DNA of 55,137 nt from a virus. The DNA lies in IMG/VR virus record IMGVR_UViG_3300046517_000324, positions 1 through 55,137 of that record. One strand, written 5' to 3'. Position numbers and translations under genes: made by a program. The notes beneath the pieces are model-generated. The model was not told the DNA's origin, searched no databases, and saw only the letters and a program-made list of their open reading frames with translations. Of this stretch, positions 1-55,137 are shown piece by piece. Each line of letters opens with the position of its first letter. The stretch's first letter is position 1.

Positions 1-2
1 AG

Positions 3-362
3 GCTCGCCGGATCGAGGAGGACGATCTCAAGCAGGCGAGCTCGAACGTGAACCTCGAGCCTGCAACGCGCGATCAGTTGCTCGAGCGTATCCGGCAAAT
101 GCGCGAGGAGAAGCCGGTCGAGATCGCTCCGGTGCCGCATCGCACGCCGCGGCAGCAGGCGGAATACGAGGCCGAGGTCGCGATGGGGCGAGCCATGGTG
201 GCAAAGGCCGAGGCGGAAATCGAGCGCAACCGCGAAGTCCAGCGGAAGATCAAGGCGGATGAGGCGGCCAGGGAAGGAACCATGACGCCAGTCTATCACC
301 CAAACCCGACGCAACAGGAGGTGTTTCCGGCCAGTGGCGCAACATTCGGCAAGCCGAAATGA
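3..362 (+). CDS. Hypothetical charged phage protein, 5' end cut off by the window
   Basis: The frame is open to the left edge, so the true start probably lies outside; an in-frame GTG occurs at 48. The visible protein (about 119 residues) is rich in Glu, Arg, Lys and Ala and its middle looks like a helical coiled coil. No family is recognised. It ends in an ATGA overlap with the endonuclease gene at 359, so it belongs to the same operon as the tail genes that follow. A virion or assembly role is inferred from position only. Confidence 0.6.
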   Translation, partial: ARRIEEDDLKQASSNVNLEPATRDQLLERIRQMREEKPVEIAPVPHRTPRQQAEYEAEVAMGRAMVAKAEAEIERNREVQRKIKADEAAREGTMTPVYHPNPTQQEVFPASGATFGKPK

Positions 363-880
363 CTTATAGCGATCCCGAAAGAAAGCGCACGTATCAACGT
401 GAGTATGCGCGGACGGAAAAACGCAAAGCATCCGTCCGCAAATACAACCAGTCTGAAAAAGGGAAGGTTAAGAATCGTGCTCAAGGGATTCGTTGGCGGA
501 AAGAAAACCGGGAGAAATGGCTTGCTTCTATGAAGAAGCACGATCTTAAGCGCCACTATGGTCTTACACCTGAACAGTACGAAGCTATGTGGGCCGCTCA
601 AGGGATGAAGTGCGCGGCATGTGGGAGCACTAATCCGGGGCGGAAGAACGGACAATGGAGTCTTGATCACTGTCACGGCACAAAGAAGGTGCGCGAGATT
701 GTTTGTAACGGCTGCAATTTAGCTTTGGGTCATGTCAAAGACAGTGTCGAGCGGTTGCAGCAACTGATAGAATATCTTGAGGCACATCATGACAGCGATA
801 AAACTAGACCGTTTTGGCGGGATGCTTCCCTCGTGGGATTCAAGATTACTTCCGGATGGTCAGTCGGACTACTCTCTTAA
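359..880 (+). CDS. Endonuclease VII-type HNH nuclease
   Basis: 173 aa. A basic N-terminus is followed by a Phage_endo_VII-type beta-beta-alpha metal site: C85-x2-C88, then D103-H104-x-H106, R112, and C116-x2-C119-N120 followed by an ALGH motif. The family cuts branched or double-stranded DNA; here the role may be packaging-related or homing. The start overlaps the upstream gene (ATGA), and the last 92 nt overlap the start of the tail gene in another frame, so roughly the last 30 residues are probably not part of the fold. Sampled GC is about 47%, clearly below its neighbours, which suggests recent insertion of a free-standing endonuclease gene. Confidence 0.88.
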   Translation: MTYSDPERKRTYQREYARTEKRKASVRKYNQSEKGKVKNRAQGIRWRKENREKWLASMKKHDLKRHYGLTPEQYEAMWAAQGMKCAACGSTNPGRKNGQWSLDHCHGTKKVREIVCNGCNLALGHVKDSVERLQQLIEYLEAHHDSDKTRPFWRDASLVGFKITSGWSVGLLS

Positions 881-3089
881 TTGCTACCTGTTCAGCGGCG
901 CACTCATCGGCTGGCGGCAGCCCAAGCTGCTACGCCAACTAAATAATACTGCAGCAAAGTATGTATATAGAATTCCAGATAGGCGCACCAACGACACATT
1001 GATCACGGCCAGCGACTCCAAGTGGCTCGAATTCCCGGATCCCGATACGAATGTCATTCGCACGCCGGTTGTTGATGACAGTTTTCAAAGGTACTACGCA
1101 GCATCTCCGTCGGACGTGCCGAGGTACAATACTTACGACCGGATCATGCAAGACCAATCCTGGTGGATGCTGGGCGTGCCGGCGTCGGGCTGCGCTCCGG
1201 GTGTGACCATCACAGGCGGCGGCGATACGTCCCAGCTGGGCTTCCAGAACATCGGGCCCACCGGCGGAGCGCAGACTTACATCCCCGGCAACGAGATCGT
1301 GCTGGTGCCGATCGTCCCTGGCGGCACCATGCTCATAAACGACGTCAGTTTTGCGTTGATCCCGGATGGAAGCGGCAACCAGCTAATGTTTCGGGCTGTC
1401 GTATATGACGATCTCAACGGCAAGCCGTATCAGCTTCTAGGTGTCGGCAACGACACGATTGCGAATTTGTCAGGTGGAACACAGGTTGGCTCATTCTCCA
1501 ACAGCGTATCCGTTGTTGCCAATCTCACATATTGGGTCGGTATCCAGACCGACGCTCCGTACTACTTGTTGACTGCCGATAACACCAACAGTGGTGCGGC
1601 ATACACTGCTGTGTTCAGCAACGGCGCTCCGGATTTTCTCAATATCCCTAGCGTGGCTACTACAGCGACGTTCCAGGTGTGGGCTGATTTGTTCGGTGCT
1701 TCGGTGTTCGTGGCACGGGCCTACGTCTACACATGGGTGACGGAGTACGGCGAGGAGGGTCCACCGTCCTTGCCGACGGTGGTCAACGGTTGGTCGAACG
1801 GAACCTGGCGGATCGAATTGTTCATGCCGACGCTCAACAACATGGGCGGCGGCACTGACGGTAGCGGGACTGTGTGGCCGCCGGATCGCAACATCAAGAC
1901 CACGCGCATCTACCGGTCCATTACCAATCAATCCGGACAGGGGACGTATTTCTTCGTAGCCGAAATCCCGGTCACGCAGGCGGTCTATGTCGACACGATC
2001 GGCGACGATGTCGTGGCGTTGAACAGTCAGCTGCTGTCGTATTACTGGTTCGGTCCGCCGACGGACATGCAGGGCATCGTATCGTTCCCCAACGGGATCG
2101 CGGTGGGCTGGCGGTCGAACGAGCTGTGGTTCTCGGAAGCCTATCGGCCGCATGCTTGGCCGTCTGGCTACGTGCTCACGACCGAGTTTCCGATCGTCGG
2201 TATTGGCGTGTGCGGGCAATCCATCGTCATATGCACGCAAGGTTCGCCCTACGTGGCCAGCGGCGTGAACCCGTCCGCCATGGCGCTCACCAAGATCAAC
2301 CTGCCGGAACCGTGTCTGCACAGAGGGAGCATAATCAGCACGGACACTACTGTTTTATACGTCTCGCAGAATGGTCTTATCCAGATCAGCCAGTCAGGTG
2401 CCGGTTCCAACGTCACCGAGGGCTGGATCACGCGCGAGCGATGGCAGGCGTTGACACCGCAGAAACACGTGCGGGCAATCAAACACGCGACGAGTTATTT
2501 TGCCTTCGGCTCTATCCAAGACAGTCCTAACATCATCCGGCAGGGGTTCACGGTCGAACTGTCGCCGCAGGACCAGACCAGCTTCACAGTCTGGCCACAG
2601 CCAGGTGGCCACAGGCTGGGGTTTGGGCAACTATCCAGCCCGAATGATTTCGACATCGACAACATACAGCTTGATCCGTGGACCGGCATTGCGATGTTGG
2701 TTCAAAATGGATCGATTTACTATTACGACTTCACCGACGCCAATCCGGTGATTGTGCCATACAAATGGCGGTCTAAAATCTACCAGCAGCTGTCGCGTAA
2801 GAACTTCGCGGCTATGAAGCTGTGGTTCACGGTGCCGGGCACGACGCCGGCGCAAGTTGATCGAGATACGGATGATCCGCAGCCAGTGCTAGGTCCACAG
2901 CAGTATGGTATTTTACGTGTCTATGCTGATGACCAGCTCTATCAGACTAGAGAGCTACGATATTCTGGTGAACTGTTGCGAATTTATTCCAGGAGTAAAT
3001 ATGAGTCGTGGCAGTTCGAAGTGGAAGGCAGGGTCGTGGTGTCAAACGTCCAGGTGGCGACAAGCGTCAAGGAGCTCGGGCTCATATGA
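789..3089 (+). CDS. Large tail/virion structural protein
   Basis: 766 aa from ATG 789; a TTG at 777 is a poorer alternative. Beta-rich with many aromatic, Gly and Asn residues, opening with an LDRFGGMLPSWDSRLLPDG segment. It is comparable in position and style to the P22 gp10-like tail hub at 38318-39973, though no close identity is visible by eye. It probably forms part of the tail hub or connector. The first 92 nt overlap the endonuclease gene, and the end overlaps the next gene by ATGA. The function is inferred from context and composition. Confidence 0.75.
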   Translation: MTAIKLDRFGGMLPSWDSRLLPDGQSDYSLNCYLFSGALIGWRQPKLLRQLNNTAAKYVYRIPDRRTNDTLITASDSKWLEFPDPDTNVIRTPVVDDSFQRYYAASPSDVPRYNTYDRIMQDQSWWMLGVPASGCAPGVTITGGGDTSQLGFQNIGPTGGAQTYIPGNEIVLVPIVPGGTMLINDVSFALIPDGSGNQLMFRAVVYDDLNGKPYQLLGVGNDTIANLSGGTQVGSFSNSVSVVANLTYWVGIQTDAPYYLLTADNTNSGAAYTAVFSNGAPDFLNIPSVATTATFQVWADLFGASVFVARAYVYTWVTEYGEEGPPSLPTVVNGWSNGTWRIELFMPTLNNMGGGTDGSGTVWPPDRNIKTTRIYRSITNQSGQGTYFFVAEIPVTQAVYVDTIGDDVVALNSQLLSYYWFGPPTDMQGIVSFPNGIAVGWRSNELWFSEAYRPHAWPSGYVLTTEFPIVGIGVCGQSIVICTQGSPYVASGVNPSAMALTKINLPEPCLHRGSIISTDTTVLYVSQNGLIQISQSGAGSNVTEGWITRERWQALTPQKHVRAIKHATSYFAFGSIQDSPNIIRQGFTVELSPQDQTSFTVWPQPGGHRLGFGQLSSPNDFDIDNIQLDPWTGIAMLVQNGSIYYYDFTDANPVIVPYKWRSKIYQQLSRKNFAAMKLWFTVPGTTPAQVDRDTDDPQPVLGPQQYGILRVYADDQLYQTRELRYSGELLRIYSRSKYESWQFEVEGRVVVSNVQVATSVKELGLI

Positions 3090-3478
3090 GCAACGGGAAC
3101 GGCACCGCACCAATCTGCCCGGTCAGCCGCAGCGAAGGCGTCATCAGCACGCCGCCTGCGCAGCAGGCGATCGTGCCGGCGACCGATCTTCCGTCAGCTA
3201 TCGCAGCGCTTAACCAGATTAATCTCGTTGCGCAGCAACTCAAGGCGCTCCCCGGCGGCAATGGTATGCCGGGGGCCGGTTCGTCGCCCGCAAGTGCTGT
3301 CGGGCGGCGCTTTCCGCTTTGGGTACGCGAGCGTCAGGTCATAGACACTGTCAGAATATACAATCCTGGTGACGATCAGGTCTATGTCGAGATGGAACGC
3401 ATAACCTATTTGCTTTATCGCGAGCAGAAAACACAAGTAACACTGGAGTGGAACCTGGCCTATGGCACCCCGAGCTAA
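3086..3478 (+). CDS. Tandem paralogue 1, small virion-associated protein
   Basis: 130 aa; the ATG at 3086 overlaps the upstream stop (ATGA). The N-terminus carries the signature TAPICPVSR, then DLPSAIAALNQ, a Gly-rich linker (about residues 55-70) and a beta-rich C-terminal half with an RIYNPGDDQVYVE-type strand. The same architecture is repeated in the two following genes, so this is a tandem gene family. No known family is recognised. It lies between a tail protein and an Asp-box protein, so tail or receptor-binding decoration is plausible. Confidence 0.72.
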   Translation: MSNGNGTAPICPVSRSEGVISTPPAQQAIVPATDLPSAIAALNQINLVAQQLKALPGGNGMPGAGSSPASAVGRRFPLWVRERQVIDTVRIYNPGDDQVYVEMERITYLLYREQKTQVTLEWNLAYGTPS

Positions 3479-3974
3479 CGGCAATACAGCTCCGGTTTGT
3501 CCGGTCAGCCGCAACGAAGTGTTGCCGGGTATGCCTGGCATCATGTTGCCGTATGTGCCCAAGGCGGTCGATCTTCCTTCGGCTATAGCCGCAGCCAACC
3601 AAGCTGCCCAACTGCTGCAAACGCTCGCTGGACCGGTGGGCAACAACATAGGGGGTGGAGGCGGCAATCCGGCTGGCGGTTATTACGGCGTAAGACCGCA
3701 GACGGTGCGCTGGAGAGAGAAGGAGCGGCACACGGCGACGATAAGATATTACGCCAAGAATGCCACTACAGGCGACTACGATTTTGCCCAATGGCTAGAG
3801 GTTGATCGTATTGTTTACATCAAGTGGCATGACAAAGTTCAGAAGATAGATCTTATCGCTGAGTGGGTTTTTCGGCCAGAGCCAGGGAAAAAGCTAATGA
3901 AGATCGATGGGGGAGACGTCAACCCGACTGATCCGCGCACGTTCACTGGTGTACCAGGGATTGAAGTACAATGA
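3462..3974 (+). CDS. Tandem paralogue 2, small virion-associated protein
   Basis: 170 aa, overlapping its predecessor by 17 nt. It has the same plan as paralogue 1: TAPVCPVSRNEV, then VDLPSAIAAANQAAQLL, a Gly-rich hinge (GGGGG around residues 73-77), then a beta-rich region with IRYYAKNATTGDYDF and EVDRIVYIKW. The C-terminal tail is longer than in the other two copies. The conserved Cys in CPV occurs in all three proteins. Function unknown; a structural role is inferred from the operon. Confidence 0.72.
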   Translation: MAPRANGNTAPVCPVSRNEVLPGMPGIMLPYVPKAVDLPSAIAAANQAAQLLQTLAGPVGNNIGGGGGNPAGGYYGVRPQTVRWREKERHTATIRYYAKNATTGDYDFAQWLEVDRIVYIKWHDKVQKIDLIAEWVFRPEPGKKLMKIDGGDVNPTDPRTFTGVPGIEVQ

Positions 3975-4354
3975 CCGCACCTGTCTGTCCCGTCACTCGC
4001 AATCAAGTCGTGTGGATGCCTGGTGCCAAGCAGCCGGCGGTCCCACGAGCCATGGATCTGCCTTCGCTGCTGCAGGCGGTCAACTCACTCAAGCGGGTGT
4101 TGCAGGACACGATTGGTCCGGGGTTGGCTGGAGGATTTACGTCGCCAAACATGGGACCGCCGATCGTCGCGGATAGACCAAACTGGTTCGAAACTGATCG
4201 CGATACAAGAAACCTGCGTGTTTATCATAAAGATGCCGACGGCAAGCAAGACAAGAGTATGTATATCGATGTCGTGCGTATCGACAAGATCGTGTTTCAG
4301 TATCTGTATGACGATCCTTACGGCGAAACATTTGATTGGCAATATAAACGTTAG
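3971..4354 (+). CDS. Tandem paralogue 3, small virion-associated protein
   Basis: 127 aa, starting in an ATGA overlap with paralogue 2. It begins TAPVCPVTRNQVV, then MDLPSLLQAVN, a Gly/Pro linker, then a beta-rich C-terminus with LRVYHKDADGKQDKSMYIDVVRIDKIVF. It is the most divergent of the three but keeps the N-terminal CPV[ST]RN and DLPS blocks. Function unknown. Confidence 0.7.
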   Translation: MTAPVCPVTRNQVVWMPGAKQPAVPRAMDLPSLLQAVNSLKRVLQDTIGPGLAGGFTSPNMGPPIVADRPNWFETDRDTRNLRVYHKDADGKQDKSMYIDVVRIDKIVFQYLYDDPYGETFDWQYKR

Positions 4355-4357
4355 GAG

Positions 4358-5347
4358 ATGGTCTTGACGGATGCGCCGCCCTATCACGAGGATTTTTTCC
4401 AGCGCATCGTCAACGTGAACTGGAGTGTCGGTCCGGTTTTCATTTACGGCACGCAGCTCGGGAATGAATTGCATTACGTAAAACTAACCGGGAAGGACGG
4501 CAGTTCGAAACGGCATAGCATCGTCTTGCCGGAACCAGCAACCATCATTGATTATGGAGCTAAGGCTTTGTTTGGCGTTATTGGAAGCTCTTACGCCAAA
4601 ATAAAGGGTGTGGACGTGCTTCTGGTTTGCGGTACGGCGTCTAATTTTCACGAGATAACGGACGATGTTGGAAATACGACTGGAGCCATTGACCGGCACA
4701 CGGTGATTTATGCGTCCAATGATGGGCTCAACTGGGGCATAGTTCACGAAGAAGCAGCGATAGTGACAAGCTTTCATGATGAAAAATCCATTGAGTCTCT
4801 TGCTCTTGTCTGGAATCCGGACAAGTCGTCGTTTTATTACGACCAATTTTCCGGTGGCGTAGGTGGGAGCGGAGAAGAAGTGTTCAGTTCATCGGACGGT
4901 ACAGGCTGGGGGCGCAGCGGCGCTGGCTTTGTCGACCAATGTGTCAATAACGATTGTTTTGACTCACTCGGCCAGCATGTGCCGGATGGCGTCATGCAAT
5001 ATGATCTGAAAACGCAGACTACGGCAAAACCAGATTTACCACCGACGATATTTTATGACAGTGGTGCAGTCAGCTACGATCCTGGATCGGGTGATGTTAT
5101 CGTTACAAAACATCCTCCAGGAGGACAGATAACCGTGGGATTTTCATCGACCGTGTCTATGCCAGGCATCGGACGGGTCACTTGCGTAGCGGGATATAAC
5201 GGGATTTTCATGGCTGGCGGCTATACGAACGACAGCGGAGAAGGCCCCGGTGCTGTGGCATTGTCTGTAGACGGCGGCGCCACTTGGTCATTTTTTGCCG
5301 GTACGTCGACGGGCGTAACGACTATGATCGCTGCTCCGTTGCAGTAG
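4358..5347 (+). CDS. Asp-box (BNR-like) beta-propeller protein, possible tail fibre
   Basis: 329 aa. Three Asp-box-like motifs are visible: ASNDGLNW (119-126, degenerate), SSSDGTGW (177-184, degenerate) and SVDGGATW (303-310, perfect S-x-D-x-G-x-T-W). Such motifs mark blade turns in sialidase-type beta-propellers, which often bind glycans. Placed among tail genes, it may be a receptor-binding or tail-tip protein; no sialidase catalytic set is evident. The AGGAG at 4353-4357 abuts the ATG at 4358 but is ideally spaced for a TTG at 4364, so the true start may be TTG 4364. Confidence 0.68.
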   Translation: MVLTDAPPYHEDFFQRIVNVNWSVGPVFIYGTQLGNELHYVKLTGKDGSSKRHSIVLPEPATIIDYGAKALFGVIGSSYAKIKGVDVLLVCGTASNFHEITDDVGNTTGAIDRHTVIYASNDGLNWGIVHEEAAIVTSFHDEKSIESLALVWNPDKSSFYYDQFSGGVGGSGEEVFSSSDGTGWGRSGAGFVDQCVNNDCFDSLGQHVPDGVMQYDLKTQTTAKPDLPPTIFYDSGAVSYDPGSGDVIVTKHPPGGQITVGFSSTVSMPGIGRVTCVAGYNGIFMAGGYTNDSGEGPGAVALSVDGGATWSFFAGTSTGVTTMIAAPLQ

Positions 5348-5376
5348 GCGGGCGAAAATAGCTTGGAGGCACGGTT

Positions 5377-6306
5377 ATGGCTTCGACATCCAGCAGCTCA
5401 CAAGAGTCTAGCAGCCAGCAATCGGGCACGTCGTTCATTCCGAATTACTCGGAAACGCCGATCCTCGAGAGCATCGCCCAATATTCGGAGAACATGGCCC
5501 CGCAGGTCTACCAGTGGGGCATGCAGCAATTCGCCAACAACCAGGGCAACATCGACAGCATGATGCGCAATGCCTTGTCCTACGCCAGTCCGCAGCGCCA
5601 GGCGGTCGACATGGGGCAGGCCGAGGCAGGCGTGGCGCAAGGTGCTGAAGCAGCGCGGCAGTCGGCGATATCCGATCTGCAGAGCTACGGCATCGACCCA
5701 TCAGCCGGACGTTATGCCGGGTTAGATCGGGCTGATCGGGTGCAGTCGGCGGCGAGCGTAGCGGGCGCGGGCAATCAGCAGCGCATGGCCGACGTTGCCA
5801 CCGGCAACGCCATGCAGCAGCAGGCCACCTCGGCTGGGTTGCAAAACGTCCAAACGGGCTACGGTGCCGCCAATGCGGCGAACCAACTTCTAGGCACCGG
5901 TATGAGTTTGAAATACTCGCCGCTGGGGCAGCAGTCACAAGGTACGTCGCAGTCGTCGGGATCGAGCCATAGTTTTAGCGATGGCGGCAGCGGCGGCGGC
6001 AGTGGTGGTCCTGGCGGGCTTGCGATGTGGCAGCAGGGGCCGGTCGGTCCTGGATCGATGATGGCGGCAGGTGGTCCCGTCGGGTATCAGCCCGGCGGCT
6101 ACGTTCCCGCCGACGATAGCCCGTCGGGCGGTCAACAAGTTGATGACGTGAACGCCAATTTGAATGTCGGTGAGTTCGTGATTCCGCGCGACGTAGCGGC
6201 CTTTAAGGGCCAGGAACACTTCTACAAATTAATGGCTAAAGCTCGTAAGGACCGCGCTACGATGGGAAGCGGCGGTGCCCCGCAAACCGGTTATGGAGCA
6301 AACTGA
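5377..6306 (+). CDS. Internal virion/ejection-type protein, Ser/Gln/Gly-rich
   Basis: 309 aa; start ATG 5377 with GGAGG about 7 nt upstream. Ser/Gln-rich N-terminus, an Ala/Gln-rich helical middle (about 80-165), a Gly/Ser linker near 190-215, and a C-terminal NVGEFVIPRDVAAFKGQEHF segment of the kind seen in podovirus internal proteins. It contains VQTGYGAAN and ends in TGYGAN, motifs shared with the next two proteins. It corresponds in position to the ejection proteins of the right arm. A role in DNA ejection is inferred. Confidence 0.7.
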   Translation: MASTSSSSQESSSQQSGTSFIPNYSETPILESIAQYSENMAPQVYQWGMQQFANNQGNIDSMMRNALSYASPQRQAVDMGQAEAGVAQGAEAARQSAISDLQSYGIDPSAGRYAGLDRADRVQSAASVAGAGNQQRMADVATGNAMQQQATSAGLQNVQTGYGAANAANQLLGTGMSLKYSPLGQQSQGTSQSSGSSHSFSDGGSGGGSGGPGGLAMWQQGPVGPGSMMAAGGPVGYQPGGYVPADDSPSGGQQVDDVNANLNVGEFVIPRDVAAFKGQEHFYKLMAKARKDRATMGSGGAPQTGYGAN

Positions 6307-6866
6307 TGGCCCAGGCAGCAGCACAGCGCGTAGGCTATGCGAACGGCGGCGATGCAGGGCCGTCAGCGGCACCGCCGCAGCCTGGCAACGACATGAACCA
6401 TCGTGCCGCACTCCTGGCTGGCTTGCGCAAGCGTTACGACGCCATGATCGGCATGGCGCAGGGTGCTCACGCCCACGGCGACATCAAGACCGCCGCGCAC
6501 CTTGCCAGCAAGGCCCATGACATGGTGCCAGACGGCAAGAACCTGACGCACAACGTGACGCCCGACGGCCACATCCTGTCGGTCGTGCATGGGCGCGGCG
6601 GTGTGGAATCCACGCATCCGATGACCTCGCAGCAGTTCCATCACTACCTGGTGGGGCCAGCGACCAGCTTTGACCACGTCATCGACAACGGCGTGGGGCA
6701 TAATCTCCACATCGCTTCCGGCCGGCAGCAGCCGCGCGTGCAGGAGCATCCCAACGACCCGATCCACCGGGTTCGGCAGGTGCTGCAGCATACGCGGCAG
6801 ATGCACGGGTTGCATCGGATCGGCCAACAGCAGGCGCCACCTACCGGCTACGGCGCAGGAGGTTGA
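6306..6866 (+). CDS. Hypothetical His-rich virion-operon protein
   Basis: 186 aa; the start codon overlaps the previous stop (TGATG). His and Gln are unusually frequent in the C-terminal half. VGYANGG near the N-terminus and a TGYGAGG C-terminus repeat the motif of the neighbouring proteins. No family is recognised. The tight overlap places it in the ejection-protein cluster. Confidence 0.62.
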   Translation: MAQAAAQRVGYANGGDAGPSAAPPQPGNDMNHRAALLAGLRKRYDAMIGMAQGAHAHGDIKTAAHLASKAHDMVPDGKNLTHNVTPDGHILSVVHGRGGVESTHPMTSQQFHHYLVGPATSFDHVIDNGVGHNLHIASGRQQPRVQEHPNDPIHRVRQVLQHTRQMHGLHRIGQQQAPPTGYGAGG

Positions 6867-6867
6867 C

Positions 6868-9066
6868 ATGACTTACACCGACAGCGCCGACGACGACCAG
6901 TCTTGGACTGCTCAAGACGAACGCGACAACCCGCCGGCGCCACCGCCACCGCCTGAAGAGGATACCGGCCCGGAGCCTCTGTGGAAGCGGTTTGCGCGCG
7001 AGCAGCTGGGTTATGGCGCTCCACCCCCTGATCCCGGTACCGAGCCGCTGCCTCCAGATAGTCGTCCGTTGTACCAGCAGTGGTCGGATAAATATCTCGG
7101 CACTGCTGCTGATCCTGCTGCGGCACCACCTGCAGACAGTTCAAGCAAGCGTACTCCGCTGCTCAGGACAGTCACAGACGCGATCAAGAGCTATCTCGGT
7201 GGTGATAACGCAGCGCCTCCACAAGAGGTAGACGCTGCACTGGCTGCTACACAAGCTGCCGATCCGACCGCCAGCACCGCCGAAGTCGTGCAGAAGACGA
7301 TCGCCGGCACCGCCGATCCGCTGTCGCCCAACTACATGGACCAGGCCGGGCAGGACGCTCTCGGTGGTCTTGGCAGATCATCGACTGCAGGACAGGCTCC
7401 TGCCAAAACGGGTTACGACCAAACAACTCAACCGACAACGAGCGAAGGACGTGCGCAAGCCTTGGGCGCAGGTGCTCCTGCAGTTCCCCGTGAATTGACA
7501 CGGCAAGACCTTATTAACGCGGGAATGTCGCCTGGAGAGGCAGCCAGAGTGCTGGAAGACAATGGCGCCATGGTTGCTGCGATTGGCCCTAAAGTAAGCC
7601 GTTTCCTGCCGCCTGGGTTTTTGGATGACCCTTACAACAGAGCTAATTTGGCACGATTTACCACGCAACGTGGCGCCCCTATGAGCGGTCGTGACGACGC
7701 CCCGGTATTAGGCCGAGACGATTACCTCATGCCTGGCGGCAACGACGGCATCTATGAAAGTCTGGCCACCAAACTCATAAACCGCGCCGATAATCGTGCT
7801 GCTGTCGCAAAAGAGCAAGCACGACAAGCGCCTCGTATCAACCCTTATTACAACCCACAAGTCGGTTACGATTCGCAGAACCCGCCGTCCCGGGAAGGGA
7901 CCGTAATTCCGCAATACGATATACCGTCAGGTGGTGGGACTGCGGCAACTGCCGGCGGCAGCAGCAGCAATAACAAAAACACCAATAGCCGTAGCCGTGG
8001 TGGAGCGCGTGGCCGCAGGAGCGATGCCGGCGACGATACCAGCGTGCCTGGTCCGCAGTACGCGGTAGCGGACACGGGGATGATGTCGGACGCCTCGAAT
8101 GACGTCAGGTCCACTTTGCCCGCAGGATCAGTTGCTGCTGCAACGCAAGCACCGCAAGCCACCGGGTACGCCAACCAGGCCCCGTCGGCCGGCGGCTTCT
8201 CCGGCACTGCCGGCAACAATGTGACCACCATCCCGGTCCGGCAGGGCGCTCCCGCAGCCGCCACCCCTGCAGCCGCTGCTCCCGCCTATCCGCAAGGATA
8301 CACGCTCGCGCCAACGTCCGACACCACCTACGACCGCGCGGTCGTAGGACCGGACGGCAAGGTCGTCAGCTACGTACGCAAGGGCGACGCCCCGCCGAGT
8401 ACGCAGGATCTGGCAGGCACGTTGTTCAACAACAATCTCGGCGAGCTGGACGCCCGCATGAAACGAGGTGATCCGGTGGCCGTGGCCGCCGTGCAGGCCA
8501 GGGCAACCGGCCAGGGCGGCCTGGACCTGTCCAAGCCACTGCCGCCCGAGCAGGCGCCGACCCCGGCATCGCAGGCGGCGGCGCAGGCCGAGTTGGCGGC
8601 CAGAGCGGCCGGCGGCCGGTCGGCACCTGGGGGGCAGCAGAGCAACGATCCGGTCCAAGACCTTCTGCGGCGGGCGGCCCAGACCAGCGACGTCAACGCG
8701 CAGAGGATGTTCACCAACGAAGCCTACAAAATTCAAGAAACGCGAAGGGTCAACCAGCAGAAATCCGCTGACGCCGCCTTGAAGACCTTCAGCACCGGGG
8801 AGCAAAACTTAATTAAGAGCATCTACACCAAGGAGAACGGCGGGAACACACTGACGCCAGCCGAGCAGGCGCTCAAGGATGACTACGTCACCCGCATCCA
8901 ACAGCACTCGCGTAGCCAGCAGGGCGGTGGCCAAGCAGCAGCACGAGCGCCAACCGCTCAATCAACTGGAGCGCCGGTCAGAGTAAGCTCGCCAGCGCAG
9001 GCTCGTAGCTTGCCATCAGGCACACGGATTATCCTACCGGATGGGTCTCCAGGGATTGTACCTTGA
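6868..9066 (+). CDS. Large low-complexity internal virion protein
   Basis: 732 aa from ATG 6868, with AGGAGG at 6857-6862. Extensively Pro/Ala/Gln/Asp-rich and probably largely disordered. It carries several GY motifs (LGYGAPPP, TGYDQ, VGYDSQ, TGYANQ) like those in the two upstream proteins. A C-terminal helical segment around NLIKSIYTKENGG may be folded. Length and position match the 829-aa ejection protein of the right arm, but no hydrolase motif is seen here. A role as an internal or injected protein is inferred. Confidence 0.68.
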   Translation: MTYTDSADDDQSWTAQDERDNPPAPPPPPEEDTGPEPLWKRFAREQLGYGAPPPDPGTEPLPPDSRPLYQQWSDKYLGTAADPAAAPPADSSSKRTPLLRTVTDAIKSYLGGDNAAPPQEVDAALAATQAADPTASTAEVVQKTIAGTADPLSPNYMDQAGQDALGGLGRSSTAGQAPAKTGYDQTTQPTTSEGRAQALGAGAPAVPRELTRQDLINAGMSPGEAARVLEDNGAMVAAIGPKVSRFLPPGFLDDPYNRANLARFTTQRGAPMSGRDDAPVLGRDDYLMPGGNDGIYESLATKLINRADNRAAVAKEQARQAPRINPYYNPQVGYDSQNPPSREGTVIPQYDIPSGGGTAATAGGSSSNNKNTNSRSRGGARGRRSDAGDDTSVPGPQYAVADTGMMSDASNDVRSTLPAGSVAAATQAPQATGYANQAPSAGGFSGTAGNNVTTIPVRQGAPAAATPAAAAPAYPQGYTLAPTSDTTYDRAVVGPDGKVVSYVRKGDAPPSTQDLAGTLFNNNLGELDARMKRGDPVAVAAVQARATGQGGLDLSKPLPPEQAPTPASQAAAQAELAARAAGGRSAPGGQQSNDPVQDLLRRAAQTSDVNAQRMFTNEAYKIQETRRVNQQKSADAALKTFSTGEQNLIKSIYTKENGGNTLTPAEQALKDDYVTRIQQHSRSQQGGGQAAARAPTAQSTGAPVRVSSPAQARSLPSGTRIILPDGSPGIVP

Positions 9067-12000
9067 TGGCCGATGACGATGATGACGAGGATGTTGACGA
9101 ACAGCAACAGCCTGACGTTGCCGGACAACCTGCTGTAGCTGATGACTGGGCGGCTTTTCGTGCCCCGCAAGCTCCCACCGCAACCGATGACTGGGCGGCC
9201 TTCCGTACTTCGCAAACCGCTCAGCCTGCCGATGACTGGGCAGCTTTTCGAACTGGGGCGCAGCAACAGCAACAGCAACCGAAAGCCGAGAGCCCGTTCT
9301 GGACGACGCTGCGCCATGTCGCACACGGGCTGCTGCCGTCTGCCGCCGGTCTGGCGGCAATTCCCGGCGGCATCGCAGCGGGCGCCGCCATCGGCCTACC
9401 AGAGGCGGGTATAGGTGCCATTCCGGGCGCCTTCATCGGTGGTAGCTTGGCTTACATGGGGGCGCGCGCCGCTCAGGACACTGGCGCCAAGCTGCTGGGT
9501 TTCGGTGACGACCTGCAAATGGCGGCCGACGATGCCGCCAACCCCAAGTCGGCGGTAGTGGGCGACATCCTGAGTGCAGCGCCGTTCCTTGGTCCGGGTG
9601 CTGCACCCGCTGCCGTGCGGGCGGGCGGCGCACTGTTCGGGGCGGGCATGGAGGCGTTCAATCAGTGGAAGTCAGGCGAGGATTTCGACCCAGCACGACT
9701 TGCCATAGCGGGCGCTGGTGGCGCCTTCTTGACCACGCCAACCCGGGCTGGCGAGGCGCTGGGCACGCGAGCGGCGGCTGCTATCGGCCGACCTGAACTG
9801 TGGCACGGCACACCGGGATCGGACGCTGCCGCCGGCACCGCCAAGGAGCAGCCGCCGCCTGCAGGTGGAACGCCGGGAGAGGGTGGCGCCGCTGCAGCTA
9901 CGCCAGAGACCACGGCCCCGGTCGGCGACAGAACCGGTCCGGAGGATCTTGGCAAGGAGGCGCCGCCTCCTGCCGAGCGACAGGGTGTGAACGTCGGCGA
10001 GACCGACCCGGCGCAGGACGCAGCGATCCGCGCCAAGATGGAGCCCGGGGGTGAGGCTGCAGCCCCGGCCACCAGCGCGAAGCTGGAAGCACAATTCCCT
10101 CGGGTGCCGGATGCCGAAGAGCAGGCGCGACCATTGCAACCGGAGGAACCGCAGCCAACGGCTCCCGCCGAGCCGACGCCAACCGCGGCCACCATCGATC
10201 GCGCGCTCGCCAATCGGATGCTCAACCAGCCGCGCGTGCTCAACACGGAAGCCGCCAAGCGCGGCATGACGCCAGAAGCGCTCAAGGCACAGGCGCAGGA
10301 TGTTCTGAAATCCCCAATGGCTGCACCAGAACCGCCGCCAGCCCCTGTTGCAACACAAGAGCCTGCGCCGCCGGCCCAGCCGCCATCCGCCTCCGTGAAA
10401 ATAGGCCGGGGGCCACGCGCTAAGGACGAGCAGCTCTACAGCCTGCTCGAGTATCTGGCGCACAATGGCGGTCTGCAAAAAGATATTCCGGAGCTGAAGG
10501 ACATATTCGGGGGCAAAAACCGTCTGATCCCCGGATTTGGCAACTTGCTGCGTAAGGACGGCATGTCGCTCGATCAAGCGTGGCTCAAGGCTACACGCGA
10601 AGGCAGATACCTCAACGACGCCAGCGACTTCGAAGGCCGAGTGGCCAAGACGACCACCTCTGATCTGCTGGATTTGATCGACAAAGAAGCGCGTGGAACC
10701 AGGCAGTATCGGGTAGGCAGCGAAGGCACGACGACCGCAGGCGAGCGTGGGCGCGCAGCCGAGCTTAACCGCGTTGCGATCCAACGTGCCGTCGACGGTT
10801 TTTCTCATGATGCCGGACTTGGCGCGCTAGACCCAAAATTATATGATCGTACTGTCGAGATCATGGAGAAGGAGGGCGTTTCCAGCCCAGATATGGCTCT
10901 TGAACGAGCCATAATGGAGCATGCCAACCAGTATGAAAAAGACACCCAAGACCAGCACGTCACCGTTGGACACATTGAAGGGTGGGATGTTGATGACGCC
11001 GCGGCAGCACGCGGCGATGGCCGAGGTGTACGCGAAGCCGGGGCCGGACCTGAGCCCGCAGGACCTCCAGCGCCGCCAGATGCTGGCGAGGTACCACGCG
11101 GCGCTTTCGAAATGGGCGCTGAGGGAAAACCTCAAGGCGTTATCCCCGGGACCGAGCGCATCGGCGAAGGCGAGCTCGCCCAACGACGGGCCGACGAACG
11201 TCTGAGACCAACGGCCCCGCAACGGCCGGCGGACGAGGGACTCTTCAGCGACACGCATCTGCAGGAAAACCTGTTTACCGGCGGGCGCGACGAACTCATG
11301 CGGCAACGGCTCGATGCAGCCGAAGCCGCGCCCAGCCCAGCCGCGCACTTGCGCGAGACCGCGGCCATGTACCGAGAGCAAGGCCAGGAAGGGCGTGCCC
11401 GGCAGTTCGAACAGGCGGCCGACGCTTTCGAACGCAGTCAGCAGCAGCAGCAACAGCAGCAACAACGGCAACAGCCGCCGCGGCAACCGCCTGGCGGCCG
11501 GCCACCTGGGACGCCGCCCGAGCCGCCTCGCGTGCCCAAGGAGCAACTGATCGAACAAGGCAAGCTGGGCGATGAGAAGGCGTTCAATCTTGCCAACAAG
11601 GCCGACGACGAACTGAATAAATTATCCACGATCCCCGCTGCCGACATGCTGCGCTACAAGGGTCTGGGCGAGGAAGCCTCCAAGATGCACCCCGAGGTCA
11701 AAGGGAAGGGCGGCGAGACGATCTATAACGCCATCGTCAACGGCACCTACGACAAGCTCCCTGCCAACCTGCGCGCTGGCTTCGAGCATGCGACGGGCGA
11801 CATAAGCAAGGAGAACGCCGCGTTGCGCAAGGAGCTTGTCGACCGTGGGCTCATAGACAATGAGGCGGACGATCCGCGCTACATGAAGCGCGTCATGAAG
11901 AGCGCCCCGGTCCGGGTCGACGACCCGATCACCGAGGGTCACATCGGCCGTCTGCCCGGCATGCACGATCCAAGCTCCACCAAGGAGCTGGCGTTTTACG

Positions 12001-13694
12001 GTGCCCAGGACAAGGACGGCAACCGGCTGGTGCTTGCCGGCAAGGGCGACAGGATTGCGGTTATGAAGAACCGCGAGCCGGAAGGGTTCATCACCAACCC
12101 TAAAGAAACATCGCCGCAGACCGGCGACAAGCTCACCTACAACGGCAAGGAATACACGGTCGATCGCGGCCGAGAGAACGAGATCGAGCAGCATGCCGTG
12201 CATGAGGGCGGCACCCCGGTCGAGTATCACAAGAACGCTTTCGTATCCAAGTTCGTCGAGAACCGCGAACTGAGGATGATGAAGGATTACAATGACTGGC
12301 TGGATCGGTTCAAGGACCCGGAGAAATCGCCGTTCAAGTCGTTGATGACGCGCGATGCCGATACCGCCAAGAAGCGCGGGTGGCCGCAAAGCGATGTGCC
12401 CGATCTCAAAGGGCTCTACATGCACCCTGACCTAGAGCAGGTCCTCCACAACAATTACAAGCCCGGCATGGGGCTGCCGGACATCAACTGGCTGCGGGTG
12501 GCCAACCAGCTGGGCATCCGATCGATCTTCTGGAATCCGGTGCCGCATGCCATGAACGCATTCATGCACTATTTGGTAGGACGCGGTACGGATTGGATCG
12601 ACCCGCGCAAATACGGCACGCTCGCCAAGTCGGTCATCGAGGGATTCAAGTCCGCCTATACCCAGGACCAGCTGCTGCAGGACATCAATCGTGCCGGCGG
12701 ATCGTTGATCCAGTCCAAGATCGATAGTCAGAACATAGTTCGCAATCTTGGCAAAGCGTTCGATGCCGACCTTCGGAACAATCCCGGCAAATGGGAGCAG
12801 TATGCGCGAACCTACGGACTTGGCCACGGTATCGACGCTGTCAAGCTGTGGTACGAGCATGCCGGTAAAGCCCTGTGGACTTTCAGCGATGCGCTCATGG
12901 CTTCCCGGATCAGGGAGCTGGAGATGAACGGCATGTCGCGCGAGGATGCGATTGCCAGCGCCCGTGTCCACATGCCGGACTATCGGCTGCCGATCAAGAT
13001 TTTTGGCCGCCGTCAGATGGTTCGCTTCATGTCCGATCCGAATGTCTCGGTATTCGGCCGCTATCATATGGGCATGCTCAATTCGCTCAGCACCATGATG
13101 ACCCACACACTCGGTCCGAACGCTACTATGGCCGAGCGCAAGGAAGCATTGGGCAACGTGTTCGCCTTGGCGGCGCTTGCGTTCGTGGTCAAACCGGCGC
13201 TGGACAAAGCCGTCCAGAGCATCACCGGCAACAAGGACGCCGAGGTGAAACCGCGCGGACCGTTGGCGCCGTTGACCGGTGCTTACGGTGTCGCGACGGG
13301 CAAGAAAGACCTTGGCATGGTGCTGAGCAACGTCTTTACGCTCTCGCCTGCTATCAATGCCATAAGAGCCGGGTTGTCCAACCGCGACTTTGCGGGGCGC
13401 CGGATCGTTGATCCGGGCTCGCCGTGGTACGATAAATTCGGGCAAGCTGCCGAATTCGCCACCGGGACGCTCGTGTCGCCGTACAGCACGTTTGGGCCCA
13501 CGATTCAGCCAGGCTCTGCGCGCGGTTCAACTTTGCATGAATTTCTGTCGCAGATCACTGACACCAAGGTCCCGACGCAAAAAGAAGTTGCGGGACAGCG
13601 TTATGGGCAGAAGCTGAGCCTGAAAGAAGCCAAGACACGCGCCCAGCATCCGCGTGGGCTGATAGAATATGGGCTGGGGCAACTGACACGATGA
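9066..13694 (+). CDS. Giant internal/ejection protein with DDWAAFR repeats
   Basis: 1542 aa; ATG 9066 overlaps the previous stop (TGATG). The N-terminus is very acidic, followed by three DDWAAFR repeats (26-32, 41-47, 56-62), a poly-Gln run, and a Gly/Ala-rich hydrophobic segment (about 85-135) that could insert into membrane. A long Pro/Ala-rich linker follows, then a second Gln tract near residue 795, then a folded C-terminal region (about 850-1540) containing DINWLRVANQLGIRS and FWNPVPHAMNAFMHY. The layout resembles very large podovirus proteins injected with DNA (T7 gp16-like role). No enzymatic motif was identified with confidence. Confidence 0.75.
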   Translation: MADDDDDEDVDEQQQPDVAGQPAVADDWAAFRAPQAPTATDDWAAFRTSQTAQPADDWAAFRTGAQQQQQQPKAESPFWTTLRHVAHGLLPSAAGLAAIPGGIAAGAAIGLPEAGIGAIPGAFIGGSLAYMGARAAQDTGAKLLGFGDDLQMAADDAANPKSAVVGDILSAAPFLGPGAAPAAVRAGGALFGAGMEAFNQWKSGEDFDPARLAIAGAGGAFLTTPTRAGEALGTRAAAAIGRPELWHGTPGSDAAAGTAKEQPPPAGGTPGEGGAAAATPETTAPVGDRTGPEDLGKEAPPPAERQGVNVGETDPAQDAAIRAKMEPGGEAAAPATSAKLEAQFPRVPDAEEQARPLQPEEPQPTAPAEPTPTAATIDRALANRMLNQPRVLNTEAAKRGMTPEALKAQAQDVLKSPMAAPEPPPAPVATQEPAPPAQPPSASVKIGRGPRAKDEQLYSLLEYLAHNGGLQKDIPELKDIFGGKNRLIPGFGNLLRKDGMSLDQAWLKATREGRYLNDASDFEGRVAKTTTSDLLDLIDKEARGTRQYRVGSEGTTTAGERGRAAELNRVAIQRAVDGFSHDAGLGALDPKLYDRTVEIMEKEGVSSPDMALERAIMEHANQYEKDTQDQHVTVGHIEGWDVDDAAAARGDGRGVREAGAGPEPAGPPAPPDAGEVPRGAFEMGAEGKPQGVIPGTERIGEGELAQRRADERLRPTAPQRPADEGLFSDTHLQENLFTGGRDELMRQRLDAAEAAPSPAAHLRETAAMYREQGQEGRARQFEQAADAFERSQQQQQQQQQRQQPPRQPPGGRPPGTPPEPPRVPKEQLIEQGKLGDEKAFNLANKADDELNKLSTIPAADMLRYKGLGEEASKMHPEVKGKGGETIYNAIVNGTYDKLPANLRAGFEHATGDISKENAALRKELVDRGLIDNEADDPRYMKRVMKSAPVRVDDPITEGHIGRLPGMHDPSSTKELAFYGAQDKDGNRLVLAGKGDRIAVMKNREPEGFITNPKETSPQTGDKLTYNGKEYTVDRGRENEIEQHAVHEGGTPVEYHKNAFVSKFVENRELRMMKDYNDWLDRFKDPEKSPFKSLMTRDADTAKKRGWPQSDVPDLKGLYMHPDLEQVLHNNYKPGMGLPDINWLRVANQLGIRSIFWNPVPHAMNAFMHYLVGRGTDWIDPRKYGTLAKSVIEGFKSAYTQDQLLQDINRAGGSLIQSKIDSQNIVRNLGKAFDADLRNNPGKWEQYARTYGLGHGIDAVKLWYEHAGKALWTFSDALMASRIRELEMNGMSREDAIASARVHMPDYRLPIKIFGRRQMVRFMSDPNVSVFGRYHMGMLNSLSTMMTHTLGPNATMAERKEALGNVFALAALAFVVKPALDKAVQSITGNKDAEVKPRGPLAPLTGAYGVATGKKDLGMVLSNVFTLSPAINAIRAGLSNRDFAGRRIVDPGSPWYDKFGQAAEFATGTLVSPYSTFGPTIQPGSARGSTLHEFLSQITDTKVPTQKEVAGQRYGQKLSLKEAKTRAQHPRGLIEYGLGQLTR
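9141..9251 (+). repeat. Triple 45-bp tandem repeat coding DDWAAFR
   Basis: Three in-frame copies beginning GATGACTGGGC at 9141, 9186 and 9231, exactly 45 bp apart. Each encodes DDWAAFR plus an eight-residue Ala/Gln/Pro/Thr spacer. The period is exact while the spacers have diverged, so the motif itself appears to be under selection. Confidence 0.9.
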
Positions 13695-13870
13695 CACCCG
13701 CCAAGATGTCGCACAAGGACGCGAACTATCGCCCTGCCAAGCCGGGGGCGCCGCGCCGCTGCGCGACCTGTAGCATGTACCGGACCGGCACCTCGCCGAG
13801 CTGCACGCTGGTCGAGGGCCCAATCCGGGCACAGGACACTTGCACTTATTGGGAAGCAAAGAGGAGATAG
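13691..13870 (+). CDS. Four-cysteine mini-protein, HiPIP-like spacing
   Basis: 59 aa; the start overlaps the giant gene's stop (ATGA). Cysteines at 24, 27, 38 and 51 give C-x2-C-x10-C-x12-C, with aromatic residues near the clusters (SMYR, CTYWE) and a LVEGPI turn between. This resembles the cluster-binding part of high-potential iron-sulfur proteins and could equally bind zinc. Basic N-terminus. Translationally coupled to the ejection protein. The family assignment is tentative. Confidence 0.7.
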
Positions 13871-13874
13871 AGCT

Positions 13875-14174
13875 ATGGCGCCAATAGTCAGCGACCCCCA
13901 GCGCAAGGCCATGTTCGCGGCCGCCAAGGGCAAGAGCACGCTCGGTATCCCGCGATCGGTCGGGCGCGAGTTCACCAAAGGCACCGGCCCGATGCCCGCC
14001 AGCTATGCCACTGGGGGGCCGGTGATCCAGCAATCGCGCAGCCGCTTCTTCAAGGCGCCCGACCAATTCCGAGAAAACATCGAACGCCAAAGCTATCCTA
14101 AGTCTGGCAAAACTGGCGAGATGTCGAACACCACCAAGGATAAGTCATTGCCCGCGATTAAACCGCGCGCCTGA
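13875..14174 (+). CDS. Small conserved phage protein with PxSVGxEF motif
   Basis: 99 aa, four nt after the mini-protein with a GGAGAT-type ribosome site. The N-terminal [20 protein letters not shown] block, followed by [11 protein letters not shown], parallels the right-arm protein at 43870-44067 (PVSVGQEFFKAD). The C-terminal half is basic and polar. The function is not known; its counterpart lies between scaffold and decoration genes. It is the last gene of the left structural operon. Confidence 0.7.
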
Positions 14175-14305
14175 ATCCAGTTCCGAGTGCCGACGGACGA
14201 TGAATGGTTCCTGTCCCGAATCACATAGCCCGGGAAAGCCAATGACGGTCAAACTCTCTCGTTGGTTGACATCAGACCGATCTGCGGAGTGTGGCACTCG
14301 GAAGC

Positions 14306-14319
14306 GTTTCACGTGAAAC
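14306..14319. promoter_or_regulatory. parS-like palindrome GTTTCACGTGAAAC
   Basis: A perfect 14-bp palindrome matching the core of the bacterial centromere site bound by ParB/Spo0J (consensus TGTTTCACGTGAAACA). The outermost base on each side differs (C left, T right). No ParB gene is present in the window, so a host or satellite ParB would have to bind it. Confidence 0.6.
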
Positions 14320-14337
14320 TCAACAATCCTCTCCTTG

Positions 14338-14349
14338 CGCCACGTGGCG
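14338..14349. promoter_or_regulatory. 12-bp CACGTG-centred palindrome
   Basis: CGCCACGTGGCG is a perfect palindrome sharing the CACGTG core of the parS-like site. The two centres are 31 bp apart, close to three helical turns, so paired binding on one face of DNA is possible. Confidence 0.4.
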
Positions 14350-14501
14350 GCTTATTGCCTTCCCGGTCGCTACTGACATTCAATGATTTCAATGGCCCCG
14401 CGCTTTTGGGCGCTGAGCGGATATGCCTCCTAAGCCTTTGATTTCACAAGATCCTGGTAGTGTATGCTAGTCATCGATGTTCGCGTTGCGTTTACGGTGG
14501 T

Positions 14502-15731
14502 TTACGACGCATCCGTTCCCGCCTTGTTCCGGCTCGCGGCGCGGCCTTTCATGACCCTGGCGATCGCCTTGGTGTCGTCCCGCGAGTAGGCTTGGGTCTG
14601 GCTGACGTTGCTGTGGGTCGCGGTGCGCCTAACGTCATCCATGGCGGCAACGTCCGTCCCTTCCGTGATCGCGCCGGCCCGGCTGTCCATGTTCCAAACG
14701 TGGTTTGGGACTCCGGCCGCAGTCGCGACCTTGCGCCACTTCTCGCGGAAGTTCTTGGCTTGCCACGCCACCCCGGTTGCCTCGCAAATGATCAGCGGCC
14801 CCTTCTCGGGGAACTTGCCGGCCAGATCCAGTTCCGCCATGACCATCGGGGCCAGGCGCAGATCGACCTCGACCGGCTTCTGCCGTTTGCTGGTCATGTG
14901 GCGCAGGATCAAATTGGCGTCGATCTCTTCGCCCCGGAGACCCCGAAGCCACTTCCATTGACCGTCGTGGACATCCGACAGTTCCGGCTCGCCCATCGGG
15001 ACCCATTCCCCGATCACATCCTTTTGCCGCAGGGTGCATTCGAACTGGAACGCCTGGGCCAGCGCGATCGAGTGGCGGCCGAGCTCGTGGGCCTTGGCGA
15101 TGATGGCGAGTGCCTGGGTCGCCGTGATGTATTCCTTCCGGGGCTTGCCCATCTTGAAGCGCAGCAGTCCGGCATCCTCGCGCAACCGCCGGCATTCGGG
15201 ATCTCCGCGCTTTCCGACCAAGGTGGAGCCGAACGCGAAGAGTGTGCGGAGCTGCCCGACCTTGCCATGGGCTGACGGGGTCCGGCCGTCCGAGGTCCAC
15301 GCCCGCCACCAATCCTTGATCATGCGGGCGTCGATGTCAGAAAGCAGCGTGTCGCCGTAGTCCCTGGCGATCAGCTTGCACCGGCTGTCGTCGTTCATCC
15401 GGCTCGCGTAGCGAAGCTCCTGATACGAGGAATCCTTGTCGGTCTGGTAGAGCCGGATCAGGCTGCCCAGCGTGCCGTCGAAGGCGTCTGCGATCACCGG
15501 GATGCCGCCGCGGCCCCAGACCAGCATCTCGGCCTGGAGGCGGGTGCATTGGTCGGAGATCAGGGCGCAGTCCGTCTCGGAGGGCCATTCCCCGGCCCAG
15601 ACGCGGGCGCGCTGGGGCAGGAAGCCGCGCTTGATCAGGTCGGTGCGGGCGTGCCATTCCGCCACCCAGCCGGCTTTGCGGGGCGCCCACACCAAACCTG
15701 GAGAGTCGCTGACTTTCGGCCTATCGCTCAT
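14502..15731 (-). CDS. int: Tyrosine recombinase/integrase 1
   Basis: 409 aa from ATG 15731, preceded by GGAG; longer in-frame starts would intrude on the upstream gene. The catalytic domain is C-terminal: R235 (TLRQKD), R351 (MDSRAG), H373 (ATHSN) and nucleophile Y382 (QAYSR). The usual box-II His before the second Arg is replaced (NMDSR), as I recall being common in rhizobial phage integrases of the THSNVSxTQxYSR type. The N-terminal 60-170 region is probably the arm/core-binding domain. It is the last gene of the minus-strand early operon and abuts the non-coding 14175-14501 region. It catalyses site-specific prophage integration and excision. Confidence 0.9.
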   Translation of the reverse strand: MSDRPKVSDSPGLVWAPRKAGWVAEWHARTDLIKRGFLPQRARVWAGEWPSETDCALISDQCTRLQAEMLVWGRGGIPVIADAFDGTLGSLIRLYQTDKDSSYQELRYASRMNDDSRCKLIARDYGDTLLSDIDARMIKDWWRAWTSDGRTPSAHGKVGQLRTLFAFGSTLVGKRGDPECRRLREDAGLLRFKMGKPRKEYITATQALAIIAKAHELGRHSIALAQAFQFECTLRQKDVIGEWVPMGEPELSDVHDGQWKWLRGLRGEEIDANLILRHMTSKRQKPVEVDLRLAPMVMAELDLAGKFPEKGPLIICEATGVAWQAKNFREKWRKVATAAGVPNHVWNMDSRAGAITEGTDVAAMDDVRRTATHSNVSQTQAYSRDDTKAIARVMKGRAASRNKAGTDAS

Positions 15732-16050
15732 CGGAAGCTCCAGTATCGGCGAGAAGCCGTTCGACGGTGGCGAGGCGGGTCGCAAGCTCTGCATTCTCGG
15801 CCTGTACGCGATTGACGTCGGCATACAGCGCCTCGATCTCGCCAGCGGTGACATTGGTGCGGGCGAAATCGTTGAAGGCCGCCCTGAGCGCGCGACTGTC
15901 CTGCTGCAGCACCACGAGCGCACGGCTGATGAGCGGCAGCCCGTCTAATTGCGCCCGCATAGGAGCCAGTTGCGCCCGTAGCCCGTCTAACTGCGCCCGG
16001 ATAGGAGCCAACTCGGCCCGCAGGATGGTGCGAAAATCGTCATCGCTCAT
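15721..16050 (-). CDS. Hypothetical coiled-coil protein with internal duplication
   Basis: 109 aa. The N-terminal third contains a 14-residue repeat (APIRAQLDGLRAQL / APMRAQLDGL), followed by a long amphipathic helix near the C-terminus (VQAENAELATRLATVERLL). Overlaps integrase 1 by 11 nt and the HTH gene upstream by 11 nt. No family recognised; likely oligomeric. Confidence 0.68.
   Translation of the reverse strand: MSDDDFRTILRAELAPIRAQLDGLRAQLAPMRAQLDGLPLISRALVVLQQDSRALRAAFNDFARTNVTAGEIEALYADVNRVQAENAELATRLATVERLLADTGASDER
15939..16022 (-). repeat. Two-copy 42-bp tandem repeat inside a gene
   Basis: Two 42-bp units (15939-15980 and 15981-16022), both starting GCCCGTCTAA, with a few substitutions. 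In frame, each encodes 14 residues of the coiled-coil protein, so copy-number change would not break the frame. Confidence 0.8.
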
Positions 16051-16273
16051 GTGATGCCTCGATGTCCTTTGGCGTGAGCTTCCGATAATAGGGGGTCACC
16101 GAGAACCCAGCGCCGCGAAGAATGGCCGGACCGGGGCGGCGCCGGCCGAGCAGAAAGTCAGAGAGGTAGGCGGCCGATATCCCGTGCTTTTCAGCCCACT
16201 CCTTTTGGGAGCCAGGGCCGATCTGCTTCTTTACGACCGCAACAATTTCTTCATCGGTTATATAAATTGCCAT
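16040..16273 (-). CDS. Small helix-turn-helix DNA-binding protein
   Basis: 77 aa. SQKEWAEKHGISAAYLSDFLLGRRRPGP is a good HTH segment (about residues 22-48) of the XRE type. The C-terminal VTPYYRKL is typical of small phage regulators. Sits two genes upstream of integrase 1, so it may regulate integration. Overlaps the next gene by 11 nt. Confidence 0.72.
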   Translation of the reverse strand: MAIYITDEEIVAVVKKQIGPGSQKEWAEKHGISAAYLSDFLLGRRRPGPAILRGAGFSVTPYYRKLTPKDIEASHER

Positions 16274-16305
16274 GCTGCCGCATATAATCAGCGCATACGC
16301 TTATG

Positions 16306-16542
16306 TCAAGCCGATGTGCGCTCCCGGGGGATAAGTCCGCTCGCCCGATCAAAGTAAGCCTTGCACGCCGGCCAATATCTCCGGTTCCCAAATAGCTTTT
16401 GCTTCTGGGGAAAACCGCTGGCCCGGTTCGCGTCGAGCGCCCGGATGGCCTCCCGCGCGATCTTCTCAGGCACGCCCATGCGCCGGATCAGCTCCGCGTC
16501 CGTGACGTACAGGGTATCGCGCTCGCCGGTCTCGTCCGTCAT
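16306..16542 (-). CDS. Excisionase-like winged-helix protein
   Basis: 78 aa. LYVTDAELIRRMGVPEKIA followed by a basic FGNRRYWPACKAYFDRA segment matches the small winged-helix proteins (DUF4224-like) commonly found next to integrases. Probable directionality factor for integrase 1. Assigned by motif and position; no direct evidence of excision activity. Confidence 0.66.
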   Translation of the reverse strand: MTDETGERDTLYVTDAELIRRMGVPEKIAREAIRALDANRASGFPQKQKLFGNRRYWPACKAYFDRASGLIPRERTSA

Positions 16543-16558
16543 CCGGTTAGCTCATCTG

Positions 16559-16846
16559 TCATGTTGCACACCGGGCGGCGGATGCCCGCACCAAGCGGTC
16601 AACAGCGGCCGGAACTTCCGGGCCGTTTGGAACAATCTCAATGGCGATATCTTGCTCCTCGCCATCGATCTCTTTGACCGCCGTCAGGCTCGCCTCCCCG
16701 GTAGTTAGGTGCTCGCATTCATAACGGCCGCCGCTTTCGATGAATTGACGCGCCAAGGCCTCGATGTCAGACGGGCGATCAATTTCCTCATCCCGTTGCC
16801 GCCCATTGGGGCGCATGTACTGTGTGAAAGGTATCGCCATCGTCAT
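16559..16846 (-). CDS. Hypothetical early phage protein
   Basis: 95 aa. YMRPNGRQRDEEIDRPSDIEALA followed by RYECEHLTTGEASLT and EIVPNGPEVPAAVDRL is a pattern I associate with small conserved proteins of rhizobial phages; function unknown. Starts in an ATGA overlap with the upstream gene. A 27-bp repeat lies just upstream of its start. Confidence 0.68.
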   Translation of the reverse strand: MTMAIPFTQYMRPNGRQRDEEIDRPSDIEALARQFIESGGRYECEHLTTGEASLTAVKEIDGEEQDIAIEIVPNGPEVPAAVDRLVRASAARCAT

Positions 16847-17052
16847 CCCCTCTGGTGCGCAGAACTCTCGTGAGCGCCCTGCGGATGGTAGAACGCCCGT
16901 CGCTCTTTCATCCGGCCAATGATCTGCCTCAAGATCACAGCGAACTCGTAATTGTCATCGAGCATCCACTGGTCGTAGGTATTGATAGCCTCGTCCACAA
17001 TGTCCCACCCAGCCCCGCGCTTCTGCTGGTATTCGATTGATGAATCGCACAT
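16843..17052 (-). CDS. Hypothetical early phage protein
   Basis: 69 aa, acidic, Tyr-rich (DEAINTYDQWMLDDNYEFA), probably helical. Its last codons coincide with the first copy of a 27-bp dispersed repeat. The start is preceded by AGTGGGAACCAG, a leader also found before the gene at 18328. No family recognised. Confidence 0.6.
   Translation of the reverse strand: MCDSSIEYQQKRGAGWDIVDEAINTYDQWMLDDNYEFAVILRQIIGRMKERRAFYHPQGAHESSAHQRG
16852..16878 (-). repeat. 27-bp dispersed leader repeat, copy 1
   Basis: Matches 17427-17453 at 26 of 27 positions; on the plus strand it contains AGAACTCTCGTGAGCGCC. It lies just upstream of the gene starting at 16846 on the minus strand. Confidence 0.8.
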
Positions 17053-17064
17053 CTGGTTCCCACT

Positions 17065-17400
17065 TTACTCGTGAGCGGCGCGAACGCTGTCCAGCACGGC
17101 GGCGAACGCGGTGGACTCAGCGCCTTCAAAGACCTTACGCACGATGTCCCATGCTTCGTTGAAGCCGACTATCGAGTCGTCATAGTCCGGCTTCATCTCG
17201 CAAAGACAGTCATTAAGGCGAGTGTCGAGGCTGGCCTTAAGGCGAGCGGCGGCTTGGCACCAGCCTTCGACATATTCATGGGCCTGGAGCATCTTCTGCC
17301 GGCGCTCGCCATCGTTGGCGTAGCTCCAGCCGCGAAGCTCGCGGCCATCAAGAGAGACGGTGATTTCGTCCTTATCGTTATCGGTCACCTTCGGATGCAT
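17065..17400 (-). CDS. Hypothetical early phage protein
   Basis: 111 aa with an excellent AGGAGG five nt before its ATG. N-terminal beta segment (DEITVSLDGRELRGWSY) then a mostly helical region. No recognised family. The second copy of the 27-bp repeat lies upstream of its ribosome site. Confidence 0.65.
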   Translation of the reverse strand: MHPKVTDNDKDEITVSLDGRELRGWSYANDGERRQKMLQAHEYVEGWCQAAARLKASLDTRLNDCLCEMKPDYDDSIVGFNEAWDIVRKVFEGAESTAFAAVLDSVRAAHE

Positions 17401-17426
17401 CGTTACCTCCTAAATCCGTGGTCGCC

Positions 17427-17453
17427 CTGGTGCGTAGAACTCTCGTGAGCGCC
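17427..17453 (-). repeat. 27-bp dispersed leader repeat, copy 2
   Basis: The second copy is intergenic, between the TGT-like gene and the gene starting at 17400. One transition separates it from copy 1. Both copies precede a gene start, which suggests a shared regulatory or recombination-derived leader. Confidence 0.8.
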
Positions 17454-18137
17454 TTACAGCACCATTTCGGATTGCTTTGCAGCGACAGCCCAAGTCGATC
17501 TGCACTGAACGGCATCCCAGCGGTCCGCCATCTTGCGCGGCGTGTTCTGATCTCGATTGTGATTGCGGGCGATGTCGGTACTATCGACGGACGCAAACGG
17601 CCACCGCTCACCAGAGCAAGCCATCCCGCGCAGCATGTGGACCCACGGCAAGCGGTGATGCTGCTTCGCCAGTCGATCCCACGCCTCGTCCATCCGGCGC
17701 TTCCACGCATCCGACATGATCTCGGCATAGATCGAGGTCGAGCCGATGCACACTTTGGGCCAGCCGGCGCAGAGCTTGGCTAGGCGGTCTATCGGCTCAT
17801 CCATGTGCCAGACCGGCGCCCCATGTTCCCCGAACGGCCATTGCAGGATCAGTTCGTCTTGCGCCTCCGCGCCGCCGTCGATCTCATCCGGGATCACGGC
17901 CCATGTCGTCGGGTAGTTCAGCCACTCATCCGACCAGTCGTAATAGGCCGGCCAATTCGTCGCGGTTCCCTTCTTCCATTTCGAGAAGGCCCCATTATCG
18001 AGCATTACGGACTGCCCAATCATGTGGCAGCGCGACACGTCAGCCGGATGCGCGAACGACACACAGAAGCACCGCCCCGCCAGCTCGTAGAGCGCGGTCA
18101 TCGGCGTGATCGGCGTGCCGTGGTAATGCATGGTCAT
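17454..18137 (-). CDS. Putative TGT/DpdA-like base-exchange enzyme
   Basis: 227 aa, ATGA overlap with the upstream HTH gene. Ordered motifs resemble the TIM-barrel tRNA-guanine transglycosylase superfamily: SVMLDNGAF (DNGAF 47-51), PDEIDG (83-88), PVWHMDEP (108-115), IGST (131-134), HMLRG (167-171) and DSTDIARN (185-192), the last comparable to the nucleophile-bearing stretch. Some relatives (DpdA) place 7-deazaguanines in DNA. It is shorter than canonical TGT (about 370 aa). No preQ0 synthesis genes are in the window, so any substrate would come from the host. The similarity is by motif order only and needs structure prediction. Confidence 0.6.
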   Translation of the reverse strand: MTMHYHGTPITPMTALYELAGRCFCVSFAHPADVSRCHMIGQSVMLDNGAFSKWKKGTATNWPAYYDWSDEWLNYPTTWAVIPDEIDGGAEAQDELILQWPFGEHGAPVWHMDEPIDRLAKLCAGWPKVCIGSTSIYAEIMSDAWKRRMDEAWDRLAKQHHRLPWVHMLRGMACSGERWPFASVDSTDIARNHNRDQNTPRKMADRWDAVQCRSTWAVAAKQSEMVL

Positions 18138-18328
18138 CGCCCGCAGGCCCCTTCGGACATCCTGCGGCGGCGCTCGACCGGCCAGCGCATCGGAAGGTTG
18201 AGGCGCGAGACGAGGGTGGACGGGTATGTGATCGCAACACCATGTTTGGCGGCGATCAGCGATACTTTCATTCCGGCCTCATATTCGGCCAGAATCGCCG
18301 CTTTCGTTTCTTCGCTCAATCGCTTCAT
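18134..18328 (-). CDS. Small homeodomain-like HTH protein
   Basis: 64 aa. MKRLSEETKAAILAEYEAG followed by SLIAAKHGVAITYPSTLVSRL has the layout of a transposase-type/Sigma-70-like HTH. Basic C-terminus. Coupled by ATGA to the TGT-like gene. Possible regulator; targets unknown. Confidence 0.65.
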   Translation of the reverse strand: MKRLSEETKAAILAEYEAGMKVSLIAAKHGVAITYPSTLVSRLNLPMRWPVERRRRMSEGACGR

Positions 18329-18357
18329 TTCTGGTTCCCACTATTCCCGTCTGCGCC

Positions 18358-18651
18358 CTAGATCGAACGCATGGTCAGTTCCATTTCTTCCAAGCCTTCG
18401 ACAAAGGCGATCGGGCACCAATCCTCCAAGACATGCATCCCGTAGCTGTTCACCCCGATTGGCTTGCCGTCCTTCGTGATGACCAGGAAAAGCGCGGCCT
18501 CCCCTTGGTAGGGAGGTCGCCCCTCTGTGATCGCGATCAGAACTTGCAGATGACCGTCGCGCAGACCGCGCCCGCCACGGATATGATAGACGTTGCCAAT
18601 ACGGGTCGGCGTCAGAGGCGAAAACTCGGTCGCCTGGATCGCGATTTTCAC
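18358..18651 (-). CDS. Hypothetical early phage protein
   Basis: 97 aa from GTG 18651, which overlaps the upstream stop as GTGA with GGAG eight nt before; an ATG at 18675 would extend it by eight residues. Beta-rich, with HIRGGRGLRDGHLQVL and LVITKDGKPIGVNSYGMHVLEDWCP. No recognised family. Lies directly downstream of the Acb2-like gene. Confidence 0.62.
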   Translation of the reverse strand: MKIAIQATEFSPLTPTRIGNVYHIRGGRGLRDGHLQVLIAITEGRPPYQGEAALFLVITKDGKPIGVNSYGMHVLEDWCPIAFVEGLEEMELTMRSI

Positions 18652-18896
18652 GCTGTCAACTCCTTCACGATCCACATGACGGATTGTTCGAGCGAGGTGA
18701 CGGCGAGCGCGTTGTAGCGACCCGGCTTCACCTTCGCGAACAGGCTCTCCAATTCCGCCGCCTTGTCCTTGAGGGCGTCGTGGAGCGCCTTTTCCTCATC
18801 CGTGAGCGCCCGGTAGCGGGGTCGGAACCGGCTTACCGGCGCGTTCACGTCGCCCGACTGGCGTCCGTCTGTCTTGCCTTCGTACACATTCGTCAT
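18648..18896 (-). CDS. Acb2/Tad1 hairpin-domain protein (putative anti-CBASS)
   Basis: 82 aa. After a variable N-terminus, RYRALTDEEKALHDALKDKAAELESL, then a short turn and YNALAVTSLEQSVMWIVKELT, match the two-helix Acb2-type hairpin (YRxLTxEE ... AVMWxVKxLT). Acb2 proteins are phage sponges that bind cyclic oligonucleotides and block CBASS immunity. AAGGA lies seven nt before the ATG. Function here is inferred from family resemblance; the loop is shorter than in characterised members. Confidence 0.68.
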   Translation of the reverse strand: MTNVYEGKTDGRQSGDVNAPVSRFRPRYRALTDEEKALHDALKDKAAELESLFAKVKPGRYNALAVTSLEQSVMWIVKELTA

Positions 18897-18954
18897 GTCG
18901 TATCCTTGGGTTGGTAGTCAAAATCCGGTTCGCTCACCTGCTGACACCGCCCCG

Positions 18955-19356
18955 CTAATCGCTGCCGTTGCCCTTCTTCGGCTCGGCGGCCTCGAGGCGC
19001 TCCTGCAGCGCGCGGATCGTCTCGATGACGCTGGTCGAGCGGTCGACGAACTCGGCGACGTGCTCGCCGGCAATGCGCGAGTGCTCGCGCACGGCTTCCG
19101 CGAGCTTGCGCAGCTTCGTGCCGATCTCGCCCGCGGCCTCCTCGACGGCCGCCGCGGCCTGCTCGATCTCGTGCGCGGCGGACTCGCCGATCTGATCGAC
19201 GGCCTGGACGGTGACGCCGGCGAGCGCCAGCGGGTCACGAGCGCGAGGCGGCGCGTCGTTTTTCCCGTGCTCGCCGACTTCCTGCAAACTGTCGTAATGG
19301 GCTTGGTCGCGGATTTTCAGCGGGCGGACGCGGTCGTGCTCTTGCTCGATGGTCAT
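18955..19356 (-). CDS. Hypothetical coiled-coil protein
   Basis: 133 aa with AGGAGG before its ATG. The N-terminus (MTIEQEHDRVRPLKIRDQ) is charged. From about residue 45 a long Ala/Glu-rich amphipathic helix continues to the end, like a coiled-coil or methyl-accepting-type helical bundle. No family recognised. Confidence 0.65.
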   Translation of the reverse strand: MTIEQEHDRVRPLKIRDQAHYDSLQEVGEHGKNDAPPRARDPLALAGVTVQAVDQIGESAAHEIEQAAAAVEEAAGEIGTKLRKLAEAVREHSRIAGEHVAEFVDRSTSVIETIRALQERLEAAEPKKGNGSD

Positions 19357-19377
19357 ACTTCCTCCTTGTGACGTGGG

Positions 19378-19524
19378 TCATGGGGATTTCTGCTCAAGGG
19401 CAGTTTTTGCTACCGCATGGCATAAAGCGGCACGATAGCCATTATCCCGGATTTCCTTGAGCGCGGCTCGCAGCCGTTCGATCTCGGCCTTTAGCCGCTC
19501 AATCTCGAAGCTGGCGTAGCTCAT
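19378..19524 (-). CDS. Small coiled-coil protein, duplicate A
   Basis: 48 aa: MSYASFEIERLKAEIERLRA, ending in LEQKSP. The start overlaps the stop of its upstream paralogue (ATGA). It shares the ExEIERLRA helix and the LEQKSP terminus with 19521-19709, and the 18-bp 3' ends of the two genes are identical, indicating tandem duplication. Function unknown. Confidence 0.62.
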   Translation of the reverse strand: MSYASFEIERLKAEIERLRAALKEIRDNGYRAALCHAVAKTALEQKSP

Positions 19525-19709
19525 GGGGATTTCTGCTCTAGGCCCGCCAGTAACCGCGCCTGGAGCGTTACCAAAGTAGGATGGTAGTTCTGGACATTAA
19601 ATAGCGCCAATGTTGACCATCCGTCCTTGAGCACCGCCCGCAGCCGCTCGATCTCGGCCTCAAGGTTGCCGACAATTTCCTCGACCTTGAGCATTTCGTC
19701 GGTTCTCAT
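19521..19709 (-). CDS. Small coiled-coil protein, duplicate B
   Basis: 62 aa. LEAEIERLRAVLKDGW forms the shared helix, followed by a unique middle (NVQNYHPTLVTLQARL) and the common LEQKSP end. Paralogue of the adjacent 48-aa protein. Function unknown. Confidence 0.62.
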   Translation of the reverse strand: MRTDEMLKVEEIVGNLEAEIERLRAVLKDGWSTLALFNVQNYHPTLVTLQARLLAGLEQKSP

Positions 19710-19815
19710 GGAAAATTACCCGCAACCGATCTCGGCCGCCAAGCAGATTGGGCACATTCCGTCTGCGACCGCTGCCTCGGATTCCCAGTGCGAGTGCCTG
19801 CATGTCATTTGCAAT

Positions 19816-20040
19816 TCAACCCAAATGAATTCTGGCGCGCGGTGCCCAACACCGATCGACGATCTTTCCGGTCGGGTCGAGCAGCCTAACTTCTCCCTGT
19901 CGCAAGTCGTGCTTGATCTTATCGAAGACGGGCCGGACTGACGCTTCGTCCGGTCCTACGGCACGAACCTTGCGCGTATCAGAATAGCGCCCGCTGTGAC
20001 GATCAACGATCCATGGGTTCGAGCCTGTCATCTGTCTCAC
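19816..20040 (-). CDS. Hypothetical early phage protein
   Basis: About 74 aa. GTG 20040 makes a GTGA overlap with the upstream stop; ATG 20049 and ATG 20031 are alternatives. Basic, with NPWIVDRHSGRYSDTRKVRAVG and a C-terminal VRLLDPTGKIVDRCW. No family recognised. About 106 bp without a gene separates it from the coiled-coil pair. Confidence 0.55.
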   Translation of the reverse strand: MRQMTGSNPWIVDRHSGRYSDTRKVRAVGPDEASVRPVFDKIKHDLRQGEVRLLDPTGKIVDRCWAPRARIHLG

Positions 20041-20372
20041 CTGATGCATTTCCAGTATCGGTAGCCGTTGTCTTTCGTGTACCAGACACGCCCGCGCGGG
20101 CCGCAGACCGGATCTGAGTGCGGCTTGGGCGCGGGCGGCTCGAGCTGCGCTCTCAGGAAAGGCAGCGGCTCGACCGCGGGTGCCGGCGGCTCCGGGGCAG
20201 CGATCGCCGGCAACGGCAGGCGATCGGCCTTGAGTGGCACCGGCACCTCGAGCCGCGCCGCAGGGACGGGTCGCGCCTCCCCGCCTGCGCGGGGACCTTG
20301 CCGCACGCTCACGGCCACGACCAGGACCGAGGCCAGCGCAAGGCCAGTGATAATGGCGGCGAGGTTACTCAT
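20037..20372 (-). CDS. Membrane-anchored Pro-rich protein
   Basis: 111 aa from ATG 20372, which overlaps the upstream gene by 4 nt. One N-terminal membrane segment (NLAAIITGLALASVLVVAV), a Pro/Ala-rich stalk, and a C-terminal GPRGRVWYTKDNGYRYWKC motif with two cysteines in the last 25 residues. Probably anchored in the inner membrane with the tail outside. A superinfection or envelope role is possible but unproven. Confidence 0.66.
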   Translation of the reverse strand: MSNLAAIITGLALASVLVVAVSVRQGPRAGGEARPVPAARLEVPVPLKADRLPLPAIAAPEPPAPAVEPLPFLRAQLEPPAPKPHSDPVCGPRGRVWYTKDNGYRYWKCIR

Positions 20373-20890
20373 CCAACACCAATGACTTTCCGCCAAGTCG
20401 GAACCGCCCGGTGGACACTGGCGGTCGGAACCTTGCGGCCAAAGGTCCGATTCTTCGTCTTCATATGAAAGGGCGTGAATCCTGACTCGCGTGGCCAGAA
20501 CCACTGCTGCAATTTCGGGAAGTCGATCAACCAACAGTCGAGGCCGCCGTCATCTTGGTGGAAGCAATACAGCAGATAGTCGGCCTCGCCGTAGAACATC
20601 CAGCCGGGAGACTCTAAGCCCGGCAGCGTGCAGCTTTTGGTCTCAAGACAAAAACATGCGTACTTGTAACCGGGCCAGCGAACTATCTTTTCCTCGATGC
20701 AAAGCGCCGATCCGTCCCTGGCTTGCAGCACGGTGTCGACCGCAAAGCGTTTCTGTAGAATACTGGCGAGGCGTCCCTTGTCGACGAACACATAACGCCC
20801 TTCCTTGGCGTATCTGCCGTAGAATTGCGGCGCCAACACCTCATCGCGAACCTGCCTCTGCCAAGCATCGTCGGAATGAAAGTTGTTCAT
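20369..20890 (-). CDS. Phage protein with possible PD-(D/E)XK nuclease core
   Basis: 173 aa. Residues D52 (AVDTVLQ), then E66-x-K68 (IEEKIV), followed by [12 protein letters not shown], fit a D-x(n)-E-x-K nuclease core. [14 protein letters not shown] is a second conserved-looking block. The gene is coupled by ATGA to the MT-A70 methyltransferase, so the two may act together. The nuclease assignment is by motif only. Confidence 0.6.
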
Positions 20891-21843
20891 TCGGCAGCTT
20901 CCCGCTCGACGAACAGGTTGAGGAATTCGGGACGCTCGGTGCGTTGGAAAATTTCCCCATATGGCTCATAGGAGGCCGCGCGCACGATCTCGTAAAACTT
21001 TTCTGGCTTCTCCGAATGTTCGCCCAGCGGCGCCTCGAAATGGGTCGAGATGCTGTCGGAACGGGTGCGCAGCTCGCCGCGCACGCCGAAAAGCACATGC
21101 TCGGTACTGTTGCGGAAATAGGAACCGAGCCCGAATTTCGGTTTGACCCACGTCAGCACGGTCTTATGGGAAAAACCCCATCGCGCCATCAGCTCGGCCG
21201 CGCGGGTGATGAAGTTGTTGGTCGTCCAGAGATAGAGGTGACAATTGTCCTCGGCCCATGCGCCCACATCGAGGGCGAGCAACTGTTCGTGGGTCATTGT
21301 CGCGTAGCCGGGCTTGGCGCGGCCAGCTAGCGACAGCCACTCGTAGTCCCAAGGTGGATCGATGACGAGAGTGCGGTAGCGTCCCGGTCGCGGCGCAAGA
21401 GCGCGAACCCGAGCCTCATCCTCGGCGCGCATCTCAATGCGCTCGATCTTCGCCGTGCCGTCGAGCGCCGACCGCTGCTTGCGCTTGGCGATTGCGATCT
21501 TCCGCTCGCGCTCGTCCTCGGAAAGCGCGGCCAAGCGCTGCCACCGGCTTGATTGGCTCTTGGTGATGTCGAGGTCGGCGAGTTTTGAAGTAGCGGGCTG
21601 CGACTTCATGTTCTTGCGAACGGCACGCGCCCCGGTGTCCGCCATCTCCGCCAGGAGTTCGCCCGCGCGTATCTCGGCCCGTAGTCGGATGTCCGTGGCG
21701 CGATCGATCAGCTCGGGGTCTTTGGCCTGCCGGGCGTAGACCTGCATCGCAACGGCTTTGTCGCGGATGTCCTTGACCTCGTCCACGCGGCATGCCGCGG
21801 CCAAGGCCTTGCGGACTGCGTCGTATCGGGTGAGCTCCTTCAT
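20887..21843 (-). CDS. MT-A70 family adenine N6-methyltransferase
   Basis: 318 aa. N-terminal helical region (about 1-140), then the catalytic domain with DPPW at 162-165, MTHEQLLAL, and [19 protein letters not shown] and [14 protein letters not shown] are typical of the family. It methylates adenine in DNA, probably protecting phage DNA from restriction or influencing regulation. First gene after a strong hairpin downstream of the XRE gene. The downstream partner at 20369 may be a nuclease. Confidence 0.88.
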
Positions 21844-21869
21844 TTCGCGCGACCTTCCCCCTTAAACGC

Positions 21870-21903
21870 GCCCCTCCCGCGCCTGCCGCGGTGCGGGAGG
21901 GGC
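21870..21903 (-). terminator. GC-rich hairpin between XRE gene and methyltransferase
   Basis: An 11-bp perfect stem (21870-21880 with 21893-21903) with a 12-nt loop. On the minus strand it is followed by GCGTTTAAGG, so the T-run is weak. It could be an attenuator that uncouples the regulator gene from the early operon rather than a full terminator. Confidence 0.5.
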
Positions 21904-21932
21904 ATACGCAACGCCACGCGGACGCAACGCCG

Positions 21933-22151
21933 TTATTCGGCGGCCAGTAGCTTGGCCAGATCGGGACGCAGCTCGGTGGCCGGGATGCCGGTGCGCTCGA
22001 CAACCCGATGCAGCAAGTCGCCATCAATCTTGCGGGCCCCGGTTTCCCACCTTGAGATCGTCTCTCGGGCCACGCCGAGAAGATCGGCAAGCTGCTGCTG
22101 CGAAAGCTCCAGTCGTTCGCGGAAAGCCTTGATGGGATAGATCGTGTCCAT
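21933..22151 (-). CDS. XRE-family regulator (Cro/CI-like), minus side of switch
   Basis: 72 aa. LSQQQLADLLGVARETISRWETG is a textbook Cro/C1 HTH (about residues 16-38). The start lies only 6 nt after a predicted -10 box, so its mRNA may be leaderless. It faces the plus-strand XRE gene at 22245 across a 93-bp promoter/operator region. Likely one of the two repressors of the lysis/lysogeny switch; which acts as CI is not decidable here. Confidence 0.82.
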   Translation of the reverse strand: MDTIYPIKAFRERLELSQQQLADLLGVARETISRWETGARKIDGDLLHRVVERTGIPATELRPDLAKLLAAE

Positions 22152-22187
22152 CCCAAATTTGTACCGAATAGGTACTTAACCTGTCAA
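22152..22187 (-). promoter_or_regulatory. Minus-strand promoter with embedded operator
   Basis: On the minus strand, TTGACA (22187-22182), an 18-bp spacer and TACAAA (22163-22158), six nt before the ATG at 22151. The 15-bp inverted repeat at 22161-22175 lies in the spacer and touches the -10 box, so a repressor bound there would block polymerase. Confidence 0.55.
22161..22175. promoter_or_regulatory. Repressor operator O1
   Basis: GTACCGAATAGGTAC: perfect GTACC/GGTAC half-sites around a 5-bp centre, overlapping the minus-strand promoter. Confidence 0.6.
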
Positions 22188-22244
22188 TAGCTTTGTGCCA
22201 GCATGGTACATGACGCCATGGCCTAATCAGGCTATTGTACCAGC

Positions 22245-22559
22245 ATGGTTACAAACATAGGGCGTAAGTCGGCCGCTCACCTCTACATCGAAGAGCATAT
22301 GGAGGCCCGTGGCCTATCTGATGAGAAGATCGCCAACCGAATTGGCGTGGCCAGAGAGACCGTAACCCGCTGGCGTAATCAGCAGCACCGGCTCAATCCG
22401 GACAAGATCGCCGCCCTCGCCGCGGCCCTCGATTGCAAGCCTGAGGCGCTTTGGCAGCCACCTCATCCAGAAGGCACCAAAACCGCCGACACCCAACTTG
22501 AGGAAGTGCTCCAAAAAATTGCAGATTTAGCCGATATTATTAAGAAAACAGGTACTTAG
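22245..22559 (+). CDS. XRE-family regulator, plus side of switch
   Basis: 104 aa. LSDEKIANRIGVARETVTRWRNQQ is a clear HTH (about residues 24-47), followed by NPDKIAALAAALDCKPEALWQPP, typical of phage XRE repressors, and a short helical C-terminus. Divergent from the 72-aa XRE gene; upstream bases include TGGTAC and GTACCA half-sites. It leads the plus-strand early region and may control operators at 22604, 22636 and 22670. Confidence 0.8.
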   Translation: MVTNIGRKSAAHLYIEEHMEARGLSDEKIANRIGVARETVTRWRNQQHRLNPDKIAALAAALDCKPEALWQPPHPEGTKTADTQLEEVLQKIADLADIIKKTGT

Positions 22560-22603
22560 CTAGTCTCCTCATCGCGAGCGTTCGGATGTCGCGCCGCGCG
22601 GCC

Positions 22604-22618
22604 GTACCGCGCTGGTTC
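22604..22618. promoter_or_regulatory. Degenerate repressor operator
   Basis: GTACCGCGCTGGTTC fits GTACC-N5-GGTAC with one mismatch in the right half. It lies in the gap upstream of the plus-strand early operon. Confidence 0.35.
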
Positions 22619-22635
22619 TTGGCATGGAAAAATAA

Positions 22636-22650
22636 GTGCCGATACGGTAC
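22636..22650. promoter_or_regulatory. Repressor operator upstream of early promoter
   Basis: GTGCCGATACGGTAC fits GTACC-N5-GGTAC with one mismatch. It is 34 bp from the next operator, start to start, and just upstream of the TTGACG box. Confidence 0.5.
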
Positions 22651-22659
22651 ATTTTTCTA

Positions 22660-22687
22660 TTGACGCCATGTACCGATCTGGTACCGT
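22660..22687 (+). promoter_or_regulatory. Predicted early promoter overlapping an operator
   Basis: TTGACG at 22660-22665, 16-bp spacer, weak TACCGT at 22682-22687, about 25 bp before the ATG at 22713. The operator at 22670-22684 fills the spacer. The segment GACGCCATG also occurs at 22212-22220 in the divergent region. Confidence 0.42.
22670..22684. promoter_or_regulatory. Repressor operator over early promoter
   Basis: GTACCGATCTGGTAC, perfect half-sites, placed between the -35 and -10 boxes of the plus-strand early promoter. Confidence 0.6.
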
Positions 22688-22712
22688 CTCTCCATCAGAA
22701 CGGAGAGACGCC

Positions 22713-22919
22713 ATGACCCGCCGCCAAGACCTTCTCGCCAGCCTCGCCCAGATCCAGAACCACCCGGCCCACAGCCATCACGACATCCTGACCATCCACC
22801 ACTGCGCGCCGCGCTCGACCGAGGCCCAGTTGCTGGCCGCCGTCGACGCCAACATGGTCCAGGTGGCGCAATGGTCGAACCGAGGCGGCAAGCGCAAATA
22901 TCAGCGGCAGGGCCGGTGA
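22713..22919 (+). CDS. Hypothetical early phage protein
   Basis: 68 aa; ATG 22713 follows CGGAGAGAC. Rich in His and Gln (NHPAHSHHDILTIHHC), then STEAQLLAAVDANMVQVAQWSNRGG and a basic tail. First gene of the plus-strand early operon under the operator-controlled promoter. No family recognised. Confidence 0.68.
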   Translation: MTRRQDLLASLAQIQNHPAHSHHDILTIHHCAPRSTEAQLLAAVDANMVQVAQWSNRGGKRKYQRQGR

Positions 22920-22924
22920 GCGCC

Positions 22925-23239
22925 ATGACCGCCCAGCCCACCGACGCCCTCCCGCCCATCCCCGTGTACCCGAGCCCGGAGGACTTCACCCGCCTCGCCA
23001 CCCTGGCCGAGCTGGTGTTGTCTGGCGCCAAGGAGGCCCTCACCCGGATCGTGCGCGAGGCCGCGGAGAACGATCCCACCGCCCTCCTGCAGGACGCCAA
23101 TCTCGTCGCCACGATCGACGCGCACCTGTCAGACCTCGCGGGCGACGTTGCGGGTACGCTCAACCAGGTGGCCGAGCGACTGCTGGAGGAGCGCTACGAC
23201 GGCGCGCCGCGCGGCCCGATGTTTCGGAGGCGGACATGA
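22925..23239 (+). CDS. Hypothetical early phage protein
   Basis: 104 aa from ATG 22925; a GTG at 22916 forms a GTGA overlap with the upstream stop and would add three residues. Pro-rich N-terminus, then a helical acidic region (FTRLATLAELVLSGAKEAL). Ends in an ATGA overlap with the next gene. Function unknown. Confidence 0.65.
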   Translation: MTAQPTDALPPIPVYPSPEDFTRLATLAELVLSGAKEALTRIVREAAENDPTALLQDANLVATIDAHLSDLAGDVAGTLNQVAERLLEERYDGAPRGPMFRRRT

Positions 23240-23400
23240 AAATCCGCACCTACTACGACCCGCCGCCAATTCCTGTTCGAGGCTTCGACTGGATCGCGAT
23301 CGACGATAATACCTACGAAGCAAATTCCCCGATCGGGCTCGGTGCGACCGAGCAAGAAGCCATCGAAGACCTCAAACAGAAGATCGAGGATCGGGCATGA
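23236..23400 (+). CDS. Small conserved phage protein
   Basis: 54 aa. RTYYDPPPIPVRGFDWIAID followed by SPIGLGATEQEAIEDL has the DWxAxxD ... PIGxGxTExEAIxDL pattern seen in many small phage proteins of unknown role. ATGA overlaps at both ends. Confidence 0.72.
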   Translation: MKIRTYYDPPPIPVRGFDWIAIDDNTYEANSPIGLGATEQEAIEDLKQKIEDRA

Positions 23401-23525
23401 TCACCGCCATCGTCATGGTCCCCATCATAATCATCGTCGCCATTAGCCTTGGCGCAAGTCCTACCGCAGCCATTATCGGCACCCTCATTTTCGCCGGGCT
23501 CTTCTTTGGCCACGGCCACGACTAG
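23397..23525 (+). CDS. Small membrane protein
   Basis: 42 aa, almost entirely hydrophobic: VMVPIIIIVAISLGA and a second segment IIGTLIFAGLFFG, ending HGHD. Overlaps the upstream gene by ATGA. Likely a one- or two-pass inner-membrane peptide in the early operon; function unknown. Confidence 0.58.
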   Translation: MITAIVMVPIIIIVAISLGASPTAAIIGTLIFAGLFFGHGHD

Positions 23526-23536
23526 GAGCCTCTGAC

Positions 23537-23731
23537 ATGACCTACGACCACTGGAAAACGACCGAACCCGACGACTACGACCCGCGCTGCACTTGTCGCA
23601 TGGAAACAGTCGACAGTGCCTCGACCGAACCACCCGAATTGATCCGCGATGAGTGGTGCCCAGTGCATGGGCGCGACCCGGACGCCGAACTCGATCGCCG
23701 ACGCGACGATGCAATGGAGCGTGACCGATGA
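23537..23731 (+). CDS. Small Cys/His protein, possible zinc ribbon
   Basis: 64 aa, acidic. CTC (residues 18-20) and CPVHG near the middle could form a CxC/CxxH metal site. AGGAG lies upstream. Ends in an ATGA overlap with a membrane peptide. No family recognised. Confidence 0.62.
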   Translation: MTYDHWKTTEPDDYDPRCTCRMETVDSASTEPPELIRDEWCPVHGRDPDAELDRRRDDAMERDR

Positions 23732-23808
23732 TCGCCGCTGCGCTCGAAGCCGTCGTCCTCTCGGCATTCATCATCGCCGTCCTCGCGCTTGCAGGCGCAT
23801 TCGCGTGA
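23728..23808 (+). CDS. 26-aa membrane micro-ORF
   Basis: MIAAALEAVVLSAFIIAVLA plus a short Ala/Gly tail: one hydrophobic helix. Supported by its ATGA coupling to the upstream gene and the unbroken operon spacing. Too short for family recognition. Confidence 0.42.
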   Translation: MIAAALEAVVLSAFIIAVLALAGAFA

Positions 23809-23810
23809 TC

Positions 23811-24053
23811 ATGGACATCGCCATACAACGCCTGATCGCTCGTAGGCGTCTAAAGCTCGAGCGCGCCATTGAGGAGCAAAGACTGGCAGTGATCGCGGAC
23901 ATTGCTCTGCGGCGACTGATCATCCCAGTAGGCGACTTTCCCGAGGTTTCGGCCGCCGCTTGGGCGGAAGCTGTGCGGCATCGGGTCATTCAGCGAACGG
24001 CCATTGCCGACCTATATTTCTCGCTCATCTACGACCTAGGGGGCAGATCGTGA
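23811..24053 (+). CDS. Hypothetical helical early protein
   Basis: 80 aa from ATG 23811; a GTG at 23805 overlaps the upstream stop and would add two residues. Arg/Glu/Leu-rich helices (IQRLIARRRLKLERAIEEQ). Ends in a GTGA overlap with the annealing-protein gene. Function unknown. Confidence 0.58.
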   Translation: MDIAIQRLIARRRLKLERAIEEQRLAVIADIALRRLIIPVGDFPEVSAAAWAEAVRHRVIQRTAIADLYFSLIYDLGGRS

Positions 24054-25258
24054 CCAACCTCACACCTATCAAAGCCGGCGAGATCATCGAGGCCGTTATT
24101 GCGCGCGGCGACATTGCGGCTCTCACGCCGGAAGAGCGCGCGAAATACTATTCGACGGTCTGCCAATCGATCGGGCTCAACCCGATGACGCGGCCTTTCG
24201 AATATATAACGCTCAACGGCCGGCTCACGTTGTACGCACGCAAGGACGCCACCGACCAGCTCAGGGCCATCCACGAGGTATCAGTCACGGACCTGATCGA
24301 GAGCGAGCGCGATGGCGTTTTTATAGTGACCGCCAAAGTCGTGAACGGCAAAGGCCGCATGGACGCGGCCAAGGGCGCCGTCAGCGTTCAGGGCCTCAAG
24401 GGTGAAGCCCTTGCGAACGCGCTAATGAAGGCAGAAACCAAGGCGAAGCGCCGCGCCACGCTCTCCGTATGCGGCCTAGGTTTCCTGGACGAGACCGAAA
24501 TCGAGGACATCCCGCAACCCACCACGCTGCCGAAGAAAAACGCCAAGGACATCTACGCTCGACTGCAGAAAGAGATCGATGAGGCGAGCAACCGGGCCGC
24601 ATTCAAAGCTTGGATGAATGACAACGCCGAGAGTATCAAGACGCTGCCGGAGGATTGGCAGGACATTTTGCGACTTCGCGCCCAAGATAAAATTGTTCAG
24701 CTGCAGAACGAGGAGCGCGGGGCAGCCGAAACGGTCAATGCCGAAACCGGCGAGATTTTCGCCGACCAAGTCATTTGGGAGGAGGATGGCGAGCGCCAGG
24801 CGACCGCGGCGGATGTCCCTGCCGATCCGCTCGACATCCCCGACAAGTTCAGGCGCATGAGCGTCAAGGAGGAGGCCGTATGGCTTGATCTGTTGCGGTC
24901 GGTCGCGGCTGCTGCGACCAGCACACAGGAGATGATGGACCTACAAATTGCGCACATGAGCCCGGCGCAGCAGCGCAAGGTATCGTCCGCTGCATGGCTC
25001 AAGGCCGTGACGATATTCCGCGAGCGGGTGCAGGAGCTGACGGCCAACCCGGTTTTCGACGCCGAGACGTGGCTGGTCAACGATCTGGCCGGCGCGCTGT
25101 CGGGCGCGGAAACGCCCGAGCAACTAGCGAAGGTCAAGGATCGCATGCTGATCCCGCAGAAGGATAAGCTGACGGCGGAGCAATGGAAGCGCGCGGTCGC
25201 CGCCTACAGAGCCAGATTGGACGAGATTTCTCCCGAGAATATCCTGGGTGGCGGATGA
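24050..25258 (+). CDS. Putative ssDNA-annealing recombination protein
   Basis: 402 aa from GTG 24050 (GTGA overlap). The N-terminal 160 residues contain LTPEERAKYYSTVCQSIGLN, PFEYITLNGRLTLYARKDAT and GLKGEALANALMKAETKAKR, a pattern of phage RecT/Bet/Rad52-like annealing proteins (NPxTxPF core). The C-terminal half (about 180-402) is helical and variable. It would promote strand annealing in phage recombination or replication; DUF1367 and HNH proteins follow. The exact superfamily is uncertain. Confidence 0.68.
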   Translation: MTNLTPIKAGEIIEAVIARGDIAALTPEERAKYYSTVCQSIGLNPMTRPFEYITLNGRLTLYARKDATDQLRAIHEVSVTDLIESERDGVFIVTAKVVNGKGRMDAAKGAVSVQGLKGEALANALMKAETKAKRRATLSVCGLGFLDETEIEDIPQPTTLPKKNAKDIYARLQKEIDEASNRAAFKAWMNDNAESIKTLPEDWQDILRLRAQDKIVQLQNEERGAAETVNAETGEIFADQVIWEEDGERQATAADVPADPLDIPDKFRRMSVKEEAVWLDLLRSVAAAATSTQEMMDLQIAHMSPAQQRKVSSAAWLKAVTIFRERVQELTANPVFDAETWLVNDLAGALSGAETPEQLAKVKDRMLIPQKDKLTAEQWKRAVAAYRARLDEISPENILGGG

Positions 25259-25719
25259 CCAAGATCGCCTGCCGGAAGAATGGCAAGTCCCTGACGCCCG
25301 TCGACGACGAGGGCATCGAGGTGCTTGCGAAGCTCAAGGATGGACGCGACGTGATGGTCGACGTGACAGCGGCGAGGAATGTGAGGCAGCACAGACTGGC
25401 ATTTGCAATATTTCGTTTTGTCAAAATGCATTGCGAATTATTCGAGGATGCATCAATCGACGAGATCAAGGACGCCGTGAAGCTCGCAACCGGCTTCGTG
25501 CGGCGCTACGTTGACGCCGATACTTGCCAGACGTTCTACGTCTGCCGATCGATATCGTGGGCAGCGTGCGACCAGACTGAGTTCAACCGGTTCTTCGATG
25601 CGGCTATCGACGTTATAGCAAACAGATGGATGCACGCTGGCATCACGCCGGAAGATGTTCGCAGGGAGCTGATCCTGATGTGTGACGGAGAGCACGCAGT
25701 CGATAGGAGGAGCGCATGA
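25255..25719 (+). CDS. DUF1367-like phage protein
   Basis: 154 aa, ATGA overlap. GIEVLAKLKDGRDVMVDV, ARNVRQHRLAFAIFRFVKMH and RSISWAACDQTEFNRFFDAA reproduce the DUF1367 pattern (RNxxxHRxFFAL ... SIxxxxMDQxEFxxF). Members accompany phage recombination/nin-type genes; the biochemical role is unknown. Confidence 0.75.
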   Translation: MTKIACRKNGKSLTPVDDEGIEVLAKLKDGRDVMVDVTAARNVRQHRLAFAIFRFVKMHCELFEDASIDEIKDAVKLATGFVRRYVDADTCQTFYVCRSISWAACDQTEFNRFFDAAIDVIANRWMHAGITPEDVRRELILMCDGEHAVDRRSA

Positions 25720-26147
25720 GAGCGCGGCGCGTGTCGCCGGTCGCCAAGCCGGGGACGCTTTTCAAAAGCACCGGCAAGCCGCCCAAGGGCCGCGCTTTCG
25801 TGCAGGGCGCCGTCCACAACGATGCAAAGTATCTCGCGCTCGTGCGCCGCTGCCCGTGTTTGGGATGCGATACCGACCCTGCCGGCGTTGCGGCGCATGT
25901 CCGCATGACGCGGACGGGCAAGTCGATCACCGGCGCCGGCCTCAAGCCGGGCGACCATTGGACGCTGCCGCTATGCCGAACCTGCCACACGGACGGACCC
26001 GGAGCGCAGCATATCGTCGGGGAGGTGCCATTCTGGCGCGACCTCGGGCTCGACCCGCTGCCGATCTGCCAGCAGCTCTACGCGGCCTCGCCGAGCCTTG
26101 GCGCAATGCGGGCCGTGGTCTTTGCCGAACGGGAAAAGCGCAAGTGA
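25716..26147 (+). CDS. HNH-type nuclease (DUF968-like)
   Basis: 143 aa. RRCPCLGC supplies two metal-binding pairs, followed by AAHVRM, GLKPGDHWTLPLCRTCHTD and QHIVGEVPFWRDLGLDPLPIC, the usual order in phage HNH/DUF968 proteins. Probably cuts recombination intermediates alongside the annealing protein. ATGA overlap upstream and GTGA downstream. Confidence 0.78.
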   Translation: MRARRVSPVAKPGTLFKSTGKPPKGRAFVQGAVHNDAKYLALVRRCPCLGCDTDPAGVAAHVRMTRTGKSITGAGLKPGDHWTLPLCRTCHTDGPGAQHIVGEVPFWRDLGLDPLPICQQLYAASPSLGAMRAVVFAEREKRK

Positions 26148-26545
26148 GCATGATCCAGCTTCGCCCATCAGAACTCGCCCGCGATTACGGCTTCACGGCG
26201 CGGCATTGGACACGGCTTGCCACCGCGGGCCGCATCCCCGGCGCCCATCAGCCCAGTGGACGCGGCGGCGGATGGCTTTTCGACCGCCAAGCATTCGTGG
26301 CATGGTGGCGATCAACGCAACGCGAGGTATCGGCATGGCCGGGCTATACCGAAGGGGCGGCGTCTACTGGGGTCGTGCCCAGCGTCAAGGCCGAGAGTAC
26401 CGCCGAAGCCTCAAAACAGCGGATCGAGCGATTGCTGGTCGACGTCTTAGGGCATGGCTCGACGAGCTCGACGCGGTCGCGTGGGGCGACAAGCCGCGGC
26501 GCACATTCGAGGAGGCGGCCGAGCGATTTATCCGGGAGCACCTAA
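26144..26545 (+). CDS. Excisionase-like HTH protein overlapping integrase 2
   Basis: About 133 aa from GTG 26144 (GTGA overlap); ATG 26150 is an alternative. IQLRPSELARDYGFTARHWTRL and GAHQPSGRGGGWLFDRQAFVAWW form a MerR/Xis-type winged helix in the first 65 residues. EASKQRIERLLVDVLG is a plausible second helix, but beyond about residue 105 the sequence is low-complexity Ser/Arg. It overlaps integrase 2 by 211 nt in another frame. Likely the directionality factor for integrase 2. Confidence 0.6.
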   Translation: MSMIQLRPSELARDYGFTARHWTRLATAGRIPGAHQPSGRGGGWLFDRQAFVAWWRSTQREVSAWPGYTEGAASTGVVPSVKAESTAEASKQRIERLLVDVLGHGSTSSTRSRGATSRGAHSRRRPSDLSGST

Positions 26546-27384
26546 CGACGCTCAAGCCGGGCGGCGCGAAGCGCTACGGCGTCAGCTTGAAGAACCTGGC
26601 GCCACATTTCGCTGGCCTCACCCTCGACCGGATCACCCGCTCCACCCTTTCAGATTTCGAAACCAAACGGCGCAGCGATGGAGTCACAGCCGGGACGATC
26701 CGGCGCGATTTCGCCTGTCTTTCCTCGATGCTTACATCGGCTACCGATTGGGAGTGGATCGACGACGGCGCAAACCCCGTTCCATCCTATCTCCGGCGTC
26801 GGTCGAAGCGCGGGCTCAAGGAAGCCCCGCCCCGCACCAGGTATCTGACCGAGCGGGAGGAAGTCGCCCTGCTAGCCCAGGCTAGCCCCGCTGTGCGTGA
26901 TGCCATTATCCTGGCAATAGACACCGGACTGCGGTTGAGCGAGCTGTTCGAGCTCCAGTGGCCGCAAATCGACTTCGCGCGGGGTATCATCGTCACCACC
27001 ACAAGGACCAAGAGCGGTCGAGCTCGGCATGTCCCGCTGACACCCCGCTCCCGCACAATCCTGACTTTGATTCCTCGCCGCCTGGACACGCCATATATTT
27101 TGGTGAACCCCGACACCGGAACCAGATACGTCCACATGAGCAAGGGGCTAGAGGCCGCGAGGCGACGAAGTGGTACCGCCGCTATCCGTTGGCATGATTT
27201 GCGCCGGACGGCGGGGTGTCGATGGTTGCAGCGTGACGGGAAGACCATGCATGAGGTGTCTATTCTGCTCGGGCACTCGTCTGTTTCCGTGACTGAAAAG
27301 CACTACGCCTTCGTCAACGAGGAGGACCTCGCCGAGTCCTTGTCAGGCACAAAACCCGGCACAGACCGTAAGGTGGCAGGATGA
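26335..27384 (+). CDS. int: Tyrosine recombinase/integrase 2
   Basis: 349 aa from ATG 26335; earlier in-frame starts are possible (26302) but lengthen the N-terminus with unlikely sequence. N-terminal LYRRGGVYWGRAQRQGREYR is a short arm-binding-like strand region, then a core-binding domain, then the catalytic set R200 (TGLRLSE), K226 (TKSGRAR), H287-x-x-R290 (WHDLRRTAG), H314 (LLGHSS) and Y324 (KHYAF). All active-site residues are present. Its 3' end lies 200 bp from a tRNA-Gln-like attachment core. Confidence 0.93.
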   Translation: MAGLYRRGGVYWGRAQRQGREYRRSLKTADRAIAGRRLRAWLDELDAVAWGDKPRRTFEEAAERFIREHLTTLKPGGAKRYGVSLKNLAPHFAGLTLDRITRSTLSDFETKRRSDGVTAGTIRRDFACLSSMLTSATDWEWIDDGANPVPSYLRRRSKRGLKEAPPRTRYLTEREEVALLAQASPAVRDAIILAIDTGLRLSELFELQWPQIDFARGIIVTTTRTKSGRARHVPLTPRSRTILTLIPRRLDTPYILVNPDTGTRYVHMSKGLEAARRRSGTAAIRWHDLRRTAGCRWLQRDGKTMHEVSILLGHSSVSVTEKHYAFVNEEDLAESLSGTKPGTDRKVAG

Positions 27385-27614
27385 GACGCCGCCAGTTGCC
27401 CCCTGCCAGAATTGCCCGCTTGGAAGCCGAACACCTTGCGCGGCAGGATGAGATACGCCGCCGGATCGACCGCACTCTTACTCGGCCAGCCGCACAAAAG
27501 TCGGCACGTGGATGCGCGGACTACGTCAAACGAAATGGAAATTGTTTCGCCGGAACAGCATCATGGATGACGCAACAACTTTTGGGACAGCGGCCTCTGA
27601 CTCCGTCAATCTAG
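27381..27614 (+). CDS. Doubtful small ORF running into the att core
   Basis: 77 aa starting in an ATGA overlap with integrase 2. The N-terminal MRRRQLPPARIARLEAEHLA is basic and helical and looks coding. The C-terminal third is read through the attachment core, so it would change on integration. Could be real but truncated by att evolution, or spurious. Confidence 0.35.
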   Translation: MRRRQLPPARIARLEAEHLARQDEIRRRIDRTLTRPAAQKSARGCADYVKRNGNCFAGTASWMTQQLLGQRPLTPSI

Positions 27615-27638
27615 GTTCGAATCCTAGTCCCCCAGCCA
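27584..27638 (+). other. attachment core: 3' half of a tRNA-Gln(CTG)-like gene
   Basis: T-stem/loop CTAGG-TTCGAAT-CCTAG (27611-27627), acceptor 3' strand TCCCCCA (27628-27634), discriminator G and CCA (27636-27638). Upstream, a loop CTCTGAC with anticodon CTG (27597-27599) sits in a 4-bp stem plus one mismatch. A 5' half (expected TGGGGGA start) is absent, so this is a gene fragment as left in attP or a distal att site, consistent with tRNA-targeted integration by the adjacent integrase 2. Confidence 0.75.
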
Positions 27639-27656
27639 CTCAAGTTATTGAGTTTT
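27639..27656 (+). terminator. Short hairpin with T-run after the att core
   Basis: CTCAA-GTTA-TTGAG followed by TTTT. The stem is only 5 bp, so it is a weak terminator candidate for the integrase operon or for the tRNA it was captured from. Confidence 0.4.
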
Positions 27657-27672
27657 CGAGATTTCATTTGGT

Positions 27673-27714
27673 CGGACATACCGGACCAGACGGACAAACC
27701 GCGCACAAACGGAC
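27673..27714 (+). repeat. CGGAC iterons beside the att core
   Basis: CGGAC occurs at 27673, 27682, 27691 and 27710 (spacing 9, 9 and 19), between the att core and gcrA. Regular spacing near an attachment core suggests integrase arm-type or excisionase sites, or an operator for gcrA. Confidence 0.45.
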
Positions 27715-27735
27715 GCACAGAAACCGGCACAGGTG

Positions 27736-28206
27736 ATGCCTGCACATTGCGACAATCTGTGGCCGCAGGAGCGCATCGCCAAGCTGCGTGTCCTGGTGGC
27801 GCAGGGATATAGCGCCCGCCAGATCGGCGCCGCGCTCGGCGTCACTCGCAGCGCCGCCCTCGGCAAGATCCACCGCATGGGACTCCAGCTGCTGACGGTC
27901 AGGAAGCCGGCCGCCATCAAGAAACCGCGCAAGAGGATCAAGATGATACTTCCAAGGCCCCTGCCCTCGCCCGTGGTGCCCGAGGTCGCCCCTGCCAACG
28001 GGCCGATCGGCATCATGGAGCTCACCGCCTTTACCTGCCGGTGGCCATTCGGCGAGCGGGCGCCGTTCCGCTTCTGCGGCACCACCAAGCCGGCCACCGT
28101 GCCGTATTGCCGGGAGCACACCGCGATCGCGGCCGGGCATTCGTCCGCGCGCGGCAATTCCTGGGATGGTCGGAGGTCACCGGATGGGACTGCTAAGAGC
28201 CTATGA
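27736..28206 (+). CDS. gcrA: GcrA-type cell-cycle regulator
   Basis: 156 aa from ATG 27736. LWPQERIAKLRVLVAQGYSA followed by RQIGAALGVTRSAALGKIHRMGL is the GcrA N-terminal DNA-binding HTH, followed by a basic linker (KKPRKRIK). The C-terminus has CRWPFGERAPFRFCG and PYCREH, the cysteine motif of the family. In alphaproteobacteria GcrA activates sigma-70 promoters containing CcrM-methylated GANTC. A phage copy could redirect host cell-cycle transcription. Lies between the att core and the lysis cassette. Confidence 0.88.
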   Translation: MPAHCDNLWPQERIAKLRVLVAQGYSARQIGAALGVTRSAALGKIHRMGLQLLTVRKPAAIKKPRKRIKMILPRPLPSPVVPEVAPANGPIGIMELTAFTCRWPFGERAPFRFCGTTKPATVPYCREHTAIAAGHSSARGNSWDGRRSPDGTAKSL

Positions 28207-28327
28207 CGCCCTTTGCTACCGGTTGGCGCACCACCGGTATGGCGGCCTCATCGCCACCGTCGCCATCGTGCTGATCGTCGCCGCCGGCATCTGGCTCGCG
28301 CATACGCTGGAGGCTATTTTTCCATGA
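28184..28327 (+). CDS. 47-aa single-pass membrane protein
   Basis: MGLLRAYDALCYRLAHHRYG, then a hydrophobic helix (IATVAIVLIVAAGIWLA) and a short tail. GGAGG is well placed before ATG 28184. It overlaps the end of gcrA by 23 nt and the end of the convergent endolysin gene by 14 nt. Possible small lysis or envelope protein; not assignable to a family. Confidence 0.58.
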   Translation: MGLLRAYDALCYRLAHHRYGGLIATVAIVLIVAAGIWLAHTLEAIFP

Positions 28328-29390
28328 CGTCGATGCCGTTGACGGTGACCGACACCTCGACGCCATCCGGCACCGTCAGCGCCACCTCCACCCGCGGCGC
28401 ATCCGGCATGACCGGCAGGTCTTCGGTGAACGGGAATGTCACCTGCACGGTGTCGTCGGTCTCCAGACCCAGCAGCGCCATTAGGCCTGGCGAGATGTCC
28501 GCCACGCGCCCGGTCTGCTCCCCAGGCCCCCAGTCGGCCGGCGTTGCCGGCATGGCCTTGGCGGTTCCGGGGATGCGGACAAGCGCGCGGTGCTTCAGGA
28601 GCATGTCTCTGGGCGTCCTGGCGTAGTCCCAGCGGCAGGCCACGTACATCTGCTCGGGGTCGAGGCGCCGCGCCAGCCCGGTCGTGCCGGGCGGCTGCGT
28701 CTTGAGAAATAGCCTTGGCTGGTCCTCGACCTGGTGGATGAAGGCGAGCCCCTCGTCGGGCGCCACGCCCATGTCGTCGGGGCCACCGAACGAGCTCACC
28801 TTGCCCGTCACGTCGAGCAACGCCTCGCCGGCAGGCGGCGATGTCGGTCCCGGCATCTCGTATCCCTCCCCCATGATGGCGTCGACGATCGCGTTGCAGA
28901 TCAGGTTGAAGGCGCGGCGGTAGATGGCGGCATCGGCCTCGCTGTCGACGAAGCACACCTCGATCAGGATAGCCGGCTTTTCGGTGTGGTTGAGAAAATA
29001 CAGCTCATCGCGGAACTTGGCGCCGCGATCGATCAGGCCGCTGACCGAGATCGCCGCTGACACCAGCTCGGCGAGCTCGTCCTGCGTGACGTAGAGGCAC
29101 TCGGTACCGATCGGCTCCGCGCGGCGTCCCTCGCCGGTACTGTTGAAATGCACCGACACGTCGAGGTCACGCTCGAGGCTGTTGTGCCAGGCGCAGATCG
29201 TCTCCAGGTTGGTCTGCTGGTCGGTCGAGGTCTGATCCTGAAACGTCCACGCCTTGAGCCCGCGCGTCTCGAGCACCGAGCCGATGCGGCGCACCACCCG
29301 CCATGCCTCGTCGACCTCGTCGAGAATATCGGCCGCGCCCCGGCACTTGGTCGAATGGCCGGCCGAGACGGCTACGCGCGTCGCGCTCAC
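28314..29390 (-). CDS. N-acetylmuramoyl-L-alanine amidase endolysin
   Basis: 358 aa, no signal peptide. Amidase_3 domain (1-190) with zinc/catalytic candidates H12 (AGHST), an Asp-Glu site at 24-28, H81 (SVHFN) and E144 (ILIEVCF). A C-terminal domain (about 195-355; VSSFGGPDDMGVAPDEGLAF, DWGPGEQTGRVADISPGLM) is probably for wall binding or regulation. ATGA overlap with the upstream two-TM holin-like gene. It cleaves the peptide-sugar amide bond of peptidoglycan at lysis. Confidence 0.88.
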   Translation of the reverse strand: MSATRVAVSAGHSTKCRGAADILDEVDEAWRVVRRIGSVLETRGLKAWTFQDQTSTDQQTNLETICAWHNSLERDLDVSVHFNSTGEGRRAEPIGTECLYVTQDELAELVSAAISVSGLIDRGAKFRDELYFLNHTEKPAILIEVCFVDSEADAAIYRRAFNLICNAIVDAIMGEGYEMPGPTSPPAGEALLDVTGKVSSFGGPDDMGVAPDEGLAFIHQVEDQPRLFLKTQPPGTTGLARRLDPEQMYVACRWDYARTPRDMLLKHRALVRIPGTAKAMPATPADWGPGEQTGRVADISPGLMALLGLETDDTVQVTFPFTEDLPVMPDAPRVEVALTVPDGVEVSVTVNGIDVMEK

Positions 29391-29587
29391 TGCAGCCTCG
29401 GCATGTGCAGCGTGCCGCCACCAGAGAATTGGATCAGCAGCCCGATCAACACGATGACGCCGATCGCCACCAGCACGATAGTCGCGATCTTTTGCAGCGG
29501 CGGCGGAAGTGGAACCTGCTGCATCAGCCAGAAAAGGAAAATAACAACTATGACGATGATGACGAGATAAACTAATAGTGCAACCAT
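29387..29587 (-). CDS. Holin-like two-TM protein
   Basis: 66 aa with two hydrophobic helices (VALLVYLVIIVIVVIFLFWL and IATIVLVAIGVIVLIGLLI) separated by a short Pro-rich loop. Directly coupled to the endolysin gene. Topology and position fit a holin, though none of the named holin families is obvious. Confidence 0.7.
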   Translation of the reverse strand: MVALLVYLVIIVIVVIFLFWLMQQVPLPPPLQKIATIVLVAIGVIVLIGLLIQFSGGGTLHMPRLQ

Positions 29588-29596
29588 TGCAGCCTC

Positions 29597-29707
29597 CTAG
29601 TCGCCGATCGGCGCCGGCACGTCGCCGAAAAAGTAGAGCACAAGCACCACGATCAAGAGCGCCACGAATATCGCCGCCGCGCCATACATCGCACGATCGT
29701 ACTGCAC
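29597..29707 (-). CDS. 36-aa single-pass membrane protein
   Basis: GTG start at 29707 preceded by AGGGAG. MQYDRAMYGAAAIFVALLIV continues as a hydrophobic helix and ends in a short polar tail (FFGDVPAPIGD). Sits between holin-like genes; possible accessory lysis protein. Confidence 0.55.
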   Translation of the reverse strand: MQYDRAMYGAAAIFVALLIVVLVLYFFGDVPAPIGD

Positions 29708-29717
29708 GGGGCTCTCC

Positions 29718-29993
29718 CTACGGATTGATATTCAGCTTGCGAGTCATGATATCCACGACACGATCGATGCTCTGTTTGTTGGCCTCGGTCTGCTTCTCAA
29801 GCACGGTGAGCCTATTGTCGACGACACCCAAGTGCGGCGAGCCGCGTACCTCGAGCGTGTTAACGCGCGACTCCAACTCGACCATATAAGCCGTGATGCT
29901 CAAGACCGCGGCAGCCAAGGCCACGCCCTGCGCCACCAGGAAATAGACCAGCGCCTGGTTCTCGTTGAACCATGACTTGACCGCGGTCATCAT
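29718..29993 (-). CDS. Membrane protein with coiled coil, holin/spanin-like
   Basis: 91 aa. One hydrophobic helix (VYFLVAQGVALAAAVLSITA) followed by a coiled coil (YMVELESRVNTLEVR, RLTVLEKQTEANKQ). Layout resembles phage anti-holin or inner-membrane spanin proteins. ATGA overlap with the tail-fibre-assembly-like gene. Confidence 0.62.
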   Translation of the reverse strand: MMTAVKSWFNENQALVYFLVAQGVALAAAVLSITAYMVELESRVNTLEVRGSPHLGVVDNRLTVLEKQTEANKQSIDRVVDIMTRKLNINP

Positions 29994-30325
29994 CCCATTT
30001 TCTTAGGCGCAGCCGGCTTTAGCTTCGCTCCTGCATTGGCCGCGCCGCTGATGAACTGCGCCATTGACAACGGCGCCAGGCCCTCCTGCGCTCGTATCCG
30101 GTTCTCGTGATCGTACAGCACCGATTGCTCTGCGGTTGGCACCGGTGGCACCGGCTCTGGCGGCACGTAGGGATCGGGTACGCCGCCACCGTCAATCCAA
30201 CTCTGAACCTCGCGTTGAAGCTCGCTCTGCTCGTCCATCCGAATGCACTGCCACTCGATCCCGTCGACGATCGCATGGATAGAGAGGTCGCTATCATCGG
30301 CCCATTGCGCGGTCTCGATCATCAT
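29990..30325 (-). CDS. Tail-fibre assembly-like protein
   Basis: 111 aa from ATG 30325 (overlapping the tail-fibre stop). IHAIVDGIEWQCIRMDEQSE, then a Pro-rich VPDPYVPPEPVPPVP segment and a helical C-terminus, as in fibre chaperones that follow fibre genes. Likely assists folding or attachment of the fibre. Assignment mainly by position and style. Confidence 0.6.
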   Translation of the reverse strand: MMIETAQWADDSDLSIHAIVDGIEWQCIRMDEQSELQREVQSWIDGGGVPDPYVPPEPVPPVPTAEQSVLYDHENRIRAQEGLAPLSMAQFISGAANAGAKLKPAAPKKMG

Positions 30326-31791
30326 AGCCTCGCATTCAAACTGATGGAGTTGCCTGCGTAGCAATCGCCGCCCGCCACCGATTGAAAGCCATAAAAACCG
30401 CTCGATGGACCAAACGGGTTGACATTTATTCCCGTGCTGTTGGCCGCTCCGGTGCTTCCCAATAATGCACCAGCCGGGGCGATCCGCATTTCGGGAAATG
30501 TAAAGCTAACAGAAAAAATTACACCACCGGCTGCTGCGTATGCTCTGAAATTGGCAAAAGAAATATTCCAGTAGCGCTTGCACAGCACCAACTCCTGATC
30601 ATACGGACGCATGATGAGCGCCGATCGTGCTGACGATGGCGCCTCGAGGCCGGGCAGGACTACCACGCCGGTAATGAATATGAAGTCGCTCGTCGTCTGG
30701 CATGCATTCGTCGTCCCGGTCGCACCCAGGAACAAACCGCCATTCCACACATTCGGAGCAGTCTGATAGGTGCTACCTGCCATCGCGGCAAACAACAGTA
30801 CAAGGCCGGCCGTATTGCCTTTTGCCCAGGTTCCGGTTGTGTCACCTGGAACCGTGACCGTAAAATATTGCGGCCCTCCCGCGGTCGTGTAGTTGAAAGA
30901 AAAAACATAGCTTCTGTTGGATGCACCGTTGATGACAGCCCCGGAGAACAACCCGGTTCGCGCCGCCTGAAACCAGAAACCGATGGTGATCGGCTGCGCG
31001 TTTGCCGTTCCCCAGGCCAGCCGAGCAACGCGATATCCTTCTATAGATTGCACATAATTGGCGTACGCGGTCGCCGCCGGCGCAGCATTGGCCGTGTTGG
31101 TATACATCGCCAGCGTATTGGGCAGGCCTGGTGCAGCTATCCCCGCTGTGTTCTGCTGCCCGCTGACGGCTTGCGTGCCGGAGGTCTGAATTGTCCATCC
31201 ATCAACAATACATTTTGAAGTATTGGAGAGCGGCCCAGCGGACCCGCCGGCGCCAAGTTCCTGGCTGACATCCATCGAGCCGTTGATTTGCATGCCGTTG
31301 TAGGCCAGCGCATCGAACGGAGCGGCGTAGATGCTTTGCCGAGCGGTCAGCCACGGCCCCCAGACTCCGGCTGTCATGATCCGGTAATAGGTCAGATGCG
31401 CCGGATCGGTCATGTCGCGCGCCTCGACTACCACGTTCTGGTTGGTCGGCGGGCTGACCAGTGGCTCGTTGATGACAACCACGCCCGCGAAGGCGTGACC
31501 GGCGACAGGAGCCGCGCCGGACGCCGTGGTGGCGGCGTAGAACGATCCCGGCATCCACACCGTACTGTCCCAGTTGGTGACGAGCTGGGCGCCCTTCTCG
31601 GCCGACAGGTTGACCAGTGCGCCATCGGCGCTCGTCGACCCCGTGCCGCCGGCCACCACCGGCCGCGGCGTGTTCAGGTCGGTTTCGACGTCGTGGATGA
31701 ACGTATTGTACTTGCCGCTGAAGATGATCGTATTGGGCGTGCCGTCGGTGCCGACCGGAACGGCGTAGACTTGCGAGGCATTGCGCGGCAT
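30322..31791 (-). CDS. Tail fibre/receptor-binding protein
   Basis: 489 aa. N-terminal head- or tail-binding region (about 1-60), beta-rich repeats, then MQINGSMDVSQELGAGGSAG and CIVDGWTIQT near the middle, followed by a jelly-roll-like carbohydrate-binding region (FWFQAARTGLFSGAVIN, LCKRYWNISF). This arrangement is common in phage tail fibres of soil bacteria. It should set host range. Followed by a chaperone-like gene. Confidence 0.78.
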   Translation of the reverse strand: MPRNASQVYAVPVGTDGTPNTIIFSGKYNTFIHDVETDLNTPRPVVAGGTGSTSADGALVNLSAEKGAQLVTNWDSTVWMPGSFYAATTASGAAPVAGHAFAGVVVINEPLVSPPTNQNVVVEARDMTDPAHLTYYRIMTAGVWGPWLTARQSIYAAPFDALAYNGMQINGSMDVSQELGAGGSAGPLSNTSKCIVDGWTIQTSGTQAVSGQQNTAGIAAPGLPNTLAMYTNTANAAPAATAYANYVQSIEGYRVARLAWGTANAQPITIGFWFQAARTGLFSGAVINGASNRSYVFSFNYTTAGGPQYFTVTVPGDTTGTWAKGNTAGLVLLFAAMAGSTYQTAPNVWNGGLFLGATGTTNACQTTSDFIFITGVVVLPGLEAPSSARSALIMRPYDQELVLCKRYWNISFANFRAYAAAGGVIFSVSFTFPEMRIAPAGALLGSTGAANSTGINVNPFGPSSGFYGFQSVAGGDCYAGNSISLNARL

Positions 31792-31803
31792 TTCGTGCTC
31801 CTG

Positions 31804-33612
31804 CTACCGGATCGGGGCGAAGTCATAGGGCGTGGTGCCGATATTAGCTGGCGCCCTCGGGGCCAACCCAATGTCGCGCAGATGCTGGTCGCGTTGCGCG
31901 TTGTAGGCAGCAATATCGGCATTATTGCGCGCTATGCCGCTAGGCTGCGCTGCACCCTGCTGCGTCATGGCCTGCGTGATGACGTCGCGCGCGCTCTGCG
32001 GCAGGATCGTATTGCCGAGATAGGCCTGCCCTGGCCTCGACACGATGGCGCGGCCGACCACATGCGGAATGGCGGCGGCGCCCAATATTCCCAATGGCCC
32101 AAAACCTGATGCGGCGCCAGCGCCAGCACCGCCGGCCGTCACCAGCCACGGCGCAGCGTTGAACAGCGTCTGCCAGCCGGATCGGGCCGCCGTCATCGAA
32201 TTGGGGATCGGCCTGATGACTTGCTGCGCGGCTCGCGCCAGCTCGTCCATGTTGCCGAGTCCCTGCGAGGCGGGACCGGCACGACCGGAACGCACCGCCG
32301 CCGCGATCGCGGCCGGGCTCATGGTGTCGCCGACTGCGGCCGCCACAGCCGGCGTTAGCTGCTTCATGTTGGCGTAGCGTTGGTTATTGAGCGCCAGCGC
32401 CGCGGCGTCACCCGGCGGCAACCCGGACGCCATGGCGTCGTCGAGCGCGCTGCGCATGCCCTTGAATGCGGCGCCGGCCTGCGAGTCATTGCCCGCATAG
32501 GCCTTCTTCGCCAAGTCCGACAGATCGGAGCGTTGCGCCTGATAGGCGGGGCCGGACATCTTGCCCTTGCCTGCCACCAGTGCATCGATGATGTCGTTCC
32601 TGGCATTGGCGACGTCGGCGGTCTTCTGCGATGCCAAGCCGGTTCCGTAGTAGTTGCTTTCATGCGTTAGCAGGTCGTTTTGCAGCTTGGGAGTGCTGGT
32701 CAGGTCGTTGGGGTTCAGGATACGATTGTATTCGTCGCTGAGTGTCTCGACCCCCTTGTTCATCACATTAGGCGCCGGCAGCCGCGCACCCTTCGGCAGC
32801 GGACCCAGCATCGACGACGGCGCCGTCAGCTTGGCAGGATCGAACGCCTTCTCGGTGAAAGCCTGCATGAGCGCGTCGTTCTGCGCCTGCTTCGCCGTCT
32901 GCGCGGCAGTGCTCGAGAACGGCATGTCGGCGGCGGACGACTCGGCGACCCGCACGAGGTTCGACCCGGTGCGCTCGCCGGCCGTGATCGGAATGCCGGC
33001 CTGATCGAGCACCCTGACGGCCGCCTGATATGGCGCGGGCGCGGGTCCGGTCGGTGTCAGCCCCTTGGCGCCCAGCAGGCCGCCGCCAATGCCGCCAATG
33101 AAACGCGCCCACGGCTCTGCCCCCTGGCCCTTGGTGAGTTGCCCGGCAGTCTCGGAGGTGAGCGCCGGAACGATGGTGTTGAACGCCCTGGCACCCAAGG
33201 AGCCAGGCCCGAGCGGCGCTGTCGCCGCGAACGACCCCAGTGTCGAAGCGTATTGGCCAGGGACCGTCTGCGGCACGTAGAATTGCCCGGTGTAAGGCTC
33301 GACTGCGGATTGAATTGATTGCGGTGTCGGAATGACGTTGAGCGGCGAGGCGTTGACCTTGGCCCGGTAGGCCGCGATCTCGGCCGGGTCCTGCCCGAGC
33401 TTGGCGGCGAGCCAGTCGCTGCTCTTGTCGATAAGCCCGCTCACGGTGCCCGGCAGACCCGCCAGCCCGGCGGCGCCGCGCTCGAGGCCGCCGCCCAGGC
33501 CGCGCAGCATGTCCTCGCCGTAGCCGACGTCAGGCGCAGCCGGTGATGCCGGCTGCGGTGGCGCCCCCACCGGGTTCTGGCTGGACGGATAGAGTTCGTC
33601 GAAATTATCCAT
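31804..33612 (-). CDS. DNA ejection/injection protein
   Basis: 602 aa; ATG 33612 overlaps the previous stop (TGATG). Contains DVGYGEDMLRGLGGGLERG, an Ala/Gly-rich hydrophobic segment (IGGIGGGLLGAKG) and AGAGAASGFGPLGILGAAA near the C-terminus, resembling P22 gp16/gp20-type proteins that leave the virion with DNA. Right-arm functional counterpart of the giant left-arm protein, with no close sequence match seen. Confidence 0.74.
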   Translation of the reverse strand: MDNFDELYPSSQNPVGAPPQPASPAAPDVGYGEDMLRGLGGGLERGAAGLAGLPGTVSGLIDKSSDWLAAKLGQDPAEIAAYRAKVNASPLNVIPTPQSIQSAVEPYTGQFYVPQTVPGQYASTLGSFAATAPLGPGSLGARAFNTIVPALTSETAGQLTKGQGAEPWARFIGGIGGGLLGAKGLTPTGPAPAPYQAAVRVLDQAGIPITAGERTGSNLVRVAESSAADMPFSSTAAQTAKQAQNDALMQAFTEKAFDPAKLTAPSSMLGPLPKGARLPAPNVMNKGVETLSDEYNRILNPNDLTSTPKLQNDLLTHESNYYGTGLASQKTADVANARNDIIDALVAGKGKMSGPAYQAQRSDLSDLAKKAYAGNDSQAGAAFKGMRSALDDAMASGLPPGDAAALALNNQRYANMKQLTPAVAAAVGDTMSPAAIAAAVRSGRAGPASQGLGNMDELARAAQQVIRPIPNSMTAARSGWQTLFNAAPWLVTAGGAGAGAASGFGPLGILGAAAIPHVVGRAIVSRPGQAYLGNTILPQSARDVITQAMTQQGAAQPSGIARNNADIAAYNAQRDQHLRDIGLAPRAPANIGTTPYDFAPIR

Positions 33613-36101
33613 CACTGCACCGGCTGGTAGCTCGAGTCCAAATGCGGGTTGCCGCCGATGTAGCGGGCGGGCTTGCCGGCGCGCACGCCCACCTGCCCGA
33701 CATCAGGCGCATAGGATGAATTGTCGCCGGGCAGGCGGTAGGCGGTGACCGGCTGATTGACGCGGCGTTGCGCGAGCTCCATGCCGGCGCGCAGGTGGTC
33801 CTCGAGATCGTTGAGCGCCTTGTCGAAGTCCTTTGGGCTCTGCGCGGTGCCGAGCCGCGCCTGCGCCTCCTCGGTCTTGCCGGCTTCCAGTTGCGTGAAC
33901 CGCGCATTGGCGCCGGTGTCCTTGAGTGCCGTGAACCCCTGCAGGAAGTTCTTGCCCTGCAGTTGCTTCATCAGCAGGCCGAACCCGGCAGCATCCGAGC
34001 CTGGAATGGCGGTAGCGTAATTGCTCAATGCACCGACGCCGAGAGTGCGCCCTGGATGGGAACGCGCCTGTTGCAGCGTGTCGATCGCCTCGCTGAACTG
34101 GTTCTGCGCGGTCTTGGCCGCCTCAAGGTTCTTGGCCATGACCGGCGTCTGCGTCTCGGCCCACTTGTCGAGCGGGACGCCGGGGGGCGGCGGCTCCGGC
34201 GTCGGCATGCCGGTGCGCTGCGGGCTTTGCGGCGTGCCGAGCACCTGGCGCGGCGCCGCCGGGATGCCGACCTGACCACCCGCCTGCGCCACCTGCGGGC
34301 CTGGGGCGGGAGCCGGTGCGCCCGGCGGCCACGATGTCGGCCCGGCGATGGCGCCTGCCGGCAGCCCGAACCGCGCCTTGGCGAGCGCTGCAGCGTCCGC
34401 GGCCGCCGAGTATCGTTTCTCCTCGTCCATCTTCTGCAGCGCCAAGGTGTCGGCGTAGTCCTTATTGAACTTGTCGACATCGATCGCATACTGCTTGTTG
34501 CGAGCATCAGCCAATGGCGCAATGATGCTTTGCAGGGTCGCCATCATGGGCGTGTTGCCTGCCAGTACGGCCTGCCTGTAGGCGGCTATTGCCTTGCCTT
34601 CTGTCGAGTCGGGCGCCGGCTGCGCCAGGGTGGGCGGTGTCGGCAGCACGCGCGGCGGTGGCTTGTAGAAGTCATTCTGGCCCACGAGCGCCTGCCCCGC
34701 GCCTCCTGGGGCCGGCTGGATATCGGTCGGGATCGGCGGGTTGCCGGTCGCCGCGGCAGCCATCTGCACCGGAGCGTTAGGGCTGGTACCCGAAAAAGGG
34801 AGTGCGCCCTGACTGCCGACCGGGACAATATTGGGCATGATGGTGCCGGCCGGGTTAGGCGTTCCCGACAGGGCATCCGGCGGCAACGGCGCGGCGGCGT
34901 TGGGCATGATGTCGCCGCCGAGCTGGGGCGTGCCCGACATGACGTTGCGCGGCAGCGTTGGCGTGCTCTGCTGCGCCTTCAGGAGCGCCTGCGTGATGGC
35001 GTCGCGCGCGTCTCCCGCTGGCGCCGGCGTGCCGGTGAAGGACAGCGCCGTGTCGGGGCTGGGCGTGCCGTCCTGGCCGGCGTCCGCCACCGGCGTGGCG
35101 TCTGGGAAGTTCTGCGGGACCCGCGTGGCGGCGAGCCGCGCAAGCTGTCCCGGTTTTTCCTGCGTGACGTAGGTTTCGGCGCCACGACCGGTGCCGATCG
35201 CCCTGGCGTCGCCGTAACGGACGTTACCGTATCGATCCGGGACAATGCCCCGAGCCGCAACACCGCCGGATGCGTTACCGGTCGGCGTGAAGCCGAGCGT
35301 CTGGCCGCCCAGGTCGGAGCCGCGCATGGCCGCTGTCAGCGGGTCCTGACCGGCCATGCCGCGCAGGAACGTCTCCGGCGGATAGTAGCCGTCCGACCCC
35401 GGCCCGGTGTAGGTCTTCATCACCTGCGCCACCGACTGGCCGCGGGCGGCGGCGCGGTTGAGGGCGGACTCGATCTGTATCTGCTGCATGGCCGGGTTGC
35501 TGCCGACCTCGCCGGCCGCCATTAGGCGGATGCGTGTTGCCAGGGCCGGATCGGCGTTTATCTGGGCAGCCTGCGATCTGCGATCGTAGACCGGCCGCGG
35601 CGACGGGAACGGAACGCCGGGCGCCGGGCTGCCCACGCTGGCCGTGCTGTCGGGCGTTATGTCGACGGGCGCAGGCGTCGCCGCAGGGTTCCCCGAGGCA
35701 TCAGCGTAGGCCAGGGCCGGCGCTGCCGGCACGTCGGGTGGCGCTGCCGGCGTGGCGTCCGATGTTCGCGCGATCGGCGCGGCTGGAACAGCAGGAACAG
35801 GAACGGATGGCGCGCCGCCCGACAGACCCTGAATGGTCTGGGCGTCTTGCGCCTGCTGCGCGGCAGCTTGCTCGTCCAATTGCGACAGCGCGCGCCGCTC
35901 GCCGAGCGCCTCGCCGATCGAGGTGATGCCCTCGCCGATCGTCTTGGGAAATGGCCGCTTGCCGGCCAACATGCTCTCCACGATCTTGCGCCGCGTCAGC
36001 AGGCCCTGATAGCTGGTCGGCGCCCCCGCTGGCGCATTACCGAGGAACGAAAATGACGGCAGCGACGTGCCGGTGGGCAGATAGTCTTCTATTCCAGCCA
36101 T
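33612..36101 (-). CDS. Ejection protein with a SleB-like hydrolase segment
   Basis: 829 aa. N-terminal LTRRKIVESMLAGKRPFPK, a disordered Pro/Ala region, then RIRLMAAGEVGSNPAMQQIQIESALNRAAARGQS (196-200 AGEVG, putative catalytic E198, N215-R216), which resembles cell-wall hydrolase (Hydrolase_2/SleB) folds that act on peptidoglycan. The remainder is Pro/Gly-rich with coiled coil near the C-terminus. It likely opens the cell wall during DNA entry. The hydrolase call is tentative. Confidence 0.7.
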   Translation of the reverse strand: MAGIEDYLPTGTSLPSFSFLGNAPAGAPTSYQGLLTRRKIVESMLAGKRPFPKTIGEGITSIGEALGERRALSQLDEQAAAQQAQDAQTIQGLSGGAPSVPVPAVPAAPIARTSDATPAAPPDVPAAPALAYADASGNPAATPAPVDITPDSTASVGSPAPGVPFPSPRPVYDRRSQAAQINADPALATRIRLMAAGEVGSNPAMQQIQIESALNRAAARGQSVAQVMKTYTGPGSDGYYPPETFLRGMAGQDPLTAAMRGSDLGGQTLGFTPTGNASGGVAARGIVPDRYGNVRYGDARAIGTGRGAETYVTQEKPGQLARLAATRVPQNFPDATPVADAGQDGTPSPDTALSFTGTPAPAGDARDAITQALLKAQQSTPTLPRNVMSGTPQLGGDIMPNAAAPLPPDALSGTPNPAGTIMPNIVPVGSQGALPFSGTSPNAPVQMAAAATGNPPIPTDIQPAPGGAGQALVGQNDFYKPPPRVLPTPPTLAQPAPDSTEGKAIAAYRQAVLAGNTPMMATLQSIIAPLADARNKQYAIDVDKFNKDYADTLALQKMDEEKRYSAAADAAALAKARFGLPAGAIAGPTSWPPGAPAPAPGPQVAQAGGQVGIPAAPRQVLGTPQSPQRTGMPTPEPPPPGVPLDKWAETQTPVMAKNLEAAKTAQNQFSEAIDTLQQARSHPGRTLGVGALSNYATAIPGSDAAGFGLLMKQLQGKNFLQGFTALKDTGANARFTQLEAGKTEEAQARLGTAQSPKDFDKALNDLEDHLRAGMELAQRRVNQPVTAYRLPGDNSSYAPDVGQVGVRAGKPARYIGGNPHLDSSYQPVQ

Positions 36102-36102
36102 C

Positions 36103-37446
36103 TCACGCCGCCTTCAATATGGAGCCCATGACCATGCTCGGGTCGATATGCTTCACGTCGTCGATCGTCCGCACTGCTTTCGGCTCTATCTTCTCGACGT
36201 CCTGCGCCATCGGGCCGATATGCATCGTGCTCGCCGGATCGTCCTTGAATGAGTATTTGTAGATCGGAAGCTTGCTCTTGTTGCCGTCCTCGTCGGCGGC
36301 AAAGACCGTACCCACCTTGCCGATGTTCTCCTTGACGTCGCGATCGGAACGCAGCCAGCCGCCTGCAGCGCCCAGCACGCCGCCGATGAGCGCGTTTTGC
36401 GCTGTCTGCTGCGTGCTGTAGTTCTGCTGCTGCTGGTTGAAGTTGGTATTGATCAGGCCGGCAATATCGGTCGTCGGTATCTGATATTGCGGCGTGTTCA
36501 CGAAATTGGGGTTCTGCACCTGCGATCCGCTCAAAAGCGCGGTCGTCTCGTTGATCGGCTGGTTGCGCAGCGCGTACTGTTCAGCTAGGTACTGCTGCCG
36601 GTTGGCGTTCTGGGCATTGAATATGGTCTGCGCCTGCGACTGCCGCTGCAATTCGCCGGCATTGTAGAACGAGCCTTGCGCCTGGATTTGATTGAACTGC
36701 TGCTGCTGTGCGGCGTTCTGGAAACCGGCCTTCTGTGCGGCCATGTCGGCCATCGCCTGCTGCTGCGTGGTGGCCTGACCGATGACAGCGAGGCGCGCGT
36801 CGTTTGCCTGCCGGTTGTAGACATCCATAGCGGCGGTGTAGGCCGGCGAACCGGGCTGGATGTTCTGGTCGGCGAGCTTCTGCTGGGTTTGGTTCTTCTC
36901 GATCGCCAGTTGCGGATCGAGGCGCCCCATCAGGGCGTCCTGCGCTGCCTGCCGATCGGCCTCGAACCCAGTCGGGTCGGCGGCGTTGCCCTGCGCGCCG
37001 TAGCTGGTCGCGATCGGTCCAGCGGTGCCGAATTGCGACAGCGAGATTGAGGGATACGCTCCGGTATCGAACCAGCTTAATGGCGACTGCACCGGTGCAT
37101 TGGAAATGTCGAATGCGCTTCCCAGCAGGTTCTGCAGTTTGCCGCTCTGGCTCTGCGCCAAGCCCGATAGGTTTAACTTGGCGCCCTCTCCGGCGTTCTG
37201 GATCGCCTGCTCGTTCGGCGAGAGCGTCTGCGTCGCTGTGAAGGTCGGGATATGGAAGGTTTGCCCGAGCGTCGGATCGGTAAAGTCATACGTCCCGGTT
37301 GGGGCGTAGCTCAACGACCCGGTTGGAGCGATCTGATTGACGTTGTTGAGAAACGCATTCGCCACCGCGGTCGACACATTGGTGCCGCTCTGCGCCGCCG
37401 CGGTCGCGAACGGGTTGGGTGGCTGCGGAGGCGAACTTTTGCCCAT
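36103..37446 (-). CDS. Internal virion protein with C-terminal S74 autoprotease domain
   Basis: 447 aa. Gln/Ala-rich helical body (about 1-360) followed by an intramolecular chaperone auto-processing (Peptidase_S74) domain from about 367: S367-DRDV-K372 dyad (as Ser911/Lys916 in endosialidase), Y-x-Y strands and GPMAQDVEKIEP. The domain normally trimerises and cleaves itself just before the Ser. Such domains usually terminate tail spikes, so its presence on a Gln-rich virion protein between tail hub and ejection genes is notable. Confidence 0.8.
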   Translation of the reverse strand: MGKSSPPQPPNPFATAAAQSGTNVSTAVANAFLNNVNQIAPTGSLSYAPTGTYDFTDPTLGQTFHIPTFTATQTLSPNEQAIQNAGEGAKLNLSGLAQSQSGKLQNLLGSAFDISNAPVQSPLSWFDTGAYPSISLSQFGTAGPIATSYGAQGNAADPTGFEADRQAAQDALMGRLDPQLAIEKNQTQQKLADQNIQPGSPAYTAAMDVYNRQANDARLAVIGQATTQQQAMADMAAQKAGFQNAAQQQQFNQIQAQGSFYNAGELQRQSQAQTIFNAQNANRQQYLAEQYALRNQPINETTALLSGSQVQNPNFVNTPQYQIPTTDIAGLINTNFNQQQQNYSTQQTAQNALIGGVLGAAGGWLRSDRDVKENIGKVGTVFAADEDGNKSKLPIYKYSFKDDPASTMHIGPMAQDVEKIEPKAVRTIDDVKHIDPSMVMGSILKAA

Positions 37447-37449
37447 GGT

Positions 37450-37839
37450 TTAATACCTCGGAAGGCCGCCGGGCGGGAGCTGCTGGCCGAGGTTTGGAAT
37501 GAGGCTGCCTGGGCCGCCAGGGAGCTGTGGCCCGGTCGGCTGCTGGTTTATTTGGTTGGCCATGTCATTTTGCATCTGGCCGTAAATGCCGCCACCGGGG
37601 ACTTGCGTGGCCGCCGCCGGGTTTGCCGGAATAGGTGGCGCGAACCCTCTGTTGCCGATGCCGCCGGGAGGTGGCGCGATATTGGGGTTGCCGACCGACC
37701 CGGAAGGCGCCGCATACGGTGTCGGCGTCGAGCCCGCGCCGACCACGCCGCCCGGCGGCGGGTTCTGCACTGCCATAAGAGCCTGCACGATCTGATCGCG
37801 AGGCGGCGCACCGCCGCCGTAGCCGTATGCGTCACTCAT
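37450..37839 (-). CDS. Pro/Gly-rich virion-operon protein
   Basis: 129 aa; ATG 37839 overlaps the previous stop (TAATG). Begins SDAYGYGGGAPPRDQIVQAL, then Pro/Gly/Asn-rich low complexity. No family recognised; located between the GNAT-like gene and the S74 protein. Confidence 0.62.
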   Translation of the reverse strand: MSDAYGYGGGAPPRDQIVQALMAVQNPPPGGVVGAGSTPTPYAAPSGSVGNPNIAPPPGGIGNRGFAPPIPANPAAATQVPGGGIYGQMQNDMANQINQQPTGPQLPGGPGSLIPNLGQQLPPGGLPRY

Positions 37840-38321
37840 TATGCGGCCTTTCTGCTCTGGTCTGCGAGACGCGCCTCGCGGCGCATGAACTTGTTGGCGC
37901 CCCACGCCTCAAAGGTCAGCGTCGCAATGACGCCGTCGCGATCGCGGCCGTACATACGCGGCACCTCGATCTGCGCAAAGCCGAATGCCGCGAGCATGCG
38001 ACGCTGCCGCTTGTCGTCCGCCGGCACGCGCTGCACCACCATCTGGCAGCCGAGCTCGATGAACGGATAGCCGTACATCCGCGCCAGCGTCTCGCGCGTC
38101 ATCCAATACTGCCGCGGCAACGCCGCGGCGCTGATCTCGATAATCTGCGCCTCGGGCTCCCAGTTGTGCCAGACGATGCCGGCGATCAGATGCCCGACCT
38201 CGTCTATCACTCCCATCGCCCGCGCAGTCGCGTCAAACGTGCGGCCGTGAAACGTCGGGATCATCTGCGCGACGAAGTCGGCGACGATCCTGTCGTGGCC
38301 GTAGACGTAGGAGAGCCTCAT
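37839..38321 (-). CDS. GNAT-fold acetyltransferase-like phage protein
   Basis: 160 aa, ATGA overlap with the tail hub gene. MGVIDEVGHLIAGIVWHNW, IIEISAAA, RETLARMYGYPFIELGCQMV and AAFGFAQIEVPRM follow the order of a GNAT N-acetyltransferase (central beta strands plus the acyl-CoA loop). It is common inside phage structural operons; substrate unknown. Confidence 0.75.
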   Translation of the reverse strand: MRLSYVYGHDRIVADFVAQMIPTFHGRTFDATARAMGVIDEVGHLIAGIVWHNWEPEAQIIEISAAALPRQYWMTRETLARMYGYPFIELGCQMVVQRVPADDKRQRRMLAAFGFAQIEVPRMYGRDRDGVIATLTFEAWGANKFMRREARLADQSRKAA

Positions 38322-39973
38322 ACGTTCACCCCTGCGGGCTCGAACACGGCGTCGATCGAGATCAGCTCGATGCTCGGCTTGAGCTGCTGCGCGATAAGAA
38401 CCTGCACCACCGGAGCATGCGAATAACCGGTAGTGCCGATCGACACCCACCCGGTGTTGCGCGCCGGCAGCACGGAAGCGTCGCCCTGATCCCACAGCGC
38501 CTGATCCCACAGCCCCAGATCCCATTGCCCCTGCGCCACAACGTCCGTGCCGGCTGAACCGGTCGGCGGCACCACGATGTTGAAGTCGGTGCAGCCGGCG
38601 AGCTGCAATTGGAACGTCGCCGTTGGGCGTGCTCGAAACGTCGCTCGCGCCTGCCGCCACACGCTCTGCGACACCTGCTGCTGCAGCATGTTCCAGTTGC
38701 CGACCAGCGTGGCCACATAGCAATGTCCGTCGTCGGTGCCACCCTGATCGGCCTGCATGATCAGGCCGTCTTGGGTCCCGAAAAACATGTCGCCGCGCAG
38801 CCGCGAAAAACACATGGCGTCGTAGCCGACGAACCGGCACCAGGCGCCGGTGGCGTTGTTGGCGACGTAGCAGTAGCGGTTGCCGGGAGGGCCTCCGGGA
38901 GTGGTGACAAATATGCCGCCGTATTCGTCCCACTTCTTCATCGTCCATGGCTTGGTATTCTTGGCCGCCACCTCGTCGCGCCAGTTTTTCTTGATGGCGA
39001 CCGTGATAGCGGCGAGCTCCAGTTGCGCCGAGTCCTTGGTGATGGCGGCGCTGATCGGCACAATGCCGTCGACCGTCGCAATGAGTAGATCTCCGCCGAG
39101 GCTCAGGTGGGCGTTCATGCCCATCGGCTGCGACACCTGGTAGCGTCCCTGCTGCGACCAGTTGTTGGGGTCGGAGGGATCACTGCCGGTAAAGATCATC
39201 AGCTCGCCGAGATCGGTGGCAAACACGCACTTGTCGTCGATGCCGTCGCCAGCGTCCAACGACCAGGTGGCGCCGAACAGCAACTTGCCGCCCTTGGTGG
39301 CCGAACCCGACAGCGGGATGAGCTGCAGCGCGCCCTGGATGGCGTTCGTTCCCAGAAACCAGGCATTCATCGAGTTGCCTTCGATGAAGAACCACCGGTT
39401 CCGGTATTTCCACACGTAGGTCAGGTTCTTGCCGATCGCGACCGTGGAACCAGCGGGCCCGGTGATCTGGCTGCCGTTGAGCGTCGTCCAAGTCGTGCCA
39501 TCGAAGCGCAGCGGAAAGTCGCCGGCATCGTTGACGACCATCATGTAGTCGCCACCCTGGTTGGCGAGCTGCGAATTGCAATAGTTGCCCGACAATTGCC
39601 CGCTCTTGATCAGCGTCGGCGTTCCTGATGCCGTGATGTCGAACAGCTTGGTGGCGTTGGCGGCGTACATATAGCGTTTGGACGCGCTGGCGTATTCAAA
39701 CGACGACACCACCGGCAGGCGCGAGGGGTCCGGCACCGGCGGGACCGGCGTGTCGAGCGCATGCAGGTCGTTCCAGCGCACGCTGCCGCCGCGCACCTTC
39801 ACGCCGCGCATGGTCGACACCCAGTTGTCCTGCATGACGGCGCCGCCGGGCTGCATGTAGGCTTCGTTCTCGTTAGTGATGATGCCGCGTGTCGGCGCCG
39901 GGATGCTCAGTGCCCGCAGGATCTGTGCGGACTGCTGCGGTACTGGTTGACGGCGGAATGCGGAATAGCTCAT
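38318..39973 (-). CDS. Tail hub/stabilisation protein (P22 gp10-like)
   Basis: 551 aa, beta-rich. IPAPTRGIITNENEAYMQPG and AVMQDNWVSTMRGVKVRGGS near the N-terminus, then GAWCRFVGYDAMCFSRLRGD and DGLIMQADQGGTDDG, resemble phage stabilisation/tail hub proteins. ATGA overlap with the adaptor gene upstream. Functional counterpart of 789-3089 in the left arm. Confidence 0.76.
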   Translation of the reverse strand: MSYSAFRRQPVPQQSAQILRALSIPAPTRGIITNENEAYMQPGGAVMQDNWVSTMRGVKVRGGSVRWNDLHALDTPVPPVPDPSRLPVVSSFEYASASKRYMYAANATKLFDITASGTPTLIKSGQLSGNYCNSQLANQGGDYMMVVNDAGDFPLRFDGTTWTTLNGSQITGPAGSTVAIGKNLTYVWKYRNRWFFIEGNSMNAWFLGTNAIQGALQLIPLSGSATKGGKLLFGATWSLDAGDGIDDKCVFATDLGELMIFTGSDPSDPNNWSQQGRYQVSQPMGMNAHLSLGGDLLIATVDGIVPISAAITKDSAQLELAAITVAIKKNWRDEVAAKNTKPWTMKKWDEYGGIFVTTPGGPPGNRYCYVANNATGAWCRFVGYDAMCFSRLRGDMFFGTQDGLIMQADQGGTDDGHCYVATLVGNWNMLQQQVSQSVWRQARATFRARPTATFQLQLAGCTDFNIVVPPTGSAGTDVVAQGQWDLGLWDQALWDQGDASVLPARNTGWVSIGTTGYSHAPVVQVLIAQQLKPSIELISIDAVFEPAGVNV

Positions 39974-40680
39974 GGCGTCGGTATTGGATAGGGAAACGCC
40001 ACGTTGGCGGCGATGCCCGATATGGTTTGTCGACCGATGATGATCGGCGACGGCTTGTCGCTGCCCATCTCGATCATGATGGCGTCGTCATAGGTGCTCA
40101 GGTCCTCGGCGTAGGGCGAGCCCTTGTTCGCCTTCCACTGCCAGATCATGCCGAGCTTCAGAAGACGGCTGCCAAGCCGGAACTTGTCGCCGTCAGCCAT
40201 GAAGTTATCGCTGGTGCCGCCGCTCGCGAGAGTGATCGCGTTCTTGTCGAGATAAACGAACGTCGCCGTCTCGCCGGGGATGAGCGCCGGAACTATATGC
40301 ATCTGGCCGCCGTACATCGTCCATTCGCCGCGTGGATCGATGAAGTTGCGCATGCGGCGGTTGATCCACTCGTCGGTGTCGGGAATGAACCGCACCGGCA
40401 TCAGCGGCAGACCCGAGCGCCAGACATTGGCGGTCATCAGCATGCGCTTGTAGTTGTTGGGAAGATCGAACGCCTCGGTGACGCCGTCGCCAGTGAACGT
40501 GTTCACCAGCTTGAGCTTGGTCCACTCGCGGCTGTCGTAGGCGATGCGCTGCGCCATCTCGTTTGCAAGCGCCAGCATCTCGACTGCCGTCCGCTTGGCG
40601 GGAATGTTCGAGAACACACTGGTCGGAATCTCGACCCCGACCACCGCGCAAACATCCTGCACCACGGAAAGTAGGCTCAT
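39970..40680 (-). CDS. Head-tail adaptor (P22 gp4-like)
   Basis: 236 aa. SLLSVVQDVCAVVGVEIPTS, ANEMAQRIAYDSREWTKLK and the C-terminal EDLSTYDDAIMIEMG match the pattern of podovirus tail-accessory/adaptor proteins that plug under the portal. Sits between a capsid-associated protein and the tail hub. Confidence 0.76.
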   Translation of the reverse strand: MSLLSVVQDVCAVVGVEIPTSVFSNIPAKRTAVEMLALANEMAQRIAYDSREWTKLKLVNTFTGDGVTEAFDLPNNYKRMLMTANVWRSGLPLMPVRFIPDTDEWINRRMRNFIDPRGEWTMYGGQMHIVPALIPGETATFVYLDKNAITLASGGTSDNFMADGDKFRLGSRLLKLGMIWQWKANKGSPYAEDLSTYDDAIMIEMGSDKPSPIIIGRQTISGIAANVAFPYPIPTP

Positions 40681-40681
40681 T

Positions 40682-41407
40682 TCAGGCTACCCTCGCGTCC
40701 CCGACTAGTCGGTCCGGCCGCGCTTCCATCGCCATGCGCAGCAGCGTGCGGCGGTTGCAGTTGCCCTGCGGCGCGATGCCGGTCTGGGTGGCGATGTAGT
40801 CGCGGAGCTGTTCGATCGTCATGCCGGAAAATTCGTTGTCCTCGGCGGGAGGCATTGCCGCCTTCAACAGCTTGTTGTCCTCCTCGAGCATCGCCATGCG
40901 CGCCTGCGCGGCGTCGAGCTTCGCCATCAATTGCATGTCGGGCGCAACGCGCTTGCCCTCGTCGATGTAGGCCTGCGCCTGGTTCTTGAGATCGCGGCCG
41001 GAGTAACCCAGGTTCTTGAGCTCCTGGCCGTCGATCAGCGCCAGCGCCTCGACCGTGTAGATGTTGAGTGCGCGCAACTCGGCTCTCCGCCCCTCGGTCA
41101 GGAACGGAACCTCGGCGAGCGGCGTGCCTGACTTGGTCTGCTGCGTTTGCGCCTTGAATTGCCGATACTGATGCGAAAACCGCTCCGCGTAGGTGACCAG
41201 CGTCTGCTCGCCGGTCAGCGGATCGTCGCGCCAGTGCGACATGGAGGTGGCGCGCTGCACCGTGTAGTCGCGCTTGCCGGGAAACCTGATCTCGACCACT
41301 TCGACGTCGTCGAAGATCGGCCTGCCGGCCTCGAGGGACTTGGCGTCGTTCTTGATGGCGAGATGTTTGAACGTCGCCACCAATGCTGCGTCTGGATCGT
41401 GGGCCAT
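40682..41407 (-). CDS. Conserved capsid-associated phage protein
   Basis: 241 aa. VVEIRFPGKRDYTVQRATSM, FSHQYRQFKAQTQQTKSGTP and a helix-hairpin-helix-like YTVEALALIDGQELKNLGYSG segment, followed by coiled coil. Common just after the major capsid gene in rhizobial podophages, probably a head protein. A possible terminator lies upstream. Confidence 0.7.
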   Translation of the reverse strand: MAHDPDAALVATFKHLAIKNDAKSLEAGRPIFDDVEVVEIRFPGKRDYTVQRATSMSHWRDDPLTGEQTLVTYAERFSHQYRQFKAQTQQTKSGTPLAEVPFLTEGRRAELRALNIYTVEALALIDGQELKNLGYSGRDLKNQAQAYIDEGKRVAPDMQLMAKLDAAQARMAMLEEDNKLLKAAMPPAEDNEFSGMTIEQLRDYIATQTGIAPQGNCNRRTLLRMAMEARPDRLVGDARVA

Positions 41408-41526
41408 TACTCAAGTCCTTGTTGCTGGAGAGCGCCGCCACCACCGGGTAGGAAATGGCGGCCTCCCTTCCTGCCGGCCTCCTGACAAGTGCCGGCGAAA
41501 CCGGTTTGTCGTTCAGCAGGCTCGAA

Positions 41527-41558
41527 ACCGCCGCCCATTCGCCAGAGCAGGCGGCGGT
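41527..41558 (-). terminator. Hairpin downstream of the capsid gene
   Basis: Perfect 9-bp inverted repeat ACCGCCGCC / GGCGGCGGT with a 14-nt loop in the 175-bp gap after the capsid gene. No T-run follows on the minus strand, so it may be an mRNA-stabilising or partial terminator structure that adjusts capsid expression. Confidence 0.4.
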
Positions 41559-41582
41559 CCCGTTGTCGACGGCCAAGAGGGC

Positions 41583-42605
41583 CTAGGCCGCCGGGTTGGA
41601 GTCGAATAACGTCCAATTAAACAATGGATTCGTCATCGTGAGTTCTCCCATCCACCCGATGTACTGAGCGATGGCATCCTTATCGATGGGCATCTGGCCG
41701 TCGCCGCTGAACACCTTGTCGAAGTTTCGGTTGGGGTGGTAGCGCAGCCGCAGGCTGTCGGTATTGAGGCCGTAGGTCGTGTTGGCCGGAATGTTGGAGC
41801 CGATGCCACCGTCGAGCACGATCTCGGCGCGCTTGCCGCCGCCGATGTATTCCAGCGCCGTGAATCCGAGGCGGCCCAGCGCGGTGTCGTTGGTCTGGCG
41901 CTGGATGGCTACTGTCGCCGCGTCGTAGGCGGCATAGTGCTCCGGCGACATGATCAGCAGGTCGGCATATTGCTTGCCGCGCGACTGCTTGGTCATCACC
42001 TGGTTGAGCAGCGGGCGGATGGTGGTGGCGTTGACCTGAGTGCCGATGGTCGGGAAGATCGAGTTGGCATCGTAGCTGGTGGTGCGCCAGATGGTGGCCG
42101 AGCCGCGGTCGATGCCGCCGTAGATGCCGGTATTTACGACCGTCGGAACCGCGGTCTTGAGCCCGGTAATCTGCTTGCCGCCGTTGGCGGTGCCGTCGCT
42201 GTAGAGGCCGACGTCCATGGCGTCCTCGAGCGCGTTTTCGCCCGCCGCCATGTACGAGTCCATCACGTCCATGAGCTGCGCTTCGCCCTCGTTGTTGAGG
42301 ATCTCCTGCATGCTCAGAATGATGGGAACCACGACCATCTTCGGATCGAAGTAGGCGTCGTTGAACAGATCGAGCGCCGGGTTCAGCAACTGATCGTAGC
42401 CGGAATACCACTGCGCGGTCTGCTTGGCGATCTGCAGCGTCTGTCTGATCTTGGGGCCAGAATAGGTCTGCCAGAGGCCCTTGCGCTTGAGCGTCGACAA
42501 GAGCGCGTTGTTGGCGGAAACGAGGTCTTGGTAGCTCGATGAGCGGTCTTCGATCGCCATCGACAGAATTTGCTGGTAGGCAACCAGCGGTGCGATATTG
42601 GGCAT
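41583..42605 (-). CDS. Major capsid protein
   Basis: 340 aa, N-terminal helix (LVAYQQILSMAIEDRSSSYQ) then an HK97-type-compatible alpha/beta body. PKMVVVPIILSMQEILNNEG, DSYMAAGENALEDAMDVGLYSDG and GIDRGSATIWRTTSYDA are features of capsid proteins in these phages. Placed directly after the scaffold gene, the expected order. Followed by a 175-bp gap with a hairpin. Confidence 0.84.
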   Translation of the reverse strand: MPNIAPLVAYQQILSMAIEDRSSSYQDLVSANNALLSTLKRKGLWQTYSGPKIRQTLQIAKQTAQWYSGYDQLLNPALDLFNDAYFDPKMVVVPIILSMQEILNNEGEAQLMDVMDSYMAAGENALEDAMDVGLYSDGTANGGKQITGLKTAVPTVVNTGIYGGIDRGSATIWRTTSYDANSIFPTIGTQVNATTIRPLLNQVMTKQSRGKQYADLLIMSPEHYAAYDAATVAIQRQTNDTALGRLGFTALEYIGGGKRAEIVLDGGIGSNIPANTTYGLNTDSLRLRYHPNRNFDKVFSGDGQMPIDKDAIAQYIGWMGELTMTNPLFNWTLFDSNPAA

Positions 42606-42621
42606 GATGGCTCCATCGGGT

Positions 42622-43860
42622 TCAGACGGCGCCGTTCACCCGCTTGATTGCGTTGGCGATGGCGTCGCGGCGTCCAATTGGTGTGTCGTTTCGCGGGCGC
42701 TGTCCGTCTGAGGGACCGGAAGATGGTGCGCCGTGGATCGACTTGGATCGGGTCTGAGCCGATGGGGTGCGGGTCTGAGCCGCCTGGGTTGGCCGCAGCA
42801 AGGTGGCCCGGTTGTATGCGGTCGGTAGGTCGTGCCCGAGGCTGATCTCGTAGGCGATCAGGTCGGAGAGTTCGTCCACGCGCGGATGGTCCTGCGCGAA
42901 ACGATTGACCACGTCGCTAGTGTAACCATATTGCCGCTCGTGGTGCAATTGCTGGATGGCCTGCGTCAGGGCGCTCACGTTCTCATGCAGTTGCCCAATT
43001 TGATGCGACTGCGCGTTCTGCGCGTTGCCGCTCTGGATCGACCGCAACTGCTCCGGCGTCTGGCTGGCGATATGATACGCAATGTCCCGTAGGCCGATGC
43101 GCTGCCCCTGCGGCGTGCGCAAATTGAGGTTATTCACGATGACGTCGAGGCCGCCGATGACGTCGGAGCGCAGCTTGTTCTCGATCGTGACATAGTTCGT
43201 GAGCGCCTGCTTGAGCGTGGTGCCCTGCTGGCGCGCCAGGTCGTGGAACGGCCGGATGTCGTTCATGGCCTCGTGGTCGCCGCGGTAGGCCTGGAACGCA
43301 CCGTCGAACTCGCGGTGCATGCGGTAGACCTCGCCGCGCACGCTCTCCGGTGCCGCCGCCCACTCGGCCTTGGCGTGGTCCGCCATCCTGGCCGGCGGGT
43401 CGCGATAGGGTGCCGTCTCCGGCAGCGGAGGCGGGGCTGGCCGGGCCTGCGATGGCTGTTGCCCTCCCGCAACGCTCTGCGCCGCCTTGGGCGCGAAATG
43501 GCCATGCTCTGCGCGCGGGGTTGGCTCCTTAGGGGCGTCCGGGACGCTCCCGTCAGCCGGCGGCGGCCGGCGTAAATTGAACTCGGGCTGGGTCGGCTCG
43601 GGCGGGTTGTTGTGGCCCATCTTCGGCTTGGCCGGACTCCGGTCGGCCTTCTCGAATGCCTTTTGGATGGCCTCGCGCCGGCTTTCCGGTCGACCCTTGC
43701 CGCCCTCGAGCTCGCCAGTGGGTGCAGGCGGGGCCTGCGAGCCCACCGGTTGCGGGGACGCGGTCGGGCTGGTATTGACCGCCACCTCGCCAGGTGTCGC
43801 CTGTGGGGCTGCGGGTGCAGCTGCGGGTGGCGCCGATGGCGCGATATTGACGTCGGACAT
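42622..43860 (-). CDS. Scaffold-like protein
   Basis: 412 aa, Pro/Ala-rich N-terminal third, then a long helical, Gln-rich region (HDLARQQGTTLKQAL, LHENVSALTQAIQQLHHERQ) and a disordered C-terminus. A RRxAIxxA motif occurs near both ends (SRREAIQKAF and GRRDAIANAI), possibly capsid-binding helices. Position directly upstream of the capsid gene supports a scaffolding role. Confidence 0.76.
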   Translation of the reverse strand: MSDVNIAPSAPPAAAPAAPQATPGEVAVNTSPTASPQPVGSQAPPAPTGELEGGKGRPESRREAIQKAFEKADRSPAKPKMGHNNPPEPTQPEFNLRRPPPADGSVPDAPKEPTPRAEHGHFAPKAAQSVAGGQQPSQARPAPPPLPETAPYRDPPARMADHAKAEWAAAPESVRGEVYRMHREFDGAFQAYRGDHEAMNDIRPFHDLARQQGTTLKQALTNYVTIENKLRSDVIGGLDVIVNNLNLRTPQGQRIGLRDIAYHIASQTPEQLRSIQSGNAQNAQSHQIGQLHENVSALTQAIQQLHHERQYGYTSDVVNRFAQDHPRVDELSDLIAYEISLGHDLPTAYNRATLLRPTQAAQTRTPSAQTRSKSIHGAPSSGPSDGQRPRNDTPIGRRDAIANAIKRVNGAV

Positions 43861-43869
43861 GCACTGCTC

Positions 43870-44067
43870 CTATCGGGCCTTCAGGTGACCCTTGGCCACC
43901 TTGGCCTTCTGCATCGCCGTGCTGATCGAGCCGCGGCGCGCCTTGGCCTGGTCGGCCTTGAAGAATTCCTGCCCCACGCTCACCGGGATACCGACCTTCT
44001 TGGCGAATTTTGGCGAATGCGCAACAGCCCGCATGAGATCGGCCTGCCGCTTTGATGTCGAACCCAT
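43870..44067 (-). CDS. Small conserved phage protein with PVSVGQEF motif
   Basis: 65 aa from ATG 44067 (TGATG overlap). KRQADLMRAVAHSPKFAKKV followed by GIPVSVGQEFFKAD then a basic tail. Same motif as the left-arm protein at 13875-14174. The function is unknown; it lies in the head gene cluster. Confidence 0.72.
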   Translation of the reverse strand: MGSTSKRQADLMRAVAHSPKFAKKVGIPVSVGQEFFKADQAKARRGSISTAMQKAKVAKGHLKAR

Positions 44068-44378
44068 CACACACGCTCCCCATTGCGAAACCGCGCCGCC
44101 GCGCGCTCGATCGCCTGCTTGCGCGCGCGCTTCACGGCCGCGTCGGCGGTGGCGCGCGTCTTCGGCGGCCGCTTATCGTTGCCGACCTCGACCAGCCCGA
44201 GCGCCCGGCCAACCGCTCGGAAAGCCGACTTTGACGTGTAGAATTCGCCATTGACCTGCTCGGTCGGTGGCATCTCGTCCGAAATGACCGCCGGGCACGG
44301 CAGGCTCGAGCGTGCCGATGCGACGGCCGGCTTCGCCACGCGCCATCTGCCAGGCTCGACCTCGACCAGCAGCGTCAT
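44067..44378 (-). CDS. Conserved head-cluster protein
   Basis: 103 aa from ATG 44378 (ATGA overlap). PTEQVNGEFYTSKSAFRAVG followed by LGLVEVGNDKRPP and a very basic C-terminus. Common among rhizobial phage head genes; role unknown. Confidence 0.66.
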   Translation of the reverse strand: MTLLVEVEPGRWRVAKPAVASARSSLPCPAVISDEMPPTEQVNGEFYTSKSAFRAVGRALGLVEVGNDKRPPKTRATADAAVKRARKQAIERAAARFRNGERV

Positions 44379-44563
44379 AGCGGCGGCACCACGTAGACCA
44401 CCGGGATGCCCAGGATCGGGTTGCCGACCACCACCGCGACCTTGGTGACGGCCACGCCGTAGCCATTGGCGGCCTCGGTGACCGGCATGCCGGCCTTGGT
44501 GGTCGCCGTCACGTCGCAGACCGGCAGGCCGCCTGCGGCCACCGTAACCACAGCTAACCCCAT
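44375..44563 (-). CDS. Small head-cluster protein
   Basis: 62 aa. AGMPVTEAANGYGVAVTKV followed by NPILGIPVVYVV resembles the small GMPVTEA ... GVAVTKV proteins of phage head modules. Beta-rich; may sit on the capsid surface. Confidence 0.68.
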   Translation of the reverse strand: MGLAVVTVAAGGLPVCDVTATTKAGMPVTEAANGYGVAVTKVAVVVGNPILGIPVVYVVPPL

Positions 44564-44565
44564 TT

Positions 44566-45015
44566 TTACCTCCGCTTGCGCTTGTGCGGGTGCTCGTCGT
44601 CCTCATCGAGCTCGACGTGCTCGGCATGGCGCGCCACCGGCGCCGTGAACGTGAACTCCATCGCCGTGCTCTCGACGCCACCGTTGCGCACCTTCACCGG
44701 CACCACCACCGGCTCGGCCCACAGCGAGGGCTTCACCCCGGTCGTGATGGTGCCGTCCGCCTCGAGCGTCGTCGGCTCGTCGTGGCCGGCGAAGTTGATC
44801 ACGGTCGCCGCGGTGATATTGTCGCCGCCGATCACCAGCGTGAAGTCGGGATCTCCGATCGCGGCATCGAGCGGCTCCATGGTGACGATCGACGGCACCG
44901 GCTCGGTGTAGCCGGTTTCGACCGGCAACGTGCTCGACCCCGGCGGCTCGTTGATCGAGTCGGTGGGAACGTCGGGATAGGTGTGCTGCGGCGGTACTTC
45001 GTCTGCATTGGTCAT
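44566..45015 (-). CDS. IPT/TIG Ig-like decoration protein 1
   Basis: 149 aa. VTMEPLDAAIGDPDFTLVIG, ATVINFAGHDEPT, then strand-rich VVVPVKVRNGGVESTAMEF: a single IPT/TIG-type immunoglobulin fold. Acidic-basic C-terminal tail. Probably decorates the capsid and binds glycans or surfaces; paired with a second such gene. Confidence 0.66.
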   Translation of the reverse strand: MTNADEVPPQHTYPDVPTDSINEPPGSSTLPVETGYTEPVPSIVTMEPLDAAIGDPDFTLVIGGDNITAATVINFAGHDEPTTLEADGTITTGVKPSLWAEPVVVPVKVRNGGVESTAMEFTFTAPVARHAEHVELDEDDEHPHKRKRR

Positions 45016-45025
45016 GGTGGCTGTC

Positions 45026-45667
45026 CTAGCTGAATACCCAGTTAGTGGCTGCAGTGGCGGTGCCGCCCGTGACCACCGTCACCGGCAGGTTTCCAGCGGT
45101 CGGCTTCTTTGGCACGTTGAACGCCTTGAGCGACGTCGCACTGACGTAGACCGTGGGATACGTCACGGCATTGACGGTGATCTGCGACATGGGCTCGAAG
45201 CCGGTGCCGGTCACGGTCAGGTCGAGCACGCCAGGTCCCGACACCGGCGTCGCTGGCGCCAGGGCCGTGATGGTCGGCAGCGTTCCAGGCGCCTGGCTGG
45301 AGGCATGCGAGCTATTCGGTGTCGTGGTGTAGTTGCCCATGACCGTGATCGAGGTCTGCCCCGGCTTGGTGTCGACCACCACGGTGCCGGTGGCTTCGGA
45401 CGGGATGGATGGCGCCGAGGCCGGTGCGATCGGGGTGGCAATGGCGGTGATCGAGCCGGCGGCGCCGGCCTGCACCGCGGTCTGGTCCGCCGGCGAGGGC
45501 GGCGTGCCGTAGGACACGCACGCCACGTTCGTGGGCGGCGTCGGGTTGGCGACCGTCACCGTCAACGGGGAGGCCGCGAACGGCTCGACCACCGGGGCAT
45601 CGGTTGCCGTCGCCTCGCGCTCAAGCAACTCGCCGTCGTCGTCGTTATGCTTTGGGCTTCGTGCCAT
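45026..45667 (-). CDS. IPT/TIG Ig-like decoration protein 2
   Basis: 213 aa. Pro/Ala-rich N-terminus, a Thr-rich middle, then ITALAPATPVSGPGVLDLTV and TGFEPMSQITVNAVTYP, a clear IPT/TIG fold (about 130-213). Neighbour of decoration protein 1. Likely surface-exposed on the head. Confidence 0.66.
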   Translation of the reverse strand: MARSPKHNDDDGELLEREATATDAPVVEPFAASPLTVTVANPTPPTNVACVSYGTPPSPADQTAVQAGAAGSITAIATPIAPASAPSIPSEATGTVVVDTKPGQTSITVMGNYTTTPNSSHASSQAPGTLPTITALAPATPVSGPGVLDLTVTGTGFEPMSQITVNAVTYPTVYVSATSLKAFNVPKKPTAGNLPVTVVTGGTATAATNWVFS

Positions 45668-45685
45668 CTCACCCTCCTCGGGTTG

Positions 45686-47359
45686 CTACTGAAAATACGG
45701 TTGCGGCTCGTCCTGGCCGTACTGAGACGCAGCCGCCGCTGCACCGGCGCCGAGTGTGCCGAGGCCGACCGCGTGCTCCTGACCCATCAACACCTTGTCG
45801 CGCAGCACACGCGGGTCGACGCCGAGCTTCTGCGCGCGCTCCCAGATGCTTCGCGCCAGCAACTCTAGTTTGGGAGCTCCGATCGCCGTGTCGACGCCGG
45901 TCTGCGGCGCGAAGGCGCCCCAGGTGAACCCCTGCGCCGGCACCGCCTGCATGCCCATCGGCGTCGCCACGCTCTCGCGGAACCAGGGGCCGACCTGTCC
46001 GTATTCCGGCCCCTTCATCGAGACGCCCGGCTTGGCGGTCGTGCGAACATCGGCGGCGCCGATCGCGCGCGTGAAATGTGCGTCCGGCACCGGCAGCGTG
46101 GTCTGGAAGCCGGTCTGCGGAACGCCCGAGGCCTGCATGTAGAGCGGCACCTTGGGCGACGTCATGTCGACGGTTCCTGACTCGAGGTAGCGGCCCATCG
46201 GACCCGACTGCGCGGTCGAGTGATAGGCGTGCCCGGCGACGTCGCGCAGCGCCTCGGGGAAGTCGGCGCCGCGGTTGGCCTCGGCGGTTCCGCCGTGTCG
46301 CTGGAAGGCGGGGAACTGCCCGCGCGTCGCCATCATGTTCGCTGCGGTGCCGCGGTTGATTTCGGTCATCACGTCACTGCCGGGTGACGCCATCGAGCCC
46401 AGCGTATTGAATTGCCGATACTGTGGCACGGCTGCCTCTGGGCCGACCAACTGCTCCATGCGTTGGTAGGCCGGGTCCATCACGTACCAGGACTTCATGC
46501 CCTGCGCGAGTTCAGGCGAGGCCTTCTGCGTCTCGTCCAGCACATCCATGATGCGCTGCGCGTTGCGCGGCGTCATGATGCCCTGCCCGACGTAGGAAGT
46601 CCTGGGGTTCGCGGCCTGCGCATATTGCGGCGCCATGTTGCCCGGCCGCGTGCCCTGCTGACCGATGTCGGCGAGGTCCTGGCGGGTAACGCCGAATAGC
46701 TGCTGCAATGCCGGATGCTCCGGCTCCAGTTGTGCCGCCGCCTCGGCGGCGATCTCGCGCGGGTCTTTGTAAATGCCGGGCGCAAACATGCGCTGCGGGT
46801 TGACGATGCCGGCCTGCAGCCGCTTATTGGGCGGCGCGTAGCCCTGTTCGATCGCCTTGTCCTTGATCATCTGATAGGCACTTGGGGCCGCGGCGCCCAC
46901 TTCGCCTGGCGCCTTGTAGGCCGCCGTGTCGGCGAGCGAACCCATCCTGCCGCCAAACGCGCCGAGCGCACCACGCTCTGCCATCGCAGGAGCTCCAGCT
47001 CCGAGCGTGGCTACCGCGGGCAGCGTCTGCGCCACCAGCCTGTCCTCGGGCGTCACGTCCGACGACTGCGTGTAAGCGCCAGGGTTGGCCATGCGCGTGG
47101 CCTCGTCCTGCGCGCCCCCAGCGTAGCCGGCAAAGTCTCGCACCAGCCGCTCCGGGAACGTCTGGTATCGCTCGCCGCCGCCGAGGCCCGTGAGCACGTC
47201 GGTCATGCTGCCGCGCGCGATCGGGTTGACGTAGGGCTGGTGCGTATCGCCCGGCGCCGGCTGATCGGGCGGCAGACCACCCGCGTAGGCCTGCAGCGCC
47301 GCATACGGGTCGTCGTCGTATGTCGACGGGTCCGCCAGGCTGCCCAAACGATCGGCCAT
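45686..47359 (-). CDS. Large structural protein of unknown function
   Basis: 557 aa from ATG 47359; longer in-frame starts invade the upstream gene. Contains YQMIKDKAIEQGYAPPNKRL, FAPGIYKDPREIAAEAAA, then a helical region and a C-terminal LELLARSIWERAQKLGVDP. No family recognised with certainty. It lies between portal-side and decoration genes, so a virion role is likely. Confidence 0.66.
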   Translation of the reverse strand: MADRLGSLADPSTYDDDPYAALQAYAGGLPPDQPAPGDTHQPYVNPIARGSMTDVLTGLGGGERYQTFPERLVRDFAGYAGGAQDEATRMANPGAYTQSSDVTPEDRLVAQTLPAVATLGAGAPAMAERGALGAFGGRMGSLADTAAYKAPGEVGAAAPSAYQMIKDKAIEQGYAPPNKRLQAGIVNPQRMFAPGIYKDPREIAAEAAAQLEPEHPALQQLFGVTRQDLADIGQQGTRPGNMAPQYAQAANPRTSYVGQGIMTPRNAQRIMDVLDETQKASPELAQGMKSWYVMDPAYQRMEQLVGPEAAVPQYRQFNTLGSMASPGSDVMTEINRGTAANMMATRGQFPAFQRHGGTAEANRGADFPEALRDVAGHAYHSTAQSGPMGRYLESGTVDMTSPKVPLYMQASGVPQTGFQTTLPVPDAHFTRAIGAADVRTTAKPGVSMKGPEYGQVGPWFRESVATPMGMQAVPAQGFTWGAFAPQTGVDTAIGAPKLELLARSIWERAQKLGVDPRVLRDKVLMGQEHAVGLGTLGAGAAAAASQYGQDEPQPYFQ

Positions 47360-47363
47360 CACG

Positions 47364-47849
47364 TCACCATCTGTTGGGAATGTGAACCGATGGAATGCCG
47401 AAATGCAGCACGCCGGCCGGGCCGATCGTCGGCGAGCCGCGTTCCATGAGAATAGGATAGCCGATCCATCGGAACGATCCGACGCCCGCGGCCATGACGT
47501 GGCTGCCAGCCCCGGCGCCATGCACAAGCCCCGCCGCGGTGCCGCTCCACACGATCGCGCCAGGCTGCGCCAGGATCGCGCGGCCCACAAGAAACCGCGC
47601 CGGAACACCGCTCCAGGTGAAGTACCCGGTATCCAGCGCCATCCGGCACAGATGGACGAGCCCAACCGGATATCCCGTCAGCCGAAACGTCGCCGTCGCC
47701 GTGACGATGGCGCGGGTAATATGAAACGTTGCCGGAACGCCGGTCCACGCGAACGCGCCCACGTCCGCAGTCATCGGGATGCCGGGAATGGCGTCCCAGT
47801 TGCCCTCGTCCCACTTCCCTAAGTCCCAGCCTTCCGGCGTATAAGTCAT
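47364..47849 (-). CDS. Repeat-containing beta-rich structural protein
   Basis: 161 aa. After EGWDLGKWDEGNWD, at least five repeats of about 18-20 residues follow the pattern GxFxWxGxPAxFxxxRAI or AxxxGxxAGL. Each begins with an acidic/aromatic turn, suggesting a beta-solenoid or stacked-sheet protein. ATGA coupling with the upstream gene. Virion surface role inferred. Confidence 0.66.
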   Translation of the reverse strand: MTYTPEGWDLGKWDEGNWDAIPGIPMTADVGAFAWTGVPATFHITRAIVTATATFRLTGYPVGLVHLCRMALDTGYFTWSGVPARFLVGRAILAQPGAIVWSGTAAGLVHGAGAGSHVMAAGVGSFRWIGYPILMERGSPTIGPAGVLHFGIPSVHIPNRW

Positions 47850-48268
47850 GCAAGCGTGAACACTCCATTAAGGCCGTCGAAGTCAACCGTGAACGTCTCA
47901 CCGTCGTTGAGCGTGACCAGCGAGCCGTAGTCGTAGTAGCCGATGAGGTTGTTGGACGAACTGAAGTTGTAGAGAATGACGTAGCGGAACGGCCCGATCT
48001 GGCCGCCCGAGGCCGCAAACACGCTGTCGACCAGGATCAGTTTGAACGTCCCCGCCACGGTCGCGGAACTCGTCACCGCCGGCGTGTTGCCGCCGGCCGG
48101 GTAGCCGAATGCCGATACCGGCGGCGGATACGCAGCCGAGGACCACACCGTGTCGGTCGCGGCCGGCGCCGTGTTGGTCAGCGCCACCCGATAACTCGCG
48201 GTCGTCAGGTTGTGCGCGCCCTTGGTGAGCTGATCGATAAAGGCGTTGAATTTTTGAAATGCCGCCAT
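47846..48268 (-). CDS. Conserved rhizobial-phage structural protein
   Basis: 140 aa. FNAFIDQLTKGAHNLTTASY followed by RVALTNTAPAATDTVW, then beta strands (FRYVILYNFSSSNNLIGYYD, DGETFTVDFDGLNG). Lies directly after the portal gene; head or connector role inferred. Confidence 0.72.
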   Translation of the reverse strand: MAAFQKFNAFIDQLTKGAHNLTTASYRVALTNTAPAATDTVWSSAAYPPPVSAFGYPAGGNTPAVTSSATVAGTFKLILVDSVFAASGGQIGPFRYVILYNFSSSNNLIGYYDYGSLVTLNDGETFTVDFDGLNGVFTLA

Positions 48269-48271
48269 CCA

Positions 48272-50635
48272 TCATCTCCCCGGCTGGACCGGCGGACCAT
48301 AAAACTTGGTCGCCGCGGCTTTCTCGGCAGCGACCGCCATCATGTCGTTTTGCTTCTCGGCTGCCTGCGCCGCAACCTGCGCTCCCGACATGGTCGCGTG
48401 CGCCTTGGTCTGCGTCAGTTGAATATCCGCGGCCGTCTCGGCCATCTTGGCCTGATGCGCCTGTTGCTCGTTCACCGCCTGCTGCTGCAGCCGCATCGCC
48501 TTCTCGGCGGCATCGCTCTGCTGCGCTTGCGCCTTTTGTGCCGCGGTCTGTTGGCCCGCCTGTATCTGCATGGTGGCGTGCTTGTCGTCGAGCTGCATCT
48601 GCGCGACCTTGAGCTGCGCGTCTTGCGCGTCCTTGCCCTTCTGGTACTCGATCTTCATTTGCTCGATCTGTAAGTCAGCCTTTGACTTAGCCGTGATCGG
48701 ATCGTCGGGCTTGTTGTTGGCATTCTGTCCGGCCGAGGCCTCGATCTGCTCGACCAGGCCGTCGACGGCACCGTCGAGCGTCCGGCCGGCGCGGAACGGC
48801 GCCACCGCGAACTTGAGCAACTCGCCGCAAAACTCGGCGGTCTGCGGCTGCTGCGCGATCATCATCGAGAGCTGCGGCAACAGTGTCGACAGCATGCCGA
48901 GGAACTCGGTGCGGCGCTGCTTATCGGCGTTCTCGTCGGCCATGATGGTCGAGTCGGTTTCGATATCGAGCACGAACGCGCGCGAGCGGTTGCTCTTGAG
49001 GAATGTCAGCACCTGCTCGATCGTCGGCTGCTGCTCGAGCTTCTGCACTTCCTGCTGCGCCTGCTGCTGCGCCTGCTGGAATTGCGCGATGGCCTGCTGC
49101 GCGGCTTGCGGGTTTTGCTGCGCCATTTGCTGCGCCTGCGGGTTCTGCATCAATTGCTGCGCCTGCGCCTGCTGCTGCTGCAATTGCTGCACGATGCCCT
49201 GTATCTGCTGCTGGATCATCGCCTTGGTCGGCAGTTGCGTCTGCGACATCTGGATAATTGTTACAGGGCTGAATTTTTCCGTGATGATCTCGCACACGAC
49301 CTCGACCAGATCGCGCGCCAGCCGCACCAGCTCGTACTGCTTGTCGCGAATGCGGGTCGAGCCGTATTGCGTCTTGAGCTGCTGGGCGCCGAGCGTCTCG
49401 TTGGGATCGGTGTCGCCGCGCATGATGTCGGCCATGCCGGTGATCTGGTAGATGTCGTCGATGATCTGCTTGCGCAGCGTCACCGCCCCGGTGATGGTAT
49501 TGACGATCTGGTCGATCGGCAGCCACTCGATCACCGTGCTGGTGCCGCCGAATACCGCCCAGTTGCTGATCGGAACCAGCATGCGGCCCGGCGAATGCAT
49601 CTTGACCGCGGCCTCGACCGCGTCCGCGAGCTCGCCGCCGCCGGCCGGATAGAACCCCTTCGCCTCGAGCGCGTCACTCAGAGCATGGATGCGCGAGGTC
49701 AGCATGTTTATTTCTTCGAGCTGGTCCTTGTACTGCAGCACGTCAGGGACCGGAACCAGCGAGCCGCGCTGGCACGTCCCGTAGGCCGGCTTGGGGCACG
49801 GGAAGAATCCGCGCAGGTCGAGGTGCGGGTCGTCCTCGTCGAGGATGACGTCGCAGCCCTTCGCCACCCAGCATACGCGCCGCTCGCCCTTGTGCCAGAT
49901 TTCCCAGAACTTGGCGCGCTCGCGGTTGTCGGCGCCGCCGACCGCCTTGGCCTCGCGATCGACGGCGTACTCGGCCATCTGGTAGGCATCGCCCGAGGTG
50001 GCGTGAAACCGCTCCCGCGCCTCCGCGCGCGTCAGGTAGCTCGCCGCCGCCACCCATGACACCTCGTACCAGCAGCGGCTGATCGAATGCAGGAAGTCCT
50101 TGCGGTGCTTGAAGTCGATGCAGACCTTCTCGTAGTCGTAGTAGCTGTCGCCCTGCTTCTCCTCGTAGCGGCACCACGGAACGCCGCGGCCGGTGATGGT
50201 GATATCGTCGCGCACCTGCTTCATCAGCTCGTCGATGTAGGTCAGATCGAACGCCACCGTGGCACATCGTTCGAGCAGCTCCGAGGCGGCCTGCGGCACC
50301 GGCCGGCGGTCCTTGAACTTGGGCACCACTACCGGCACCGGACACTTGGAGTAGATCGCCGGCTTGATCACCTCGCAGTTCGCCCAGAACATCTGGTATT
50401 GCTTGTCGCGCGCCTGGTTCGCCAACCGCTCTAGGCTGGCAAACTGCTTGTCGATCTTGTCGCAATGATCGTTCCAGCTCTGGAAAGCATCCTCGCTCTC
50501 CTCGAGCAGGTTCAGCCACGCCTTCGAGGACTTGGGCTCGACTGCGGGGTTGTACTCAGCGTCGTCGGTGCCGAGGTCGGCCGGGTTGGGCTTGCCGTTG
50601 CCATTCCTATTGCCGGCTGAATAGCTGTCGCTCAC
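48272..50635 (-). CDS. Portal protein
   Basis: 787 aa from GTG 50635 (GTGA overlap with the upstream gene). FQSWNDHCDKIDKQFASLER, MFWANCEVIKPAIYSKCPVP and SRCWYEVSWVAAASYLTRAE fit large podovirus portal proteins. The C-terminal third is strongly Gln/Ala-rich coiled coil (barrel extension). Forms the dodecameric DNA channel and docks the terminase. Confidence 0.85.
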   Translation of the reverse strand: MSDSYSAGNRNGNGKPNPADLGTDDAEYNPAVEPKSSKAWLNLLEESEDAFQSWNDHCDKIDKQFASLERLANQARDKQYQMFWANCEVIKPAIYSKCPVPVVVPKFKDRRPVPQAASELLERCATVAFDLTYIDELMKQVRDDITITGRGVPWCRYEEKQGDSYYDYEKVCIDFKHRKDFLHSISRCWYEVSWVAAASYLTRAEARERFHATSGDAYQMAEYAVDREAKAVGGADNRERAKFWEIWHKGERRVCWVAKGCDVILDEDDPHLDLRGFFPCPKPAYGTCQRGSLVPVPDVLQYKDQLEEINMLTSRIHALSDALEAKGFYPAGGGELADAVEAAVKMHSPGRMLVPISNWAVFGGTSTVIEWLPIDQIVNTITGAVTLRKQIIDDIYQITGMADIMRGDTDPNETLGAQQLKTQYGSTRIRDKQYELVRLARDLVEVVCEIITEKFSPVTIIQMSQTQLPTKAMIQQQIQGIVQQLQQQQAQAQQLMQNPQAQQMAQQNPQAAQQAIAQFQQAQQQAQQEVQKLEQQPTIEQVLTFLKSNRSRAFVLDIETDSTIMADENADKQRRTEFLGMLSTLLPQLSMMIAQQPQTAEFCGELLKFAVAPFRAGRTLDGAVDGLVEQIEASAGQNANNKPDDPITAKSKADLQIEQMKIEYQKGKDAQDAQLKVAQMQLDDKHATMQIQAGQQTAAQKAQAQQSDAAEKAMRLQQQAVNEQQAHQAKMAETAADIQLTQTKAHATMSGAQVAAQAAEKQNDMMAVAAEKAAATKFYGPPVQPGR

Positions 50636-50835
50636 AGCACGATCCCTCCGCGCCGCGCCTGCCTCTCCAATTTTCTCGTTTTGCGCAAATGGCGTTGAAG
50701 ATGCTTCCCAATGGCGCGACCAAGATCGGGCTCGACGCCGTCCCAGTAGTCGGCAATGCCGGCCTCGAACCAAGCGTAGAGCTGACCATTCTCATCCGCC
50801 ACGGGATATTCCTTGTCGTCTTCCTTGTCGCTCAC
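50632..50835 (-). CDS. Small protein between terminase and portal
   Basis: 67 aa from GTG 50835, overlapping the terminase stop (GTGA). Acidic N-terminus (SDKEDDKEYPVADENGQL) and very basic C-terminus (KHLQRHLRKTRKLERQARRG). No family recognised; coupled to both packaging genes. Confidence 0.66.
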   Translation of the reverse strand: MSDKEDDKEYPVADENGQLYAWFEAGIADYWDGVEPDLGRAIGKHLQRHLRKTRKLERQARRGGIVL

Positions 50836-52193
50836 AGCATGATCCTTCCGCGTTGCGGCTCCTCGGGCGGTGGAATGTAGATGCCCTCCGGGAGACGCTG
50901 CACGGCCTCACGCCGCGGCGCCAGCTTCCATGACGTCGAGAGGTAGCGGAATGCATCGGCGGGATGACTCGTCCAGTCGTGGACGGCCGAGGCGCGGAAC
51001 GCCTTCTTCTCGTCGTCCCACTCGCGCCGGTACTGCTCTAGCGCCGATATACCGGCCTCGCATCGGGGATGAAAAACCGACAGCGGGAGGGTTCGCCGAG
51101 CGGCATTGATACCGTCGCCAACGGATGCGAGCGGCACCAGCAATGGTCTAAGGCCAAAGCCTTGCATGGTTTCAACCCTGGTGCGACCCGTTCCCCACTC
51201 TTTGACTTTGGCGTCGTGCGGGACGTAGTCGTGGCCATGTTTCCAACCGTGCTGGCGATCACGCTGGGCGATGATGTCGGCGTAATGCTCCAAACCTACA
51301 CCCGACGCCGAATAGAAGTCCAACACGAATAGCTGCGCGCCGACCGCCTGGAACCACCAGATCGAGGTATCGTCGCTCACGCCCAGATCCCAGGCCCGAT
51401 GCACGTAGGCGTCCGGCAGCGCCTCGATCTCGGCAATGCGGCCCTCCGATCGTACCTGCGCCATCTCAAGCGAATAGAACGCACCCAGGATCGCGGCGTT
51501 GAATGAGCACATGTACTCCTGCTCGAAATGCGCGCGGCCATGGTCCTCGCCGTAGAGCGCCTGGTACTCGGCGAGCGCCTCGGCGAGCGCGTCCTCGCCG
51601 AGCATGCCGGTCTGCCGGGCGTTGAGCAGCTGGCAGAACCAGTCCGGCGATCGGCTGGCGTGGTCGAACATCGCCTTGGCGTGGTTGTGCCCGCGCGGCG
51701 TGGTGATGAATATCGCCCACCCGTTGTTCTCCTCGATCATCGGCCGGTGGTAGGCCCACGCCGACGGGTTGGCGAGCGCCCACTCCGAGTAGGTGCAGCC
51801 GGCCACCGAGGCGCCGACGGTCTTGTCGTAATTGTCCGAGCCGATCACCTGGAACGTCGAGCCGTTCTTGAAGCGCAGGAACATCTCGTTGTCGTTGGTG
51901 TTCTCGCGCAGCTCGAGCGGGAACGCCTCGTCGATGCGGCGCTTGCCAGTGTGCGGGTTGATGGCGGTCCAGATCGCTTTGCGGCCCTGCAGGTACTCGG
52001 GCAGGCAGTGCCAGTAGTTGCCGACGCGGGTGGCCGCGCTGACCGCGGCGTGATGCAGGCATATCTCGTCCTTGCCGGCGCGGCGATGCCAGACCGCCAT
52101 GGCCCGCTTGCCGCCTTCGTGCAGGTAGCGCCACAGCGGCATTTGATGCAGTCGGGGCTCCCATCCATTGTGCGGGAGCTTGATCTCGAGCAT
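50832..52193 (-). CDS. terL: Large terminase subunit
   Basis: 453 aa. ATPase domain with Walker A-like HRRAGKDE (36-43) and Walker B/catalytic GCTYSEWA (133-139); then a nuclease domain with AWDLGVSDDTSIWW and HDAKVKEWGTGRTR. Packages DNA into the prohead and cuts the concatemer. Preceded by a 29-aa micro-ORF with a very strong ribosome site. Confidence 0.92.
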   Translation of the reverse strand: MLEIKLPHNGWEPRLHQMPLWRYLHEGGKRAMAVWHRRAGKDEICLHHAAVSAATRVGNYWHCLPEYLQGRKAIWTAINPHTGKRRIDEAFPLELRENTNDNEMFLRFKNGSTFQVIGSDNYDKTVGASVAGCTYSEWALANPSAWAYHRPMIEENNGWAIFITTPRGHNHAKAMFDHASRSPDWFCQLLNARQTGMLGEDALAEALAEYQALYGEDHGRAHFEQEYMCSFNAAILGAFYSLEMAQVRSEGRIAEIEALPDAYVHRAWDLGVSDDTSIWWFQAVGAQLFVLDFYSASGVGLEHYADIIAQRDRQHGWKHGHDYVPHDAKVKEWGTGRTRVETMQGFGLRPLLVPLASVGDGINAARRTLPLSVFHPRCEAGISALEQYRREWDDEKKAFRASAVHDWTSHPADAFRYLSTSWKLAPRREAVQRLPEGIYIPPPEEPQRGRIML

Positions 52194-52196
52194 GCG

Positions 52197-52286
52197 TTAT
52201 GTCTGCGATCGCGCCCAAAGCGCGTCCAGCACAAACGCCACGAATGAATTCCAGCCGGAGCATCCTTTACGCTTTCCGAAGAACAT
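52197..52286 (-). CDS. 29-aa micro-ORF before terminase
   Basis: MFFGKRKGCSGWNSFVAFVL followed by DALWARSQT. GGAGGAG lies six nt before its ATG, the strongest ribosome site nearby, and its stop is 3 nt before the terminase ATG, which has none. Likely serves translational coupling of the terminase or is a small membrane-active peptide. Confidence 0.55.
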   Translation of the reverse strand: MFFGKRKGCSGWNSFVAFVLDALWARSQT

Positions 52287-52300
52287 CTTTTTCTCCTCCG

Positions 52301-52570
52301 CTACTCTCGCGTCCTTTCGTGATCTGGCGCCGGCTGCGGTTCTGGCCATGTTGGTTCCACGCCGATCGTATCTTGAATGGCTGCGCCGATCGCTTCCTGC
52401 ATCAATTCCATAAATGCTTTCTTGAATTGTGGATGCTTCGCGATCGTCAGCCGCAGCGAGCCCACCAGTATGGCGTTGTGCATTGTGTCAGACGGTGCGA
52501 AGTAAGCGTTCCAGAACTCGCCTTCTTGACGCATCGCTAGCCGAACCTTGAGCGTGTGCTGACCACTCAT
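52301..52570 (-). CDS. Small conserved phage protein
   Basis: 89 aa. VRLAMRQEGEFWNAYFAPSD and MHNAILVGSLRLTI followed by a helical acidic C-terminus. Common upstream of terminase in rhizobial phages; function unknown. ATGA overlap with the upstream gene. Confidence 0.68.
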   Translation of the reverse strand: MSGQHTLKVRLAMRQEGEFWNAYFAPSDTMHNAILVGSLRLTIAKHPQFKKAFMELMQEAIGAAIQDTIGVEPTWPEPQPAPDHERTRE

Positions 52571-52761
52571 GCGATGCCTGGATATTTCTTCTTGACCGCA
52601 GCTCGCACCTCGGCCTGCTGTTGCGGCGAGCCATAGCGGCTGACCATTGCGAGCGCGAGGCGAGCATGCTCTGGGTTGGGGATCGGATACGCACGCTTAC
52701 TCGGCTCCGCGAATTGTTGCTTGGGCAGCGCCTTACGCGACTTGGTCGTGAGCTTTGCCAT
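52567..52761 (-). CDS. Small conserved phage protein, DUF6582-like
   Basis: 64 aa. KALPKQQFAEPSKRAYPIPN followed by PEHARLALAMVSRYGSPQQQ and AAVKKKYPGIA. The LPxxxFAxPxxRxYPIxxPxHAR pattern is shared by small proteins of many phages. Function unknown; the DUF label is from memory. Confidence 0.68.
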   Translation of the reverse strand: MAKLTTKSRKALPKQQFAEPSKRAYPIPNPEHARLALAMVSRYGSPQQQAEVRAAVKKKYPGIA

Positions 52762-52777
52762 CGATCCTCCAACAGAG

Positions 52778-53017
52778 TTACTTTGTTTGCTTCTTTTCCT
52801 CGATGATATTGCGGATCGTTATTCGGATATCGCCCTCGCCGTCGGCGCCGGTGTGCGCTTGCGCGGCTTTGCCCCAGCCGCGATCGAGCAAAGCAACGCA
52901 CGCACTGACGCGGGCACTCTCGTTCTGACTGGTTTCGGCGATGCCGCCCAGCACGCTGATGGCGCGCTCCGTATAGGCTCGCGCAAGCGATCGGATATCG
53001 ATAGGCGGCTTGGCCAC
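52778..53017 (-). CDS. Small helical protein upstream of terminase
   Basis: 79 aa. IRSLARAYTERAISVLGGIA followed by ARVSACVALLDRGWGKAAQA and a charged tail. A small terminase or regulator is possible from its position, but no clear small-terminase fold is visible. Confidence 0.6.
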   Translation of the reverse strand: MAKPPIDIRSLARAYTERAISVLGGIAETSQNESARVSACVALLDRGWGKAAQAHTGADGEGDIRITIRNIIEEKKQTK

Positions 53018-53061
53018 TTAGCGTCGGGGGGAGCCCCGCCTCCGCTTTGCTGTCGTCGGCG

Positions 53062-53322
53062 TCATACATGCGCTCCTGGTTGTGTTTTGGTCAAGCGCCT
53101 ATCCTCGCATTGCGGCACCATCGGCTGCTCGCGGTGGTGGGCCATGGCGCGCAGGAGGAGGACGGTTGCGGTTGGGACGGGGGTGTCGCCGAGGACGTAG
53201 CGGCGGGCCTGGCGCTCTGTGATGCCGAGCCATTTGGCGGCGTGGTGCTGTTGCATGCCGAGGCGGCTGATGGTGGCCTGGAACTCGGCGCCGGTCATGG
53301 TGCGGTTTTGCTGCCAGGTCAT
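53062..53322 (-). CDS. HTH (XRE-like) phage protein
   Basis: 86 aa. MTGAEFQATISRLGMQQHHA followed by AKWLGITERQARRYVLGDTP is a YdaS/XRE-type HTH. A regulator of the right-arm operon is likely; the parS-like site at 53356 lies immediately upstream of its start. Confidence 0.75.
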   Translation of the reverse strand: MTWQQNRTMTGAEFQATISRLGMQQHHAAKWLGITERQARRYVLGDTPVPTATVLLLRAMAHHREQPMVPQCEDRRLTKTQPGAHV

Positions 53323-53355
53323 GCGAGGCTCCTGCGGACATTTTGTCAGGCGGAT

Positions 53356-53369
53356 GTTTCACGTGAGAC
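53356..53369. promoter_or_regulatory. Second parS-like palindrome (one mismatch)
   Basis: GTTTCACGTGAGAC matches the 14-bp parS core at 13 of 14 positions, with the additional left T of the full consensus present (TGTTTCACGTGAGACG). In the 55-bp gap between the DUF1376 gene and the HTH gene. Confidence 0.5.
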
Positions 53370-53377
53370 GGCCACGA

Positions 53378-54061
53378 CTATGCGAGCAGCTTCGACGTGA
53401 TGGGCGGTTCTTCGCACCAGCCTTTGTCGCGCACGATCTGGTCGAGGCTGCGCCCGTCGCCTAGGCCGTTTGCTTGCCTTCCTTCCTTCCTCGGAAGTCC
53501 GCTTTCTTTCCAGCCTTTGTTGCGAATAACGGCTTCGAGTGCTGGGGAAACGCTGGATGGTTTGGGTGGCAGAATTTCTTCCTTTGCGGCCTCTCCGCGC
53601 GCGCGCAGTTCAGTAAAGGAAGAAAGGTTTTCTATATGTGATTGTGTAGTAGCATCGTCGGCGCATTGCTGGCGCATTGCCACCGCATTAGCTAACTCAT
53701 TGGAAATTATCGGTTTGGACCATCGTTTGTTTGCATTTTTCATCGCGTTTCTTCCGATTATGACAACCTTTTCCAACTCTTTTGTCAGCCTTTTCTGTCT
53801 CCAGAGGCCATCCGGTCCCTTGTGGAAAAACCGGTGGAGAATTGGCGGCACGAGACGATTGAAACGGTTGCCATGCAGACCCGCGGCACAGCCCGCCAAC
53901 GACCGTTTGAGAAGCACCATGTCATCGGGAATTGCGCCATCGGGCCGGCGCCAGGCGACCATCAGCAAAAGCAGATAGGCACCGTGCTGGGCCGGGTCCA
54001 AATCCAGCGTGTCAGCCAGATAGTCAGCCCAGTAGATCGGCATCCATGGACGATTGCTCAT
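53378..54061 (-). CDS. DUF1376 (YdaU-like) replication protein
   Basis: 227 aa. [20 protein letters not shown] followed by [20 protein letters not shown] is the DUF1376 signature, a winged-helix primosome/replication initiator domain. The C-terminus contains two similar motifs, [13 protein letters not shown] and [11 protein letters not shown], likely DNA- or partner-binding. First clear early/replication gene of the right arm. Confidence 0.82.
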
Positions 54062-54066
54062 GTGCG

Positions 54067-54444
54067 TCAGTCCGGCTTGTCGCGTCCCACGGCGTCGTAG
54101 AGGGCGAGGAGCGCCTTGCGGGCGCCGGGCGTGTCCGGGAGGATCAGGCGGCCGGGGCCGTCCCGCCGGGCGACCTCCTTGAGCAGCGCCTCGACGGCGG
54201 CCACTATGTCCACGCCCTGGTAGTCCTGGAACGGCCGCGTCTCGGCGATTTTGACGATATCCGAGGCCATCTCGTTGATGACGGCCGCCATGTGCTCGCG
54301 CAGTTCCTCGAGCTGTATGGACACGTCGTTGACGGCGTCCCGCAGCTTCTCGATCGGACCCTCCGCGATTTCGTCTGCCGTGTTCATTTCTCCATCCTCC
54401 CCGTAAAACGCCATGAGAACCTTGCGGGCGTGGTCTGTGCTCAT
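54067..54444 (-). CDS. Hypothetical first gene of the right-arm operon
   Basis: 125 aa from ATG 54444; ATG 54387 has a stronger ribosome site (GGAGGATGGAGAA) and could be the true start (106 aa). A ARK[AV]LxAxY motif occurs near both ends of the longer form. Helical, acidic. No family recognised. It starts close to the phage/host boundary. Confidence 0.6.
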
Positions 54445-54460
54445 GCTTGGCCTCGCTGTG

Positions 54461-54667
54461 GTGGCCCGCCGGGGAGCGGGATCATGGATGGTGGCAACCG
54501 AAAACGCCGGCCAGTGGGCTCCTGGACGCCGGCAGTCCGCTTTCCTGTCACGTCCCACCTTGAAGCAAGTCCGTGCACCCGACCTTGGACTTGCATAGCC
54601 ACTGCCCTCACGGACGAGGTCGGGCGGCTAGAACTGTGGCCCGCCGGGCGGGATGCCGATGGATGGC
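54461..54667. repeat. Imperfect direct repeat near the phage-host boundary
   Basis: GTGGCCCGCCGGG at 54461-54473 and 54636-54648, each followed by GCGGGAT and then ATGGATGG. An 8-bp inverted repeat (GCAAGTCC/GGACTTGC, 54565-54594) lies between. The 282-bp gap 54445-54726 has no convincing gene. Could be a duplicated regulatory element or att remnant. Confidence 0.45.
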
Positions 54668-54726
54668 GGTATCATCCCGGCAGGCCTGTGAGCTGACGGA
54701 GCGGGAAGCAACGTCAGCCTACTTTG

Positions 54727-55137
54727 TTACGCGAGCTTGTTGGTCTGCTTCTTCCGTACCAACCCGGCGAGGCCGACGAGGCCGATGCCGAACAGGAAGG
54801 CCGAGGCCGGCAGCGGGGTCTGCGCCACCGCCGGTGCCGCCTCGATGAAGAACGAGTCCGGCCCATCGTTGAGGCCACTCATGAGAGCCACGAAACCGAT
54901 CGTGTCTCCCACATGAACGTCGTTCAGGTTCAGCAGCGCCCCGGTGATGGAGTAGTCCGGGAAGCCGGTGCCGTTGTTCTTCGACGGCACGTTGCCGGTG
55001 GTACCGCCGGTAAAGGACGCCAGCACGGTATGCGTGGTGAAGTCGAGGAAGAAAAACGAATTCAACGTCTGGGCCTGATTGGTGTCATTCACGTCCACGC
55101 CGATGCTGAACCCCAGGCTAGTGTCGTTGTTGGCAAG
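54727..55137 (-). CDS. VPLPA/PEP-CTERM-anchored exported protein, 5' end outside the window
   Basis: The frame is open to the right edge (at least 136 residues). Beta-rich exported-type sequence (FFFLDFTTHTVLASFTGG) and a C-terminal TPLPASAFLFGIGLVGLAGL followed by VRKKQ: the PLPA motif, a hydrophobic helix and a basic tail diagnostic of exosortase-sorted proteins. This is a bacterial chromosomal gene type, not a phage one, and suggests that the right-hand phage ends between 54444 and 54727. Confidence 0.78.
   Translation of the reverse strand, partial: LANNDTSLGFSIGVDVNDTNQAQTLNSFFFLDFTTHTVLASFTGGTTGNVPSKNNGTGFPDYSITGALLNLNDVHVGDTIGFVALMSGLNDGPDSFFIEAAPAVAQTPLPASAFLFGIGLVGLAGLVRKKQTNKLA

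Follow-up and report, generated by a model that had tools for sequence, protein, structure and literature searches.

The dpdA-like gene and its surroundings

The window, that is, the whole stretch of DNA analysed, is one IMG/VR virus record of 55,137 nt. A compact dpdA/TGT-like ORF encoding 227 aa is located on its minus strand at 17454-18137. The first-pass annotation had placed a protein of this length here without giving a strand, and all of the motifs that it quoted are present; a plus-strand reading of the interval was ruled out by a stop. The interval was called coding by a codon-based gene call. Because the protein matches PHROG 887, named 'queuine tRNA-ribosyltransferase', over residues 1-193 (E=1.9e-47), has homologues in 102 phage records (tblastn) and recurs in further IMG/VR copies, the ORF is, judged by its sequence, a genuine gene and not a chance reading frame. 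The following features are relevant to its context.

17454..18137, minus strand: compact DpdA/TGT-like gene, 227 aa (PHROG 887, AlphaFold2 model, alignment)
17065..17400, minus strand: ORF of 111 aa directly downstream of dpdA, without family match
18134..18328, minus strand: small HTH (transposase-like helix-turn-helix) ORF of 64 aa, its end sharing 4 nt with the start of dpdA
18358..18651, minus strand: small ORF of 97 aa, without family match
18138..18926, minus strand: segment upstream of dpdA, non-homologous to the related locus L022 (window-L022 comparison)
20887..21843, minus strand: MT-A70 adenine DNA methyltransferase (PF05063, E=4.7e-21)
26272..27384, plus strand: tyrosine integrase, assigned by its sequence within a batch of 30 proteins in which a scan detected Phage_integrase
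27736..28206, plus strand: GcrA cell-cycle regulator (PF07750, E=3.9e-24)

By inspection, the gene content, with its tyrosine integrase, points to a tailed phage of temperate lifestyle; a hint of an alphaproteobacterial host comes from GcrA. The MT-A70 methyltransferase gene shares its strand and early-gene region with dpdA and possibly represents a second DNA modification. An N6-adenine methyltransferase is likewise found near dpdA in Pantoea phage MED16. Further downstream of dpdA, a 440-aa ORF without family match (14502-15824, minus strand) looks tyrosine-recombinase-like by eye and recurs downstream of dpdA in loci L006 and L024.

Consistent with the earlier statement that no preQ0 genes are present, Pfam searches of the window for QueC, QueD/PTPS, FolE, Vut_1 and TGT, a QueE protein search, and family-specific profiles for VUT, QueD-like, QueE and QueF-L-like proteins all returned nothing, the contig being possibly incomplete. 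The preQ0/G+ cluster of the phage 9g type (folE, queD, queE and queC beside dpdA) is absent from the window. A third recurrent partner was sought in the window flanks, but few or none of the other loci share the small ORFs present there.

The proposal of an undescribed size class, on the other hand, does not survive comparison with the 102 phage records and with the relatives that a family profile scan detected in at least 567 IMG/VR stretches. Among the matches listed, full-length IMG/VR copies are 60-91% identical to the window protein, the closest ones 80-91%. Lengths range from 212 to 266 aa across 61 aligned members, with a median of 227, and enzymes of 225-260 aa are ordinary for phage singleton DpdA (MED16 gp38, 261 aa; BTP1 gp23, ~251 aa; Pam5 gp30, 230 aa).

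Family, fold and predicted active site

Neither Pfam nor NCBIfam matches the window protein, and PF01702 (TGT) is matched by none of 14 phage records, the window included. Searches of the PDB gave only chance matches with phmmer and only unrelated sequences with the family profile. The same profile matched the DpdA of Enterobacteria phage 9g (E=4e-8), and hhalign aligned the family with 9g DpdA (E=4.7e-5) and with MED16 DpdA (E=1e-43), in support of the TGT/DpdA-like kinship that the motifs had first suggested. The hhalign comparison with E. coli TGT yielded no usable alignment, and catalytic residues were therefore mapped through 9g DpdA. A search covering half of the Salmonella phage 7-11 genome did not reveal its DpdA.

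An AlphaFold2 model built on the 61-sequence alignment (pLDDT 93.3, pTM 0.89) shows eight strands alternating with helices, so that the TIM barrel proposed as a check on the assignment is confidently predicted. A tRNA-guanine transglycosylase ranks first in a Foldseek search of the PDB, although this match is weak (E=4.4e-3, TM 0.5) and other TIM barrels are intermixed. Among the BFVD viral models there are 24 matches with E<=0.001, many of them named phage queuine tRNA-ribosyltransferases and the others mostly uncharacterised phage proteins.

Seven residues (D47, D84, H111, G132, H167, R170 and D185) are invariant in the 61 aligned sequences, and the family motifs pair with those of 9g DpdA as LDNGAF/LDSGAF, HMDEP/HAGEP, VHMLRG/VHGFG and VDST/CDSS. 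D47 and D185 each align with an Asp of 9g DpdA. H167 aligns with His196 in VHGFG (numbered by counting from the alignment), a residue reported to be missing in DpdA2 (PMC6884629). The predicted active site comprises D47, D84, H167 and D185; by analogy with TGT, D185 is the likely nucleophile and D47 the likely acid/base.

These data bear on the possibility of a small TGT whose substrate is tRNA of the host or the phage and which tunes decoding in the infected cell, leaving DNA untouched. The database name and the best PDB fold match both point in that direction. However, the CxCxxC zinc motif, which E. coli TGT carries at 302, is found in 0 of 61 members, no Pfam TGT match or extra RNA-binding domain is present, and the profile kin are phage DpdA proteins and not E. 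coli TGT. We consider a tRNA substrate improbable. As the profile reaches 9g DpdA, the His196 equivalent is kept and the zinc motif is absent, the sequence identifies the window protein as DpdA-like rather than as a tRNA TGT.

Bacterial TGT (PF01702) shares the TIM-barrel fold and a DxGxF-type motif with the window protein, but has a zinc site and a Pfam match and is longer (375 versus 227 aa). The 9g enzyme, a characterised DNA preQ0 transglycosylase, has the aligned catalytic motifs, but is larger (317 aa), accompanied by its preQ0/G+ cluster and only remotely similar. MED16 gp38 belongs to the same family, with the same motifs, a similar size and no preQ0 synthesis genes; its identity is 37-40%, the window subfamily being more compact. 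Within that subfamily, named members infect alphaproteobacteria and cyanobacteria, and most copies stem from contigs of environmental origin. Pseudanabaena phage Pam5 gp30 ('transglycosylase') and Rhizobium phage RHph_N3_2 EVB98_054 are of window-like size and 67-68% identical over their full length. Unlike the window, both phages carry a VUT/DUF165 (YhhQ) gene directly or one gene downstream.

Alternative supply genes beside dpdA in related phages

A queuosine-precursor transporter, QueD and QueE are known suppliers of the 7-deazaguanine substrate. Partner genes were counted in 49 whole records and, separately, in 82 distinct dpdA loci, which represent the best matches and include fragments. 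Among the whole records, Vut_1 (YhhQ, queuosine precursor transporter) occurs in 22 and a PTPS/QueD-like protein in 15 (7 of the 15 under the Pfam cut-off), with no overlap between the two; QueE is found in 5 of the 49, QueC and FolE in none. The 82 loci comprise 33 with VUT, 22 with a QueD-like gene and none with both, an exclusivity with a hypergeometric P of ~1e-6 when kinship between loci is ignored. QueE accompanies a QueD-like gene in each of the 7 loci where it occurs, while about 18 loci keep dpdA without any recognised partner family. All 33 VUT or PTPS matches in IMG/VR records lie within 653 nt of dpdA and on the same strand, and at least 7 changes between the VUT and QueD states are needed on the tree. 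The description 'without pathway partners' given by the first-pass annotation thus holds for the window contig and fails for the family.

The transporter link reaches gammaproteobacterial phages: PEAT2 and Opt-719 each have a VUT gene immediately ahead of their DpdA homologue. In NCBIfam, QueE of L023 and QueD of L030 pass the cut-offs; the transporter of L022 and the QueD-like protein of L023 score only under them. Most short QueD-like proteins retain the metal-binding His and the Asp-His pair; because the catalytic-Cys loop is missing, they may not function as QueD. Loop-less short versions are found directly upstream of dpdA at L052:5672-5998, L056:2196-2489, L088:5699-6001 and L099:7687-8001.

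The PHROG 887 compact enzymes correspond to the 'singleton DpdA' phages (group 3) of Hutinet 2019, who described 76 phages that have DpdA but lack synthesis genes, suggested supply by the host, and noted YhhQ in some phages without correlation with any group (PMC6884629). What is new relative to that survey is that compact DpdA stands in physical linkage with either a transporter gene or a QueD-like one, that these two never occur together and that they have swapped repeatedly. Taken alone, the window gene is one more singleton DpdA; the partner pattern of the family matters more, and our interest centres on the alternative supply cassettes of the relatives. The pattern predicts that phages meet one supply problem by two alternative routes, and closely related phages with different cassettes offer a test of which base enters DNA.

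The window clade has four members (support 98) and includes all three partner states: VUT in L001/L022 (91%), QueE-QueD in L005/L023 (80%), and no recognised partner in the window and L004. The window is collinear with its 91%-identical relative L022 on both sides of dpdA (window 20019-18926 and 16878-16565). The intervening window segment 18926-18137 holds unrelated small ORFs and is unrelated to the L022 segment, in which a VUT/YhhQ transporter (L022 4913-6001) occupies the place matching window 18138..18926. The two sequences differ by replacement of a cassette just ahead of dpdA, in one direction or the other. On the other side, the 111-aa ORF at 17065..17400 is part of a segment (17427-16878) missing from L022.

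Replacement of the cassette place by unrelated ORFs, together with a contig devoid of partners of any known type, would also fit an orphan remnant, a gene of little present benefit in a lineage deprived of its supply cassette. Yet the ORF is unbroken, retains every family-invariant residue, is 86-91% identical to relatives and lies on a short branch (0.045 in the tree). Moreover, dpdA is retained in the other partnerless loci, and both relative-bearing bacterial genomes examined encode their own QueC and QueD. An orphan remnant is therefore very unlikely in our view, and the window gene is an ordinary, intact member of the singleton DpdA kind.

A further neighbour, a protein of 80 aa, stands beside dpdA in 11 of the 82 loci (among others L061:896-1135, L032:1915-2157, L020:5756-6001 and L100:8675-8911): in 4 loci with VUT, in 7 without VUT or QueD and in none with a QueD-like gene. 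It has no match in Pfam. The AlphaFold2 model, for which one row of the family alignment was omitted, consists of two strands, two helices and two strands (pLDDT 96), and its 12 best PDB fold matches are all archaeosine synthase QueF-Like (5jyx/5k0p; TM <=0.88). QueF-Like is also the best PDB sequence match of the 80-aa profile, which is not significant alone (E=0.32). The invariant Cys13 aligns with QueF-L Cys21, the thioimide Cys (PMC5485725); only part of the family retains the Asp. As a lead from structure modelling, the 80-aa protein could possibly be a minimal phage QueF-L. An 86-aa gene between dpdA and VUT in Pam5 was considered as a member of the same family and rejected by alignment.

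Proposed function of the compact enzyme

With a probability of roughly 0.7, the window gene encodes a host-dependent compact DpdA that inserts a host-made 7-deazaguanine into phage DNA; we infer DNA as the substrate, the identity of the inserted base, supply by the host and a possible protection against restriction. At selected guanines of the phage DNA the enzyme would cleave the N-glycosidic bond, forming a covalent Asp intermediate with D185 as likely nucleophile and D47 as likely acid/base. A 7-deazaguanine, either preQ0 or a pathway base such as ADG or CDG, would then be inserted.

The role of a 7-deazaguanine is proposed because the dpdA genes of relatives are linked to transporter, QueD and QueE genes. 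The base would be supplied by the queuosine pathway of the host, since the contig is without synthesis or uptake genes and the two relative-bearing bacterial genomes encode QueC and QueD; the host dependence put forward earlier is thereby supported. Exchange in DNA is favoured by MED16, which has dpdA as its only such gene and whose virion DNA carries dADG at ~0.13% of G (PMC8306585). On the other hand, this dADG is scarce and tied to the gene by no deletion, and restriction enzymes tried on MED16 met no noticeable hindrance from it (PMC8306585). Orion, a singleton-DpdA phage whose host is without preQ0 genes, has no modification (PMC8306585, citing PMC6884629). The unmodified Orion DNA, the weak PDB fold match and the failed alignment with E. 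coli TGT likewise speak against the compact-DpdA reading as a whole.

The inserted base could also be one other than preQ0, such as CDG. Several relatives have genes for QueD and QueE, in no case joined by one for QueC, and QueC and FolE are missing from all 49 whole records, a gene content that would fit CDG. In addition, Cui et al. 2023 reportedly detected dCDG in the DNA of phages. However, the Rhizobiales host genome of L019, a locus of the QueE/QueD type, has its own QueC, by which preQ0 would still be possible, and in relatives of the transporter type the imported bases would be of the preQ0/preQ1 kind. A base other than preQ0 thus seems rather unlikely.

Two loci of this type deserve mention. 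L023 (6678-7292 and 7286-7591) has a dpdA-queE-queD operon without queC or folE, a pathway that would end at CDG unless the QueC of the host acts. In L019, a Rhizobiales MAG, dpdA (6001-6673) is split over two frames by a frameshift or a sequencing error and adjoins QueE and canonical QueD.

Beyond insertion of a host-made 7-deazaguanine by the window enzyme, compact DpdA may form the fixed core of an exchangeable module, combined with one of two mutually exclusive supply cassettes and sometimes with a one-domain QueF-Like enzyme, by which preQ0, whether inserted or salvaged, would be turned into a base resembling archaeosine; as a lineage with no cassette of a recognised type, the window would depend on its host. 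We regard the chances of this wider proposal as evenly balanced.

Other arrangements were observed around dpdA in the family. A nucleoside 2-deoxyribosyltransferase-like gene (PF05014, E=3.8e-11) adjoins dpdA at L024:6678-7061, and such a neighbour is also present in L083, L085-L087 and L096. L007 carries two dpdA-like genes nearly in tandem (3553-4200 and 5001-5678), the upstream copy being 52% and the downstream copy 69% identical to the window protein, and the same arrangement is found in L025.
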